Origin: a virus | DNA: 42,122 nt | Virus record (IMG/VR): IMGVR_UViG_3300018481_000036 | Span: 1-42,122 of that record | Reading direction: 5' to 3' (one strand) | In this document: positions 1-42,122 of the stretch, piece after piece | How the letters are laid out: each line of letters opens with the position of its first letter | Position numbering within the stretch: the stretch's first letter is position 1 | Notes under the pieces: generated by a model | The model's input: the letters and a program-made list of their open reading frames with translations, nothing else | Told to the model about the DNA's origin: nothing | Database searches by the model: none | Program-made: the position numbers and the translations under genes

Positions 1-240
1 ATTTCTTGGTAGTGGGCTACTAAGCAAATGGCCCATAATACCCAGAGTTTATCAACCGGGGATAACTGTAAATTTGCAATCGGCATCGTTACGAACTCGT
101 TGCAAAATCATCGAGATGACAAAATCGTGATTTCTCGATAAGGGTAATGTGGCGGTATGGTGACAACCCCTCCTGGCACGGGACAGGAAATTTCGCGCCA
201 GGAGGGAATTGTTCGCATCACACTAATATGGAGTTAGTGC
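1..240. other. Non-coding leader upstream of the primase gene
   Basis: No convincing reading frame is seen. The stretch ends in TATGGAGTTAGTGC before the ATG at 241, so GGAG is the ribosome binding site of the primase. It contains one strong inverted repeat (170-204). A good sigma70-like promoter could not be picked out with confidence. TTGCAA occurs twice around 73-117, but neither copy is followed by a clear -10 at normal spacing. Confidence 0.6.
167..207. terminator. Hairpin built from two inverted GCCAGGAG octamers
   Basis: CCCTCCTGGC near 168-177 pairs with GCCAGGAGGG at 197-206 around a 19-nt loop. There is no T-run after the second arm, so it may be an RNA processing or regulatory hairpin rather than an intrinsic terminator. 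The stem core is the octamer that recurs across the genome. Confidence 0.5.
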
Positions 241-1266
241 ATGTCCGACCGTATCTATACTAATGATGAGTCGAGTGCCAATCACAATCATGTGATCATT
301 GCGGAAGCGTGCGGTCGCGGTGTGCTGACCAAGACCAATTTCGCTAATGGCACACAGAAATCCTATGATCTAGTTAAATACTTTAACTTTAGCGAATTCG
401 AGTTATCGGATTTACGCGATCTATATGCATTGAGTATTGGTATGCTAACACAACCAAAGAGATGTTTCATTAGAGCACGAATCAAAGATCCTAGTAAAGC
501 TAGGAAAGTAGTCCGCAAAGTTAATGGTGATGAAGCAACGTTAGTGTTAGAGAAATGTAATTGGTTCGTATTAGATATAGACTGGAAAGATGGTGAATAT
601 ACTGGTGATGTATTAGTTGATAGTCAGAGTGTACTCCTGGCGTTGAATTCCGATAAATTTAAGGGTTGTGATTATTTCGCAGTAGCATCAGCGAGTTATG
701 GTTTCAAGCCTGGAATAAATATGCGGATGTTCTTTTGGTCGTCAAGACCAGTTAGTGGTCTTGATGTTAAAAACTGGTTAGGTGATACTAACGGTGTTAG
801 TGATCCTGCTATACTTAATCCAATACAGATAATCTATACTGCGGCACCAATGGGAATTGATCCAGTTGCTGGTAAGAATAGAGTAGTATGGAAAAGTTCG
901 ATACTTAGGAAAAACAATGGAATGGTGGATGTTAGGATAACTGATGATTGGAGTCTGCGAGGCGCACCCGAAATAGTATACAACAAAGAACGAGCTATCC
1001 TAAATGCCAATGCACACTATAACAGAATAGGTTTGTTAGATATTGGTTATCGGCATCCTGGCTTGATAACTGAATGCATTCCACTTGGTAAACTAGTTGG
1101 TCAAGGTCATTTTGAACGCGATGAAGTAATTGATCGCGCATATGAAGAATGTAGTAATTGGTATGGTAATCGCGATCCTGAAAAAGATAGGCAAACTATT
1201 ATTTGGGCAGTTGATAAAGGCATCGCCGCAATGGATGCTAATAATAATCAGACAGGGGAATTCTAA
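241..1266 (+). CDS. Putative replicative DNA primase (AEP/PrimPol-like)
   Basis: A 341-residue protein likely to synthesise primers at the phage origin. The motif WFVLDIDWKD around residues 108-117 looks like the metal-binding DxD motif of archaeo-eukaryotic-type primases. SASYGFKPG near 150 resembles the following conserved segment, with MRMFFW after it. The C-terminal third is predicted helical and could contact the helicase. Its stop overlaps the start of the helicase gene by TAATG, so the two are translationally coupled. The start is ATG with GGAG upstream. Assignment rests on motif order and on the VapE-type helicase next door, not on a search. Confidence 0.7.
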   Translation: MSDRIYTNDESSANHNHVIIAEACGRGVLTKTNFANGTQKSYDLVKYFNFSEFELSDLRDLYALSIGMLTQPKRCFIRARIKDPSKARKVVRKVNGDEATLVLEKCNWFVLDIDWKDGEYTGDVLVDSQSVLLALNSDKFKGCDYFAVASASYGFKPGINMRMFFWSSRPVSGLDVKNWLGDTNGVSDPAILNPIQIIYTAAPMGIDPVAGKNRVVWKSSILRKNNGMVDVRITDDWSLRGAPEIVYNKERAILNANAHYNRIGLLDIGYRHPGLITECIPLGKLVGQGHFERDEVIDRAYEECSNWYGNRDPEKDRQTIIWAVDKGIAAMDANNNQTGEF

Positions 1267-2927
1267 TGTCACCGGAACTGCAACAAATAATCGATTCATT
1301 AAGCAAGTTTGGTGATCAAGCGGCAGCGAAACAATGGTTCAATGAAAATCGTGGCGAAGTCATTCCGCTCCTGGCGGCACAATTCGAAGAAGACAAATAT
1401 CAATATGATGTAGTAATAGAATCGTTAATAGGCTTTTTCCCAAAAGGAATGATCAAACTTATAAGAAGTGAAATTGCCAGTTCAGTACAGAATCTCCTGG
1501 CGAAGATGCGCCAAGAACGAATGAAACCACATTGGATCGATGAAAATGATCCGCCTAAATTAACTGTAGACGATAAAGGTAAACCAACTCCAACACAACA
1601 ATCGTTAGTGGAAATACTGAAAAAGAGCAAATATCTACGAGTTATATATGATGAGTATACCAATAAGAACTACTTTGAAGTATTTGGCGAATACAAATTA
1701 CCGTGGGTTTATTCAGTGGAGAATGCTTTTACATTGGAATACCATATTCAACACAAAGAGAAAAGCGTAAATTCTATATCTTATTTACCAACTGATATGA
1801 AATATCAGAAGTCTGCGTTGAAGTATTACATGGCTAATTTCTTTGATCAAGAAATGCGATGGATTACATTGGAGGATTCTATAAATGTTGTTGCTAATGA
1901 CAATCGGATAAATGTTGTTCGCGATCATTTCAGTAATGGATTAGAAGAATGGGATGGTAAAGATCGTTTCGATGTATTACATAGACATGCTGGTGTTAGA
2001 GATGCTGCTGCATCACGTTTGGCAATGAAAGCGATTTTACTCGGTGTTATGGCACGATCATTTAAGCCGGGATTTCCATTTCGTACTACTGTTGTATTAG
2101 TAGGTGAAGAGAAAATCGGCAAATCATGGTTAGCAGAAAAGTTGAATATACACTTGAAGTTTTTCCTTGAATTTACTTTCAACAAGAATACTAGTGAAGA
2201 AGAAATAGGTCGGAAACTGGAAGGACGTATGGTAGTAGAACTACCAGATACAGGCGGGCTTGGTGTGCGTAACGATAATCAGATTAAATCGTTTCTTACA
2301 CAGAAATATGATAATTTCCGACGTATGCACGCTGATAATGTCGAAGGTATTGGTAGAAGTTGTATCTTTATCGTTACATCTAACTCAATGGAATACTACC
2401 TAGGCACCAGTGGTGGAACTCGTTTCGTTCCAATTGCAGTAACGAAATTTGATCGAGAAGCAATTGAAGCAGAGTTTCCACAATTATTTGCACAAGCTAA
2501 GTATTTGTGGGATCATGGAGAAACACCAGAACTAACAACAGAAGAGGAAGAACTACAACAACAATTGATTAAGCAACAAGAAGTTAAACCCAATTTTTAT
2601 TACTTGTTGCTTAGGACATTGAGAATAAAAGATCGTGCGGTCTATTTCACTCCTGGCGCTGATGGTTGGCAAGAAGGTATCAAAATCGATGATGTATTGG
2701 AATGGTTGCAAACTGGTGATGCTAACAGTTGGTATTCCAGTGATAAAGAGAGCAAATACCGTAGTGAAATAAAGTCAATACTCAAAAGATATTTTCATAT
2801 TGATAATCCGCAACGACGTGTTTTAGTGCCTCGGCGTAAAAATCCTGACAAAGTAGAAAACAACTATAATTATCATTACTTAGGAAATGTGCCGTGGGAT
2901 GAATTCATCGAATCATTAGTAGAATAA
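1266..2927 (+). CDS. VapE-family superfamily 3-like replicative helicase
   Basis: A 553-residue NTPase predicted to unwind DNA at the phage origin. The Walker A motif is GEEKIGKSW at residues 280-288. MVVELPDTGG around 322-331 is the Walker B region. FIVTSN followed by GGTRFVPIAV is the typical sensor-type segment of virulence-associated E / D5-like phage helicases. Residues 1-260 are a helical N-terminal domain without a recognised catalytic motif. The gene overlaps the primase stop and is followed directly by the iteron-rich non-coding region. Primase, helicase and origin therefore form one replication module. Confidence 0.85.
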   Translation: MSPELQQIIDSLSKFGDQAAAKQWFNENRGEVIPLLAAQFEEDKYQYDVVIESLIGFFPKGMIKLIRSEIASSVQNLLAKMRQERMKPHWIDENDPPKLTVDDKGKPTPTQQSLVEILKKSKYLRVIYDEYTNKNYFEVFGEYKLPWVYSVENAFTLEYHIQHKEKSVNSISYLPTDMKYQKSALKYYMANFFDQEMRWITLEDSINVVANDNRINVVRDHFSNGLEEWDGKDRFDVLHRHAGVRDAAASRLAMKAILLGVMARSFKPGFPFRTTVVLVGEEKIGKSWLAEKLNIHLKFFLEFTFNKNTSEEEIGRKLEGRMVVELPDTGGLGVRNDNQIKSFLTQKYDNFRRMHADNVEGIGRSCIFIVTSNSMEYYLGTSGGTRFVPIAVTKFDREAIEAEFPQLFAQAKYLWDHGETPELTTEEEELQQQLIKQQEVKPNFYYLLLRTLRIKDRAVYFTPGADGWQEGIKIDDVLEWLQTGDANSWYSSDKESKYRSEIKSILKRYFHIDNPQRRVLVPRRKNPDKVENNYNYHYLGNVPWDEFIESLVE

Positions 2928-2953
2928 CGTTCTCCTGGCGGCTCGTTTCTTTG

Positions 2954-3183
2954 AGGTATGTGAGGTATGTGAAGGTATGTTTGAGATGGCATGTAAACAT
3001 ACCTTGGAAAGCCTATGAAATCACTCAATTTTTTCGGAAAAGTATGGAGGTATGCTTAAAATAATAGGTTTGCTTTCTATAGCCGAAAAATGGTATGGGG
3101 GTTTTTACAGCTTCAACGTTTTTTCGCCTATAGACAATGACCCCCCCCGGTATGTCGCATACCTTGCATACCTTGAATACCTG
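2954..3183. repeat. AGGTATG iterons
   Basis: Three direct copies lie at 2954-2979 with 9-10 bp spacing. An inverted copy is at 2998, further copies are at 3048, 3092 and 3149, and three inverted copies are at 3158-3183. They are likely binding sites for a replication initiator, possibly the helicase or primase. Confidence 0.65.
3077..3133. repeat. Inverted repeat with A-run/T-run arms
   Basis: CTATAG-C-CGAAAAA at 3077-3090 pairs with TTTTTCG-C-CTATAG at 3120-3133, with one C-C mismatch and 29 bases between. The A/T-rich inner arms could help unwinding of an origin. Alternatively it terminates the primase-helicase transcript. Confidence 0.5.
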
Positions 3184-3249
3184 AAGCGTCGCCAGGAGCA
3201 ACTAACAGTAACAAACTCGTGATCGAGGAATGAAATTTGAAATTAGCGG

Positions 3250-3277
3250 TTGACGCCCATGGCCAATGCCATAATGT
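3250..3277 (+). promoter_or_regulatory. Putative sigma70 promoter of a short RNA
   Basis: TTGACG (3250-3255) and TAATGT (3272-3277) are separated by 16 bp, so transcription would start near 3284. The only thing between this promoter and a strong terminator at 3370 is an unannotated stretch of about 87 nt. Confidence 0.5.
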
Positions 3278-3283
3278 GGGCAT

Positions 3284-3370
3284 ACGTTCCCCGAAATGGA
3301 TGAGAGCGGGGAGATGGAAGACACCACTTGCGGTTGCATTTTCTACCCCAGTATGCAACCGCTTTCTTTT
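3284..3370 (+). ncRNA. Candidate origin-proximal small RNA of about 87 nt
   Basis: The element starts 7 bases after a promoter-like box. It holds a first hairpin, CCCCG (3289-3293) with CGGGG (3307-3311), and ends in an intrinsic terminator. No reading frame with a ribosome binding site is apparent. Its place between the iterons and the late genes suggests a replication or antisense regulator, but this is an inference. An alternative is a leader RNA of the nuclease-terminase operon with early termination. Confidence 0.4.
3330..3370 (+). terminator. Rho-independent terminator
   Basis: GCGGTTGCA (3330-3338) and TGCAACCGC (3354-3362) form a perfect 9-bp stem with a 15-nt loop. It is followed by TTTCTTTT. 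Confidence 0.75.
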
Positions 3371-3466
3371 GAACTAAGCGTAACGAATCGGTTGGGAGCG
3401 TAATAACAAGGTTTAGTCAGTATCTTGGAGTGTTCCACTGAAACCGAACGTTAATAAAGTAATGAA

Positions 3467-3880
3467 ATGCCACTAGAAAAAGACATCGCAAAAGAGTTTA
3501 CTAAGATATTCAAGCAATATAGTCTGTATATACCTAACAACACTACTGAAAGCGGTTGGCCTGATAGACTAATACAAACGCCTAACAGTGTAATAGTAGC
3601 CTGCGAACTAAAGAGGGTGTTTGTTAATCTAAGCAACTATTACTTACTGTCCGATCTGCGCCAGGAGCAATGTGCATGGCTTGCTAAATGGCAGCGATCT
3701 GGCGGTAAATGCTTTGTGTTAGTTGGAGTCATTAGATTTGATCTGTTAGTTGGATATCACTGTATAACACAGAGTAATTGGTCAAATTGGTTACTGGCAA
3801 ATAAGTCTAGATATACTGGCCAAGGAATGCGAACTAGTTCCGAAGTACTAGTATGGTTCAAGGAATACATTGGTGCCTGA
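3467..3880 (+). CDS. VRR-NUC domain nuclease
   Basis: A 137-residue protein with the compact PD-(D/E)XK layout of VRR-NUC proteins. GWPD lies at residues 30-33 and CELKR at 46-50. QEQCAWLAKWQRSGG near 66-80 supplies the helical Gln and hydrophobic residues that follow the catalytic strand. Such small phage nucleases are thought to act on branched or structured DNA during recombination or packaging. Position directly upstream of the terminase genes supports a packaging role. Its 3' end overlaps the terminase small subunit gene. Confidence 0.75.
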   Translation: MPLEKDIAKEFTKIFKQYSLYIPNNTTESGWPDRLIQTPNSVIVACELKRVFVNLSNYYLLSDLRQEQCAWLAKWQRSGGKCFVLVGVIRFDLLVGYHCITQSNWSNWLLANKSRYTGQGMRTSSEVLVWFKEYIGA

Positions 3881-4181
3881 CGGATTCGAACCGCATCAAG
3901 AACTAGCTAAGATTTGGGCGTTACAGGATGTTATTAGAGAATGTCGTTTAGATACGCCGGATAATCTAGCTAGATTGCGTGCAATTCGTGACGATCCAGA
4001 AACGCCACCTGATACTGTATTGCGTGCAATTGATATGTTGTGGAATCGAGCCTACGGTAAGCCTAGACAATCAGTTGTTATTTCGGATGTGGGCAGTGGT
4101 GCTAGAAGTAAAGTAGTAATACTGCCGGATAACGGGAGAAGTGTTATTACTGAAGGTAAAGTGATAGATGCGGATGTGTAA
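3873..4181 (+). CDS. Putative terminase small subunit
   Basis: A protein of about 102 residues immediately before the large terminase. It would recognise the phage packaging site and recruit the motor. It is mostly helical and charged in its first two thirds, with a basic segment GKPRQSV and a short C-terminal tail. No catalytic motif is seen. I chose the GTG at 3873, which lies 8 nt after AAGGA; a TTG at 3870 is also possible. The gene overlaps the nuclease stop. Identification is mainly by position. Confidence 0.6.
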   Translation: MPDGFEPHQELAKIWALQDVIRECRLDTPDNLARLRAIRDDPETPPDTVLRAIDMLWNRAYGKPRQSVVISDVGSGARSKVVILPDNGRSVITEGKVIDADV

Positions 4182-4202
4182 CTAGCGCAAATCTGCGCTA
4201 GT
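4181..4202 (+). promoter_or_regulatory. Hairpin between terminase subunits
   Basis: ACTAGCGCA (4181-4189) and TGCGCTAGT (4194-4202) form a perfect 9-bp stem with a 4-nt AATC loop. It starts right at the small-subunit stop codon. It has no T-run. It precedes GGGGGCG and the TTG start of the large subunit, so it could tune subunit ratio or serve as a packaging recognition site. Confidence 0.5.
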
Positions 4203-4220
4203 ATCGGGGGCGAAACATAA

Positions 4221-5612
4221 TTGTTAGATGGCGTAGACACTAGTAACGCGATAATGCCGCAACCGGGGCCGCAATCGATGTTTCTAGCATCGCGTGCGGA
4301 TATTGCGATTTATGGTGGTGCGGCTGGCGGTGGTAAATCTTACGCTTTGTTACTAGAACCATGCCGACATATGGAAAATCCAGATTTCGGTGGCGTAATA
4401 TTTAGAAGACAAGCAATTCAAGTAAGAGCCGAAGGCGGTTTATACGATACTAGTTTTGGTATATACGGTCAACTAGATGCTACGCCTATGTCTAGTCCGT
4501 ATCCGAAATGGACTTTTGCTAGTGGCGCTTCAGTAGCGTTTAATCATTTGTCTAGTGATAGCGATCTGCTATCCTGGCAAGGTTCGCAAATCCCGTTTAT
4601 TGGTTACGATGAACTAACGCATTTCACTGAACGCCAATTCTGGTATATGCTATCCCGTAATCGCAGTGTTAGTGCTATCAGACCTTATTTAAGAGCAACA
4701 ACTAATCCGGATGCGGATAGTTGGGTGGCGAAACTAATTGAATGGTGGATCAATCAGGATACTGGTTACGCTATACAAGAACGTAGTGGCATAGTTCGTT
4801 ACTTTGTAAGAATGGATGATACGCTACATTGGGCAGATACCCGCCAGGCGTTGCTTGATAAATACCCGATGTTGCAACCTAAGTCTCTAACATTTATTCC
4901 TAGTAAGCTAACTGACAATAAAATACTCATGGACAACGATCCTGGGTATATGGCTAACTTAATGATAATGGGGCGAGTAGACAGGGAACGCCTACTAAAC
5001 GGTAATTGGAAAGTCAAAGAACAAGCAGGTAGTTACTTCCCTAAAACAAAGGTGAATATACTATCTGCAATTCCAACAGATGTAAAGAATTGGGTGCGTA
5101 AATGGGACTTAGCTGCAACCACTATTAGTGAAGCTAATCCTAGTCCTGACGCTACCGCATCTGTTTTGATGGGTAAACGAGAAAACGGTCGTTTTGTTAT
5201 TGCCGATGGTATTAATTTACGCGAAAATGCCAGTGATATACGTCAAGTAATTCGTAACATACTTTCGCAGGATCACGCCAGGAGTCGATCACTAACTACA
5301 ATAATTCCGCAAGACCCTGGACAAGCTGGCAAAGACCAAGCGTCTAGCCTTATATCATTTCTGTCTGGATATAAAGTAAAAGCGGTCAGAGAAACTGGCC
5401 CTAAAGTTACAAGAGCAGAACCATTATCTGCACAATGGCAAGCTAACAACGTTGATATAGTAGCTGGCGCTTGGAATGATCATTACTTGACGGAAATGGA
5501 AAACTTTCCTGATAGTAGTCACGATGACTATGTTGATGCATCTAGTGGTGCATTTCTTGAACTAGCTAGCAAGGTCAGTGACCATGCTAGACGATTAGCA
5601 CTCGCAGAATAG
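4221..5612 (+). CDS. terL: Terminase large subunit
   Basis: A 463-residue DNA-packaging motor. The ATPase Walker A motif GGAAGGGKSY is at residues 32-41 and the Walker B motif PFIGYDE at 125-131. The C-terminal RNase H-like nuclease shows KWDLAAT followed by PSPDATAS, and a late DDYVDASSGAF segment with the expected acidic residues. The start is TTG at 4221, with GGGGG about 11 nt upstream. An ATG at 4254 would also leave both domains intact but has no obvious ribosome binding site. Confidence 0.92.
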   Translation: MLDGVDTSNAIMPQPGPQSMFLASRADIAIYGGAAGGGKSYALLLEPCRHMENPDFGGVIFRRQAIQVRAEGGLYDTSFGIYGQLDATPMSSPYPKWTFASGASVAFNHLSSDSDLLSWQGSQIPFIGYDELTHFTERQFWYMLSRNRSVSAIRPYLRATTNPDADSWVAKLIEWWINQDTGYAIQERSGIVRYFVRMDDTLHWADTRQALLDKYPMLQPKSLTFIPSKLTDNKILMDNDPGYMANLMIMGRVDRERLLNGNWKVKEQAGSYFPKTKVNILSAIPTDVKNWVRKWDLAATTISEANPSPDATASVLMGKRENGRFVIADGINLRENASDIRQVIRNILSQDHARSRSLTTIIPQDPGQAGKDQASSLISFLSGYKVKAVRETGPKVTRAEPLSAQWQANNVDIVAGAWNDHYLTEMENFPDSSHDDYVDASSGAFLELASKVSDHARRLALAE

Positions 5613-5624
5613 GGGAAAACGTAT

Positions 5625-6275
5625 ATGCTAAAGTATCTACTAGCAACAACGGCAGCAATTAGTATGTTTGTGCTCGCGCCAGGAGCACACGCTGCGGTTA
5701 TTGCCGCTTTCTCGCAAGTATCGCCTACTAATACAGTAGTAGCTACCGATAACAGTGTTACTACCAACATTGTTATTGACGATGCCGTTACAAATGTATC
5801 TACATTTGGCGGTGGTGGTGCGCTAACTACTTATTTCAGCCTAAATTCTACTAGCACTGATGCTGCGGTACAGGTAGGTGGTGCGGTAATTCAGCACTAT
5901 GACGGAACGTTTTGTTTTACTTCCGCGATTAACTGTGGAGGCACTAATTACCTCACAGGTGTTTTTGATGATGCAGCGTTTGGTGCCCTTGGTGGACCGG
6001 GACTAGTTGTAAATGTAAACAATCCACCGGATGCACTAACACTCACATCCGATATTATTCCGGCGATTGATCTGCAACCACCTAGCAGTTTTTCATTGGC
6101 GTTTACTAATCTAACGCCAGTGCTTTCTATTGATGGCGCAACAATCAATGGATTTACTGCCGCTTTTGCTGGTGTTGTTAGTGCAAGCACTGGTACTGAT
6201 GTGCCCGAGCCAGGAGCATTGGCAATACTTGGCCTAGGACTAATGGGCCTTGCTGGCGTGAAGTATCGCAAGTAA
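5625..6275 (+). CDS. PEP-CTERM sorting-signal protein (phage-encoded)
   Basis: A 216-residue secreted protein. It begins with a signal peptide (positive MLK, hydrophobic core, cleavage after PGAHA). It ends in a textbook PEP-CTERM tail at residues 193-216: VPEPGAL, a hydrophobic segment ILGLGLMGLAGV, then basic KYRK. In bacteria this tail is processed by an exosortase in the inner membrane, and the proteins go to the surface or the exopolysaccharide matrix. The middle is Thr/Ser/Gly/Val-rich, low in charge, with one Cys pair, and is not recognised. It has its own ribosome binding site (AGGGGAAAA) and its stop overlaps the portal start. Base composition and CTA/CTAG use match its neighbours, so it is integrated into the phage operon. 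A host gene cluster is not visible. Confidence 0.88.
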   Translation: MLKYLLATTAAISMFVLAPGAHAAVIAAFSQVSPTNTVVATDNSVTTNIVIDDAVTNVSTFGGGGALTTYFSLNSTSTDAAVQVGGAVIQHYDGTFCFTSAINCGGTNYLTGVFDDAAFGALGGPGLVVNVNNPPDALTLTSDIIPAIDLQPPSSFSLAFTNLTPVLSIDGATINGFTAAFAGVVSASTGTDVPEPGALAILGLGLMGLAGVKYRK

Positions 6276-7681
6276 TGAACGCAATTCAGTCCAGACAAGA
6301 CGGTTTCCAGAATTTATTGTCTGGACTGAATACTGCTGGCCTAGATCGTACATCTAGCACATTTTACAAAGGCGGCTCTTGGCGCAGAGGACTAGAACGT
6401 TTTTGGGCTAGTCGTTTCAGTTATTACGATTATGCTGATATTTATGTTGGCAGTGGAATAGCACAAAAGATCATTGATCGGCCCGCTGATGATTGTTTCC
6501 AGCGTGGACTAATTATAGAAGGAGATGAAGAGGGTAGTATATACGATGAGTTTGATAGACTATCTGTATATACTCGGATGTCTGATGCTGTTAGGTGGAC
6601 TCGTCTATACGGTGGCGCGATTATACTAATCATCGTCAAAGATGGCGGTGAATTTGATACGCCATTGAACTATGATACTATAGATGAAATAATTGAACTA
6701 AAAGTGTATGACATTACTTGCATAAAGGCAACTGATCGTTATTATACTGACATAAACGATCTTATTAAATTCGGGCAACTAGAATATTTCGATCTAACCC
6801 CGCCAGGAGCAGGCACGTTTCGCGTGCATGAAACTAGATTAGTATTTATGGGTGGCGATCCGTTACCACTGAAACAATCAATTCGTAACGGACTTAATTG
6901 GATTGGACGATCTGCACTAGAAGGTTGTTTAGATGATTTATCTCGTTACGATCAAGCACTACAATGGACAATTCGGTTACTAGAGCGTAAGCAACAAGGT
7001 ATTTATGCAATGGAAGGCTTGGGCGATTTATTCGCCGAACAAGCTGACGATATTGTTTCAAAACGTATTAATCTTGTTGATTTGGTTAGGGGTAACCTTA
7101 ATTCTGTTGTTGTGGATAAGCAAGATAGTTATACTATAGAAAATCTAGGATTAGATGGTGTACAATCGGTCATACAAGAATACCAGACCGCACTTTCTGC
7201 TAGTAGTAACATTCCTGTTGTCATTCTTTTCGGAAAATCAACGACTGGACTTAACGCTACTGGCGCTGGCGATCTGGAATCTTACTATGGTATGGTTTCT
7301 CATATACAAAACGTAATAGCGAAACCATGTCTAGAAAAAATCACCGCACTACTGTATATACAACGTGCATATACCGCTAAAATCCCCGATACTTGGCATA
7401 TTGTCTTCAATCCACTATGGGCGCCAAGTGAAATTGATGTCGCAACTACTAATAAAACGAATCAAGAAGCTAATAATACCGAAGTAACTATGCTAATGAC
7501 TTTGATGATGAATGGTATCATTACACCTGAAGAAGTAAGACAAATTGTTGTTAACAAATACAGTGAATATGAATTTAGTGACGAATTGCCTTCTATAGAG
7601 GGTGACGTTGACTATGCGGAAGGAGTAGATAACGCCGAAATGGAAGTTTCGGAAGAAGAACAAGATGAAACGACCACGTAG
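6275..7681 (+). CDS. Portal protein (DUF1073 family)
   Basis: A 468-residue portal, the dodecameric channel through which DNA enters and leaves the capsid. The N-terminal pattern of aromatic residues, IVGSG-like YVGSGIAQKIIDRPADD, RWTRLYGGAII and the Ala/Ser-rich helical segment near SNIPVVILFGKSTTGLNATG fit DUF1073 anti-receptor-type portals. The C-terminus is acidic. It begins on TAATG at the end of the PEP-CTERM gene and overlaps the head morphogenesis gene by 17 nt. Confidence 0.85.
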   Translation: MNAIQSRQDGFQNLLSGLNTAGLDRTSSTFYKGGSWRRGLERFWASRFSYYDYADIYVGSGIAQKIIDRPADDCFQRGLIIEGDEEGSIYDEFDRLSVYTRMSDAVRWTRLYGGAIILIIVKDGGEFDTPLNYDTIDEIIELKVYDITCIKATDRYYTDINDLIKFGQLEYFDLTPPGAGTFRVHETRLVFMGGDPLPLKQSIRNGLNWIGRSALEGCLDDLSRYDQALQWTIRLLERKQQGIYAMEGLGDLFAEQADDIVSKRINLVDLVRGNLNSVVVDKQDSYTIENLGLDGVQSVIQEYQTALSASSNIPVVILFGKSTTGLNATGAGDLESYYGMVSHIQNVIAKPCLEKITALLYIQRAYTAKIPDTWHIVFNPLWAPSEIDVATTNKTNQEANNTEVTMLMTLMMNGIITPEEVRQIVVNKYSEYEFSDELPSIEGDVDYAEGVDNAEMEVSEEEQDETTT

Positions 7682-8528
7682 TAGAAAACTAACACCTATG
7701 GCGTATCCGATCGGCCAGGAGTATGCCTATAAGCAGATTCTACTCAATATGAATTTGCAACTAAAATTGTTACTAAAACAACAAATGTCGTTTCATGTGC
7801 CGAAAATGGCCGCAGAGGCTACTAATACTGATTTGCCAACAGGTGAAGTTAGATATGATGCCTATACTGGCTGGCAGGATCGACTCAATAAAGTAATGAT
7901 GCGAATTGCTAAAGGGATGAAACCACATACTAACAAAGCAATTAAGGAAATGTTACGAGTTGGACCTAATGTAAATGAGCATAATAAGGCTGAATGGAAG
8001 AAATTGGTTCGCTCGCAGTATGGTGTTGATCCGACTAAAGACGATCCAGTGAAATATCACTCACTGTTACAAAATTGGTCGCGTAACAATTCATTGCTGA
8101 TTAAGGATATTCCGTTCAAAACCAGTTATCAGATAGCGAAACAAGCTAGACAAGCACTAATTGACGGCACTAACGTTAAAGATACTACTGCTGCGATCTT
8201 TGATATTATGTCGGATCGCACAGATGTATCCGATAGTCGAGCGAAACTAATTGCGCGCGATCAGGTAGCTAAACTAACTGGCGAATTGACTAAAGAACGG
8301 CAATTGGACATGGGCGTAACTGGTTACATCTGGCGAACTGTTGGTGATGAACGAGTTAGGGACTCTCACAGTGAAGTAGACGGTAAATTCTTTACTTGGG
8401 ATAATCCGCCGTTTGAAACGGATGGCAACCACCCAGGAGAAGATTATCAATGTCGTTGCTGGGCAGAACCAGTATTACCTGAATTCGTTGCTTATGAAGC
8501 TTCATTACTGGAAGAAGAAGTAGAATGA
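7665..8528 (+). CDS. Phage head morphogenesis protein (Mu gpF / SPP1 gp7-like)
   Basis: A 287-residue minor head protein that sits near the portal. The C-terminal signature is clear: RVRDSHSEVDGKFFTWDNPP, then GNHPGEDYQCRCWAEP (near 257-272), with the conserved His, Cys and Arg residues of this family. The N-terminal half is helical. The start overlaps the portal gene. Position after the portal and before the protease/scaffold gene is typical. Confidence 0.88.
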   Translation: MKRPRSRKLTPMAYPIGQEYAYKQILLNMNLQLKLLLKQQMSFHVPKMAAEATNTDLPTGEVRYDAYTGWQDRLNKVMMRIAKGMKPHTNKAIKEMLRVGPNVNEHNKAEWKKLVRSQYGVDPTKDDPVKYHSLLQNWSRNNSLLIKDIPFKTSYQIAKQARQALIDGTNVKDTTAAIFDIMSDRTDVSDSRAKLIARDQVAKLTGELTKERQLDMGVTGYIWRTVGDERVRDSHSEVDGKFFTWDNPPFETDGNHPGEDYQCRCWAEPVLPEFVAYEASLLEEEVE

Positions 8529-8713
8529 ATTTACTTATTTATATATTGATTTTGTTTCTAGTGTTTGGGGCGATTTTCTATGTGCTTAGGTATATACCAT
8601 TAGATCCACCATTCAATGTCATTGCACAAGTCATTGTTGGAGTGATATTTATTATCATGCTGCTTAGTATAGTTTTTGGTTTAGGGCCAGTTGGTCATTG
8701 GAGATTACCATAA
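8525..8713 (+). CDS. Small membrane protein with two predicted membrane segments
   Basis: A 62-residue hydrophobic protein. LLIYILILFLVFGAIFYVL and IAQVIVGVIFIIMLLSIVF are two membrane-spanning segments joined by a short RYIPLDPP loop. The length and topology fit the small membrane proteins often found among head genes of phages of this type. A role in lysis or in exclusion is possible but unsupported. It overlaps both neighbours (ATGA at its start, TAATG at its end). Confidence 0.75.
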   Translation: MNLLIYILILFLVFGAIFYVLRYIPLDPPFNVIAQVIVGVIFIIMLLSIVFGLGPVGHWRLP

Positions 8714-9774
8714 TGCCAGTTCGTTATGATGTAATCGAACTAAAAGCCGATGTGACTGCGGAAGGCTGGATTATTGATAAGCCAGTCATTACGCGAGCGG
8801 GTATATTCAAATATCATGACGGCAAAGGTAAGATAGTACGCGAATATAGACCAAATGATGAAGTATTCAATGCGGAAAGTCTCAACTCTCTACGTGCTAT
8901 ACCTATCACTGATGGGCACAATGGCATCCTAACTACTGACAGTAACCTAGATGGGGTTATTGTTGGAAACGTAATGTCTTCCGGGGAAAAACTGGATGAA
9001 GAAAATGTCGTTGCTGATATAGTAATTCATAACGTAAAGAAAATCGGTAACAAACGCGATCTTTCGTTAGGTTACGTCTGTAAAATTGACGAAACTCCTG
9101 GCGAGTATAACGGACAACAGTATGATGTAGTACAACGTGGAATTCGTTACAATCATCTAGCAGTTGTTCATAAAGGTCGTGCTGGTAACGCAAGAATTAG
9201 ACTAGACAGTGACGATAAAAGTTCATTTCCTACGGAGGATGATATGCCTGAAGTTTCTTTGGATAAGATCCGTTTCGATAACGGACTTGAGTATGCTGCC
9301 GCTAAAGAAGTGGTAGTAAAGTGGGACGAACTTGTTAACGAAAAGAAGTCGTTGCAAGTTAAGTTTGATCAGATGCAAGCAGAACTCGATGTTGCCAAGG
9401 CAGCACTTGTTACTGAAAAGAAAGAACACGATAACGCTATTAAGCTAGAACGTTCACTAGCTAAAGATCGCGTTAAGCTAGAAGACCATGCCGAGCAACT
9501 GTCTATCAAGTTTGATGGCGATAGCAGTGATCGTTCTATTAAGGAACAGATCATTAAGAAGCTTGGTAACGATCTGGATTTCGTTAATCGTTCCGATGAC
9601 TACGTGAACTCTGCTTACGACATTACTATCGCTAACACTAAAAACTTCAAGACTGCCGAACAAAAGGGTAAGACGGTAGCGAAACAAGATGCTACTAGTC
9701 ATTCTGGTGCAGAATCAAATGATGCAAGAGCGAGAATGATTGCTCGCATCCGTGGTGAAAAGGAAGCCGCATAA
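8713..9774 (+). CDS. Prohead protease/scaffold-type protein (DUF2213)
   Basis: A protein of about 353 residues. The N-terminal half has the DUF2213 pattern (VITRAGIFKYHD, IPITDGHN, VVADIVIHN, LSLGY, HLAVVHKGRAG). The second half is a charged coiled-coil region typical of a scaffold (about residues 190-310). DUF2213 proteins are believed to be capsid maturation proteases with a fused scaffold. I chose ATG 8713, preceded by GGAG at 8700-8703 and overlapping the previous stop as TAATG, instead of the longer TTG start at 8698. Confidence 0.85.
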   Translation: MPVRYDVIELKADVTAEGWIIDKPVITRAGIFKYHDGKGKIVREYRPNDEVFNAESLNSLRAIPITDGHNGILTTDSNLDGVIVGNVMSSGEKLDEENVVADIVIHNVKKIGNKRDLSLGYVCKIDETPGEYNGQQYDVVQRGIRYNHLAVVHKGRAGNARIRLDSDDKSSFPTEDDMPEVSLDKIRFDNGLEYAAAKEVVVKWDELVNEKKSLQVKFDQMQAELDVAKAALVTEKKEHDNAIKLERSLAKDRVKLEDHAEQLSIKFDGDSSDRSIKEQIIKKLGNDLDFVNRSDDYVNSAYDITIANTKNFKTAEQKGKTVAKQDATSHSGAESNDARARMIARIRGEKEAA

Positions 9775-10263
9775 ATGTCATTCTCGATCAGTAATAATGT
9801 CTATTCCAACTACATGGCCCCGGCCTTTGTTGGAATGAAAGAAGACAGTATGGATGACAATGTTGACACTTTTGCTGCGAGTGATCCAGCACTAGGTGTT
9901 ACCATTGGTGTCGCAGTGCAACGAACTGGCGCTGGTGCCATGACTATTAAGAATGGTGCAAGTGCTACACTTGGCGTTGGCGTTGCACTACATGATCATA
10001 TTTATGGTTATCTGGGCCAGTATCCTGATAAGACTGCGGTATCTGTACTAACTCGCGGTCGGGTATGGGCAGCGGTTGATTCTGGCACTGGCGTTATTGA
10101 TGGTGCTGCATGTAAAGCCGATGCTGTTACTGGCAAGTTTAATACTACAGGCGTTGCAGTAACGAATGCGGTATTTCGTTCGCAAGCTATTAGCTTGCTC
10201 AATGCTGATGGTGTAACTACAACGCTTGCAGCGGTTGTAGAACTACACAATCCTAACGTATAA
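9775..10263 (+). CDS. Capsid cement/decoration protein
   Basis: A 162-residue Ala/Gly/Thr/Val-rich protein with the fold pattern of structural cement proteins that sit before the major capsid gene: TRGRVWAAVDSG, a central GVGVALHDHIYGY and a C-terminal AVVELHNPNV. It would bind between hexamers and stabilise the shell. It follows the scaffold gene with no gap. Confidence 0.75.
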   Translation: MSFSISNNVYSNYMAPAFVGMKEDSMDDNVDTFAASDPALGVTIGVAVQRTGAGAMTIKNGASATLGVGVALHDHIYGYLGQYPDKTAVSVLTRGRVWAAVDSGTGVIDGAACKADAVTGKFNTTGVAVTNAVFRSQAISLLNADGVTTTLAAVVELHNPNV

Positions 10264-10286
10264 ACCGCATTTAGGGGAAATTAGTT

Positions 10287-11264
10287 ATGCCTGGACCGAT
10301 GGACCATACTCGTTACGATGATTCAGATGTTAGAATGCTAGCTAACGCGCCTATTGTTAGGAATAACTTTCGTGAGGATGCCGATACGATTTTTCTAGCC
10401 CGTCAGCTAGATTATGTTAGGACTGCTACTTACGATCGGCAACTACCCGGAACAAATGCTGATGCACTAGTACCAGATGATACTAGTGTGCCCGAATGGG
10501 CTGAAACTGTAACTCAATATGCGTACGATATGGTTGGCATGGCGAAAGTTATTTCTAACTATGCGGACGATCTCCCGCGCGCTGATGTCAGAACGATATC
10601 GCGATCTGTTTCTGTTAGGACTCTTGGCGATAGTTACGGTTATAATATCAACGAGCTTCGTGCTAGTCGTGCTACTGGTGCTGGACTAGATGCAAGAAAA
10701 GCCGCTGCCGCCAGGAGAGCAATGGACATTAAGATTATGTCCATTAAGCTAAATGGCGATACTATGTATAACTTGTTTGGATTGTTTACGCATCCGAACG
10801 TTCCTGTACAAGTATTGCCTGTTACTGGCGATTGGGGTGGACTAACTGGCGATCAGATACTACAAAACCTTATCGCTTGGGTAACAGGTTATCAGAACCA
10901 AACTAAAGGCACGCACGCGCCAACCCATCTCGAATTGGCACCAAAAGCTTATACTGCCGCTAGTACTAAATTCATTACTGCGGCGGGTAGTATGGTTACG
11001 CCAATGATGTGGTTTCGTGCTAATTACCCGAATATTACGGTAGAGAATATTTGGGAACTTACTAACGCTGCATCCTCCGGAACTAAAGATTTGGGCTTGT
11101 TGTATGAGCGCAGTGCCGATAACATCTCGCACACATATGTTATGCCGTTCGCGCAACTTCCTCCGGAAGCACGTAATCTGGAAATCGTTACAGATTGCGT
11201 AGCTCGTTCTGGTGGTGTAAACATCTTTTACCCGCTTGCACTACTGTCTGCGCTAACTACCTAA
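10287..11264 (+). CDS. Major capsid protein (DUF2184-like, HK97 fold)
   Basis: A 325-residue protein expected to form the icosahedral shell. Its features match DUF2184 capsid proteins: an N-arm with FLARQLDYV, the VPEWAETVTQYAYDMVG stretch, GLFTHPNVPV, and a C-terminal YVMPFAQLPPEARNLEI followed by RSGGVNIFYPLAL. It has a good ribosome binding site (GGGGAAA). Its neighbours on both sides are capsid and neck genes. Confidence 0.9.
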   Translation: MPGPMDHTRYDDSDVRMLANAPIVRNNFREDADTIFLARQLDYVRTATYDRQLPGTNADALVPDDTSVPEWAETVTQYAYDMVGMAKVISNYADDLPRADVRTISRSVSVRTLGDSYGYNINELRASRATGAGLDARKAAAARRAMDIKIMSIKLNGDTMYNLFGLFTHPNVPVQVLPVTGDWGGLTGDQILQNLIAWVTGYQNQTKGTHAPTHLELAPKAYTAASTKFITAAGSMVTPMMWFRANYPNITVENIWELTNAASSGTKDLGLLYERSADNISHTYVMPFAQLPPEARNLEIVTDCVARSGGVNIFYPLALLSALTT

Positions 11265-11425
11265 TGCCAAGTAAAAGCAAAGCCCAAGCTAAATTTATGC
11301 GTGCCGCCGCGCATAATAAAGGCTTTGCTAAGAAAGCTGGTATTTCGCAGAGTGTAGCTAAAGAATGGAGTAGTGCCGATAAGAAACGCGGCACGAAACA
11401 ATTGCCTAGTAGAAAAGGAAAGTAA
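11264..11425 (+). CDS. Small basic protein, DUF3008-like
   Basis: A 53-residue Lys/Ala/Ser-rich protein beginning MPSKSKAQAKFMRAAAHN and ending in KKRGTKQLPSRKGK. The opening is characteristic of DUF3008-like small phage proteins of unknown role. The start overlaps the capsid stop as TAATG. A longer in-frame ORF exists upstream but lies inside the capsid gene. The basic charge suggests DNA or capsid binding (inference). Confidence 0.7.
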   Translation: MPSKSKAQAKFMRAAAHNKGFAKKAGISQSVAKEWSSADKKRGTKQLPSRKGK

Positions 11426-11426
11426 C

Positions 11427-11705
11427 ATGCCTACTGTTATGAATAAGACAGAGCGGCTTATTAACACGCATGATGGCACCATGATCCCGCCAGGAGTATC
11501 AACGGAAATCTCCGATGAAGCTTTGGCTAACGAAACAATTGCACAAGCTATCACAGATGGCTTGCTTGAAAATACAACAATTCCGGCAGGTATGCGCGCG
11601 GAACAAGAACAAGCCAAAGACCAACAGCCACCCGCTCAACAAAGACCAGTCCAGCCGCAGAATCCGCAACAGCGTCCGCAACAGGGAACTAACAAGAATG
11701 AGTGA
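11427..11705 (+). CDS. Head-region protein with Pro/Gln-rich tail
   Basis: A 92-residue protein. The first 50 residues look globular (LINTHDGTMIPPGVSTEI...). They are followed by a disordered tail rich in Gln and Pro (from about residue 58). The start ATG at 11427 is preceded by AAAAGGAAAG. It belongs to the head-to-neck gene string and may decorate the capsid. The family is not recognised. Confidence 0.65.
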   Translation: MPTVMNKTERLINTHDGTMIPPGVSTEISDEALANETIAQAITDGLLENTTIPAGMRAEQEQAKDQQPPAQQRPVQPQNPQQRPQQGTNKNE

Positions 11706-11907
11706 TCAAGCTACACCATATGAAACTACTAGTTTGAATTATGAAGTAACGAATATGTCTTCGCGCACATTCATATTCGGCGATCTTACTTTGTTGCCTA
11801 AAGTTCCGCAAATCGTTAACGATGTGCAGAAACATACTATTGAACAAAGTAAGTATGGCGAGTTCTTTACGTTTAAGGCACAAGAACCGGAAGCTCCGCC
11901 GCCGTGA
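11698..11907 (+). CDS. Small head/neck protein, unknown
   Basis: A 69-residue protein that starts at ATG 11698 and overlaps the previous stop by 8 nt. It has a beta-rich middle (NMSSRTFIFGDLTLLPKVPQ) and an acidic Pro-rich end. The segment resembles small neck proteins found before DUF4054 genes, but I cannot assign a family. Confidence 0.6.
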   Translation: MSDQATPYETTSLNYEVTNMSSRTFIFGDLTLLPKVPQIVNDVQKHTIEQSKYGEFFTFKAQEPEAPPP

Positions 11908-12419
11908 GTGAAACCGTTCCGGACTATTGGGATGAAGTAACGGAATTACTAAAATTCTTCTATCCGCAATACTTTGATCCCGAAAATCCGGCGTATATAC
12001 CGCCGGAAATGCTCGATGCACTCTTGCAATTGTCGGATGATGCCCGTCCATGGTGTCTTCCGACAAATCGAGCTAATTTAGCGCAAGCTTTTTTCATGGC
12101 TTATCTTATTTCGGTGCAGAAAGAAACATCATCGGGTCAACAAGTAGCTACTACATCGGGGCCAATTACTTCCGAAAAGGAAGGCGACATTGCTATTACT
12201 TATGCTGATTTAACAGCTAGTGACGGAACAGGTTCACAGTCAAAACGACCATCATCTGATCCGTGGGATGCTTGGAATAGACTATGGAGCATTTGTGCTA
12301 GAGGCGCAATAACAACTAGATTTGGTGATCCATGCCAATCAGCATCATCGACAAAGATCACGGATTCAAACGTATTGAGCTTGACATTAAGTCGTTACGC
12401 GGTCGCTCTGTTAAAATAG
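11904..12419 (+). CDS. Head-tail connector, DUF4054-like
   Basis: A 171-residue protein starting with GTG overlapping the previous stop. It contains PQYFDPENPAYIPPEMLDALL and later NLAQAFFMAYLIS, followed by SDPWDAWNRLWSIC, which is the DUF4054 adaptor pattern. It would form a ring under the portal. The last 30 residues overlap the next gene by 88 nt, which is long for this compact genome. Confidence 0.75.
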   Translation: MSETVPDYWDEVTELLKFFYPQYFDPENPAYIPPEMLDALLQLSDDARPWCLPTNRANLAQAFFMAYLISVQKETSSGQQVATTSGPITSEKEGDIAITYADLTASDGTGSQSKRPSSDPWDAWNRLWSICARGAITTRFGDPCQSASSTKITDSNVLSLTLSRYAVALLK

Positions 12420-12781
12420 GACTAATGGGTAACGAAGAAGCCGAAGATACTTCTGTGGTTGATTACGCTATATACAATGAATTTGGCACTGAACGATCAC
12501 CGGCTAGACCGTTCATGTCTACTACTTATGATTTGTATAGTGGTCAACTAGAGAAATTTACGCATTTTCTAGTTGGTCGCATGATTGATGGTAAAGTTAC
12601 TGATGATACTGTGCTGAAGAACATTGGGGCTAAGTATCAATCGTGGATACAGAAAACCATTAGAGATGCGAAGAATTGGGCAGTGCCTAATTCACCAAAA
12701 ACTGTTGCAATGAAGGGTTCTAGTTCACCACTAATCGATCAAGGTAGAATGGTGCAAGCTGTTAGGTATGAAGTAGAATGA
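12332..12781 (+). CDS. Neck/tail-completion protein (HK97 gp10/Mu gpG-like)
   Basis: A 149-residue protein with VKIGLMGNEEAED, DYAIYNEFGTERSPARPFMSTTYD and SPLIDQGRMVQAVRYEV. The NEFGT...PARPFM pattern is the hallmark of the HK97-gp10-type and virion-morphogenesis neck proteins that finish the head-tail joint. The start at 12332 lies inside the previous gene in another frame. Its end overlaps the tiny next gene as ATGA. Confidence 0.8.
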   Translation: MPISIIDKDHGFKRIELDIKSLRGRSVKIGLMGNEEAEDTSVVDYAIYNEFGTERSPARPFMSTTYDLYSGQLEKFTHFLVGRMIDGKVTDDTVLKNIGAKYQSWIQKTIRDAKNWAVPNSPKTVAMKGSSSPLIDQGRMVQAVRYEVE

Positions 12782-12876
12782 TAGCTTTGAATAAAGAAAT
12801 GGAGCGTAAATGGCGCGCTGGCGAGATTACATTCAATCAGTTTGATTGGCATCTACGCTGGATGTGCGGTGTATGA
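12778..12876 (+). CDS. Very short protein between neck genes
   Basis: A 32-residue frame with the sequence start MIALNKEMERKW and end FDWHLRWMCGV. Both ends overlap neighbours by ATGA (12778 and 12873), the same coupling used throughout the operon. That is the main reason to think it is real. Charged residues precede an aromatic C-terminal half. It could be a linker gene that keeps translation going. Function unknown. Confidence 0.5.
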   Translation: MIALNKEMERKWRAGEITFNQFDWHLRWMCGV

Positions 12877-13286
12877 CCACATCGTTTCGTATGCCATTTA
12901 CTGTAATTAAGCGGGATATTGGCCAGATTATTAATGGCAAGTATATACTTGCCGATGATACTGGTGTAACGATTACTGTTATGGCAACAGTACAAGCAAT
13001 TCGGCCGACCGATCAAAGTGCAATAGAGGCAACTCCATATGGACGGCGAGCCGGTAGATACATCAAAATATACACCAATGATCGACTACGATGTGCTAAC
13101 CAAGAGATTTCTCCTGGCCGTGAACGTTACGCAGGAGACTTATTTATCTATGATGGATCACAATACTTGTTATTTGGTGAAGCAGACTTTACGATGTTAT
13201 CCCGTTCCCGTTCTACACAAGTGTCACACTGGCGATATTATGCTTGTGAGGCAATAGAGCAGATGGAATTGGATAATGCACCATAA
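12873..13286 (+). CDS. Neck protein, unknown family
   Basis: A 137-residue beta-rich protein with YIKIYTNDRLRC, GDLFIYDGSQYLLFG and a C-terminal HWRYYACEAI. The position fits a head-closure or stopper protein. ATG at 12873 overlaps the previous stop as ATGA. A longer TTG-initiated frame from 12846 is less likely. The TAATG end overlaps the next start. Confidence 0.65.
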   Translation: MTTSFRMPFTVIKRDIGQIINGKYILADDTGVTITVMATVQAIRPTDQSAIEATPYGRRAGRYIKIYTNDRLRCANQEISPGRERYAGDLFIYDGSQYLLFGEADFTMLSRSRSTQVSHWRYYACEAIEQMELDNAP

Positions 13287-13840
13287 TGATTGATAAACTG
13301 TATCAATTGATAGCGGAATCCGCCAGGAGATTGGGACCAAATTGGCCTGTTATCTTTGCTAATCAAAATATGCCACGGCCTAAGAAGCCGTATATATCAC
13401 TAAACGTAACAAATGTAGAAATACCGGATCATGTGATCTATATTGGTCCGACAGATGCTAATTTTAACGAAACGGTCTATGGTTGGCGCAAAGCTACTAT
13501 AGATTTACAGGTTTATAACGGTATTGAATCACTTTCTACCGTTAATACTCTTGCACTAATTCTGCAAGCTACTAGTATGGTGGAGTTTCAGACCACTTTA
13601 GATGTTTCTATAGGACAACGACTGTTTATTGGTTATGTCCCTGAAATTGTTAATGCATCGCAATTTGAGGGACGCGGTATATACCAATTTGAGTTCTTCT
13701 ATACCGAGTCCTATACTGAAAATCTATACGATATTGCCAAAGTGGAAACGCATGGCAATTATACTGGTAGTATAACAGATAAACAAGAAGATTGTTCTGT
13801 TACTGGACCAACTTGGATCGAACCAACACCACAGGGATAA
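13286..13840 (+). CDS. Neck/tail terminator protein
   Basis: A 184-residue protein that would cap the tail tube and join it to the head. Motifs in order: MPRPKKPYISLNV, GWRKATIDLQVYN, and EGRGIYQFEFFYTESY, which match the gp12-like neck terminator family. Directly upstream of the sheath gene, where the terminator normally lies. Confidence 0.75.
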   Translation: MIDKLYQLIAESARRLGPNWPVIFANQNMPRPKKPYISLNVTNVEIPDHVIYIGPTDANFNETVYGWRKATIDLQVYNGIESLSTVNTLALILQATSMVEFQTTLDVSIGQRLFIGYVPEIVNASQFEGRGIYQFEFFYTESYTENLYDIAKVETHGNYTGSITDKQEDCSVTGPTWIEPTPQG

Positions 13841-13843
13841 GTT

Positions 13844-14944
13844 ATGGCCAATATTGATCGTATCGTTAATGTGCAAATCTCGCTACAAACTGCGAGTATT
13901 GCACAAAACACGTTTTCGGACCTGCTTCTATATGGGACGTTCACTCCAATTGGTGGAGCCAAAGTGGGCATCATTACTGATGCCCAAGAATTGGTTGATC
14001 TTTATGGTGTAGCTACATCCAGTGCGATGTATAAAGCCGCACTTGTTGCATTTTCACAGATACCTAGACTACCACAGATTTATATTGGTCTGTCTACTGG
14101 TGTTGCTGATCCTACTGCTGATCTTAATCTCATTAAAGCAGAAAATAACGACTGGTATGCTTGGTGTAACGTTGAACATGTCGAAACGAAAGTAGTTGCT
14201 GGCGCAGCATGGACGGAAGCTAACGAAAAACTATTCGTTACTGTGCTAAGTAACGTGCTTAACTCTAGTCCACCGGCTGGCGATACTACTTCAGTTGCTC
14301 ATTTGTTGATGGCAGGTAACTATTTCCGCACTGCTTGGTGGTATGACACTAACATTGGCAACTTTCCTGATGTTGCAATAGCAGTCAAGAGTTTCACCAA
14401 ATACCCCGGCCAGGAGACGTGGGCTAATCAACGCCTACAAGCAGTTAACTATAACAAACTAACAGAAACGTTGTCTAAGAACGTGCGCGACAAGAACGGT
14501 AATACTTTCGAGCCGTTTCGTAACGTTTCTATTACACAAAACGGTAAAGTTGCTGGTGGTGAATGGATCGATGTAATTCGTTTCCGCGATTGGTTGTGTG
14601 AAGAAATCAAAGTGCGAATTTTCCAGCGTATGGTGGACAACCGCATTCCCTATACTGATCCTGGCATTGGAATAATTCGTTCCGATCTAGTAGCAGCACT
14701 TGACTTTGGTGTAGAGCGTGGCGGTATTGCTCCGGTTGAAGTCAATAACGAAGGCGAACTAATTCCTAGCTTTACTACATCAGTACCACTTGCAGTAAAC
14801 ATTTCGCCTAACCAAAAGGCGAGTCGTGTACTACAAGATGTATACTTTACTGCAAGACTTGCTGGCGCAATTCATGTAGTAGAAATCAAGGGTGCGCTGA
14901 CTTACGAAACTCTTCCGGTTGGTTCCGTTCCAGTAATCGCATAG
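13844..14944 (+). CDS. Tail sheath protein (DUF3383)
   Basis: A 366-residue contractile sheath subunit, which identifies the virus as a myovirus. It shows the DUF3383 layout: an N-terminal VNVQISLQTASIAQNTF, a central VGIITDAQELVDLYG, YKAALVAFSQIPRLPQIYIG, RFRDWLCEEIKVRIFQRM and a C-terminal AGAIHVVEIKGAL. It is followed by the tube gene after a GGAG ribosome binding site. Confidence 0.9.
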   Translation: MANIDRIVNVQISLQTASIAQNTFSDLLLYGTFTPIGGAKVGIITDAQELVDLYGVATSSAMYKAALVAFSQIPRLPQIYIGLSTGVADPTADLNLIKAENNDWYAWCNVEHVETKVVAGAAWTEANEKLFVTVLSNVLNSSPPAGDTTSVAHLLMAGNYFRTAWWYDTNIGNFPDVAIAVKSFTKYPGQETWANQRLQAVNYNKLTETLSKNVRDKNGNTFEPFRNVSITQNGKVAGGEWIDVIRFRDWLCEEIKVRIFQRMVDNRIPYTDPGIGIIRSDLVAALDFGVERGGIAPVEVNNEGELIPSFTTSVPLAVNISPNQKASRVLQDVYFTARLAGAIHVVEIKGALTYETLPVGSVPVIA

Positions 14945-14956
14945 GAGATACACTAA

Positions 14957-15379
14957 ATGGCTAGCGTAAAAACCTATAATCCCAGCCGAGTCACTGTTAT
15001 TATGAATGGCTTTCCAATGTCAGGCTTTGCTGACGGAACATTTGTAAATATCGCAATGACTGCGGATGGTATCGTGACCCAAGTTGGCGCAGATGGTGAA
15101 ATTGCGCGAGCCATTAATACTGATCGCCGTTGCACTGTAACGATTTCGTTGCAACAAACCAGTCCAGCTAATCTATATCTTTCCGGATTGTTCCAGATGG
15201 ATACACTAACTTGTGGTGGAACCATTGGTCCGATCATGGTACAAGATTTGTGTGGCGAAACGTTGTTTATGGCGTCACAAGCCTGGGTTGTTAAACCCGC
15301 TGACGTAGAATTTAGTAAAGAAATCGCAACTAGAGCGTGGCAAATTGAAACGGGAGCGCCAACTGTCTATCTAGTGTAG
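14957..15379 (+). CDS. Tail tube protein (DUF3277)
   Basis: A 140-residue tube subunit. The opening MASVKTYNPSRVTVIMNG, the FADGTFVNI stretch, RRCTVTISLQQTSPANLYLSG and the Trp-containing AWQIETG near the end fit the DUF3277 tube family that always follows DUF3383 sheaths. It polymerises into the inner tube. Confidence 0.88.
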   Translation: MASVKTYNPSRVTVIMNGFPMSGFADGTFVNIAMTADGIVTQVGADGEIARAINTDRRCTVTISLQQTSPANLYLSGLFQMDTLTCGGTIGPIMVQDLCGETLFMASQAWVVKPADVEFSKEIATRAWQIETGAPTVYLV

Positions 15380-15389
15380 GAGTAAATTT

Positions 15390-15848
15390 GTGGCGGTTGT
15401 AGGGAAACGTTTCGAATTCGAACTGGATAATGGCAATAAGTTTTACATAAGACGTTACGATCCATTTCTAGCGCTGGAGATATTAGGAGAGGTACAGAAG
15501 AAATTCTTGCCATCAATTGCTGCATTCTTTGAAGCCAGAGATAATACTGATCGAGACGCTGGCATGGATGCAGCAATGAAAGCTGTTGAAACGATTTCCA
15601 AGAACCTTGACGGAAAGTCGTTAATTGCGTTAGTTAAAACTGTGCTAAATCCTGATTATGTATCGGTGTCTATTGGTTCTGATCCTCCAATTCGTCTCGA
15701 TGAAGGAACAATTAATCTAGCATGTGATGATGTATCCGATACACTTATGTTAGTTATTGAAGTATTGAGGTATAATTACGAGAAGCTTTTTACGCAAAGC
15801 AGAAACCTTTTTGGGATGGTCCAGTCTCCAGCGGTGGAGAACCAATAG
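15390..15848 (+). CDS. Tail assembly chaperone, short form
   Basis: A 152-residue protein between the tube and tape measure genes. GTG start with TAGGAG 8 nt upstream. It has a FYIRRYDPFLALEILGEVQKKF core and an acidic helical C-terminus. It is expected to coat the tape measure protein during tail assembly. The frame runs out at TAG 15848. A second frame continues downstream and joins by frameshifting (separate entry). Confidence 0.82.
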   Translation: MAVVGKRFEFELDNGNKFYIRRYDPFLALEILGEVQKKFLPSIAAFFEARDNTDRDAGMDAAMKAVETISKNLDGKSLIALVKTVLNPDYVSVSIGSDPPIRLDEGTINLACDDVSDTLMLVIEVLRYNYEKLFTQSRNLFGMVQSPAVENQ

Positions 15849-16036
15849 GGGTTCTGCGAGAAGATTTCGTTGAAGAACTGTTTATATGGAGGCCAATACT
15901 TGAAGGATTAGTGTCTATATCTGAAGTAAAATCCGGAGATGTTGATATTATCGATTTGTTGAAGTTAAATGCGCTATTAGATATGCGTTCTGCTGCGGAA
16001 CGTAGAGAGTATGACCGCGCCAGGAGCAAAAACTAA
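15390..16036 (+). CDS. Tail assembly chaperone, long form by -1 frameshift
   Basis: About 215 residues if ribosomes slip back one base at the T-run (CTTTTTGGG, 15807-15815). The short form reads TTT-GGG-ATG. In the -1 frame, the run is TTT-TGG-GAT and continues for about 74 codons from 15812 to TAA at 16034-16036. It has no start codon of its own and ends in TAATG at the tape measure start. The -1 product continues WDGPVSSGGEPIGVLREDF with later LLKLNALLDMRSAAERREYD. Products like these (lambda G/GT style) are common in tail chaperone genes. The exact slip site is inferred. Confidence 0.75.
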
Positions 16037-18078
16037 TGGCGATGGTGCGGGAACTCATTACACTTGTGAAATTCCAGACTACTGGAATGAATCAAGTGAA
16101 TGCTCAGGTAAATTCCCTAAAGTCAAGTATTATGGCTGTAGGGAAACTATTTGGCATATACTTTGCGGCCGATAAAGTATTTGAACTTGTTGATGGTTTA
16201 GTTAGTGCTGGTAAGGAAATCAATAAGCTTTCCTACCAGCTTAATCGGATGGCGCGGCCAGGAGATGATATTGCCGCTGCCCAAGAGCGAATCTTTAAAA
16301 TTGCCCAAGCAACTGGTATTGCATATACTGATGCATTGGGCACCTATAAAGAATTCTTGAATGAAAGTAAAGAACTCAACGTAAGTCAGGAAACATTACT
16401 TAACACTACTGAAAATCTGTATAAAGGCTTGCGGTTGAGCGCCGCTAGTCCAGAAGAAATTAGCAATGTTATGTCTACGCTTGATCGTGCCTTTCGTATG
16501 GGCAGGATTGGACTTAGACAATTTGGTTTACTTGCTGATAATGCCAGAGATGTTGTTGATGCATTAGAACGTTCTTCTGGAAAGACGCGCACTCAATTAG
16601 AAGAGATGGCTAAAGAAGGCACACTAAGTGCCGAGTTTTTCTTTAAGCATCTAGGTAAATTAGATGCGGTTTTAAGTAAAGATTTCGAAAATAGACCAAT
16701 TAAATTAGGTGAAGCTTTTACCTATGCCTGGAATAGAGCGGCTAAATTATCCGCTCAAATCTGGAAAATGGCTAACGTAACGGGAACAGTTGCAAAAGCA
16801 ATTGTTTACTTTACAGATTTAGTCTTTGATGGTTTCGATAAAGTTGTTGAAAAGGTAGGAGGACTCAACAAACTTCTAGAACTACTTGGCATTACTGCTG
16901 GCGTTGTAATTGGCGCCAAAATGATACCATTAATTTATACCTTATTAACAGCAATGAGTAAAGCGTCCGCTGCGACGGCTTTACTTGCTGCTAAATGGGT
17001 GTTAGTTGGACTTGCTATTGCTGGCGCTATTCTATTCATCCAAGATATAATGGTTTGGATGCGTGGCGGTAGATCATTAATGGGCAAATGGCTTGGCCCA
17101 TTCGATGAATTCAAAGATAAAATGTCTAAGATGTTTGAGGACTCGCCACTACTGGCGCCTCTCAGAATGATACGTGATCTATTTAGTGGTGATTTCGGTG
17201 GTGCATTTGAGAACCTGAAAGCATCGTTTGCCGATATTGATACAACTCTAGTATTACTTGGAGTAACTATTACAGGTATCGCGGCGGCATTTAAGCTATG
17301 GAATCTTATTCCGTTTACCGGACTAATTAATTCTCTAATAAAAGTCATTGCTCAATCAGTAGCAACCAAGGCAGCGGTTGAAGCTGTTAGTAATCCTGAT
17401 GTTGATCTAGATGCAGAGGGTAAACCTACAAAGAAACCTGCTGGTAAACCTAAAACAAAAACGCCAGATAAAGGTGGAGGTAAGGCATGGTTACTTGGGT
17501 TTATGGCAAGATTTGCACCACTATTACTTGCTGGACCTGCTGGTGGTGAAGACAAACCATTTAGTGATGAACGTAACGCAGAATGGTTGCGTAATAATCC
17601 TCCTGCTCCTAACGCTATTCCCGGTGAAGGGCCGGGTGGTGGTACTGGCTCTTGGACTGGTTTATTAGGCAGATTGTTAGAACGAGTTTGGCTTGGTCCT
17701 GAATATTTGCGTAATCAAATACCTGCACCATTGCCAGAACCACCACCACCTGTTGTTTTTGGACAACCAACTCCACAAGTAACACCATCAGTAACACCAC
17801 TTAGACAAGTAACACCAATATGGAATCCTAACAATGCGATTGGCACTAGTGTTTTACCAAATGTTACACCTGGGCAAGTAACTCCTGGGCAACCCGCTGC
17901 TGGGCCAGGAGTAATCAACAATACTCCTACGGTTAATCAACGAAATACAGTAACAATTCAAATTGATCCTAGTTTGCAGATTAACAACCAAATACGTCAA
18001 GGTATCGCTGATGCATTAGGTGAACTGGCAAGACAAGCGGCTAATTCAATGCCCGCAGTAGAGGCGCGCACGCAATGA
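16036..18078 (+). CDS. Tail tape measure protein
   Basis: A 680-residue tape measure that sets tail length. Residues 1-240 are helical with LITLVKFQTTGMNQVN, AADKVFELVDGLVSAGKEI and a DARDVVDALERSSGKT-type segment. A hydrophobic cluster with membrane-like helices follows at about 290-345. The C-terminal 200 residues are Pro/Gly-rich and low complexity, containing repeated TPxVTPxx units. The short length predicts a short tail. Confidence 0.88.
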   Translation: MAMVRELITLVKFQTTGMNQVNAQVNSLKSSIMAVGKLFGIYFAADKVFELVDGLVSAGKEINKLSYQLNRMARPGDDIAAAQERIFKIAQATGIAYTDALGTYKEFLNESKELNVSQETLLNTTENLYKGLRLSAASPEEISNVMSTLDRAFRMGRIGLRQFGLLADNARDVVDALERSSGKTRTQLEEMAKEGTLSAEFFFKHLGKLDAVLSKDFENRPIKLGEAFTYAWNRAAKLSAQIWKMANVTGTVAKAIVYFTDLVFDGFDKVVEKVGGLNKLLELLGITAGVVIGAKMIPLIYTLLTAMSKASAATALLAAKWVLVGLAIAGAILFIQDIMVWMRGGRSLMGKWLGPFDEFKDKMSKMFEDSPLLAPLRMIRDLFSGDFGGAFENLKASFADIDTTLVLLGVTITGIAAAFKLWNLIPFTGLINSLIKVIAQSVATKAAVEAVSNPDVDLDAEGKPTKKPAGKPKTKTPDKGGGKAWLLGFMARFAPLLLAGPAGGEDKPFSDERNAEWLRNNPPAPNAIPGEGPGGGTGSWTGLLGRLLERVWLGPEYLRNQIPAPLPEPPPPVVFGQPTPQVTPSVTPLRQVTPIWNPNNAIGTSVLPNVTPGQVTPGQPAAGPGVINNTPTVNQRNTVTIQIDPSLQINNQIRQGIADALGELARQAANSMPAVEARTQ

Positions 18079-18701
18079 TTTCGATGACAGTATTTCGGCC
18101 ATCAACTGTTGGCTTTCTTGCATTGGATATTCTTGTTAGTGAGAACCTAAAACTACCGTCTGAAGTAACGAAATATCCAGTAGAGGATGGCACCGAAGAA
18201 ATTAGTGACCACATCACACAAAGTAACGAAGAGTTATCAATTACTGGCAGAGTATCGTCCAGCCAAATTTTATCATTCGATTTCGGTCGTTGCATTTCCA
18301 AACTAGTTGATGCAGTGGATCAATTACGCAGTATGCATAAAGCCAGACAACCAGTGAAGGTTAATACTGGATTGGGTGTCTATGAAGACATGGCATTTAC
18401 TAGTCTTTCTGTTACTAGAAGTAACGGTGCTGACGGTGGAAATTGGCTTGATATTAATGCTGATCTAAGGAAACTAAAGAAAGTTGCACTAAAAGAAACG
18501 GAATTGCCACCGGATAAAGTTAGTGGTGATGCCAGTGCTACGGGAGCGAAAGGTAAAGCTGGTAAAACTGCCCGTAATACTGGGGCTAAAACGGGTAAAG
18601 AATCATTTGGTCCACCGACCGATGATAGTGTGTTATGGACAGCAACAAATGGTGGCACTACAGCTAATCCGGCCGAAGCATGGACTAATTTAACACGATG
18701 A
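18075..18701 (+). CDS. Dit-like distal tail / baseplate protein
   Basis: A 208-residue protein whose first 140 residues (FLALDILVSENL, TEEISDHITQSNEELSITG, FTSLSVTRS) fit the Dit-like phage baseplate domain. A Lys/Gly/Thr-rich tail follows at about 155-190. It is coupled to the tape measure by ATGA. It would sit at the tube tip and bind the hub. Confidence 0.75.
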   Translation: MISMTVFRPSTVGFLALDILVSENLKLPSEVTKYPVEDGTEEISDHITQSNEELSITGRVSSSQILSFDFGRCISKLVDAVDQLRSMHKARQPVKVNTGLGVYEDMAFTSLSVTRSNGADGGNWLDINADLRKLKKVALKETELPPDKVSGDASATGAKGKAGKTARNTGAKTGKESFGPPTDDSVLWTATNGGTTANPAEAWTNLTR

Positions 18702-19039
18702 TCCGTATTCAAGTTGATGATTTGAATAGTCAAGCTGTTGAGGCAGTGCTTGATAATGAACTATATTATATAATACTTGACTGGAACGAAACTGGTGGAT
18801 ATTGGGAGATTGGTGTTCGCAATTCGTCTTATGTAACGTTGGCTGATGGTATTTGTGCGGTGGTGAATTATCCACTGTTTCGAGCATTTCAATACCCCGA
18901 CATGCCGCCAGGAGACTTACAGATTGTACGAACTAGATATGTTAATGGTCCGCCACCAAGAGATGGTTTTGTTACTGGCGTGTATCAACTTATCTATGCA
19001 ACAGCCGAAGAAGCGTTAGTTTATACAAATGCTGTTTGA
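18698..19039 (+). CDS. Baseplate plug protein (Pam3 gp18-like)
   Basis: A 113-residue protein with DNELYYIILDWNETGGYWEIGVRN near residues 19-42 and a PPGDLQIVRT stretch later. The pattern matches the plug domain in baseplates of small contractile phages such as Pam3. Overlaps neighbours on both sides (ATGA, and 11 nt with the hub gene). Confidence 0.75.
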   Translation: MIRIQVDDLNSQAVEAVLDNELYYIILDWNETGGYWEIGVRNSSYVTLADGICAVVNYPLFRAFQYPDMPPGDLQIVRTRYVNGPPPRDGFVTGVYQLIYATAEEALVYTNAV

Positions 19040-20030
19040 TCGTGTATACATCTTGAAGATTGGTAAGAAAGGCCAGACTAAAGGTATTGAGATAACCAAT
19101 TTGCGTATTAATTTTTCGATACAAAAGACTGCTAAGAAGAATCCTAACAGTGGGAAAATTCAAATCTGGAATTTGCGTAAGTCTACTAGAGCCGAAATAG
19201 AAAGGCCGGATACTCGTTGTGTATTGTCAGCGGGTTATTCAGAGGATGCGGGACCATTAATGTTGTTTTCAGGCAACGTTACTTATGCTTGGACAAAGTT
19301 TGATGGTCCAGATATTGTTACTGAGATGGAACTAGGAGATGGTCAGCAAGAAATTCGTGATACTACAATATCAGTTGGCTATGGCAAAGGTGTTAAATCC
19401 AAACAAATCATTACTGATGTGGCTAAGAAGATGGAAATCCCGTTAACTATGCCTAGTGATGTGCCAGAACGAACTTGGACTAATGGATTGTCTTACTATG
19501 GTTCTGCTAGAACACTGATGGATAAAGTAGTTAGTGGCACTGGACTAGAATGGTCAATACAAAATGGTAATATGCAAGTACTTGAGAAAGGCATGGTTAC
19601 TACAAGACAAGAAATTGAAATATCTTCGTCATCCGGTATGATTGGTAGTCCGGAAGCGGAACGAGAAGCCAAAGATGAAGCTAGTGGTGGTGAGAAAAAG
19701 AAAGGTAAAACAGAAGAACCGAAGAAACAATGGGATGGTTGGAAAGTAAGAACGTTACTTATGCCAATGTTAAATCCTGGCGACAGAGTTATGTTGAAAG
19801 CGCGTGCAGTAGAAGGTGTATTTCGTATCGAGGATATAACACATACTGGCGATAGTCATGAAGGTGATTGGCAAAGTGAATTAAAACTAGTTGACCCAGC
19901 AAAACCAATTGATGATAAAAAGACTAAAGAAAATGCGGCACCGGAGAGAGGTCAAGATATTGAACGTGATTTAACTGATGTTGAAGAGCGCATTAAAAAA
20001 CTAAAGCAAGATGTTGCTGCGAGAGGATGA
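19029..20030 (+). CDS. Baseplate hub protein (gpD/gp44-like)
   Basis: A 333-residue hub subunit. GIEITNLRINFSIQKT opens a beta domain, MLFSGNVTYAW and LEWSIQNGNMQVLEKG follow, and MPMLNPGDRVMLKARAVEGVFRIEDITHTGD is typical of hub proteins. A Lys/Glu-rich linker lies near 215-235. The C-terminal 40 residues form a charged coiled coil. It would trimerise around the spike. Confidence 0.82.
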   Translation: MLFDRVYILKIGKKGQTKGIEITNLRINFSIQKTAKKNPNSGKIQIWNLRKSTRAEIERPDTRCVLSAGYSEDAGPLMLFSGNVTYAWTKFDGPDIVTEMELGDGQQEIRDTTISVGYGKGVKSKQIITDVAKKMEIPLTMPSDVPERTWTNGLSYYGSARTLMDKVVSGTGLEWSIQNGNMQVLEKGMVTTRQEIEISSSSGMIGSPEAEREAKDEASGGEKKKGKTEEPKKQWDGWKVRTLLMPMLNPGDRVMLKARAVEGVFRIEDITHTGDSHEGDWQSELKLVDPAKPIDDKKTKENAAPERGQDIERDLTDVEERIKKLKQDVAARG

Positions 20031-20033
20031 CTA

Positions 20034-20711
20034 ATGTTTGATCGTAATGTTTCTACTACACAAACTAATTTAGAAACTGCATTGTCAGAGATTAATACCT
20101 CTGTGCCAGGAACAATCATATCTTATGATCCAGCAACAAATCGTGCAGTTGTTAAGCCGGATTTGCCGAAACGATTGGCTAACGATGAAAGCCTAGATGC
20201 TCCCCAAATAGTAGAAGTACCATTGTTGTGGACTGCTAGTGGCGGGGGAGCTTCTACTTTTACCATGCCAATAAAACCTGGCGATGGCGTTATGCTAACG
20301 TTTCAACAACGATCATTAGAAGGGTGGTTGTCAGGTAATAAGGAAATGCCAGATGATCCTAGGCAATTTGATCTTTCTGATTGCGTTGCAATACCCGGTT
20401 GTCAGCCTAGTGGTATTGCCGCTGATCCTAACGACGTTGTATTGAAGTTTAATAAAGCACAGTTGCGAATTATGCCAGATGGCACGATTATACTTGGTAA
20501 CGATAAAGGTAGTATGCGGATCGATGGCAACACTGGAACGATTACTTTCAGTAATGGTGCTACTGGCGTTACTGTTGACAATCAGGGTAACATCGGCTTG
20601 GTAGGTAGCACCATTAACGTATCTACATCAGAACGTAGTTTTGTGCTAGAGAACCATCAACATACTAATGTGAGAACTGGCGTTGAAACATCGGGACCAC
20701 CACTAGGATGA
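20034..20711 (+). CDS. Baseplate central spike (Gp138/gpV-like)
   Basis: A 225-residue spike that pierces the cell envelope. The N-terminal OB-like part includes GTIISYDPATNRAVVKPDL and a PGDGVMLTFQQRSLEGWL segment typical of Gp138 N domains. The C-terminal third has short repeats (DGTIILGNDKG, NTGTITFSNG, NQGNIGLVG) expected for a beta-helix. A HQH cluster in ENHQHTN probably binds metal at the spike tip. Confidence 0.82.
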   Translation: MFDRNVSTTQTNLETALSEINTSVPGTIISYDPATNRAVVKPDLPKRLANDESLDAPQIVEVPLLWTASGGGASTFTMPIKPGDGVMLTFQQRSLEGWLSGNKEMPDDPRQFDLSDCVAIPGCQPSGIAADPNDVVLKFNKAQLRIMPDGTIILGNDKGSMRIDGNTGTITFSNGATGVTVDNQGNIGLVGSTINVSTSERSFVLENHQHTNVRTGVETSGPPLG

Positions 20712-21214
20712 GCGGTTCACAAGGTAATTACGATATAGCACTATCGCGGGCAGACCATGATATGTGGTTTCCCGCGTTACCGAAACCACCACCACAAGCA
20801 TTATCGTTGTGGGATAATGATGAAAGTAAATGGGATAACGAAGAATCATTGTGGGATCAGCTTGATAAAGCTGTTACAGAAGTAATTCGTCATACTATCT
20901 TTCCGATAAATGGTGCGGATAAGGTAGCGCAACAAATCAGAATAACGCTACTGGCGTTTCTTGGTGAATGGTTCTTAGATGTAACATTTGGAGTGCCATA
21001 TCTAGAGGAAATACTTGTTAAGAACCCTCGACTAACTACTGTAGAGACAATATTACGCTCACACATCAATGCTGTTCCACATGTAATACGATTGGAAACA
21101 TTCATAATTGAATGGGACCGCGCCAGGAGAACACTATCAGTTAATTTTGTTGCACAAACTGACTATGGTCCGATCAAAGATTCAGTAAAACTGGATACTG
21201 CACATAATGTCTGA
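20708..21214 (+). CDS. Baseplate wedge protein (gp25/W-like)
   Basis: A 168-residue wedge subunit. AVTEVIRHTIFPINGADKVAQ and AFLGEWFLDVTFGVPYLEEIL fit GPW/gp25 proteins. An N-terminal acidic stretch with three LW/WD repeats (LSLWDNDESKWDNEESLWDQ) is unusual for this family and may bind another baseplate part. Overlaps by ATGA with the spike gene. Confidence 0.78.
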   Translation: MSGSQGNYDIALSRADHDMWFPALPKPPPQALSLWDNDESKWDNEESLWDQLDKAVTEVIRHTIFPINGADKVAQQIRITLLAFLGEWFLDVTFGVPYLEEILVKNPRLTTVETILRSHINAVPHVIRLETFIIEWDRARRTLSVNFVAQTDYGPIKDSVKLDTAHNV

Positions 21215-22685
21215 TCTAATTGATCCGTTGGAATATGGTGTATTGCCTACGGGATTTTCCCGTATGCGATTGGTTGATATACGTCAAGCTATTATTGATT
21301 CGTTACAGAGTAAAACTGGTTTGACGTTTGAAACTAGGCCAGACTCTATTACTGGACAGTTTATTGATGTTTTCGCGGAACGGGAAGCCACCGTTTGGGA
21401 ATTGGCGCAGGCTGTTTATCACGCTATGTATCCTATTTCTGCTTATGGGGTTAACCTTGATCACGCCGTATCTTTCGCTGGAGTAATAAGACTATTTGCC
21501 AAACAATCGTTAGTATGGGTAAATTTCTATGGTGTGCAAGGTAGTTTGATACCAACTGGAACGATTGTTAGATCAGAAACTACCCGCGAAAACTTTTTGT
21601 TGCAAGAAGATATAGTTATTGACGCTAATGCTATTGGTGATATTACTCTATCAGTTGATACTGCAACTATTGACTCGGTTTATTCCATTACGCTTACTAA
21701 AACTGGTGAACTAACAGTTACTGCTAACTATACTTGTATCCTTGGTGATACTAACGTAAGTATCGCTGGTCATCTTGCACCGTTGCTAGTTACTGCGAAT
21801 TATATTATTGAGCAAGACGCTCATACAATTCGCGTCTATCGCATTGACGGGATAAATTTCCAGCCTACTCACTCTATTGGTATATCTAAATTAAAGATCG
21901 GTGCCACTGGATTGGTAATGGCTGAGAATTATGGCACTATGGCCATTCCAATTGGTAGTGTCACCCAGATTGTTACGACTAGAGAAGGACTGGATAGTGT
22001 ATACAACGTTTCTCCTGGCCAATCAGGTAGACTAACTGAAACTGACGATCTACTAAGACAACGTTATACAACTGGTGTTTATCGATTAGGTGCAGCAACT
22101 TTACCGTCTATACAAGCAAACCTACAACAGAATATACTTGGACTTATTAGTGTATCGGTCTATGAAAATAAGAATGATTTCGTTGACGCTGATGGTAGAG
22201 AGCCGCATAGTATTGAGATTGTTGCTTATGGTGGTGATCCACAAGCTATTGCTGATGAAATCTTTCGAGTGAAAGCCGCTGGAATTGCTACATTTGGCTC
22301 AGTTACTTTGGATGTAAGCGATAGTGCTGGTTACACTCATGCAATAAGTTTTAATCGTCCAGTGCCAGTCTATGTCTGGATGAATGTAACAGTAACGAAG
22401 TACAATGAAGAAACGTTTCCTGCCAATGGAGATTTAACGATTGCTGAGATTATGGCGGAAACCGGCAATACTTTCGGTGTTGGTAAAGATATCATTACTC
22501 AACGATTTTATGGTCCAGTGTATCAACAAGTTCCTGGCATAGCTAGTATGATAATTACCACTGCTTTGACAACAAATCCAGATGAAGTTCCTTTACCAAA
22601 TCAATATTTCCTAGCTAATAGAGTAGTAACAGTTAGGCAATTGTCGCGTTTTGCTACCGATAGAATTACTGTGGCAGTGACTTAA
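21207..22685 (+). CDS. Baseplate wedge protein J-like (gp47)
   Basis: A 492-residue wedge protein. The pattern is of the baseplate J family: GQFIDVFAEREATVWELAQAVY, SFAGVIRLF, IPTGTIVRSETT, GSVTQIVTTREGLDSVYN, TDDLLRQRYTTGVYRLGAAT, and ADEIFRVKAAGIATFGSV. It overlaps gp25 by 8 nt and its stop abuts the next ATG. Confidence 0.88.
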   Translation: MSDLIDPLEYGVLPTGFSRMRLVDIRQAIIDSLQSKTGLTFETRPDSITGQFIDVFAEREATVWELAQAVYHAMYPISAYGVNLDHAVSFAGVIRLFAKQSLVWVNFYGVQGSLIPTGTIVRSETTRENFLLQEDIVIDANAIGDITLSVDTATIDSVYSITLTKTGELTVTANYTCILGDTNVSIAGHLAPLLVTANYIIEQDAHTIRVYRIDGINFQPTHSIGISKLKIGATGLVMAENYGTMAIPIGSVTQIVTTREGLDSVYNVSPGQSGRLTETDDLLRQRYTTGVYRLGAATLPSIQANLQQNILGLISVSVYENKNDFVDADGREPHSIEIVAYGGDPQAIADEIFRVKAAGIATFGSVTLDVSDSAGYTHAISFNRPVPVYVWMNVTVTKYNEETFPANGDLTIAEIMAETGNTFGVGKDIITQRFYGPVYQQVPGIASMIITTALTTNPDEVPLPNQYFLANRVVTVRQLSRFATDRITVAVT

Positions 22686-24673
22686 TGGCAGACGAAGACA
22701 AACTAGGTTTTTTGCATGATCATGCGACCATTGCTTGGTCGCATTTCCTCGCGCAACATGAAAACAAGCCTTATACTGAGGCTTTTGTTACTGCGTTCTA
22801 TCCGCCGTTAGTTGAACTTGATACTACACAAAATGAACTATACACGAAACGATGGATTGATACTGCCGAAGGAGTACAATTGGATGGTGTTGGCAGTATC
22901 GTTGGTAAATCAAGAGAAGTTCCCAACTCAGTATATTTACCGTTCTTTGGTTTCATTTCTCAACCCGCTGGGCGTGCTTTCGGAACGTATCGTATGCGTT
23001 TTGACCGTGACCCATACGCTACCAGTGGATTTCTAGGTGATACTGAATATAGAAAGGCTATTTATACAAAAATCGCTGACAACAATTCGCATGGCACCGC
23101 TGAAGATATCATGCGAATTGTTAATGATGTAATAGGAGTAACGAAAACCGCGATCTTTGATATGGGCAATGCTAACGCTGCGCTCATGATTAACGATATG
23201 ACTATTACTTATGCGGATTATCGCGCAGACATAATAGATGAAATCATTCCGCGCGCCGGTGGTGTGCAGATTTTTCCTTACTTGTTTGATCTAACCAAGA
23301 CGTTTGGTTTCTCTAACCAACTCATTTACTTTGGTTTTGGCGTTGGTATTCTTGCTAGAATGATTAACTCTAACATTCCACCAATTACAATTGTTTCTGC
23401 ACCGTCACTTAGCCTAGATTTTATGGTGCCAGGAACTTTTCCTGTTGGTGCTCCATTTACTCGTGCTGCTGGACCGGCAACTTATTTCGATATCAATGGA
23501 GTAATGCAAACTACAACCACCATCAATCAACCACGTTGGGATTACGATCCAGTTACACATGAATTAAAAGGAGTAATGATTGAGGAAGCAAGAACAAATA
23601 AACTTTTCCCTAGTGTTCCTGCCACCGGACATTATTTGTCGAGTGTTACGAGAATACCTAATTCTGGTATTGCTCCTGATGGAACCAATACATTTGTTAA
23701 GATGGCTAATACAACATCAAATACATTTCATGGAATGCAATTTGTTGCAACAGCAGCATTGGGGAACACTCAATATACAGCTTCTTGTTTTATTAAAAGA
23801 GGCGAGTTTAGATACGTTCAATTTATTCTGGATGACCAAGGTGGTGGAACGCCAGCGTCAATCTGCACATTTGATTTACAAAACGGTGTAATTTCTTCTG
23901 GTTCTGCTATAAATTCTATTGTCAATGTCGGCAATGGTATCTATCGTTGCACTCTAATAATGACTGCTACTGGTGCCTCTACAACTAGTGTGCGACTTGG
24001 AATAAATAACGCAAACATTTCAAATCCTAGTTTCTATGTTCCTGCTTATGTTGGCGTTGAGGGAGAGGGAACCTATATTTGGGGTGTTCAAATAGAACAA
24101 GGAGCAGTCGTTACTAGTTACATTCCAACTACAACTGCTGTTGCCACTAGATCAGTTGAGATATGTAACATTACGCCATTAGGTTCGTGGTTTAATGCTG
24201 ATGAAGGATCGTTACTTATTGAATTCATTGCCCGTAAAGCTGCATATGTTCCTGGAGGATTTTCCAATGGAACGTTTGGCAATACACTTTACTTCAGTCA
24301 AGCGGGTAATGGAATGACTGCTATCCTTGATACTGTGGGCAAGAGTGCTGGAAGTTCTGTAGTTGGTTACAACATAGTTCAGAAGATGGGTTGCACATAT
24401 CAATCCAATCGTTTAACTGCTAGTAATAATGGCGGAGTAGTAGGAGTCAATAACACAGCGTTTCTAGGACCATTCAAATGGACTAGTAATCTAGCCATTG
24501 GAGTTTCGCCGTGGGGAGTAACTGGCGGGAATATGTGTGGCCATATACGCAAAGTGCAATATTGGAAGAATGTATTGACATCCGCTGATTTGAGAACATT
24601 AACAACACTAACCGGCGCAGAAATGTTACCATACGAACCTGACATAGCGCAACCGCGCCAGGAGCAAGTCTAA
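22685..24673 (+). CDS. Tail protein I-like (DUF2612) fused to a carbohydrate-binding fibre
   Basis: A 662-residue fusion. Residues 1 to about 230 match DUF2612 baseplate protein I (RWIDTAEGVQLDGVGSIVGK, FGFGVGILARMINSN). Residues 240-660 look like receptor-binding modules: EEARTNKLFPS, a galactose-binding-like block ending ...TYIWGVQIEQGAVVTSYIPT, then a concanavalin/LamG-like block starting WFNADEGSLLIEFIA. The natural separate fibre gene appears joined to the baseplate protein. Likely host-recognition role. Confidence 0.78.
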   Translation: MADEDKLGFLHDHATIAWSHFLAQHENKPYTEAFVTAFYPPLVELDTTQNELYTKRWIDTAEGVQLDGVGSIVGKSREVPNSVYLPFFGFISQPAGRAFGTYRMRFDRDPYATSGFLGDTEYRKAIYTKIADNNSHGTAEDIMRIVNDVIGVTKTAIFDMGNANAALMINDMTITYADYRADIIDEIIPRAGGVQIFPYLFDLTKTFGFSNQLIYFGFGVGILARMINSNIPPITIVSAPSLSLDFMVPGTFPVGAPFTRAAGPATYFDINGVMQTTTTINQPRWDYDPVTHELKGVMIEEARTNKLFPSVPATGHYLSSVTRIPNSGIAPDGTNTFVKMANTTSNTFHGMQFVATAALGNTQYTASCFIKRGEFRYVQFILDDQGGGTPASICTFDLQNGVISSGSAINSIVNVGNGIYRCTLIMTATGASTTSVRLGINNANISNPSFYVPAYVGVEGEGTYIWGVQIEQGAVVTSYIPTTTAVATRSVEICNITPLGSWFNADEGSLLIEFIARKAAYVPGGFSNGTFGNTLYFSQAGNGMTAILDTVGKSAGSSVVGYNIVQKMGCTYQSNRLTASNNGGVVGVNNTAFLGPFKWTSNLAIGVSPWGVTGGNMCGHIRKVQYWKNVLTSADLRTLTTLTGAEMLPYEPDIAQPRQEQV

Positions 24674-27600
24674 ATGGTTTCGCAAGTCAATCCGATTTAT
24701 CCGGTCTATGGTAATCCGACAACCATTACTGTAAGGCAAAACTTTGGCTTTACCAAGGCTGAGATTGAAGCATTACAAAACCTAGCTAACAATTCAGATC
24801 AAGGCCCATGGCTGCCGTTAGTTGGCGGTAATCTTTCCGGCCAAGTAAGAAGTACTATGGCTGGTGGCTCATCGTTTATTTATAACAGTGGTGCTGCGCC
24901 AACTATTGAATTCAATACTACTGGCGCGACTGCTGGTACAGGTGTAATACTAGGAAGACGTAATAGCATAACTCGTTGGGGTATCAATCTCGGAAATTCT
25001 GGTAGTGAATCCGCGAATCATTTCAGTATCGAAAACTTTAATGATGCTGGTGTATCGCAAGGCACACCGTTTATTATTAGCCGTTCTTCCGGTCAAGTAA
25101 TAATAAACAATAGCGCATCATTTGGTTCGCAGTTAGCGCCAAGTGTTACTGATCTATCCAAACACATTATGCTATACTCTAGCAACTTTGGCTTTAACGT
25201 TACCTCTGGTGCGTTGAATTATAATGTTCCTGGCGGATCAAATCATGTATTTTATATTGCCGGAGCAATCAAAGTTGCTGTTGGTAATACTGCAATAACA
25301 TCAGCCGTTGGACTTGATTTAGGATCGGCGGTTGCTGCTAGTCCAACTGATAATACTAGACACATTTCTTTGTATGGTGGAACGTATGGGCTTAATGTAA
25401 CTGGTAGTAGACTAAATATAAATGCTGGTTCTACTGCTAATATCGTTGATGTAATTGGCGGTGTAGATAAACTAACGGTAAACAATACTGCGGTAATTGC
25501 AACAGTTCCTATTACTTTGCCTGCTGATCCTACGGCCCCTTTACAATCATCAACGAAACAATACGTTGACAATCTTGTTACCAGATCAGGAGGACCGTGG
25601 CTACCGTTAGTTGGTGGTTCATTATCTGGTGGTCTAGGATTTGGCGGTGTGCTCGCGGCATCTAGTACTAATCTAACTCGTCACATTAGTTTGCATACTG
25701 ATGGTTATGGGTTTAATGTTACTACTGGACGATTGAATTTAGTTGGAATTGGAACTATTGCCGGCGTTGTTGGTGGCATAGATCGTTTCCTTTTGGATGC
25801 TGGTGAGGCTACTTTTGGCGCTAATACAGGCGCTTCATTCGTAACCGTAAATGGACCGTCTGGTGAGTATAGAGCAGTTATGTTTAAGACTGCTAGAGTT
25901 AATCGTTGGGGCTTGCTTATAAATCCTGCCAGCACAGAATCAACTGGAAATGCTGGTAGTAATTTGGAGTTGAATAGTTACGCGGATAATGGCGCTTTAG
26001 TTACTAATGTTTGGAGTGTCAATCGCGCTACCGGAATAACAACATATACCAATGGTATTAGTTTCGGAACCAATGTTGGCGCTACAGTTGTCGATACGTC
26101 TAAACATATTGTTTTGCATACCAATGGATATGGCTTTAGTGTTACTTCTGGACGATTGAATATTCTAGCTTCTACTGGCGCCGCTATTGTATCTAATATT
26201 GGCGGAACAGATAGACTTACTGTTTCTTTCACTGCTGTAACTTCTCAAATTCCTATTGTGCTTCCATCTGATCCTACTACTGCTCTACAAGCTGCAACAA
26301 AACAATACGTTGACGCTACCATTACGCGCGCGGGCGGGCCATTTCTGCCTTTGATTGGCGGAACAGTTACTGGCGCAACTACATTTAGTGCGGCCGGCAC
26401 TGCACTAACAGTAACAAATAATGCAACTGTTGGAGGAACATTAACCGCTGCGGTTGGAAGCGTAACAGGTGCATTGACTGCTGGTAGCGGAACAATTAAC
26501 GGCAATACAATAATAGCGGTGCATCCTACTGCTACCACCGCGCAACTTTATCTTAGGCCAGCATCATCTCCTGGCACTAACGGGATGGAGAGTAAACTAC
26601 GTTTTGGTGGAACGTTCGCTAGTGGAACTGATTACGGCCCCAGGTTCATTGCGTCTATCCGCGCCGGAATGGTTAGTGCTTGGGGAACTGAATACCTAGA
26701 CATTTGGACTGGCACTACTACAAACGATATTAGTTCGGATGTAAACCAAGCCCGCATTGCTCGTTTCCAGAACGCTGGTATAACATTTGATAAACAAGCA
26801 ACGTTCTCTGCTAATGTAATTGTTACGAACATCCGCGCGCCAGGAGCAACTAGTCTATCCTTGGGCAACGTAACGAGTGGTGAAGTATTACGATTGAATG
26901 ATTTGGCTGGCGCAAGAACATCGCGTGCCGATATTAGTTATTCTGCCGGATCTAATACTTGGTTTATTGGCGCTGCTGGAACTACAAGTAATCTATCTTT
27001 GATTACTCCTGGGCCTAGTGTTATACTTTTTAATAGTAACAGTGCAACTCAGTTTAGAGTTAATGGAGTTGCTTCTGCTGTTAATTACTTGCAAGTGTCA
27101 GGGTCAATAGTTGCTACCGCACCATTACTTGAAGCTCTTGGTTCCGATACTAACATCGGAATTAGATTGACGCCGAAAGGAACTGGCAATGTTGTCGTTA
27201 CCAATAATACTATATCGGTAGCGCGCGATCCTACATCTAATCTAGAACTAGCAACGAAACAATATGTAGACTTCAACATTGATACGTCTGGAGGACAATT
27301 CCTTCCGCTAACTGGTGGAACGTTACTTGGTATGCTGGAACTACCAGCAACCGTTCCGACCCTAGGCACCCATGCAACTAACAAGACGTATGTAGATACT
27401 AAGGCTGGGAACTATCTGCCATTGACTGGCGGAACAATTACTGGTGGTTTGACAGTAACAGGTAATCTAGTAACTAACGGATTGGTATTCTTCAATGGTG
27501 GTAATGTTCAGATAAAGACAACAACCAATACTAGAATTAGTCTGTTTGCTACTGCCGCGCCGACTGATGCCAAGACTGTTGATATGTTCTTGGATGGCGG

Positions 27601-28900
27601 CGGCAACTTCAATATGCAGTTTGTTAACGATGCATTCAATTCTGGCACTGGTTTCTTTGGAGTAACAAGAAGCGGACAGGCTACTACAGGATTGACTCTT
27701 ACTGCGCCAGTTATTGGTTTGAATGGCAGCGTTAATACTGGTTTCCTTTATCCATCAGGAGCTACAGTCACCACTGGCTTTGCTATCTATGCTGATGCTA
27801 CCTATCGTTACATTCGATTTACAACTGATGGTTGGCGGTTGTTGTTCAATGCTAGTACTGGCAATCTAACGTTTGATAATCCAGCCGGCACTAACATGCA
27901 CGTCTTTTATGGTAATGGTGATCTATGGGCGCGCGGCAGTATTACTGCTAACCTAGATATTGTTGGTGTTCGTAACATTTCTACTAACGGCGCAATATAT
28001 CCTTCCAATGCACTGTTGAGTGGTGGCTTTGCGCTCTATGCGGATGCATCTGATATCAATATTCGTTTCACTTTAGACAATTGGAGATTGTTCTTTCAAC
28101 GTAGCACTGGACTATTAGGCTATTGGAACTCTGCGGGACAGATACTTTGGCAATGCGATCCTACTGGTAACATGTGGGCTAAGGCTTCCATTTCATGTGC
28201 AGTTAATCTTCACGCAGATAACAATGTTACTGGTGTTGGTCGTGTGCAAGGCAACAACGGCATTATGTCTGGCAATGGTTGTTTCTATGTTGCCTATAAT
28301 GATGCGTATCGTTTACAGCGTCAGTCTGATGGTGCTTGGATATTTTATGAAAATGAGCAATGGAACGCTGCTATCCGCGCCAGTGGTAGTTTTGAAGCGA
28401 GATTGAATCTACATTGTCAAGGTGTAGGAGTCATCTACGGTAACATTGGCTCTAACGGATTTAATAACCGTTGGACTGGCGCTAATCTATATATACGGGT
28501 AGACAATGCAGTAGAGATTGGCGTGCAACCGCTCTCTGATATCCGAGTAAAGTCTGAAGTCGCACCATCTACTTTCGACTGTCTCGCAGCAGTAATGGCT
28601 ACGCCACTATTCCAGTTCAAGTATCGGCAAGCTCAACAACCGGCGCGACTATTTGATTCTGAGGATGTTGGTGAACTAATACCAGTTGGATTTGTTGCTC
28701 AGACACAACATGAAATCTGGCCGAGTAGTGTAGTAAAAGGCGATGATGAAGTTGGCAAAGGTGTTGTTGGTGCCACGCAACTTTGGAGTATGAACCATAA
28801 TACTTTGTGTGCTGCTTTGGTAGGTTCTATACAGCAACAACAAGCAATGATTGATAAGCTAGTTGCTCGCATTGAGCAGTTAGAAGCAACTATCCACTAG
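24674..28900 (+). CDS. Long tail fibre with C-terminal S74 chaperone
   Basis: A 1408-residue fibre. It has at least five blocks with TKQYVD or NKTYVD followed by a LPLxGGxxxG repeat (near residues 45, 295-315, 540-560, 860-885 and 905-925), the collar pattern of trimeric phage fibres. The last 121 residues are an intramolecular chaperone (S74): SDIRVKSE at 1288-1295 supplies the likely catalytic Ser1288 and Lys1293, and the autocleavage site precedes the Ser. A final coiled coil is IDKLVARIEQLEATIH. Long Thr/Ser/Gly-rich beta repeats lie between. Confidence 0.85.
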   Translation: MVSQVNPIYPVYGNPTTITVRQNFGFTKAEIEALQNLANNSDQGPWLPLVGGNLSGQVRSTMAGGSSFIYNSGAAPTIEFNTTGATAGTGVILGRRNSITRWGINLGNSGSESANHFSIENFNDAGVSQGTPFIISRSSGQVIINNSASFGSQLAPSVTDLSKHIMLYSSNFGFNVTSGALNYNVPGGSNHVFYIAGAIKVAVGNTAITSAVGLDLGSAVAASPTDNTRHISLYGGTYGLNVTGSRLNINAGSTANIVDVIGGVDKLTVNNTAVIATVPITLPADPTAPLQSSTKQYVDNLVTRSGGPWLPLVGGSLSGGLGFGGVLAASSTNLTRHISLHTDGYGFNVTTGRLNLVGIGTIAGVVGGIDRFLLDAGEATFGANTGASFVTVNGPSGEYRAVMFKTARVNRWGLLINPASTESTGNAGSNLELNSYADNGALVTNVWSVNRATGITTYTNGISFGTNVGATVVDTSKHIVLHTNGYGFSVTSGRLNILASTGAAIVSNIGGTDRLTVSFTAVTSQIPIVLPSDPTTALQAATKQYVDATITRAGGPFLPLIGGTVTGATTFSAAGTALTVTNNATVGGTLTAAVGSVTGALTAGSGTINGNTIIAVHPTATTAQLYLRPASSPGTNGMESKLRFGGTFASGTDYGPRFIASIRAGMVSAWGTEYLDIWTGTTTNDISSDVNQARIARFQNAGITFDKQATFSANVIVTNIRAPGATSLSLGNVTSGEVLRLNDLAGARTSRADISYSAGSNTWFIGAAGTTSNLSLITPGPSVILFNSNSATQFRVNGVASAVNYLQVSGSIVATAPLLEALGSDTNIGIRLTPKGTGNVVVTNNTISVARDPTSNLELATKQYVDFNIDTSGGQFLPLTGGTLLGMLELPATVPTLGTHATNKTYVDTKAGNYLPLTGGTITGGLTVTGNLVTNGLVFFNGGNVQIKTTTNTRISLFATAAPTDAKTVDMFLDGGGNFNMQFVNDAFNSGTGFFGVTRSGQATTGLTLTAPVIGLNGSVNTGFLYPSGATVTTGFAIYADATYRYIRFTTDGWRLLFNASTGNLTFDNPAGTNMHVFYGNGDLWARGSITANLDIVGVRNISTNGAIYPSNALLSGGFALYADASDINIRFTLDNWRLFFQRSTGLLGYWNSAGQILWQCDPTGNMWAKASISCAVNLHADNNVTGVGRVQGNNGIMSGNGCFYVAYNDAYRLQRQSDGAWIFYENEQWNAAIRASGSFEARLNLHCQGVGVIYGNIGSNGFNNRWTGANLYIRVDNAVEIGVQPLSDIRVKSEVAPSTFDCLAAVMATPLFQFKYRQAQQPARLFDSEDVGELIPVGFVAQTQHEIWPSSVVKGDDEVGKGVVGATQLWSMNHNTLCAALVGSIQQQQAMIDKLVARIEQLEATIH

Positions 28901-28908
28901 GAGTTAGC

Positions 28909-29139
28909 ATGAGTCAGCAGATGAACGGTTCCGGTATTGATCGTGATACTATTTGCACGGTTAAGTTGAAGGCGGAACAATGGGAACAAGTATTAAATTC
29001 TCTAGGTAAAATGCCATATGAAATGGCCGCGCCACTAATTCAAGCAATCGTTCCGCAAGTAATGCAACAAGCTAACAATCCCACTCCTGGCGGCCAGGAG
29101 CAACAGGCTGAACATATCCCGAGTAGGGAGGTTAATTAA
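28909..29139 (+). CDS. Small protein between fibre genes, unknown
   Basis: A 76-residue protein with a helical core (LKAEQWEQVLNSLGKMPYEMAAPLIQAIV) and a Gln/Pro-rich, probably flexible tail. GGAG precedes its ATG. It may be a fibre assembly factor by position. Its end holds the paired octamers at 29084-29100. Confidence 0.55.
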   Translation: MSQQMNGSGIDRDTICTVKLKAEQWEQVLNSLGKMPYEMAAPLIQAIVPQVMQQANNPTPGGQEQQAEHIPSREVN

Positions 29140-30200
29140 TGTCATCATGGTTTGATCGTTTCGTAAAGACTTGGGCTAACACTGGTGTATCTACTGATCC
29201 TAGTGATGCGCAAGCTAACGCAGGATTTTCGTTTCTTGGAGCGGCACCACCATCCGTTGAATTATTCAATGCGATGTTTAAGTGGAACGATCAGAAAGAT
29301 ACTTACTTATATAATCAAATGGCGAGCGTCTTTGCTTGGGGTGGCCAGACTGCCAGTGAAACTAATCCCAATACATTACGCGATGCTATTATTGCCAAGC
29401 AACGTATTGTGTTGACTGCTGATACTATCCTCTATGTTGATGTAGCTGGTAACGATACCACGGGCAACGGCTCAATTGGCAATCCGTGGAGGACTATTCA
29501 GTACGCTTATAATTATGTTCTCAATTGGCTGGATCTTGCTAATCACTGGGTGGTTATACAACTTAAGTCTCCTGGCGTATATGCAGCTTGTGATTTTCAA
29601 GTTGCCATTGGTAACGGCGCAATACATCTAACTGGCGATAAGTTGAATCCGAAATTATATATCATTCGCAACGTTAATGGTGCGGCAGTTGGTGTGCAGC
29701 AAGGTGTTGTATTGCATTTGTCTGGGATAGCGATTGAAGCGACTGGACTATCTGCGCCGCAGATTGGTGATCCTGGCGGTTGGGGACTTATTGTAGTGCG
29801 TGCGGGTCTTTGTTTCATTGATGCCGTGGCATTTGGCAACTGCACCCTTAGCCAAATGATAGCTGCTGAAGGTGGTGTGATTTGGCCAATGAAAAAGAAC
29901 GCCACTATTATTGTATATGGTAATCCATTAACGGCTGGTCATGCAGTAGCCCACAGCCAAAACGCTGGCAATGTGGTGTTAGTTAGTATGGTGGCTACGT
30001 TTGAAGGCGCTAGAGCAGGTGTATTTGTTACTGCAACTGTTGCTGGTGTTGTGCAGTGCTATGACTTTACTTATACTGGAAACATAACGGGTAAGAAATG
30101 GACTATTTGGGCGAATGGTGTGCTTAATGGCGGTGGACAATCAGCGTCATTGCCAGGAACCCTTGCTGGAGAGATTTCAACTGGTGGACAAGTAATCTAG
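29139..30200 (+). CDS. Tailspike-like beta-helix protein
   Basis: A 353-residue protein. The first 80 residues look like an adaptor. ILYVDVAGNDTTGNGSIGNPWRTIQYA (near 98-125) is the typical entry into a right-handed parallel beta-helix of tailspikes, followed by Val/Gly-rich beta repeats. No clear catalytic triad. It may bind or cleave surface polysaccharide. Confidence 0.7.
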   Translation: MSSWFDRFVKTWANTGVSTDPSDAQANAGFSFLGAAPPSVELFNAMFKWNDQKDTYLYNQMASVFAWGGQTASETNPNTLRDAIIAKQRIVLTADTILYVDVAGNDTTGNGSIGNPWRTIQYAYNYVLNWLDLANHWVVIQLKSPGVYAACDFQVAIGNGAIHLTGDKLNPKLYIIRNVNGAAVGVQQGVVLHLSGIAIEATGLSAPQIGDPGGWGLIVVRAGLCFIDAVAFGNCTLSQMIAAEGGVIWPMKKNATIIVYGNPLTAGHAVAHSQNAGNVVLVSMVATFEGARAGVFVTATVAGVVQCYDFTYTGNITGKKWTIWANGVLNGGGQSASLPGTLAGEISTGGQVI

Positions 30201-30207
30201 GAGACTT

Positions 30208-30414
30208 ATGATGTCTGACAATAGCGACGATATCAATCAGCGCCCACCAGTATTAACTGGTGAATGGTTCCCTGATATTACTAGACTAGAACGGTTGCGA
30301 ATGAAAGCTGATATTGCATTGGGTAGAATACCAGCGCCGGAAGGTTGGGTAGATGAACCGGAAATAGAGTTGCCGATTAGACCTGTATCCGGATTTACTG
30401 TTGTCGATGAGTGA
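30208..30414 (+). CDS. Small protein, unknown
   Basis: A 68-residue acidic protein (DNSDDINQRPP, ITRLERLRMKADIALGR, PEIELPIRP). No membrane segment. It lies between the tailspike and a small membrane protein, and its end overlaps the latter. ATG ATG double start; the ribosome binding site is GGAG. Confidence 0.6.
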   Translation: MMSDNSDDINQRPPVLTGEWFPDITRLERLRMKADIALGRIPAPEGWVDEPEIELPIRPVSGFTVVDE

Positions 30415-30619
30415 CAAACCACCACTCATTAATGGTAATGGTAACACTATCATTAAGCTTGGTAGTTCTATTGTTAATGCACTAACACCACAGTATTTGG
30501 CGTTGATTATTGTTAATGTCGTTTCTTTGTTCTTACTCTATTGGTTCGTTGATGCTAGAGCAAAATATACGGTGGACCTTATTAACAAGTTGTTAGCGCA
30601 ATGTTTGCAAAACAAATAG
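30407..30619 (+). CDS. Small single-span membrane protein, holin-like candidate
   Basis: A 70-residue protein. Residues 1-24 are polar, YLALIIVNVVSLFLLYWFV is a membrane segment, and a charged C-terminal helix follows. ATG at 30407 is preferred to TTG at 30401. Size, topology and place among virion-fibre genes allow a holin or lysis role, but no lysin gene is next to it, so this is tentative. Confidence 0.55.
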   Translation: MSDKPPLINGNGNTIIKLGSSIVNALTPQYLALIIVNVVSLFLLYWFVDARAKYTVDLINKLLAQCLQNK

Positions 30620-30628
30620 GAGAATGTC

Positions 30629-30964
30629 ATGCCTGCAACGTTTAATACTACCATTCCATTTACCATCGAAGTAGCAGTAACAGTCAATGATACTGTTACA
30701 CTATACTTCAATGGTGATCCAGATGGACCGATCAATATGACTGCGGTGCCCACTGACAATAGTGGCACAGTCGTTGCTAATATTACTGCGATTACTGCTA
30801 CTGGCACGCCGTATACCCATCCAATTACCATGACTGGCACCGATGCTAATAAATTCTCACTAACTAACGGCGGTGTGCCACCATGTAATTTGGTTATTGG
30901 TGCTACTGATCTAACCGAAGGCGTGCATACAGGTTCACTAACATTTAAGGCACCGAAGCCATGA
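30629..30964 (+). CDS. Small beta-sandwich (Ig-like) protein
   Basis: A 111-residue Thr/Val-rich protein (AVTVNDTVTLYFNGDPDG, TGTDANKFSLTNGG, GVHTGSLTFKAP) with the alternating pattern of an Ig-like domain used as phage surface decoration or carbohydrate binder. It overlaps the next gene as ATGA, suggesting they act together. Confidence 0.6.
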   Translation: MPATFNTTIPFTIEVAVTVNDTVTLYFNGDPDGPINMTAVPTDNSGTVVANITAITATGTPYTHPITMTGTDANKFSLTNGGVPPCNLVIGATDLTEGVHTGSLTFKAPKP

Positions 30965-32760
30965 GCGATACTATCATTGAATATAACATTGCAGTAACAG
31001 CAACTGAACCCCTCCCGCCAGGAGAAGTGCAAGCAACAGTAACGATTGGTGATGTAAGTTTTGTATTTAATCCGGAGGATGGCGCACAACTAGAAAGTTA
31101 TTGTGATCCAGCAGGTAAATTTGAACAAGCCAATGTATTGTGTCTGGTTTCATCTGCGCCAAATGCTCGGGTTTATTATCGTCCCGATATTATGAGTGAT
31201 CGCGAAGAATGGGTATTTGAATTTGGCGATCCATGGAATCAACTAGCTACAAATCTAGGCGCATATACAGTAAAGATTAAAAAGCGTGATGGTAGTGAAG
31301 TAATACTACAAGTACCAGAACACTTCCATTTGTCACGTTGGCGTTGGCAATCTGAAGTAAGGCCAGTGCGTAAGACGGTAGAAGAACTAATTCAAGCGAA
31401 ATTGGTGCCGCATTATGATGGTTCGGTATTGTCGCGGTATGCCAATGATTACAACCCCAAAACCTATGCTATCATGCGTCTAGCTGGTATCTATCCTAAC
31501 CAAGCTACCACTGGCGAACGAGCCGATATTGGTATCGTTACTGGTTGGCAATCAGATTATCTCTGTGTTGGTAGTAACCTACAAACGATACTAGATCAAG
31601 CTGAAGCTGGCGGCACACTAAATTGGCATGTGCGAGATCGGACTGGTATCGCACCAATGGATTTATTTGTGTATCCCAAAGCTACTATGTATTCATCTGG
31701 TAATGGTGCTGATCCTTACATCAAGCGAACCAGTTGTACTGTAGATGGAATGAAGATGGCTTACGATACTGGACATTCACCAGCCCAAGCCTATCTGCCG
31801 TTTCTACTAACAGGCGATCCGTATTACTTGGAAGAAGTACAATTCCAAGCAAACATGGATTTCTTGATGGACCCACCACAATCAAGGTATCGGAAGGTAG
31901 GTCGTTACTTAGCGTGGTCGATGCGTAACACGTTATATGCATTGGCAGCAACTCCTGAAAACGTTCCGGATTGGTTGTTACCGAAAAGTTATTGGCAAGA
32001 TCATCTAGATGGTTATCTCATTTGGGTGCAAGAAAAAATGGCATCGGGCGATCCGTTACATTTGATTGCGTCTGGTGGTTCGCAAGGTTCTCCTGGCATA
32101 CCCTCTGGTAGTTACTTTCCTGCATGGCAGGAAGATTTCTTGACTGCAATGTTTGCTATTGCAGTAAGAATGGGTAATGAAGATTGGATGGATGCGCTAA
32201 TCTGGAAACTAGATTGTACAGTTAATCGTGTTCACGCGGAATATTGGCCGTGGCCAAATCCAACATTGTATAATGCATTGTTCTGTTATGCTGCGACATT
32301 AGCGGAAGATTGTTCTGCTCAAGATATTACTATCGTTGTCGATCCTTGGCACAAACAACCTTGGCCTGATCCGCCATTTGAAATGAAGCTACAGGATGAA
32401 ATTACAACTGTTACTGGAATGAGCGGTAACATCTGGACACTAACTAGAACTAAACCAGTTGCCCATGTTGTTGGTCATCGGATACTTGGGCCAAAGTTTA
32501 AGTCATGGCAAGAATGTGCAGCGCGTAATGTTGCGGCAATTCCAGAGAAATTCCCTACTATGCCTGATGATCCAGAGGCATTGTATACTGCTGAACCTGG
32601 GACAGTTACTTACAATGCTTATACTCGCGGTGCATTAGCATTAGCAGTTGGAGAAAACATTCCGGCCGCAACTGAACCGTATAATTGGTTGCATGGTGAA
32701 TTTCTCGACTCGATATCAACACAATGGAAAGTAGAGCGTAAGTGGGCAATCGTTCCGTAA
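30961..32760 (+). CDS. Putative (alpha/alpha)-toroid carbohydrate-active virion protein
   Basis: A 599-residue protein. The first 120 residues are beta-rich. The rest has long repeated aromatic/acidic helical hairpins (DGMKMAYDTGHSPAQAYLP, YYLEEVQFQANMDFLMD, RYLAWSMRNTLYALA, AWQEDFLTAMFAIAVRMGN), resembling six-hairpin polysaccharide lyases or glycosidases. It would suit a depolymerase against the exopolysaccharide of a PEP-CTERM host. No catalytic residues can be named with confidence. Confidence 0.5.
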   Translation: MSDTIIEYNIAVTATEPLPPGEVQATVTIGDVSFVFNPEDGAQLESYCDPAGKFEQANVLCLVSSAPNARVYYRPDIMSDREEWVFEFGDPWNQLATNLGAYTVKIKKRDGSEVILQVPEHFHLSRWRWQSEVRPVRKTVEELIQAKLVPHYDGSVLSRYANDYNPKTYAIMRLAGIYPNQATTGERADIGIVTGWQSDYLCVGSNLQTILDQAEAGGTLNWHVRDRTGIAPMDLFVYPKATMYSSGNGADPYIKRTSCTVDGMKMAYDTGHSPAQAYLPFLLTGDPYYLEEVQFQANMDFLMDPPQSRYRKVGRYLAWSMRNTLYALAATPENVPDWLLPKSYWQDHLDGYLIWVQEKMASGDPLHLIASGGSQGSPGIPSGSYFPAWQEDFLTAMFAIAVRMGNEDWMDALIWKLDCTVNRVHAEYWPWPNPTLYNALFCYAATLAEDCSAQDITIVVDPWHKQPWPDPPFEMKLQDEITTVTGMSGNIWTLTRTKPVAHVVGHRILGPKFKSWQECAARNVAAIPEKFPTMPDDPEALYTAEPGTVTYNAYTRGALALAVGENIPAATEPYNWLHGEFLDSISTQWKVERKWAIVP

Positions 32761-32774
32761 GGAGATTACCAAAA

Positions 32775-32888
32775 ATGTCTTGCGGAACATGTGCGAAAAT
32801 TCGTGCTGGCTTCATAAGAATCATTTCGATTCCGACATATGTATACAAGCCGGTTATTAGACCACCTAAGCCAAAGGAGGCTAAGTAA
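32775..32888 (+). CDS. Short Cys/basic protein
   Basis: A 37-residue frame, MSCGTCAKIRAGF at the start and RPPKPKEAK at the end. GGAG lies upstream (32761-32764) with a good distance. It ends TAATG overlapping the next gene. The CxxC pair at residues 3-6 may bind a metal. Too short for routine gene callers. Function unknown. Confidence 0.6.
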   Translation: MSCGTCAKIRAGFIRIISIPTYVYKPVIRPPKPKEAK

Positions 32889-33088
32889 TGGGTCGCCGAG
32901 AAGATGCAGTGTTAGAGAATGATACTAGAATAGTCAGACTCAGTTTGACTAAAGAACAAATGAAACTACTGATTGACTATGCAGTGCGTAACGGTTTTGA
33001 ACGTAAAAACGCCACGCATAGTTGGGATGTGCAAGCCCAAAATGCCGCTGTTAAATGGGCTGTCATGTCTCGATTAGGCTTTGATTAA
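32888..33088 (+). CDS. Small protein, unknown
   Basis: A 66-residue protein, last on the + strand. Helical and charged (TRIVRLSLTKEQMKLLIDYAVRNG). GGAGG lies 10 nt upstream. It converges with the methyltransferase gene and overlaps its stop. It resembles small phage regulators but cannot be assigned. Confidence 0.65.
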   Translation: MGRREDAVLENDTRIVRLSLTKEQMKLLIDYAVRNGFERKNATHSWDVQAQNAAVKWAVMSRLGFD

Positions 33089-33663
33089 AGCCTACGAAAA
33101 ATAGTAATGACTCTGAAACGATGATTGGTAGATTTAACCATGCCAATCACTGCTTCTATGTCCCATTCATCTTTGCGATACATTGGTAATACTTGATCTA
33201 ACCAGACTACATGCGCGTTAGGATACAATCCATATAATGAATGAATTACTTTGTTACGTTTAATCATGGTAGTGCCGTAACGTTCTGCATCATCATTACT
33301 ATATGGTGGATCAGCTAACACTAAATCATATTGTTCTAGTGGAACATTCTTTAATGTCTGTGCGTCATCGACATAGGTAGGATTTAAGCCAGCTTGAATA
33401 TCAACTGTATCGCCAGGGAATTGATCTAATTCTACATGGCCAGAGAACAAATGGAGAATTCGTTTCTTATCAGGGAATAATGCTTTGATGCGGCGTAAAT
33501 ATGTTGGCGGATAACCACCATAATAATCCGATGCTACTCGGTAATTGTTACCCATAATCCAAGTGCCAACTACTCTACCATCATCGGCAATGAATAAACT
33601 AGCAGGGAAACCTGATACTTTTGCGTAATTGTTAATACGATCTTGCCATGTTAGTTCAGTCAT
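33085..33663 (-). CDS. Small DNA methyltransferase with DPPY motif
   Basis: A 192-residue protein with DPPYSN at 118-123, the catalytic motif IV of N6-adenine or N4-cytosine methyltransferases, and LHLFSG at 70-75 as a motif I-like region. It is short and has little space for a target recognition domain. Phages use such enzymes to protect DNA. Ribosome binding site GGAG precedes ATG 33663. Downstream of the repeat array on the same strand; a direct relation is not shown. Confidence 0.72.
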   Translation of the reverse strand: MTELTWQDRINNYAKVSGFPASLFIADDGRVVGTWIMGNNYRVASDYYGGYPPTYLRRIKALFPDKKRILHLFSGHVELDQFPGDTVDIQAGLNPTYVDDAQTLKNVPLEQYDLVLADPPYSNDDAERYGTTMIKRNKVIHSLYGLYPNAHVVWLDQVLPMYRKDEWDIEAVIGMVKSTNHRFRVITIFRRL

Positions 33664-33674
33664 ACTAACTCCTT

Positions 33675-33713
33675 AAAAACACTCCTGGCGTGATGGATGC
33701 CCCGCCAGGAGTG
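33675..33713. terminator. Hairpin terminator made from two octamers
   Basis: AACACTCCTGGCG at about 33678-33690 and CGCCAGGAGTGTT at 33703-33715 form a perfect 13-bp stem with a 12-nt loop. A-rich sequence precedes it on the methyltransferase side. On the - strand this makes AAAAAC downstream a T-type run. It isolates the array from the methyltransferase gene. Confidence 0.65.
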
Positions 33714-33738
33714 TTAGTTGTTATTCAAGTTTTTAGTC

Positions 33739-35487
33739 TAGTTCGCTTCGGTTACTGTCACTATCCCGCTGCATGACTCGTTCGTGCAGTTTGGCACTAT
33801 CGTAAGGAATGACTCGTTCTTCAGAGATGTTACTATCGGGGAATTTGACTCGTTCGCCAAACATGATACTATTACAGGCACTGACTCGTTACCAGACCTT
33901 GTTACTATTAACTGCGATGACTCGTTACCTTATTTTGTTACTATCAACTGAAGTGACTCGTTCTCCATAGTTGTTACTTATTTGACATGATAACTCGTTC
34001 TTCGGAGATGTTACTATCTAAGTCGATGACTCGTTCCCCGTGAATGGTACTATCGGGAATGTGACTCGTTCGTCGCGAATGTTACTATCAGTCAATATAA
34101 CTCGTTCCAATGACTTTGGTACTCTCTCAACCTATAACTCGCTCTCATACTTTGTTACTGTCAATGATGATTGGCTCACTACCAATTCATGATACTATCG
34201 GGGATGGTGGTTCGTTCCTCAAACATGTTACTATCGGAAGAGATGACTCGTTCACTCCATTTGTTACTATCACCGCCAATTAACTCATTCTTCTAACGTG
34301 GTACACTCGTGGAAAATGATTCGTTCTTAGAACCATGTTACTATCACGGGTAATAACTCGTTCGGCAGTGCTGGTACTCTTTCGAGATATGACTCGTTCC
34401 AACTGATTGGTACTAATTCAAGCGTCTTGACTCGTTCTAATGCTTTGTTACTATCGCGGACATTAACTCGTTCGAACGCTTTGTTACTATCGTGAGCTTT
34501 AACTCATTCAGAGGAGGTGTTACTATCTGGATTGATGATTCGTTCTCTCGCACTGTTACTGTTATCACGGATGACTCGTTCTCCTGAAATGGCACACTTC
34601 CTTTAAGTAACTCATTCCTTCATTATGGTACACTCACGGTTGCTGATTCGTTCATCGCCAATGTTACTATCTTGATACATTAACTCACTCTCACATACTG
34701 TTACTGTAATCGCCAATGGTTCGTTCGCTTAGGATGTTACTATCCAAACTTCTGACTCGTTCGCTCATTGTGGTACACTTCCTACAGATAACTCGTTCGT
34801 CCATTGTGGTACACTAGCGAGAAATGACTCGTTTACCTATTTTGGTACTATCCTTCAAAATAACTCGTTCGACCTATATGTTACTGTCACGCACTTTAAC
34901 TCGTTCGTGTCTATTGGTACACTCCACAGATATTAACTCGTTCGTCCATTATGGTACGCTCTGGCTAAGTAACTCATTCTCGGGGTATGGCACTATCGGA
35001 GCTTGTAATTCGTTCACTCTCATTGTTACTATCGAAGGCTTGTAACTCGTTCGCATCTCATGTTACTGTTGGTTCTGGTAACTCGTTCTCTTCTAATGTT
35101 ACTATCGTTCCTGTTAACTCGTTTCCTTTCTCTGGTACTATCGATTGTCACTAACTCACTCTCACAGTTTGTTACTATCTCTCTAGATGGTTCGTTCCTT
35201 TTTACTGGCACTCTTACGGCTTCTAACTAACTCGACAATCATGATACTATCAAACAGCGTGGTTCGTTCGTTCTTTATGGTACTCTCCTAGGGCACTAAC
35301 TCGCTACTTTTCCTTGTTACTATCAAGGAAGATGACTCGTTCACGAAAAATGTTACTATCACAAGTTTTGACTCGTTCTCCATACATGGTACTATCGATT
35401 GTAATAACTCGTTCTCATACATTGGTACACTTCTATGACCGTGACTCGTTCGTCTACAGTGGTACACTCGGTTAGCATGACTTTATC
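33739..35487. repeat. TIGR-like array: two alternating 9-mers with about 95 variable spacers, 36-bp period
   Basis: Two conserved 9-mers alternate. Type A is GACTCGTTC with variants AACTCGTTC, GATTCGTTC, GGTTCGTTC, AACTCATTC and AACTCACTC. Type B is GTTACTATC with variants GGTACTATC, GGCACTATC, GATACTATC, GGTACACTC and GTTACTGTC. I count 47 canonical A copies, starting at 33775 and ending at 35443, and 48 B copies from 33757 to 35461. Degenerate A copies lie at both ends (near 33740, and GACTTTATC at 35479). Start-to-start spacing is 18 nt in most steps (81 of 94), with 11 irregular B-to-A steps and 2 irregular A-to-B steps of 17, 19 or 20 nt. The 9-nt gaps all end in T but are otherwise different. 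This matches the 36-nt unit with two 9-nt spacers of TIGR arrays (Tandem Interspaced Guide RNA). Transcribed strand is not decided; the Tas gene upstream is on the - strand. Confidence 0.88.
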
Positions 35488-35518
35488 TTTGTAACAATAT
35501 TGTTGCTAAAGATAAAGC
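35480..35518. other. Long hairpin at the Tas-proximal end of the array
   Basis: CTTTATCTTT-GTAACAA (35481-35497) pairs with TTGTTGC-T-AAAGATAAAG (35500-35517), a 17-bp stem with one bulged T and one G-T wobble. It begins inside the last degenerate repeat. It may mark the array boundary, protect the precursor end or act as a leader hairpin. Confidence 0.65.
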
Positions 35519-35556
35519 AAATATTAACGTTAGTATAGCCAAGCAATGTTGTTTGA

Positions 35557-36405
35557 TCATGCCATAGGCCAATTCGGTGGCGCAAGGAAATGCGCGTGAC
35601 CAAGATGGTCAATGACATATGGCTTCGGCGGCGGCTCGTGGTAATGCAATTCATACATCACATGATGCAGATGTGACAAGAACAATTTTACTGCATAACG
35701 TTTTGCTCTTGCATGAATATGTGCTGGTGGTAGTTTGCCAGTCAAGTAATGCTTTTTTGCTTCAGTATCGGCCGCAAAGTTTTTTGTTGCCAGAATATGT
35801 TCCGCTTGCGAAGCAAATTGTAGTGCTTCGTTCTTCATAATCTCTTGTTGCTTACGCGCAAGATATACTTTGCCGTAAACATCGCTTTCCAAATACGATA
35901 CTTTAACAAAACTTTCCCCAATAATCCAGCACAGTCGTTTCAGCGAGCCATTCCATGGCCGCTTTTCTTTCTTATTCCATACAACTGTTGGATCTTGGCC
36001 AGCATAACGCCAAATATGCCCAACAGTTGGCGCTTTTGTTATGTCAATATGAGTAACTAACCCAGCCGAAATGATCGGACCAATACCAGTGATACTCCTG
36101 GCCCATTTGCTTGATGGATTAGTGTTACTGTATACATCTAACGCACGCGCTACTTGTTTCTCTAGTGTAGCGCGCTGATTAGTTAGCCAATCCAACACCA
36201 CATTGGGTTCTTTATTACTCTCTAACGTCCTAGTCTGGTGACTAGCGCGAATGCGATCCCGCTGCATTGCATAGTAACTGTCTACCAGAAATCTTACTTC
36301 CCGGTCAGATAGTGTGCGAGAAGCATTACGCAAATCTTTGGTTAGTCTGTCTATTGAACCAAGGATTTCGTTAATATCGAAGTCATTGTTAGTTGTTTCA
36401 CTCAT
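35557..36405 (-). CDS. Tas-like protein: Nop/IS110 C-terminal-type domain, no nuclease
   Basis: A 282-residue protein. Residues 1-95 are helical with a charged coiled coil. Residues 101-175 show SITGIGPIISAGLV (107-110 is GIGP), IWRYAGQDP at 131-139 and SLKRLCWIIGESF at 154-166. This is the pattern of the Tnp_20/Nop domain shared by IS110 transposases and box C/D Nop proteins. The IS110 RuvC-like DEDD N-terminus is missing, and no HNH or RuvC motif is seen, so it is best compared to TasA. It would bind the processed array RNA. The gene ends 70 nt before the array. The start overlaps the Arc-like gene by 8 nt. Confidence 0.78.
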   Translation of the reverse strand: MSETTNNDFDINEILGSIDRLTKDLRNASRTLSDREVRFLVDSYYAMQRDRIRASHQTRTLESNKEPNVVLDWLTNQRATLEKQVARALDVYSNTNPSSKWARSITGIGPIISAGLVTHIDITKAPTVGHIWRYAGQDPTVVWNKKEKRPWNGSLKRLCWIIGESFVKVSYLESDVYGKVYLARKQQEIMKNEALQFASQAEHILATKNFAADTEAKKHYLTGKLPPAHIHARAKRYAVKLFLSHLHHVMYELHYHEPPPKPYVIDHLGHAHFLAPPNWPMA

Positions 36406-36577
36406 AGTGTTCCGTTTCCTTCTCCGCCAGGAGCATTGATTGTGTTAGCCTTAGTGTTATTTCGCTATTAATTGTGCGAAATCCTTTCGTTGCTTCTTTA
36501 CTTAGAAATTCATACAATTCTGGCGTTAGTCGCACATGCACGCGCGGAAATTCTTTAGTTGTTGCTGGCCTACCCAT
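36398..36577 (-). CDS. Arc-like ribbon-helix-helix DNA-binding protein
   Basis: A 59-residue protein, beginning MGRPATTKEFPRVHVRLTPE and continuing with LYEFLSKEATKGFRTINSE. The short beta strand (PRVHVRL) followed by two helices is the Arc/MetJ fold, which binds DNA as a dimer. It overlaps the Tas start by 8 nt and the preceding regulator gene by 8 nt. Likely a repressor of the Tas operon or of the early genes. It is below routine length cut-offs. Confidence 0.75.
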   Translation of the reverse strand: MGRPATTKEFPRVHVRLTPELYEFLSKEATKGFRTINSEITLRLTQSMLLAEKETEHYE

Positions 36578-37010
36578 GTTGACTCCCCATTACAATGCCG
36601 GCATCTAGTATCATTCGAAACAATGCTGCGGCACTATCTATTGGTAAAGTAACGTCTAGTTTTATCCTAGCTTCTCCGTTATTACTAACAGTGAAACTCA
36701 ATACATCGGTCGGTTTACTGTTAACAGTCGGGTTAACAGGTGGTGATGTAGTAACGACTGCTGTAGTTAGTTTCTTTACCATTAGTTTACTTTCAGGTAT
36801 GCCGGTTCCTTGGGATAATAGGGCGCGATAATAAGGTGACGGTGCAAGCTTTCCGTTCAAGTATTGATATCCGGAAGAATAACTAGGATTTTTACCGATT
36901 ATTCTGTTAATATCTCTGGCATTTTTACCGTTAGCTCGGCACCATTCGCGTAATGATGTAGCAATTTCACCAAATTTTATAACTTCTTCCGGCGTTAGTG
37001 GCACTTTCAT
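36570..37010 (-). CDS. Putative HTH-type regulator
   Basis: A 146-residue protein. Residues 10-75 resemble an XRE-type helix-turn-helix (LREWCRANGKNARDINRIIG, SGYQYLNGKLAPSPYY). A Pro/Thr-rich linker follows at about 85-105. The C-terminal domain has FTVSNNGEARIKLDVTLP. It overlaps its neighbours at both ends (ATGA and 8 nt), so it is transcribed with the Tas gene. Function is inferred from fold only. Confidence 0.6.
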   Translation of the reverse strand: MKVPLTPEEVIKFGEIATSLREWCRANGKNARDINRIIGKNPSYSSGYQYLNGKLAPSPYYRALLSQGTGIPESKLMVKKLTTAVVTTSPPVNPTVNSKPTDVLSFTVSNNGEARIKLDVTLPIDSAAALFRMILDAGIVMGSQHG

Positions 37011-37273
37011 GCAACTCTCCTAATTCTATTGACCACGCCAGGAGCGGATCGTTGTTCTATTATAGTATAGTAAGCATCGCGCATTGCGGCTGTTAGTGTC
37101 TTCAATCCCATTTGGTATTGATTATCTAGTTTAGACTGCCATACCCAGCCTGTCAACAAGCGTAATTCGTTGGCAGATCGATTACGATTCCACGCTGCAC
37201 ACATATGTTTATCTAAGTAATGAAATCGCGCTACTTTGTTGATGTCTTTCTTTATTTCATTAGAAAAACGCAT
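37007..37273 (-). CDS. Small protein of the Tas operon, unknown
   Basis: An 88-residue Arg/Lys-rich helical protein (FSNEIKKDINKVARFHY, NRNRSANELRLLTGWVW). ATGA overlap with the downstream regulator and TAATG overlap with the upstream gene. Basic nature suggests nucleic-acid binding, but no family is recognised. Confidence 0.6.
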   Translation of the reverse strand: MRFSNEIKKDINKVARFHYLDKHMCAAWNRNRSANELRLLTGWVWQSKLDNQYQMGLKTLTAAMRDAYYTIIEQRSAPGVVNRIRRVA

Positions 37274-37437
37274 TATTTTGCTATCCTTTCTTCTAGATAC
37301 TCGATTAAGTATGTTGCATATCCGAGAATAAATGTATTACCCTCGAAAACAAACGTTTCGTTTCTTTTACAACCAAGTTTTATTAATCGTTCCACTTTAC
37401 TAGAGAAGCGATTTAGTGTTTTTCTGTCCCACTCCAT
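37273..37437 (-). CDS. Short protein of the Tas operon, unknown
   Basis: A 54-residue frame. It begins MEWDRKTLNRFSSKVERL, with a KRNETFVFEGNTF middle and an acidic helical end. Its stop overlaps the next start as TAATG, which supports it. It is too short for routine gene callers. Function unknown. Confidence 0.6.
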   Translation of the reverse strand: MEWDRKTLNRFSSKVERLIKLGCKRNETFVFEGNTFILGYATYLIEYLEERIAK

Positions 37438-37444
37438 TACTTAT

Positions 37445-37636
37445 TTACCCTTTGTGACAGTAAATTGTAGTATATCCCAAAGAATTCGTTTTGGTTAGGC
37501 ATTTAGTTCGTTTACCATCATGTTTCACATCGGTATGTATATACCCGAGTGAGTCACGGTAGCTGGTTGCTCTAGTATCTGCCAAAGCTACTCCTGGCGC
37601 AAGCGCCAGGAGTGCAACAATCATCGTTCGGATCAT
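37445..37636 (-). CDS. Small secreted protein
   Basis: A 63-residue protein with a signal peptide (IRTMIVALLALAPGVALA, cleavage near residue 20) and a mature part with two Cys (KCLTKTNSLGYTTIYCHKG), probably a disulfide. The signal peptide codons contain the octamer inverted repeat at 37591-37612. It would act in the periplasm or outside the cell. The start at 37636 overlaps the upstream gene. Confidence 0.68.
   Translation of the reverse strand: MIRTMIVALLALAPGVALADTRATSYRDSLGYIHTDVKHDGKRTKCLTKTNSLGYTTIYCHKG
37591..37612. repeat. Octamer palindrome inside a signal-peptide coding region
   Basis: CTCCTGGCGC and GCGCCAGGAG pair around AA, giving a near-perfect 10-bp hairpin. It lies in codons for the secretion signal of the 37445-37636 gene. 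Confidence 0.8.
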
Positions 37637-37995
37637 GTATCTATACCTTCTTGCACTAACTTGATAGTTTCATTATCAAATGAAGTAAACAAGTTATCAC
37701 TTTGTGGGCAATTATATTCGTTTGGATCGGCGATCTGAAATATTTCAGCAATCATATAAGCTGCGCCAAATTCCGTTTCGCCATTTGACCCTTCATATAT
37801 TGTTGCATAGATGGTATAATCTTCTTCGCCATCTATGTCAACGTTATTGTTGGCCCATACCTTGTCTTTCCATTGGCTGACTATAGCAGCGCGTGCCAAT
37901 GTATAGGGCATATCAGTATATACTAGAAAGTTAGGGTAACTTTGGCTTACGCCATCATTACCGTTGCCATAACTTACGCCATACCATCTTTTCAT
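37633..37995 (-). CDS. Small acidic protein, unknown
   Basis: A 120-residue acidic protein (WYGVSYGNGNDG, VDIDGEEDYTIYATIYEG). Start ATG 37995 follows AAGGAA with good spacing. A GTG at 38010 would add five residues and is less likely. It overlaps the secreted protein gene by a few nt. No family recognised. Confidence 0.6.
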   Translation of the reverse strand: MKRWYGVSYGNGNDGVSQSYPNFLVYTDMPYTLARAAIVSQWKDKVWANNNVDIDGEEDYTIYATIYEGSNGETEFGAAYMIAEIFQIADPNEYNCPQSDNLFTSFDNETIKLVQEGIDT

Positions 37996-37996
37996 T

Positions 37997-38200
37997 TTAG
38001 TTTCCTTCACATACTGCGGTATATACCGCGTCTAGTGGTCCGTCAATTAACTTGTCCAAAGCATCACCAGCCGCTGACATACCTGATATGTCCATATCAG
38101 CAACCAATTTATGCATCATGTCTTCTAGTTGCATAATACGCTCGATTGCCTGCTGGCGTGATATCTTACGCGGTGGCTTTATTCCGTCAATCAATTGCAT
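37997..38200 (-). CDS. Small helical protein, unknown
   Basis: A 67-residue protein (RQQAIERIMQLEDMMHKLV), probably a short coiled coil. Ribosome binding site GGAG followed by TATATACA before ATG, the same leader as three other early genes here. It follows the intergenic element at 38223-38279. Confidence 0.62.
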   Translation of the reverse strand: MQLIDGIKPPRKISRQQAIERIMQLEDMMHKLVADMDISGMSAAGDALDKLIDGPLDAVYTAVCEGN

Positions 38201-38222
38201 TGTATATACTCCGTTGTAGTGC

Positions 38223-38279
38223 CAAGCTTGCGCTTGCCAGCGTAACCTAGTTGCCTAGGTTACACTGGTAAAAGCAAGC
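38223..38279 (-). repeat. Intergenic structured element, copy a
   Basis: Read on the - strand it holds GCTTGC, a hairpin CCAG-T-GTAACCTAG with GCAA loop and its complement, then CAAGC-GCAA-GCTTG, a 5-bp stem with a GNRA tetraloop. The hairpin core pairs through GTAACCTAG/CTAGGTTAC. It sits after the stop of the 38281-38496 gene. Confidence 0.7.
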
Positions 38280-38280
38280 C

Positions 38281-38496
38281 TTATTCCTTACCCTTTCCCC
38301 AATCGATTGAATAGTCGCGATAGCTAGGCGGTTGATGTAGCATTTCTTCCATCATCGCTTCACATTCTGCGATTTTCAGACTGTAAAGCGATGCTTCTGC
38401 GCTAGTCGCGTGTGCCATGTTACGCGCTGCTATGTAATGCTCTTTCGCATCATAGAGAATTTCCAGCCGCAGTGTATCTTGTGTCACTTTTGCCAT
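38281..38496 (-). CDS. Small helical protein, unknown
   Basis: A 71-residue helical protein (HYIAARNMAHATSAEASLYSLKIAECEAMMEEML). Overlaps the end of the short membrane protein gene upstream. No family recognised. Confidence 0.6.
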   Translation of the reverse strand: MAKVTQDTLRLEILYDAKEHYIAARNMAHATSAEASLYSLKIAECEAMMEEMLHQPPSYRDYSIDWGKGKE

Positions 38497-38588
38497 TTGT
38501 ATATACCCTTAGAGAAAGCGTAGAGTAGCTTACCTATGATACCGAAAAGTAAGACCACTAGAGACAACGTTATTAGAGTTTCCATCAT
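38484..38588 (-). CDS. Short membrane protein
   Basis: A 34-residue frame: MMETLITLSLVVLLFGIIGK is an N-terminal membrane segment, then LLYAFSKGIYKWQK. AAGGAAA lies 7 nt before the ATG. It overlaps the next gene by 13 nt. Too short for routine callers. It might affect host envelope or lysis. Confidence 0.6.
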   Translation of the reverse strand: MMETLITLSLVVLLFGIIGKLLYAFSKGIYKWQK

Positions 38589-38612
38589 ATCAGTTTCCTT
38601 TGTTTAGTCTGC

Positions 38613-38676
38613 CAAGCTTGCGCTTGCCTATAGCTACTCCTGGCGTGGGCCAGGAGCGCCATAGGTAAATTCAAGC
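38613..38676 (-). repeat. Intergenic structured element, copy b
   Basis: Same tetraloop hairpin CAAGCTTGCGCTTG on the + strand (38613-38626). Its variable hairpin is CCTAT...CTCCTGGC/GCCAGGAG...ATAGG (38627-38665), built from the octamer. Located after the stop of the 38671-38835 gene. Confidence 0.68.
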
Positions 38677-38835
38677 CTTGTAAGTTAGGATCACTTTGTC
38701 AGCGTCGCGTAAAACATTCTGCAAATGTTTTAGCGAGTCCAAATGATCAGCATTTGCATTGTTCCGAATATACTCGGACAAACCATTCTCTAGAACAAGT
38801 TTCTGCCAGCCGATCAATTCAATTTGCCATGCCAT
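38671..38835 (-). CDS. Short helical protein, unknown
   Basis: A 54-residue frame. It begins MAWQIELIGWQKLVLENG and has a helical end (HLDSLKHLQNVLRDADKVIL). AAGG lies upstream and it begins 2 nt from the stop of the upstream gene. Below routine size limits. Confidence 0.6.
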   Translation of the reverse strand: MAWQIELIGWQKLVLENGLSEYIRNNANADHLDSLKHLQNVLRDADKVILTYKA

Positions 38836-38836
38836 G

Positions 38837-39043
38837 TTACTTGACCTTTACCAGCTTACCATCGGCCATAGTGCCTACCGCATACCAGCGATGGGGCTTG
38901 GGGTAGTGCGGTCCCTCTAGGGCAATGGTGCCATTGGTGGGCACAGTGCCTAAGCCGGGTTGAAAAACTTCAACCGTTCGGCCTAGGGCCAATGCGTCGC
39001 GTAAGGCTTTCTTACTAGTGAAATTGGGGCTTACATACGCCAT
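38837..39043 (-). CDS. Small protein, unknown
   Basis: A 68-residue protein (ATG 39043: MAYVSPNFTSKKALRDALAL) after AGGAAACTGACC. A longer upstream frame from 39229 would read through the large hairpin at 39095-39193 and is rejected. Beta and Gly/Pro-rich second half ends MADGKLVKVK. Confidence 0.6.
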   Translation of the reverse strand: MAYVSPNFTSKKALRDALALGRTVEVFQPGLGTVPTNGTIALEGPHYPKPHRWYAVGTMADGKLVKVK

Positions 39044-39094
39044 TAGGTCAGTTTCCTTGTTTAGTGTGAGATACTGGTAACCTAGGCCAACGAT

Positions 39095-39193
39095 AGGCCG
39101 GCTAGGATGGCCCCACACGGCGGCTGGACCATAGGGAGCTACCCCTATGGCCCAAACCATGTCAAAGCCGTGTAGCGCCATCCTAGCCGGCCT
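39095..39193 (-). ncRNA. Large nested hairpin element, 99 nt
   Basis: Outer arms AGGCCGGCTAGGATGGC (39095-39111) and its complement (39177-39193) give 17 perfect base pairs. Inner arms ACACGGC/GCCGTGT (39115-39121, 39167-39173) and CCATAGGG/CCCTATGG (39129-39136, 39143-39150) nest inside. No reading frame with a convincing ribosome binding site. Likely a structured non-coding RNA or processing element in the early operon. Confidence 0.65.
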
Positions 39194-39209
39194 AGCGTGG
39201 GGATGGCCC

Positions 39210-39452
39210 TTAGTGGGTCGTGCCACCATGGCCCTTGCGCGCCTCTAGAGCATCCAAGGCGGCTAGCAGCGCACGCGCCGCTACCTGGACAGCGTGCAAC
39301 TCTAGGATGGCGTCCACGGCTAGCATGGCGTCATCTAGCGTGGGCACGGTGGCCACCGGCTTGGTGTCCTCCGACCCAACGTGAATCAGCACAAGCTTAG
39401 GGAACGCTACCAGCGTGTGCCCACGGTAAGCATAAATTTCCATATCGAGCAT
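39210..39452 (-). CDS. Small protein, unknown
   Basis: An 80-residue protein with a beta N-terminus (DMEIYAYRGHTLVAFP, LVLIHVG) and an Ala/Leu-rich helical C-terminus (ALLAALDALEARKG). AAGG precedes the ATG at 39452. Much higher GC than the structural genes. Not recognised. Confidence 0.58.
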   Translation of the reverse strand: MLDMEIYAYRGHTLVAFPKLVLIHVGSEDTKPVATVPTLDDAMLAVDAILELHAVQVAARALLAALDALEARKGHGGTTH

Positions 39453-39513
39453 ATCATAACCTTTTCAGAATAAATAGCCGGGTAGGCTATCCGGTGCAAC
39501 ATGCACTGGTCAC

Positions 39514-39565
39514 AGCATCCCTAGCATCCTAGTTTCCTAGGATGCTAGGATGCTATGATCATAGC
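39514..39565 (-). terminator. Long hairpin plus palindrome between early genes
   Basis: AGCATCC-c-TAGCATCCTAG and CTAGGATGCTAGGATGCT pair (39514-39555, loop TTTC). GCTATGATCATAGC at 39552-39565 is a perfect 14-bp palindrome overlapping it. It lies downstream of the 39571-40173 gene on the - strand. Confidence 0.55.
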
Positions 39566-39570
39566 AGGTT

Positions 39571-40173
39571 TTAGTTCCCCCAAGGCAATGAAAATTTGTC
39601 GGCACAAATCGGGCCATAGCCTACCGATACCGATCTGCTATCCGTTAGCTCGCGAGCGCAGAAGCAACAGCTACCCGTAGCCTTGCCATAAGCCGCTGCT
39701 ACCCTGGCAGGATTAGCCGCGAAATTTACCAACAAGGCAGTGATAGCGGTGGCGGTAGCGGTATCCAGCTTGGCGCTGATATCCCACTGGCCAGCGGTAT
39801 CAACCCGCCCGTACCAGATGGCACTGCCGAAAGGCTTACCATCTGTTACGTTAACAGTGCCCGGTAGCCTAGCATTGGGGCCGGCTACTGCTAAGGCTAT
39901 CGGTCTGCCATCGGCAAGCTGTAGCCTGACCTTGGGATGCTTTAGCCGTTCACTTGCACCCTTAAACAAGGCTATCACGCCAGAAAAATCGCCTAGGCTC
40001 ACGCTAGCCGCCTTGGGCTTGCTAGCGTCTGCCACTAGCTTGCGCACCCAAAACATTTGCTTTTCTGACAAGCCGCGATCTTTCGCGTGCTCTAGTAGCG
40101 ACCGGGCAAACTCTTGCGACCGCGCGGGTAGTGTCGGCATGGCGTCTGCCAGTGCCTTAATGTCTTTGTCCAT
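39571..40173 (-). CDS. DUF6011-like zinc-binding protein
   Basis: A 200-residue early protein. The C-terminus GSCCFCARELTDSRSVSVGYGPICADKF has four Cys in the DUF6011 zinc-ribbon pattern. The middle has beta strands with the KVRLQLADGRPIALAV stretch. AAGGAAA precedes ATG 40173. Many phages carry such proteins near replication or transcription genes, role unknown. Confidence 0.7.
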   Translation of the reverse strand: MDKDIKALADAMPTLPARSQEFARSLLEHAKDRGLSEKQMFWVRKLVADASKPKAASVSLGDFSGVIALFKGASERLKHPKVRLQLADGRPIALAVAGPNARLPGTVNVTDGKPFGSAIWYGRVDTAGQWDISAKLDTATATAITALLVNFAANPARVAAAYGKATGSCCFCARELTDSRSVSVGYGPICADKFSLPWGN

Positions 40174-40174
40174 T

Positions 40175-40345
40175 TTAGCTTTCCTTTGTATCTTTTAGGT
40201 TTAGTTGCATTGCGGCATAGCTTGCTTCATCTTTGTTTAGCAAACGGGCGATAACAATTTTACCCGTTTGCCTATCCGTCACACTCCAAGTGTGCGATCT
40301 AGTTTGATCGCATACCGCAATGTAACGCATTGCCTTGCGTGCCAT
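40175..40345 (-). CDS. Small protein, unknown
   Basis: A 56-residue protein, start ATG 40345 with AAGGATAAA upstream. A start at 40378 would include the leader and is rejected. Beta-rich (IAVCDQTRSHTWSVTDRQTG). It ends just before the DUF6011-like gene. Confidence 0.6.
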   Translation of the reverse strand: MARKAMRYIAVCDQTRSHTWSVTDRQTGKIVIARLLNKDEASYAAMQLNLKDTKES

Positions 40346-40375
40346 TAGATTTATCCTTGTATATATTGACGTATC

Positions 40376-40435
40376 CAAGCTTGCGCTTGTGCTAATCGCC
40401 TAGGCGTTGCCTAGGCGGCTAGCAGAAAAGCAAGC
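40376..40435 (-). repeat. Intergenic structured element, copy c
   Basis: Same tetraloop hairpin at 40376-40389. Its variable hairpin is CGCCTAGGC/GCCTAGGCG with GCTA/TAGC. GCAAGC at 40430-40435 abuts the stop codon of the 40435-40698 gene. Confidence 0.72.
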
Positions 40436-40698
40436 TAGTCGTTATCAAACAAGCTAGCCGATACGCTGGCATAAACGCAAAGCTTGCCAGCGTAATCCGT
40501 ATAAGCTGACAGAACATAGCCGCGTGTGGACATGTAGCCGTTGGTGCCTTCGTCGCGCGCATCTTGCATAAGCTTGCGCGCATCGCATTCCATTAGGAAT
40601 AGCAAGCTGTCCAGCTTGTATCCTTTCATGTATTTGTTATGCTTTAGCACTGCTTTCGCAGTCTGGTTAAAGGTTCGCATATCATGATCATTTAGCAT
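40435..40698 (-). CDS. Early protein, unknown
   Basis: An 87-residue protein (MLNDHDMRTFNQTAKAVLKH start, YAGKLCVYASVSASLF end). It has a helical first half with mixed charges and a beta second half. Starts 5 nt from the upstream stop. It is not recognised as a known family. Confidence 0.62.
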   Translation of the reverse strand: MLNDHDMRTFNQTAKAVLKHNKYMKGYKLDSLLFLMECDARKLMQDARDEGTNGYMSTRGYVLSAYTDYAGKLCVYASVSASLFDND

Positions 40699-40702
40699 TG
40701 GT

Positions 40703-40888
40703 TTAGCCTTTCAGTTCGCAAGCTTTGATAAAGCGCACGCTGTCAAAACGCGGATTAGTGCCGCGCAATGCATCGGCTAGTTTCCACACGCAACGGTCCC
40801 ATTGCACCCACGCCGGGTTACTAGCATCCTCATTAGGTTGCGAGGCGCGCATGGTAGCTGCGATCAATTCGTAATCTTTACGTGACAT
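40703..40888 (-). CDS. Small early protein, unknown
   Basis: A 61-residue protein (KDYELIAATMRASQPNED, WDRCVWKLADALRG). CAAAGGAATATATA leads into the ATG. The Trp-rich WVQWDRCVWKL segment looks like small phage early proteins seen next to replication genes. Confidence 0.62.
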   Translation of the reverse strand: MSRKDYELIAATMRASQPNEDASNPAWVQWDRCVWKLADALRGTNPRFDSVRFIKACELKG

Positions 40889-40923
40889 TATATATTCCTT
40901 TGTATGTATTAGGTGATAGGCTT

Positions 40924-40978
40924 CAAGCTTGCGCTTGTGGCCGCATCTAGCAAGCTAGATGCTACCAGAAATGCAAGC
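40924..40978 (-). repeat. Intergenic structured element, copy d
   Basis: Tetraloop hairpin at 40924-40937. Variable hairpin GCATCTAG/CTAGATGC with a CAAG loop (40943-40962). GCAAGC (40973-40978) overlaps the stop codon of the 40978-41208 gene. Confidence 0.72.
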
Positions 40979-41208
40979 TATTGCGTGATAGCAGACACTT
41001 GCAGCAAGGCGGCTAGATCGTCCCTAGCCTGCTTTAGCTGACCGCGCTTGTACTGCTTGCCGGTATAGTATCCGGCCGTACGTAGCATGTTGGTCGGCGT
41101 GTAGGCTCGATTAGCCTTCATTCCGGTTTTGAGATAAAGATCAATTGCGTTTTTGATCACTATCACCACGTAGGTTGACACTTGCGCGCCGGTAAAAGTC
41201 TGTGACAT
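40978..41208 (-). CDS. Small early protein, unknown
   Basis: A 76-residue protein, start ATG 41208 after GGAGTATACACA. A longer upstream frame from 41280 lacks a ribosome binding site. Helical N-terminus (SQTFTGAQVSTYVVIVIKN) and a basic middle (YTGKQYKRGQLKQARDD). Not recognised. Confidence 0.62.
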   Translation of the reverse strand: MSQTFTGAQVSTYVVIVIKNAIDLYLKTGMKANRAYTPTNMLRTAGYYTGKQYKRGQLKQARDDLAALLQVSAITQ

Positions 41209-41221
41209 TGTGTATACTCCA

Positions 41222-41449
41222 TTAGCCCATAAACAAGCAGTCAGCGGCCAGCGTGCCAAAGATGCCGGCATACATCTCACATTGGTTCGGCGTCATATGC
41301 TCGGGTAGGCTATCCGCCAGTAGCTTCGCCTCTTGTTTGGTGATCTTTACCCACGCTTCTGATACGCCGAAACGCGGTCTAATGTAGATCGTGCTGGCCA
41401 CTTTAATCGCCAGCTTTAGGCTCGGTATCGTTGTGATTTCGTGTGACAT
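41222..41449 (-). CDS. First gene of the - strand early block, unknown
   Basis: A 75-residue protein, mostly helical (KLAIKVASTIYIRPRF, KLLADSLPEHMTPNQ). GGAGTATATACA precedes ATG 41449. The - strand genes should be transcribed from a promoter in 41450-42122. No family recognised. Confidence 0.62.
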   Translation of the reverse strand: MSHEITTIPSLKLAIKVASTIYIRPRFGVSEAWVKITKQEAKLLADSLPEHMTPNQCEMYAGIFGTLAADCLFMG

Positions 41450-41878
41450 TGTATATACTCCATTAGTTTCTAGCGTATGCTAGCCTTGTCAGCTTAGTTG
41501 GTCGGGGGAAATTGCCTTTTGTTCCATCTAAGATGCAACCGCCGTCGCTTTGTGCCTTGCGGCACCACTAGGCTACTAGGCTTTCGTCCCTCTGGCCAAC
41601 TAGGCTGACTAGGTTATCATAAGCTTTTAGATCGTTCCGCTCCCCACTTATTGGGAGCGGCGTACCGATCGGTACTCTCCGGCTGGGCCGGGTAGCGTGC
41701 GCGTTGTATGCGTCGCCTGGAATATGATCCCACTAGATTAGGTGCGGCTAGGTTTGGACGCTAGCAGCGTGATCTAGTGACAGGGTATCTCCTGCCAGTG
41801 CCTACCCCCAAGGTAGGCTTGCGCTTTGTTTGATCCCGGCTAGCGTGGCCGGCCTTTTCTTCTGCTTTCGTGATCTAA

Positions 41879-41954
41879 GATATAGCCGGCTAGTGGCGGG
41901 TATACAAGTGCTTTCTAGCACTAAATGGTGCCAGCTATATCACGATTTCGTGAT
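41879..41954. ncRNA. Structured element near the right end
   Basis: GATATAGC (41879-41886) pairs with GCTATATC (41934-41941). Inside is the hairpin AGTGCT/AGCACT with a TTCT loop (41907-41922). ATCACGA/TCGTGAT (41939-41954) forms an adjoining hairpin. It resembles a multi-arm RNA, but without tRNA anticodon or T-arm features. Confidence 0.45.
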
Positions 41955-42053
41955 CGCTACCGCCTAGGATCGCGCCTAGCGGGCGGGTAGCTCTAGACGG
42001 GTATCGGTGGCGGGTAGCTCGGGGGAACGCCTAGCCGGTGGCTTGCAGGCTCG

Positions 42054-42103
42054 GGGGATGGCCCTTGAACCAAGCTGGCGACGCCAGCTTGCCAGCCATC
42101 CCC
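42054..42103. repeat. Double nested inverted repeat
   Basis: GGGGATGGC (42054-42062) pairs with GCCATCCCC (42095-42103). Inside, CAAGCTGGC (42071-42079) pairs with GCCAGCTTG (42083-42091) around GAC. It may be a terminator, packaging or replication structure. Confidence 0.65.
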
Positions 42104-42122
42104 TAGGCTGTCAAGCACAAGG

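Follow-up and report, generated by a model that had tools for sequence, protein, structure and literature searches.

The window, by which we mean the whole 42,122-b IMG/VR virus record analysed here, carries a gene for a protein with a PEP-CTERM tail between the genes for the terminase large subunit and the portal protein, as the original prediction had stated. The features of this region are as follows.

4221..5612, + strand: terL, terminase large subunit, the upstream neighbour (Pfam Terminase_6N/6C; phrog_979)
5611..5617, + strand: Shine-Dalgarno-like AGGGGAA, 7 nt before the PEP-CTERM ATG, read from the sequence
5625..6275, + strand: PEP-CTERM protein gene, 216 aa, ATG start (Pfam PF07589, E 3.1e-7)
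5625..5693, + strand: signal-peptide codons, residues 1-23, with probable cleavage near AHA/AV (sequence, hydropathy and helix 2-16 of the model)
5694..6200, + strand: ectodomain, a predicted antiparallel beta-barrel (AlphaFold2, alignments, VIA-align)
6201..6272, + strand: PEP-CTERM tail, VPEP-GALAILGLGLMGLAGV-KYRK (Pfam and family alignment; Glu195-Pro196 invariant in 53 members)
6275..7681, + strand: portal protein, the downstream neighbour (Pfam Phage_portal_3, E 2.6e-76)
7665..8528, + strand: Mu F-like head morphogenesis protein (Pfam PF04233)
10287..11264, + strand: major capsid protein (Pfam PF09950)

The TerL, portal, Mu F-like, and major capsid neighbours were assigned by both Pfam and PHROGs. 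A 12-nt gap separates the terL stop from the PEP-CTERM ATG, and at the other end the PEP-CTERM stop (TAA) shares 1 nt with the portal ATG (TAATG at 6275); the predicted placement within the packaging/head operon was thus borne out. Promoter-like and terminator-like sites around the gene were not above those in shuffled sequence, so we read it as a member of this operon, and its position suggests that it is expressed late. None of the sigma-54-like sites close upstream matched well. Elsewhere in the window, one perfect match to the sigma-54 -24/-12 consensus, TGGCACAGTCGTTGCT, lies at 30763-30778, and matches with up to 2 mismatches were somewhat commoner than in shuffles (38 vs 23.5). An ORF at 35557-36405 (- strand) gave a weak, sub-cutoff match to Transposase_20 (E 0.009).

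The two terminal signals that the original prediction had read from the protein were both recovered. PF07589 matched residues 192-215 (30.6 bits against a gathering cutoff of 20.7), and TIGR02595 also matched the tail VPEPGALAILGLGLMGLAGVKYRK above its cutoff (17.1 bits against 16). Both visual inspection and hydropathy suggest a signal peptide at the N-terminus, MLKYLLATTAAISMFVLAPGAHAA, and the positive N-terminus, the hydropathy profile, and the signal peptide were kept in all family members with complete N-termini. The AlphaFold2 model, built from 53 sequences (mean pLDDT 88.5, pTM 0.78), consists of a signal helix, an antiparallel barrel, and a C-terminal helix; its only helices are at 2-16, 147-150, and 198-215, and there is no further TM segment. 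Cys97 and Cys104 were kept in most, not all, of the aligned members. Foldseek found no match under 1e-3 in PDB or BFVD, and the top VIA-align matches, PloI4/AbyU and dirigent-like barrels (Z 9.4, 3.6 A, 124 residues), were barely above the tool's "common" level; any assignment to the AbyU/PloI4 or dirigent/allene-oxide-cyclase-like barrel fold is tentative, and the structure points to no function. Neither tool identified a carbohydrate-binding fold. Among NCBIfam models the best whole-protein match was a weak one to floc_PepA (E 1.5e-8; 34.8 bits against a cutoff of 80). Membership in PepA (NF033554; Zoogloea, Aquincola) was rejected, the score being under cutoff and no NCBIfam match being left once the tail was removed.

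The original prediction had proposed a search of other phages for PEP-CTERM tails, and three successive rounds of viral-contig scanning, each with a larger alignment, uncovered a family. Relatives occurred in at least 103 IMG/VR viral contigs, with 43-71% identity among those listed, and, apart from the window, 80 loci were inspected closely. Removal of near-duplicates left 53 members, all of which kept the EP dipeptide, the hydrophobic helix, and the basic end; 50 matched PF07589. Not only E195 and P196 but also many ectodomain residues were invariant in the alignment. The first Pro of PEP was lost in several members (KEP, TEP, GEP, IEP), and thus tail processing might be relaxed in some lineages. 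All members found were in IMG/VR contigs, whose identifiers suggest metagenomes. Two scans of the genomes of 84,980 prokaryote species gave no family member, though the peptide patterns were hit by 50 stretches in one scan and 47 in the other. INPHARED phages and PLSDB plasmids likewise contained no member. Because such scans depend on tblastn similarity or on short peptides that are conserved, bacteria may still have ectodomain relatives that are more distant. None of the 53 members matched PHROG v4 at E 1e-3.

The carriers fell into seven TerL groups at a 30% identity threshold. Together with the count of at least 103 viral contigs, this excludes an isolated recent insertion, which the original prediction had named as an observation that would count against it. 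TerL and PEP protein identities were weakly correlated (r 0.17), and about 18% TerL identity was compatible with PEP proteins that were 80-93% identical. For example, L003 and L004 share 18% of TerL and 84% of the PEP protein, and L073 and L074 share 15% and 93%. Conversely, L004 and L008 have the same TerL sequence, and the 2.7 kb of DNA leading up to the PEP gene is 97% identical between them, while the PEP proteins are 61% identical. In two pairs (L023/L035 and L072/L074) the signal peptide was replaced beside an almost identical ectodomain. Position varied even among phages of the clade to which the window belongs (TerL at least 60%): the gene occupies the terL-portal slot in the window, L001, L004, L008, L009, and L062, lies before terL in L023, L024, L029, L033, and others, and lies behind the capsid gene in L020 and L021. 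None was seen in the fetched stretches of the clade relatives L088, L091, and L092; the stretch of L089 starts at terL, and its upstream slot is outside its sequence. Twenty disjoint pairs that diverge moderately at synonymous sites gave a dN/dS of 0.34 for the ectodomain, 0.37 for the tail, and 0.58 for the signal peptide; these are rough figures because a few pairs came from near-duplicate contigs. These values point to purifying selection on the ectodomain and the tail. A pattern in which close phages trade alleles and unrelated phages share the gene would be expected of a host-surface gene in phage competition.

Other PEP-CTERM proteins were found in the same setting. In L087 (TerL 68%), the terL-portal slot is filled by another PEP-CTERM protein of 203 aa, whose signal-peptide DNA is identical to that of L001 at 58 of 69 positions and whose ectodomain is unrelated to the window family. 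Thus, the content of the slot changes and the tag stays. Over 152 residues this ectodomain is 51% identical to PEP-CTERM proteins encoded on Acidiphilium plasmids (WP_013634985 and relatives), whereas the match of these plasmid proteins to the window family was confined to the tail. The sequence link to Acidiphilium may be taken as a hint, and only a hint, at host range. About 15 viral contigs in all had relatives of the L087 type; both types stand in tandem in some phages (L038, L081), a third type accompanies L075 and L079, and 8 of 51 records contained two PEP-CTERM genes in convincing frames by PF07589. The Acidiphilium plasmids L191, L192, and L193, which are mobilizable or conjugative, carry several PEP-CTERM copies adjoined by IS1595-type transposases or tyrosine recombinases; no exosortase was found on the three plasmids searched.

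Some PEP loci have accompanying ORFs. Of the 82 PEP loci, 31 had somewhere in the stretch fetched a proline-rich ORF with PDNSLPG-type repeats, a conserved FWVVxxIPGxGWRYVxVDPSL segment, and no signal peptide by eye; the distance was at most 300 b in 23 cases (examples are L001:9154-9699, L008:4658-5227, L020:9466-9951, L062:10660-11169, and L087:11405-11809). Of 77 TerL relatives without the window PEP family, the one that had it was L087, the carrier of the other PEP-CTERM protein. The window has no such ORF, and the ORF matched no PHROG or Pfam family and nothing in INPHARED. A right-handed beta-helix (NosD-like) protein adjoins the PEP-CTERM gene at L074:8222-9325, and similar ORFs were seen in L013, L018, L025, and L073.

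It had also been pointed out that an octamer, GCCAGGAG, overlaps both the signal-peptide codons and the EPGA codons. The overlap is real (the octamer covers residues APGA at 5678 and EPGA at 6209, with another copy at 6802), but it proved a coincidence of a genome-wide word. The octamer occurred 43 times on both strands of the window, against 0.7 expected from base composition, fell in all reading frames, and was strongly enriched in the close relatives L001, L009, L062, L087, and L092 and not in unrelated carriers; it is therefore not a feature of the PEP gene. Its function may be Chi-like, or it may serve packaging or modification. It marks the signal-peptide side in L001, L023, L024, and L087. 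A role as the boundary of ectodomain swaps was unsupported, since the octamer flanks both sides in the window only and is genome-wide in the clade.

An exosortase (EpsH, PF09721) was detected above cutoff in none of the 51 carrier records and an integrase in 4 of them (none in the window), although most of these records may be incomplete and either gene may be missed. The sole sub-cutoff PF09721 match, in the L058 record, was rejected because its short frame runs antisense to a tail-fibre-like ORF of 513 aa. Any processing would thus fall to a host enzyme. Most carriers probably do not integrate, which makes lysogenic conversion an unlikely general setting for the gene. A temperate-phage moron was considered and rejected, because the flanking promoter- and terminator-like sites were not above shuffles, the portal start is overlapped, and integrases were this few. 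The portal model PF12236 matched nowhere, controls included, and was uninformative, and PADLOC gave no match.

Taken together, our best explanation, held tentatively and at slightly less than even odds, is that the family is a large, so far unnamed set of predicted exosortase substrates that phages maintain and that remodel the surface of the infected cell. The PEP protein would be made together with the packaging and head proteins, secreted by the host Sec system, and anchored in the inner membrane through its PEP-CTERM helix. Host exosortase would then cut before the helix and leave the beta-barrel domain on the outer surface or in the exopolysaccharide (EPS) of the infected cell. With its surface covered or changed, the doomed cell and its debris might adsorb fewer competing or sister phages, or progeny might leave the matrix more easily. 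These steps are not equally firm. Export, processing, and surface location are likely, because Sec export, exosortase cleavage, and a surface or EPS location would follow from the known system (PMC1569441, PMC12188702, PMC9850573). Receptor masking or exclusion by itself is speculative and rather less probable than the reverse, and to name receptor masking, EPS release, or a superinfection block as the benefit is speculation. A product expressed late would arrive late for superinfection exclusion. We give an even chance to the reading in which a mobile late-gene cassette is common to diverse environmental phages and its interchangeable ectodomains are displayed on the host surface via host exosortase.

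The closest competitor to this surface-remodelling reading has the protein act on EPS and aggregation: PepA-like EPS binding would alter the clumping of infected cells, progeny would be released or retained, and masking would be beside the point. Host PEP-CTERM proteins hold EPS to cells in floc formation (PMC9850573), and floc_PepA was the best weak match of the whole protein; however, this match disappeared without the tail, no carbohydrate-binding fold came up in the fold searches, and we consider such a role possible but unlikely, at about one chance in four. Less probable by far is that an abundant tail competes for host exosortase as a decoy and leaves host surface proteins unprocessed, with the ectodomain incidental. 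Such a decoy would agree with a tail kept in all members and with carrier records in which exosortase was not detected, but selection on the ectodomain was at least as strong as on the tail, and the conservation of the ectodomain, with its many invariant residues, speaks against a pure decoy.

Equally improbable, and already disfavoured, is a passenger recently picked up from a host and playing no role in the phage. The bacterial relatives of the L087-type protein on Acidiphilium plasmids and the absence of the gene from the fetched stretches of some relatives (L088, L091, L092) would fit this origin; purifying selection and the spread over so many viral contigs speak against it, as do the translational overlap with portal and the failure of the 84,980-species scans to find a bacterial copy. 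The least probable reading, by a small step, makes the protein a virion or injection-related component with the tail as a mere membrane anchor. Its position between terL and portal, or near capsid or portal genes in other carriers, would suit a virion part, but the signal peptide directs the protein out of the cytoplasm, where heads assemble, and even inside a single clade the gene can precede terL, follow terL, or follow the capsid gene. Surface remodelling is the preferred reading; phages exchange versions of a protein that seems tagged for surface display, an exchange that suggests late remodelling of the host surface during infection.

Discussion of exosortase sorting has so far treated it as bacterial. 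A phage family of substrates this large, passed between unrelated phages, would demonstrate that viruses make use of it as well. For uncultured phages, PEP-CTERM carriage would indicate hosts that are likely to be exosortase-positive, the family would supply natural tags and cargos for testing exosortase action and what phages gain from surface change, and the function of PEP-CTERM proteins would become testable through infection. In the literature searched, no paper linked PEP-CTERM with phage-encoded genes, and a phage surface-remodelling system of this kind had not been described before.

PEP-CTERM tagging itself is already known; what the sequences would add is phage-encoded exosortase substrates as a putative mobile cassette. 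The phage protein resembles the substrates of the PEP-CTERM/exosortase (EpsH) system of environmental bacteria (Haft et al. 2006, PMC1569441) in its signal peptide, near-invariant PEP, hydrophobic helix, and basic C-terminus, and host PEP-CTERM proteins have been tied to EPS and cell-surface adhesion (PMC1569441, PMC9850573, PMC12188702). In the EpsH system, however, the genes form single-gene operons behind large intergenic regions (PMC1569441), whereas the phage gene lies in a packaging/head operon with no exosortase detected beside it. With PepA, the phage protein has the tail and the export logic in common. Phage superinfection-exclusion proteins that act at the surface, for example phage lipoproteins, use lipoprotein or membrane anchors. 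An action at the host surface is likewise proposed here, but the phage PEP protein carries an exosortase tag instead.

What the first reader, a model, noticed from the sequence alone, without database searches (positions are those of the whole stretch)
33739..36405. Phage-borne TIGR-Tas-like RNA-guided system with a nuclease-free Tas protein
Seen: two different conserved 9-mers alternate 47 and 48 times with variable gaps of about 9 nt, giving an exact 36-bp period over 1.75 kb, 70 bp from a gene with a Nop/IS110 C-terminal-type domain. Known (recalled, not looked up): TIGR-Tas arrays alternate two repeats (edge and loop) with two short spacers, are processed to 36-nt guide RNAs, and use Tas proteins with a Nop domain; nuclease-free (TasA), HNH and RuvC types exist. 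Inference: this is a complete TasA-type locus with about 47 guide units, unusually long, carried by a lytic-looking myovirus. A nuclease-free protein suggests binding or silencing rather than cutting, perhaps against competing phages or host genes.
Basis: partly seen in the sequence, partly recalled or inferred. Interest (0 to 1): 0.97.

Follow-up and report, generated by a model that had tools for sequence, protein, structure and literature searches.

The report
Phage RNA-guided TIGR-TasA locus, 48 guides
This phage carries a large member of the recently described TIGR-TasA family, a protein without a DNA-cutting domain plus 48 two-part RNA guides, and comparison with about 150 related arrays suggests that such guides are drawn from coding DNA and, in two cases, match the early genes of other temperate phages, a lead on what these systems are for.

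Summary
On the minus strand, 33739-35487 is an array of 49 edge repeats (GAACGAGTCA) and 48 loop repeats (GATAGTAACA / GAGTGTACCA) with 8-nt spacers and a 36-nt unit. It lies 69 bp downstream of a 282-aa solo Nop-domain protein (TasA) and is closed by a strong terminator. Protein sequence and predicted fold match TasR and TasH, so this is a TIGR-TasA locus: a known kind (Faure et al. 2025), here with the second longest single array of 78 loci compared.

New evidence: (1) Within the array, bases 7 and 8 of each edge repeat pair with bases 4 and 3 of the NEXT edge repeat (94/96 Watson-Crick), so the evolving unit is the 36-nt tigRNA. (2) In 1353 guides, and again in 1169 independent ones, spacer A and the reverse complement of spacer B share one reading frame when joined directly: targets are largely coding DNA, laid out as A+rc(B). 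(3) Guides almost never match their own phage (893 tested). (4) Two other arrays match a foreign phage perfectly, near integrase/excisionase genes; each has a second guide (14-15 of 16) within 1 kb.

Most likely role: RNA-guided, non-cleaving silencing of rival temperate phages. No target was found for this window's own guides.

The parts
35557..36405 (-). tasA: 282-aa solo Nop-domain protein, TIGR-associated, no nuclease domain
   Evidence: phmmer to TasR 9mty 4.2e-15 and TasH 21kl 7.6e-10; phrog_4285 3e-55; AF2 model, Foldseek top hits TasH/TasR; no HNH/RuvC in Pfam
33739..35487 (-). TIGR dual-repeat array: 49 edge (consensus GAACGAGTCA) and 48 loop (GATAGTAACA, variant GAGTGTACCA) repeats, 8-nt spacers A and B, 48 units of about 36 nt
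35478..35487 (-). 5'-truncated first edge repeat (only its 3' half, AGTCA, kept: GATAAAGTCA)
33739..33748 (-). last, degenerate edge repeat (AAGCGAACTA)
33675..33715 (-). rho-independent-type terminator after the array (13-bp GC-rich stem, UUUUU); fold -31.2 kcal/mol, z = -6.1
35479..35518 (-). near-palindrome between tasA and array; possible hairpin separating mRNA and pre-tigRNA (inference; fold z only -1.7)

Best explanation
A complete phage-borne TIGR-TasA locus (identity about 0.97 likely). Mechanism. Shown by sequence: tasA and the array lie on one strand and end in a terminator; each unit is [3' half edge - A - loop - B - 5' half of next edge], held by pairs between the two half-edges and by a pair inside the loop. 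Established for the family by Faure et al. 2025 (PMC12045711): such arrays are processed to 36-nt tigRNAs, a Tas dimer binds one tigRNA, A pairs with one DNA strand and B with the other, and the DNA is sharply bent. Inferred here: the 16-bp target is A joined directly to rc(B), mostly inside genes. As TasA lacks a nuclease, the complex blocks transcription or replication. In this lineage the guides are aimed not at the phage's own genome but at other mobile elements, in the best cases the integrase-proximal early region (excisionase, replication genes) of rival temperate phages. Probability of the rival-phage silencing role for the TasA lineage: about 0.55. For this window's own 48 guides no target was found.
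For: Family identity. Anatomy and terminator. tigRNA unit: 94/96 Watson-Crick pairs between edge cols 7,8 and next-edge cols 4,3 against 70/98 within one edge, p<0.0005; same in two relatives; top mutual-information column pairs E7-nE4 and E8-nE3, then L3-L8 among the next. Coding, contiguous targets: A.rcB gap 0 z=4.5 (0/100 permutations), gaps 1 and 2 negative, A.B orientation none; independent set z=2.6 (1/200); pairs taken across units none. Not self: 893 units against own contigs, 0 hits with <=1 mismatch at gap 0 against 2 in shuffles. Foreign prophage: KBS 96 prophage guide 16/16 in the excisionase-like gene of a second prophage, chance about 0.003 per guide; a second guide 14/16 in the replication gene 910 bp away; its TasA is intact, as expected if binding does not cut. 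Second case: array L067 has 16/16 and 15/16 guides 146 bp apart in phage G020, near its excisionase and integrase; its own contig lacks the site even at 3 mismatches. Exact matches near integrases 2 against 0.03-0.05 in shuffles. Arrays gain and lose whole units while staying collinear.
Against: No target found for any of the window's own guides in its own or its relatives' DNA. No overall excess of exact or 1-mismatch matches in 1.9 Mb of related phage DNA. With the two exact-hit regions left out, the 2-mismatch excess near integrases is weak (238 against 219, 7/60 shuffles), and the choice of integrase regions was partly post hoc. Clusters of two near-matching guides are only mildly rarer in shuffles (2 seen, 6/200 shuffles as many). 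Halomonas and Propionivibrio prophage guides that were searched gave no exact host match. The frame signal is about a quarter of that of pure phage coding DNA. The G020 sites are intergenic, not coding. No expression data.
Confidence: 0.7

Rival explanations
1. TIGR-TasA locus whose guides regulate host genes (RNA-guided repressor or activator of host chromosome loci) rather than other mobile elements.
For: Coding-frame signal fits host genes as well as phage genes. The KBS 96 target lies in the host chromosome, though inside a prophage; a 1-mismatch hit lies at the start of a metB-like gene.
Against: Of 5 KBS 96 guides searched through the whole host genome only one had an exact match, and that lay in a second prophage (plus the 14/16 hit). 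About one 1-mismatch hit is expected by chance. One array's perfect match lies in another virus contig.
Confidence: 0.2
2. TIGR-TasA acts on its own genome (self-regulation, packaging, or help to an integrase by bending DNA).
For: TasR bends its target about 180 degrees; Faure et al. proposed that TasA might assist integrases (PMC12045711).
Against: 893 units against their own phage contigs: no match with <=1 mismatch at gap 0; the window's 46 testable units: none.
Confidence: 0.05
3. A degenerating relic: a long array no longer under selection.
For: Some repeats are degenerate; most spacers have no known target.
Against: Near-perfect compensatory pairing between half-edges (94/96), an intact conserved TasA, a strong terminator, and unit turnover faster than protein change in sister phages.
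Confidence: 0.03
4. Not TIGR: an IS110-like element or a CRISPR-like array.
For: Weak IS110 C-terminal match (Pfam Transposase_20 E 0.009, below cut-off); PHROG 4285 is labelled 'transposase'.
Against: No DEDD/RuvC domain, best fold and sequence hits are TasH/TasR, repeats of 10 nt in two alternating kinds, no cas genes seen in the neighbourhood.
Confidence: 0.02

Closest known systems
TIGR-TasA with dual-repeat array (Faure et al. 2025, PMC12045711; e.g. FpTIGR of Flavonifractor plautii)
   Same: Solo Nop-domain protein; adjacent array of edge and loop repeats with two short spacers; 36-nt unit; truncated first edge; terminator; edge/loop motif covariation; found in tailed phages.
   Different: 48 units against the usual 5-15 reported; 8-nt spacers with 10-nt GA...CA repeats instead of 9-nt spacers with UG...CCA repeats described for TasR.
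TIGR-TasR (PDB 9mty) and TIGR-TasH (Salicola phage CGphi29; PDB 21kl, 9w04)
   Same: Nop fold, dual-spacer guide logic.
   Different: The N-terminal RuvC or HNH nuclease is absent here; 20-26% identity.
IS110 bridge-RNA recombinases (IS621, ISCro4)
   Same: Distantly related Nop-type RNA-binding fold (Foldseek E about 0.005-0.03).
   Different: No DEDD catalytic domain, no bridge RNA, an array of guides instead.
Type IV and V-M CRISPR systems (non-cleaving interference with other mobile elements, cited in PMC12045711)
   Same: Proposed mode of action: RNA-guided binding that silences rival elements.
   Different: Unrelated proteins and guide architecture.

Membership tests
TIGR-Tas (dual-repeat type) | Nop-domain Tas protein | tested here: met
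   phmmer to TasR/TasH; AF2 plus Foldseek
TIGR-Tas (dual-repeat type) | Adjacent array of two alternating 8-12-nt repeats with short spacers (9 nt, up to 12, in the paper) | tested here: met
   49 edge, 48 loop, 8-nt spacers, or 9 if the variable first repeat base is counted
TIGR-Tas (dual-repeat type) | Array starts with 5'-truncated edge and ends with truncated edge followed by terminator | tested here: met
   First edge keeps only its 3' half; terminator z=-6.1; the last edge is degenerate rather than cleanly truncated
TIGR-Tas (dual-repeat type) | Box C/D-like motifs shared by edge and loop, covarying; edge half-repeats base-paired | tested here: met
   Within-array covariation; last base of edge and loop consensus agree in 181 of 190 parsed loci, with duplicates among them
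TIGR-Tas (dual-repeat type) | Processing into 36-nt tigRNAs bound by Tas | not testable with these tools
   Only the paired unit boundaries suggest it
TIGR-Tas (dual-repeat type) | Tandem spacers pair with opposite DNA strands of one target | tested here: inconclusive
   Family-wide frame linkage supports A+rc(B); no target known for this locus
TasA subtype | No HNH or RuvC nuclease domain | tested here: met
   No such Pfam hit; only helices before the Nop fold
IS110 family | N-terminal DEDD/RuvC-like transposase domain | tested here: not met
   Absent
CRISPR-Cas | Single repeat kind of 25-36 nt with spacers of similar size; cas genes | tested here: not met
   Two 10-nt repeats; none of the 8 neighbouring genes searched hit a cas model in PADLOC

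The most novel reading that the evidence does not exclude
TIGR-TasA is a phage-versus-phage, RNA-guided, non-cleaving immunity system: arrays collect 16-bp addresses (A + rc(B)) from the integrase/excisionase/replication region of rival temperate phages and silence them, giving guide-encoded superinfection immunity instead of a single repressor-operator pair. The KBS 96 prophage pair and the L067/G020 phage pair would be the first natural targets known.
Probability: 0.45. Interest if true: 0.87.

Novelty: new member of a known kind. Interest (0 to 1): 0.63.

Why it matters
The discoverers of TIGR-Tas stated that natural targets, spacer origin and the role of nuclease-free TasA are unknown. Here the arrays themselves show that spacers A and rc(B) come from one contiguous, mostly coding site, that units are gained and lost whole, that own genomes are avoided, and that two arrays hit rival temperate phages. 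That turns an open question into concrete guide-target pairs that can be tested at the bench. It also gives the expected target geometry for TasA (16 bp, no gap).

Tried and rejected
Self-targets in the window under four geometries and gaps 0-3: none. Targets within 8 kb of related tas genes: no excess. Targets in whole contigs of 33 relatives plus other flanks, 1.9 Mb: no excess. Shared targets of unrelated arrays in shifted register: at chance level, so an early impression was dropped. Wobble-position pattern in diverged homologous units (xPTAYT motif of L003/L005/L007/L074): striking single case, weak overall; its 16-mer had one IMG/VR hit, intergenic. 9-nt reading of the spacers (8-mers separated by 2): not supported by the frame test (gap 2 z between -1.8 and +0.9). 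Exact KBS 96 replication-gene guide in 201 relatives: none; relatives of that replication protein in IMG/VR: none. TasA in plasmids: none. Rfam on the window: nothing. A suspected stop inside the KBS 96 TasA was only its natural end.

Full report
1. What is there. The minus strand of 33739-35487 is a regular array of two alternating 10-nt repeats, edge GAACGAGTCA (49) and loop GATAGTAACA or GAGTGTACCA (48), separated by 8-nt spacers that differ from unit to unit; 48 complete units. It begins 69 bp after the tasA stop codon with an edge repeat of which only the 3' half is kept, and ends before a strong terminator at 33675-33715 (fold z -6.1). The next gene, 33085-33663 (-), is a DNA methyltransferase-like protein. 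The contig is a 42,122-bp linear virus record with terminase, portal, contractile sheath and baseplate genes: a myovirus-type phage.

2. The protein. The 282-aa product of 35557-36405 (-) matches TasR (9mty, 4e-15) and TasH (21kl, 8e-10) by sequence, IS621 only at E 0.7. An AlphaFold2 model from 46 relatives (pLDDT 86.6) gives TasH and TasR as the first 11 PDB hits and IS110 recombinases next. It has no nuclease domain: TasA. PHROG 4285, labelled 'transposase', contains it, so that label is probably wrong for this group.

3. The guide unit, seen in the sequence itself. Individual edge repeats vary, and the variation is compensated in the neighbour: columns 7,8 of one edge pair with columns 4,3 of the next edge (94 of 96 Watson-Crick in the window; 70 of 98 if paired within one repeat; no shuffle of 2000 as good), e.g. 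GAACGAACCA is followed by GAGTGAGTTA, GAACGAATCA by GAATGAGTTA. The two strongest mutual-information column pairs among 30 columns are exactly these; loop columns 3 and 8 also covary. So what evolves as one block is half-edge/A/loop/B/half-edge, the 36-nt tigRNA known from experiments (PMC12045711). This also fixes which repeat is the edge and which strand is read.

4. Relatives. IMG/VR scans found 236-366 relatives per profile (the best 80 kept each time) and 5 loci in bacterial genomes, among them prophages in Halomonas sp. NO4 and Acidobacteriaceae KBS 96. 89 of the 90 loci of the first set could be parsed, all with arrays on the tas strand, the only strand scanned; 78 remained after removal of near-duplicates. 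The window has the second longest single array (48 units; median 17; maximum 65). Sister arrays L010 and L011 belong to phages of about 85% DNA identity whose aligned TasA proteins show no difference; they share 30 of 43 units, 29 in order, and the other units are whole-unit gains, losses or replacements. No adaptation genes were seen in the neighbourhoods examined.

5. Where guides point: reading frame. If A and rc(B) come from one coding site, the two 8-mers must share a reading frame only at the true spacing. With a codon model trained on the phages' own genes, units showed linkage for A followed directly by rc(B) (z 4.5, 0/100 permutations within locus), negative for gaps 1 and 2, none for A with B unreversed, none for pairs taken across units. 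A second, non-overlapping set of 1169 units repeated it (z 2.6, 1/200). The size is about a quarter of that of pure phage coding DNA, so targets are often coding but of different codon usage or mixed. The layout agrees with the geometry I deduce from the cut sites of TasR in PMC12045711.

6. Not self. 893 units against their own contigs gave no match with fewer than two mismatches at gap 0. Whole-database counts against 1.9 Mb of related phages gave no excess.

7. Two foreign matches. (a) Acidobacteriaceae KBS 96: the prophage array (7 units, TasA intact) has guide TAAAAGCA|GAATCGAA with a perfect match at 6,329,962 of the same chromosome, in frame in codons 9-14 of an excisionase/Cox-like gene of a second prophage with integrase, repressor, replication, capsid and protease genes. 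A second guide, CTCCAGGT|TTGTAAGT, matches 14/16 in that prophage's O-like replication gene 910 bp away; one difference is synonymous, the other falls on the first base of the next codon. The four guides other than the first that were searched through the whole genome, this second one among them, found no exact match there. An intact TasA living with its perfect target is what a non-cleaving effector would allow. (b) Array L067: guides 16/16 and 15/16 lie 146 bp apart upstream of an early gene of phage G020, which has excisionase and integrase within 2.5 kb; the two phages share little DNA beyond tasA, and L067's own contig lacks the site even at 3 mismatches. Near integrases, exact matches number 2 against 0.03-0.05 in permuted arrays; without these two places there is only a faint excess, so the generalisation is not proven. 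Clusters of two near-matching guides reached this number in 6 of 200 shuffles.

8. Reading. This is a TIGR-TasA locus, a known kind. The best-supported role for the lineage is RNA-guided silencing of rival temperate phages at their early control region. Shown: unit structure, coding and contiguous target layout, avoidance of self, two perfect foreign matches. Inferred: silencing, benefit to the carrier, and that the window's phage does the same. The full-text library held no paper reporting natural targets, and PMC12045711 says genuine targets are difficult to identify; subscription papers and preprints were not searchable.

Noticed in passing
window 5625-6275 (+): 216-aa protein with signal peptide and a C-terminal PEP-CTERM sorting signal (VPEPGALAILGLGLMGLAGVKYRK; Pfam PF07589 E 3e-7), encoded between large terminase and portal: a phage-encoded exosortase substrate, hinting at an exosortase-bearing host.
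   Followed up: no
window 35479-35518: Near-perfect palindrome between tasA and the array that includes the first half-edge; may part mRNA from pre-tigRNA.
   Followed up: partly
L012:1922 and L042:3515: Two arrays of different phages carry the same 16-bp target with spacers A and B exchanged (TGGTGCAC|CCGCGCTG), as if taken up in opposite orientation.
   Followed up: partly
L010 and L011 arrays (unit CCTATCTCGG / AAGATAGGA): A conserved unit whose spacers A and B are complementary to each other (CCTATCT / AGATAGG).
   Followed up: no
L092:7782 and 7854: Propionivibrio array holds two guides differing by one base (GAAATAAC / GAAGTAAC, same B); a 14/16 match lies in frame in a primase-like gene of an integrated element about 1 kb from its integrase (L185:1500-1515).
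   Followed up: partly
L003, L005, L007, L074 arrays: Four arrays carry versions of one target that differ at wobble positions of an xPTAYT-encoding sequence.
   Followed up: partly
PHROG 4285: Family labelled 'transposase, integration and excision' contains TasA proteins; probably a mislabel worth correcting.
   Followed up: no
window 24674-28900 (+): 1408-aa tail protein with a weak C-terminal S74 chaperone (endosialidase-type) match, just below the cut-off.
   Followed up: no

What the first reader, a model, noticed from the sequence alone, without database searches (positions are those of the whole stretch)
36398..37437. Tas-like gene is last in an overlapping operon with an Arc-like and an HTH-like regulator
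Genes 37273-37437, 37007-37273, 36570-37010, 36398-36577 and 35557-36405 overlap by 1 to 8 nt each, so they are translated as a unit. An Arc-type repressor directly before the Tas gene suggests autoregulated expression of the RNA-guided system, which may not have been described. The two unknown small proteins could be Tas partners.
Basis: partly seen in the sequence, partly recalled or inferred. Interest (0 to 1): 0.75.

Follow-up and report, generated by a model that had tools for sequence, protein, structure and literature searches.

The report
TasA gene in ordinary phage operon
A phage carries a known type of RNA-guided DNA-binding protein (TasA) and its guide array at the end of a chain of small overlapping genes, but most of those neighbours are ordinary genes of this phage family rather than dedicated partners of the RNA-guided system.

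Summary
Five minus-strand ORFs overlap by 1, 4, 8 and 8 nt, and all are under purifying selection. The last encodes a true TIGR-Tas protein of the nuclease-free TasA type, followed by a TIGR array of about 48 units and a terminator. The chain is not a closed five-gene unit: it continues upstream of 37437, and the array lies after tas.

Among 89 other tas loci (41 tas clusters at 80% identity, window included), the Arc-like, HTH-like, 88-aa and 54-aa genes sit beside tas only in the two nearest phages. 39 of the other 87 loci have an array near tas without them. The 88-aa and HTH-like genes also occur as an adjacent pair in three related phages with no tas, Arc-like gene or array detected, so they are family genes, not Tas partners. 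The Arc-like gene is found only with tas, but only in this lineage; autoregulation by it remains possible and untested.

No own-genome targets of the array were found. A genome-wide 8-9-bp motif (CTCCTGGC[G]), present in 10 of 10 Tas-less relatives counted, is the more unusual discovery and is listed under noticed items.

The parts
35557..36405 (-). tasA: TIGR-associated Nop-fold protein, 282 aa, no nuclease domain
   Evidence: NF052498 196.5 bits, cut-off 100; profile hits TasR 9mty 1e-23 and TasH 21kl 1.3e-12; AF2 model pLDDT 89.3, top Foldseek hits TasR and TasH
33739..35482 (-). TIGR array: 47 complete parsed units plus a first unit with a 5'-truncated edge; about 36 nt per unit, edge GAACGAGTYA, loop GATAGTAACA or GAGTGTACCA, spacers mostly 8 nt (9 if the variable first repeat base is counted)
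33682..33711 (-). terminator-like hairpin after the array, followed by T5; arms are the genome-wide CTCCTGGCG motif
   Evidence: -24.1 kcal/mol, z -6.5
36398..36577 (-). Arc-like (ribbon-helix-helix) protein, 59 aa, overlapping tas by 8 nt
   Evidence: PF03869 21.5 bits vs 20.4; dN/dS 0.19; beside tas only in L002 and L003
36570..37010 (-). HTH protein, 146 aa, lambda-repressor-like N-terminal domain; gene of the phage family
37007..37273 (-). 88-aa protein, gene of the phage family, paired with the HTH gene also in Tas-less relatives
37273..37437 (-). 54-aa protein, no family; only in the window, L002 and L003
37445..37636 (-). 63-aa protein (N terminus looks like a signal peptide, by eye); continues the gene run upstream; not found in L002 or L003
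37633..38010 (-). 125-aa protein continuing the overlapping run
37997..38200 (-). 67-aa protein continuing the overlapping run

Best explanation
The genes are the downstream end of the phage's leftward block of small genes. The HTH and 88-aa genes are members of the phage family. In this lineage an Arc-like gene, tasA and a TIGR array occupy the stretch just after them, where Tas-less relatives have other genes. One leftward transcript probably reads through the small genes, tasA and the array, and stops at the 33682-33711 hairpin. tasA translation is probably coupled to the Arc-like gene by the 8-nt overlap. The array RNA would be cut into about 36-nt tigRNAs bound by a TasA dimer, which would bind (not cut) DNA matched by spacer A on one strand and spacer B on the other. 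Shown here: gene order, overlaps, selection, family membership, array architecture, and absence of the neighbours from other tas loci. Inferred: cotranscription, coupling, processing, targeting and any role of the Arc-like protein.
For: TasA identity. Array with truncated end edges, orientation and terminator. Coding status. Neighbours beside tas in only 2 of 89 other loci. 101 representative upstream ORFs give no Arc or RHH Pfam match at E 0.01. The 88-aa/HTH pair in three Tas-less relatives; Tas 0 of 18, Arc-like 0 of 18 and array 0 of 18 in the Tas-less records of that set. Upstream neighbours differ even between tas genes 88-96% identical.
Against: No transcript or protein data. Virus records may be fragments (the 18 Tas-less records are 12.7-55.6 kb). 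Only 80 of 236 confirmed tas relatives were returned. The Arc-like gene occurs only beside tas (3 of 3), which a dedicated regulator would also give. The replaced-segment reading rests on gene order, not on an empty site aligned at DNA level.
Confidence: 0.78

Rival explanations
1. The Arc-like protein is an autorepressor dedicated to the tasA-array operon: it binds an operator upstream and limits TasA and tigRNA.
For: RHH family call, immediate overlap with tas, strong conservation (78% identity, dN/dS 0.19), found only with tas. Small phage RHH proteins often repress (general knowledge, recalled).
Against: Absent from other tas loci. No promoter-sized gap near 37440 and promoter-like sites not above chance. 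The conserved inverted repeat upstream (37591-37612; L002 5262-5286) belongs to a motif present in relatives without a detected Arc-like gene.
Confidence: 0.2
2. The Arc-like protein is a DNA-binding partner of TasA, an RHH counterpart of the published TasParB protein.
For: Published tasA loci are occasionally operonised with a parB-like gene (PMC12045711; passages, Discussion). The Arc-like protein's best PHROG (phrog_795, 7.5e-8) is labelled a partition protein.
Against: No ParB match in the window neighbours and no ParB family in the Pfam list for 101 upstream ORFs. Lineage-restricted. The PHROG label may describe another member.
Confidence: 0.08
3. All five genes form one functional TIGR accessory module (the small proteins are Tas partners).
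For: Tight overlaps and shared conservation in L002 and L003.
Against: The 88-aa/HTH pair without tas in three relatives; tas without any of them elsewhere.
Confidence: 0.04

Closest known systems
TIGR-TasA systems (Faure et al. 2025, PMC12045711)
   Same: Nop-fold protein without nuclease, dual-repeat array on the same strand, about 36-nt units, truncated edge repeats at both ends, terminator after the array
   Different: The array is long (about 48 units; the paper says most often 5 to 15). An Arc-like gene lies directly upstream; the passages of the paper that I read do not mention one.
tasParB-tasA operons (same paper)
   Same: tasA directly follows a gene for a small DNA-binding protein
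   Different: The protein here is RHH (Arc-like), not ParB-like; no relation was tested beyond family scans
TasH of Salicola phage CGphi29
   Same: The only relative found among 50,697 annotated phage records (2 records of one phage, 25.7% identity over 73% of the query)
   Different: TasH carries an HNH domain (per the paper); the window protein has no HNH or RuvC match
Phage repressor HTH domains (lambda CI, TP901-1 CI)
   Same: N-terminal HTH fold of the 146-aa protein
   Different: The C-terminal part is not covered by these matches; no match has E below 0.001

Membership tests
TIGR-TasA | Nop-domain Tas protein | tested here: met
   NF052498 196.5 vs 100 bits; Foldseek TasR/TasH E about 4e-6
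TIGR-TasA | No HNH or RuvC nuclease domain | tested here: met
   No nuclease family in Pfam scan; 282-aa model of helices only
TIGR-TasA | Dual-repeat array with edge and loop repeats of 8-12 nt, about 9-nt spacers and about 36-nt units | tested here: met
TIGR-TasA | 5'- and 3'-truncated edge repeats with terminator after the array | tested here: met
   read; hairpin
TIGR-TasA | tigRNA processing and tandem-spacer DNA binding | not testable with these tools
   needs RNA-seq and binding assays
tasParB-tasA operon | parB-like gene next to tasA | tested here: not met
   No ParB match in neighbours
Arc / RHH repressors | Arc-like DNA-binding domain | tested here: met
   PF03869 21.5 vs 20.4 bits, marginal; PHROG Arc-like repressor 6.8e-5
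Arc / RHH repressors | Operator binding and autoregulation | not testable with these tools
   no binding or expression data
lambda-CI-like HTH repressors | Helix-turn-helix DNA-binding domain | tested here: inconclusive
   Fold similarity to many HTH domains, best E 3.7e-3; TP901-1 CI 3e-3; one of six members hits HTH_3 at 0.012

The most novel reading that the evidence does not exclude
In this phage genus the Arc-like protein is a dedicated partner or autorepressor of TasA, an RHH counterpart of TasParB, moving as one cassette with tasA and its array into the slot after the 88-aa/HTH pair and tying guide production to its own level.
Probability: 0.15. Interest if true: 0.55.

Novelty: new member of a known kind. 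Interest (0 to 1): 0.3.

Why it matters
The biological role of nuclease-free TasA is open in the founding paper. This case narrows the search: TasA here has no widely conserved partner gene, its arrays change quickly between near relatives, and matched phages with and without the tas stretch exist, so what it adds can be tested. It also warns against reading gene overlap in a phage as functional partnership.

Tried and rejected
DNA near-match search of window 30000-42122 against annotated phages: no match. Protein searches of the HTH and Arc-like proteins in annotated phages: no match. Rfam: no match in the window. Direct viral-contig scan with the HTH protein confirmed nothing, although relatives appeared later through the motif route.

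Self-targeting by the array was tested: 46 of 47 window spacer pairs (one dropped for spacer length) gave 0 hits with 0 or 1 mismatch in the window, and 8 with two mismatches against a mispaired mean of 4.4, maximum 6 (four gaps); with five gaps the two-mismatch count was 8 against a mean of 5.8, and with 9-nt spacers 0 against 0.07. I read this as no clear excess. Targets in 552 kb of Tas-less relatives: one-mismatch hits for the window array were 6 against a mispaired mean of 2.9 and maximum 5 with 8-nt spacers, and 1 against 0.13 with 9-nt spacers, a low-complexity ATCATC stretch. Two-mismatch counts were not raised. L002 and L003 arrays (33 and 35 of 41 parsed units each) showed no clear excess there. 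Not taken as a target. In the other tas loci the L002 and L003 arrays gave 7 one-mismatch hits each against mispaired means of 1.7 and 2.3 (three shuffles), and the window array 11 against 6.7; several of these are copies of one place in near-identical or repeated loci, and I did not follow them.

The idea that the Arc-like protein alone reads the CTCCTGGC motif was rejected because relatives with the motif have no detected Arc-like gene. A host-chromosome origin of the motif: its inverted repeat occurs in 1 of 399 genomes of one order and 0 of 4 tas-bearing genomes, so those groups gave no support; the host is unknown. A separate HNH gene upstream of tas in four loci was considered as a split TasH; it does not align with CGphi29 TasH and is patchy among close tas relatives, so a mobile homing-type endonuclease is likelier.

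Full report
What is there. The five minus-strand ORFs are at the stated coordinates and overlap by 1, 4, 8 and 8 nt. Compared with the related phage contig L002, each shows purifying selection: dN/dS 0.12 (tas), 0.19 (Arc-like), 0.30 (HTH), 0.105 (88 aa), 0.13 (54 aa). The run is longer than stated: 37445-37636 ends 7 nt before 37437, and 37633-38010 and 37997-38200 continue the overlaps. Promoter-like sites in 33000-42122 (15) do not exceed the shuffled mean (16.2), and terminator-like sites under that scan's short-loop rule (5) do not either (8.7).

tas and its array. The 282-aa protein matches NCBIfam TIGR_Tas at 196.5 bits against a cut-off of 100. A profile of 43 sequences finds TasR (1e-23), TasH (1.3e-12) and IS621 (4e-4) among solved structures. 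The AlphaFold2 model (pLDDT 89.3) has TasR and TasH as its ten best Foldseek matches. No nuclease family was found, so it is TasA-like. Downstream on the same strand lie 47 complete parsed units plus a first one with a truncated edge, then a hairpin of -24.1 kcal/mol (z -6.5) followed by T5. In the founding paper (PMC12045711; abstract, Discussion, figure legends, sections on arrays, targeting, nucleases and structure, and passages read) arrays most often have 5 to 15 units, and the functions of TasA proteins are called less apparent.

Are the neighbours tied to tas? One search confirmed 236 tas relatives and returned the best 80; this gave 89 distinct loci after removing three repeats (L010, L011, L074), and 86 full tas ORFs, window included, fall in 41 clusters at 80% identity. 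Some loci remain near-identical to each other. A maximum-sensitivity phmmer search of 10,481 ORFs found Arc-like, 88-aa and 54-aa relatives beside tas only in L002 and L003 (2 of 89); the HTH gene also occurs in L085, but 5.5 kb from tas, and a weak L063 match (E 0.37) is ignored. Of the 87 other loci, 82 have at least 600 nt upstream of tas, and 39 have an array of at least four edge-like repeats near tas; diverged repeats elsewhere would be missed by that motif. From 84 loci, 101 representative upstream ORFs (of 103; the two from L002 left out) gave no Arc or RHH Pfam family at E 0.01. In PHROGs the 25 families shown of 51 contained no Arc family; the other 26 were not shown. Small RHH proteins can escape such scans. 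Apart from two large groups that I read as frames overlapping tas, its antisense or arrays, no neighbour family occurs in more than 5 of 41 clusters.

Relatives without tas. Following a repeated motif (below) led to 20 virus records, of which 18 have no tas, no Arc-like gene and no array pattern detected. In three of them (G009, G010, G013; terminase 65-76% identical) the 88-aa and HTH genes are adjacent as in the window. There they are followed by a short coiled-coil gene or a 74-aa gene, and further on by 337-, 167- and 282-aa genes. The window and the L002 and L003 stretches gave no match to those downstream genes. The simplest reading is that the 88-aa/HTH pair belongs to the phage family and that Arc-like gene, tasA and array occupy the next slot in one lineage. 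This is inferred from gene order.

Array behaviour. L002 and L003 are about 94% identical over 2.5 kb of the tas operon, yet their arrays differ by internal replacement and gain or loss of units scattered along the array. The window shares only one spacer with L002 (unit with TGATTGTC) and none with L003, although tas is 88% identical. No self-target was found, and no convincing target in relatives (counts under tried and rejected).

How it most likely works. One leftward transcript through the small genes, tasA and the array; translational coupling of tasA; tigRNA formation with TasA and a host RNase; DNA binding without cleavage. The last two steps follow from the published system, not from data here. 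The Arc-like protein may regulate the operon in this lineage; this is untested. A search for papers holding both 'TIGR-Tas' and 'ribbon-helix-helix' returned none; the review PMC12385481 was searched for operon, regulat, ParB and TasA and has no TasA or ParB mention. The library holds only open-licence papers.

Verdict. Observation confirmed; the interpretation that this is a dedicated autoregulated TIGR operon with small partner proteins is supported only in the weak sense that an Arc-like gene precedes tas in one phage lineage. It is a new member of a known kind.

Noticed in passing
whole window; e.g. 33682-33711, 37591-37612, 38637-38657: 8-mer CTCCTGGC occurs 43 times (0.65 expected) and 9-mer CTCCTGGCG 30 times (0.14 expected), with no clear flanking conservation. 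32 of 43 copies lie in coding sequence. All 10 Tas-less relatives counted have 28-65 copies per 33-56 kb (0.4-0.8 expected). None of 66 other tas loci of 7 kb or more has over 5. Resembles a Chi-, uptake-sequence- or stoperator-like signal; function and host unknown.
   Followed up: partly
38223, 38613, 40376, 40924 (minus strand); L002 1409, 1951, 2489, 3920, 4366: Family of intergenic hairpins with fixed outer stem (GCAAGCGCAAGCTTG on the 3' side) and variable inner stem in the leftward gene block; 10 of 22 predicted pairs show compensatory change, though alignment gaps make some weak. No Rfam family.
   Followed up: partly
L013 77-310, L030 3043-3552, L034 5453-6016, L043 5489-6001: HNH_3-type endonuclease gene ends within 16 nt of the tas start (overlap 4-16 nt or 5-nt gap) in four diverged tas loci but was not found by this search in their close tas relatives; possible repeated insertion of a homing-type endonuclease before tas.
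   Followed up: partly
L002 and L003 arrays: Near relatives differ by scattered internal unit replacement rather than at one end, which bears on how TIGR arrays change.
   Followed up: partly
35475-35520: Inverted repeat CTTTATCTTT...AAAGATAAAG between tas and the array, running into the first truncated edge repeat; not seen by eye in L002.
   Followed up: no
5625-6275: Predicted phage protein with a C-terminal PEP-CTERM-like end (by eye) within the structural gene block.
   Followed up: no
33085-33663: DNA methyltransferase-like gene (phrog_3816, 8.6e-44) just after the array, absent from the L002 and L003 stretches.
   Followed up: no

Follow-up and report, generated by a model that had tools for sequence, protein, structure and literature searches.

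A repeated intergenic RNA element with two alternative folds in the early region of a phage lineage

What is the short hairpin-forming element that recurs between the minus-strand early genes of this phage genome, and does it act as RNA? We addressed this question in the window, i.e. the whole analysed stretch of 42,122 nt (IMG/VR record IMGVR_UViG_3300018481_000036), and in related phage contigs; coordinates refer to the window unless another contig is named.

Occurrence in the window and in related phages

The motif CAAGCGCAAGCTTG has exactly four exact matches in the window, all on the minus strand (38223-38236, 38613-38626, 40376-40389 and 40924-40937), in agreement with the four copies claimed by an earlier sequence-only reading; with up to 3 mismatches allowed there are 9 matches, against 3.85 expected, and the exact ones are still these four. 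Each of these matches closes, on the 3' side, an element of 56-65 nt that reads, along the minus strand, as a stop codon, a 5' strand A/G-GCUUG(C/A), a U-rich pentamer (UUUUA, UUUUC, AUUUC or AUUUA), a variable hairpin P2, and a small hairpin P3, which in these four copies is CAAGC-GCAA-GCUUG and abuts P2 with no gap. The same reading had placed the copies after a stop codon and before the next ribosome-binding site, and this is where all four lie: the upstream stop is at most 2 nt from the start of the element or inside it, and 22-35 nt of A-rich leader separate the element from the next ATG. Its further statement that the middle hairpin differs in sequence from copy to copy yet always pairs is borne out by P2. 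Folding energies of the four copies are better than those of 200 out of 200 dinucleotide shuffles (z between -4.4 and -6.9). The palindrome CTAG, which is frequent in the window (244 sites in 42 kb), occurs in most of the variable hairpins.

Beginning with the copy at the lowest coordinates, E1 (38223-38280, minus strand, 58 nt) comprises a 5' strand at 38280-38274, the U-rich pentamer at 38273-38269, P2 with a GCAA loop at 38268-38237, and P3 at 38236-38223; a TAA stop (38283-38281) lies just upstream and the next gene starts at 38200. E2 (38613-38677, minus strand, 65 nt) has a P2 (38665-38627) built on CTCCTGGC..GCCAGGAG, followed by P3 at 38626-38613, and the upstream TGA stop (38673-38671) falls within its 5' strand. 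In E3 (40376-40436, minus strand, 61 nt; P2 40424-40390, P3 40389-40376) the upstream TAG stop at 40437-40435 shares bases with the start of the element, and the next open reading frame starts at 40345. E4 (40924-40979, minus strand, 56 nt) carries a CUUG loop on P2 (40967-40938), with P3 at 40937-40924 and an upstream TAG stop at 40980-40978. Two more members were found beyond the four already recognized. E5 (41470-41625, minus strand) is a diverged copy with a large branched P2, located in the leader ahead of the first early gene (start at 41449); it has AGCUUAUGAUAACC at its 5' side and a P3 of sequence CTAGC-ATAC-GCTAG at 41483-41470. E6 (39494-39572, minus strand) is a degenerate copy after a DUF6011-like gene, with a long GAAA-looped P2 and an altered P3.

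A search of IMG/VR with the pattern GCTTGN{28,58}CAAGCGCAAGCTTG returned 35 stretches, among which the hairpin is present only in L129 (contig 3300044492_000058) and L145/L172 (contig 3300025930_000054); these carry 8 copies and 1 copy of the element, respectively. Because the hairpin is missing from the remaining stretches, their matches were taken as chance, and matches to the 14-mer alone or to GCTTG-N-14-mer, mostly chance and likewise lacking the hairpin, were discarded. The two contigs are of the same phage lineage as the window, with 62-88% identity in the early proteins compared and about 70-79% identity in DNA. Five of the L129 copies are of the CAAGC type, and three are diverged (CCAGC-GCAC-GCTGG, CCAGC-ACAA-GCTGG and CCAGC-ATAC-GCTGG). 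The L129 copy at 1037-1112 is the orthologue of E5, and the junction occupied by degenerate E6 is the one that carries a good copy, 3140-3202, in L129.

A covariance model built on 13 copies was tested against the window and other loci. This kind of search had been proposed by the sequence-only reading, and the model does find copies in other phage contigs; it recovers the diverged copies as well as degenerate E6 (18.2 bits, E about 0.03). Among the remaining loci tested, some of them distant relatives with single genes in common, it gave no convincing match, and the element was not found in distant relatives carrying the DUF6011-like or the transposase-like gene. Relaxed patterns (TTTACC..GGCCAGC/GGCAAGC) added no member beyond L129 and L145, and the strict pattern had 0 matches in a collection of 84,980 prokaryotic genomes. 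In Rfam 15 no family matched at its gathering score, and permissive thresholds gave chance-level matches only. The element is thus an intergenic RNA family undescribed in Rfam and, so far as searched, lineage-specific, with three phage contigs known to carry it.

Two competing folds

The ends of all copies (14, from three contigs) were aligned (alignments A2 and A3), revealing two ways in which the element can pair. In fold A the whole element forms one long hairpin whose base joins the 5' AGCUUGC to GCAAGCU, the latter made up of the P3 loop and the P3 3' strand; proceeding inward, the outer stem is followed by a U.C mismatch, UUU paired with AAG, an A.C or C.C mismatch, and then P2. The base of this hairpin, 7 bp long, begins at the stop codon or next to it; a semi-paired internal region and a variable helix of 13-23 bp follow. 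In fold B, P2 stands side by side with the abutting 5-bp hairpin P3 (CNAGC-NNNN-GCUNG). Because both folds use the same 3' bases they are mutually exclusive. The two 'constant parts' named by the sequence-only reading are indeed present in its four copies, but the 5' GCTTGC is not free-standing: it pairs with the P3 loop and 3' strand, and the two parts are therefore not independent. A pseudoknot, in which the P3 loop would bind the 5' strand while P3 itself stays formed, was considered and rejected; with a fully paired 4-nt loop, no linker and a 5-bp stem it looks sterically impossible, and the two pairings must therefore be alternatives.

Both folds are well maintained across the 14 copies. 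For fold A, 94-96% of alignment cells are paired and 7 pairs have changed on both sides, with a covariation score reached by 0 of 500 shuffles; the outer stem alone contains 3 double-changed pairs, and its score is likewise reached by 0 of 500 shuffles. Where the P3 loop reads AUA(C) or ACA(A) instead of GCA(A), the 5' strand has UAU or UGU in place of UGC (A2 pairs 9-72 and 10-71), and A2 pair 14-67 appears as UA, GC and AU. For fold B, 98-99% of cells are paired, P3 is paired in all copies, and its second pair varies among AU, CG and UA. Two interior positions lack pairing in 12/14 and 14/14 copies even though the neighbours on both sides pair, and we read these persistent mismatches as selected because palindrome repair by template switching is expected to erase mismatches. 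Of the 13 copies compared, 12 favour fold A by 2-7 kcal/mol (the exception is L129-4655), and in E5 its advantage is only 0.7 kcal/mol.

The GNRA loop, presented by the sequence-only reading as a constant, is present in the four copies it had seen but is no constant of the family; diverged copies have ATAC, GCAC or ACAA, and over the family the P3 loops (GCAA, GCAC, ACAA, AUAC) track the 5' strand. The conserved property of the P3 loop is complementarity to the 5' strand and not GNRA identity. Docking of a GNRA tetraloop was dropped as a candidate on account of these non-GNRA loops in diverged copies. About half of the distinct copies carry a GNRA or CUUG tetraloop at the tip of P2, often GCAA, GAAA or CUUG, as expected for RNA hairpins.

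An RNA-level structure is well supported by these observations. The sequence-only reading had argued for RNA function from the variable hairpin; the compensatory changes now extend over the variable stem, the small hairpin and the previously unseen outer stem, and fixed orientation, fixed position, the many stable tetraloops and the recovery of copies from other phage contigs by the covariance model point the same way. That both folds are kept by selection has good but not overwhelming evidence, and the compensatory changes must be counted as few independent events because only three contigs, related to one another, supplied the copies.

Stop codons and gene turnover

The 14 copies all share the strand that codes for the early genes. 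Most of them (E3, E4, five copies in L129, and the copy in L172) provide, in their first bases, the TAG or TAA that ends the preceding gene. In L129-3140 the element's stop is the second of two in-frame stops, and the upstream stop lies outside the element in E1 (1 nt upstream) and in L129-4611 (about 10 nt). E5 and L129-1037 are leader copies, ahead of the first early gene. Junctions without an element are mostly gene overlaps or gaps of a few bases.

Comparison between the relatives reveals that copies are gained and lost along with neighbouring genes. L172 follows L129 at 96% identity up to and including the element and its ribosome-binding site and then continues into an extra 74-aa gene that L129 does not have, and two [element + gene] units of L129 (about 1369-1677 and 4607-4888) are missing from the window or L172. 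At a different junction, L129 has a copy that shares 98% identity with E4, far more than the 70-79% of the surrounding genes, which means that copies move or convert. These differences, two units and one post-element gene, partly sustain the suggestion of the sequence-only reading that the element may be a moron insertion site. This conclusion must be tempered by the fact that 11/14 genes of the region adjoin an element anyway, so that adjacency of gene insertions and deletions to elements is not significant by itself.

Candidate roles at cistron borders

The reading we favour, tentatively, is that the element is an RNase III-type processing signal and/or a protector of mRNA ends between early cistrons; the processing site or stability element suggested by the sequence-only reading is accordingly plausible. 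It is preferred because the plan and position of the element match those of the T7 early RNase III sites (R0.3, R0.5, R1, R1.1, R1.3), which we folded for comparison. The finding of no terminator-like and no minus-strand promoter-like site at the elements (sigma-70 consensus only) also speaks for it. Like the element, the T7 sites lie between genes of an early operon, ahead of the gene that follows, and consist of a lower stem, an internal loop and an upper stem, with varying sequence, retained pairing and, in some, GCAA tips; the element has this same irregular hairpin between early cistrons. The T7 sites differ in being without an abutting 5-bp hairpin, a mutually exclusive fold or a built-in stop codon, and no sequence relation was seen; the likeness would be functional, not one of homology, and cleavage of the element is putative. 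As for the protector role, any stable hairpin at the same place would fit equally well.

Under the processing or protection reading, the element would be a cis-acting RNA that folds into a long irregular hairpin in the transcript at early cistron borders, where the early polycistronic RNA would be cut between genes or its ends shielded. Each cistron would thereby get its own decay and translation, and genes could be added or lost without disturbing their neighbours. Because the element carries its own stop codon, a ribosome terminating there would cover the 5' strand and might force fold B (P2 plus P3), in which case processing could depend on translation of the upstream gene. The fuller model, a two-state RNA that moves with gene cassettes, provides the stop codon of the preceding gene and lets the terminating ribosome pick the fold, so tying border processing or stability to upstream translation, we regard as unlikely. 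If right, the element would be an intergenic RNA family not described before, with a strikingly clear double fold and up to eight repeats in one operon. As a natural set of variants it could serve to test how RNA folding, RNase III processing and the termination of translation influence one another, and how phage operons take up small early genes while leaving neighbours undisturbed.

The next reading to consider, which we hold to be rather doubtful, is a passive stabiliser of 3' ends, in which the hairpin does no more than stop 3'-5' exonucleases and the conserved sequence is a sign of recent copying. REP/BIME elements of enterobacteria are repeated hairpins after stop codons, and very stable hairpins directly 3' of stop codons, as well as the 98% identity of one copy at non-orthologous junctions, are consistent with such a role. 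The element differs from REP/BIME in sequence, in having one orientation only, and in its built-in stop codon and conserved alternative fold, and passive stabilisation would leave the conserved double fold, the fixed mismatches and the covarying 5' strand unexplained.

A translation-termination-gated switch, with fold B formed when a ribosome is at the stop, fold A when the RNA is untranslated, and opposite downstream effects of the two, appears unlikely. Both folds are kept and exclude each other, and in most copies the stop is the first codon of the element, all as such a switch would have it; however, neither the next ribosome-binding site nor a terminator is part of either fold, and no downstream output is visible. 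The 3' flanks of the element read GGCACUAC and similar, distinct from the GC-rich hairpin and U run of an intrinsic terminator, and no terminator-like and no minus-strand promoter-like site was found at any element (the promoter test covering the sigma-70 consensus only).

It is improbable, in our estimate, that the element is chiefly a recombination linker or gene-cassette boundary, a short intergenic repeat where gene modules are exchanged. The model for this is the promoter early stem-loops (PeSLs) of T4-like phages, which are described, as cited in PMC4503421 and PMC3950731, as repeated stem-loop cassettes between small early genes, linked to gene shuffling. PeSLs are defined as composite promoter-terminator motifs. 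The element resembles PeSLs in being a stem-loop repeated between small early genes; it differs in that neither a minus-strand promoter-like site (sigma-70 consensus only) nor a terminator-like site was found at the motif. The extra gene after the L172 element and the missing L129 units agree with module exchange, but gene insertions and deletions beside elements are not significantly enriched, covariation and strand bias would be left unexplained, and exchange may follow from the element without being its function.

That the element works in antitermination, like HK022 put or lambda nut, and holds RNA polymerase in a processive state along the early operon, is very unlikely. HK022 put RNA is about 70 nt long with two stem-loops in phage early transcripts, and has bulged stems, a triplex and two copies per genome downstream of early promoters (PMC9378689). 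Fold B, at about 60 nt with two abutting stem-loops, resembles this plan, whereas fold A is one hairpin; one copy lies in the early leader, and in some a boxA-like GCUYUUA follows the stop codon. The succession of conserved boxA and then boxB seen in a lambda-type nut site is absent, given that this string is missing from E2, E5 and L129-1099, and the boxA/nut reading was dropped on this lack of conservation in diverged copies. Moreover, the element stands at 4-8 junctions and not once per operon, and no terminators were found between the genes.

Least credible of all is the notion of DNA-level palindromes matched by template switching at quasi-palindromes, with no RNA function, for although perfect arms with changing sequence are the product of such repair and the genome is rich in CTAG palindromes, conserved mismatches survive between the perfect arms, and the element has one orientation only and a constant position relative to stop codon and ribosome-binding site.

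Other repeats and structures occur in the window. A very long imperfect inverted repeat (39040-39212, minus strand; arms 39087-39121 and 39167-39201) lies between two early genes and is predicted to fold, with its neighbours, at -104 kcal/mol; the matching gap in L129 is strongly structured too, but different. The sequence GCGCCAGGAGCA has five occurrences on the plus strand. At 33740-35460 (minus strand), immediately downstream of a transposase-like gene (phrog_4285, 35557-36405), is a dense array of about 40 units with mostly 36-37 nt spacing, in which GAACGAGTYA and GATAGTAACA motifs have 7-9 nt of changing sequence between them. The arrangement recurs behind homologous genes in L171 and L173-L177 and is also present in a Propionivibrio genome contig (L305), and it looks like an undescribed repeat array tied to the transposase-like gene. 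After the array, at 33670-33712 (minus strand), comes an intrinsic-terminator-like hairpin, ACTCCTGGCGG..ACGCCAGGAGTGTTTTT, whose CTCCTGGC/GCCAGGAG arms recur in P2 of E2, L129-1900 and L129-3869.
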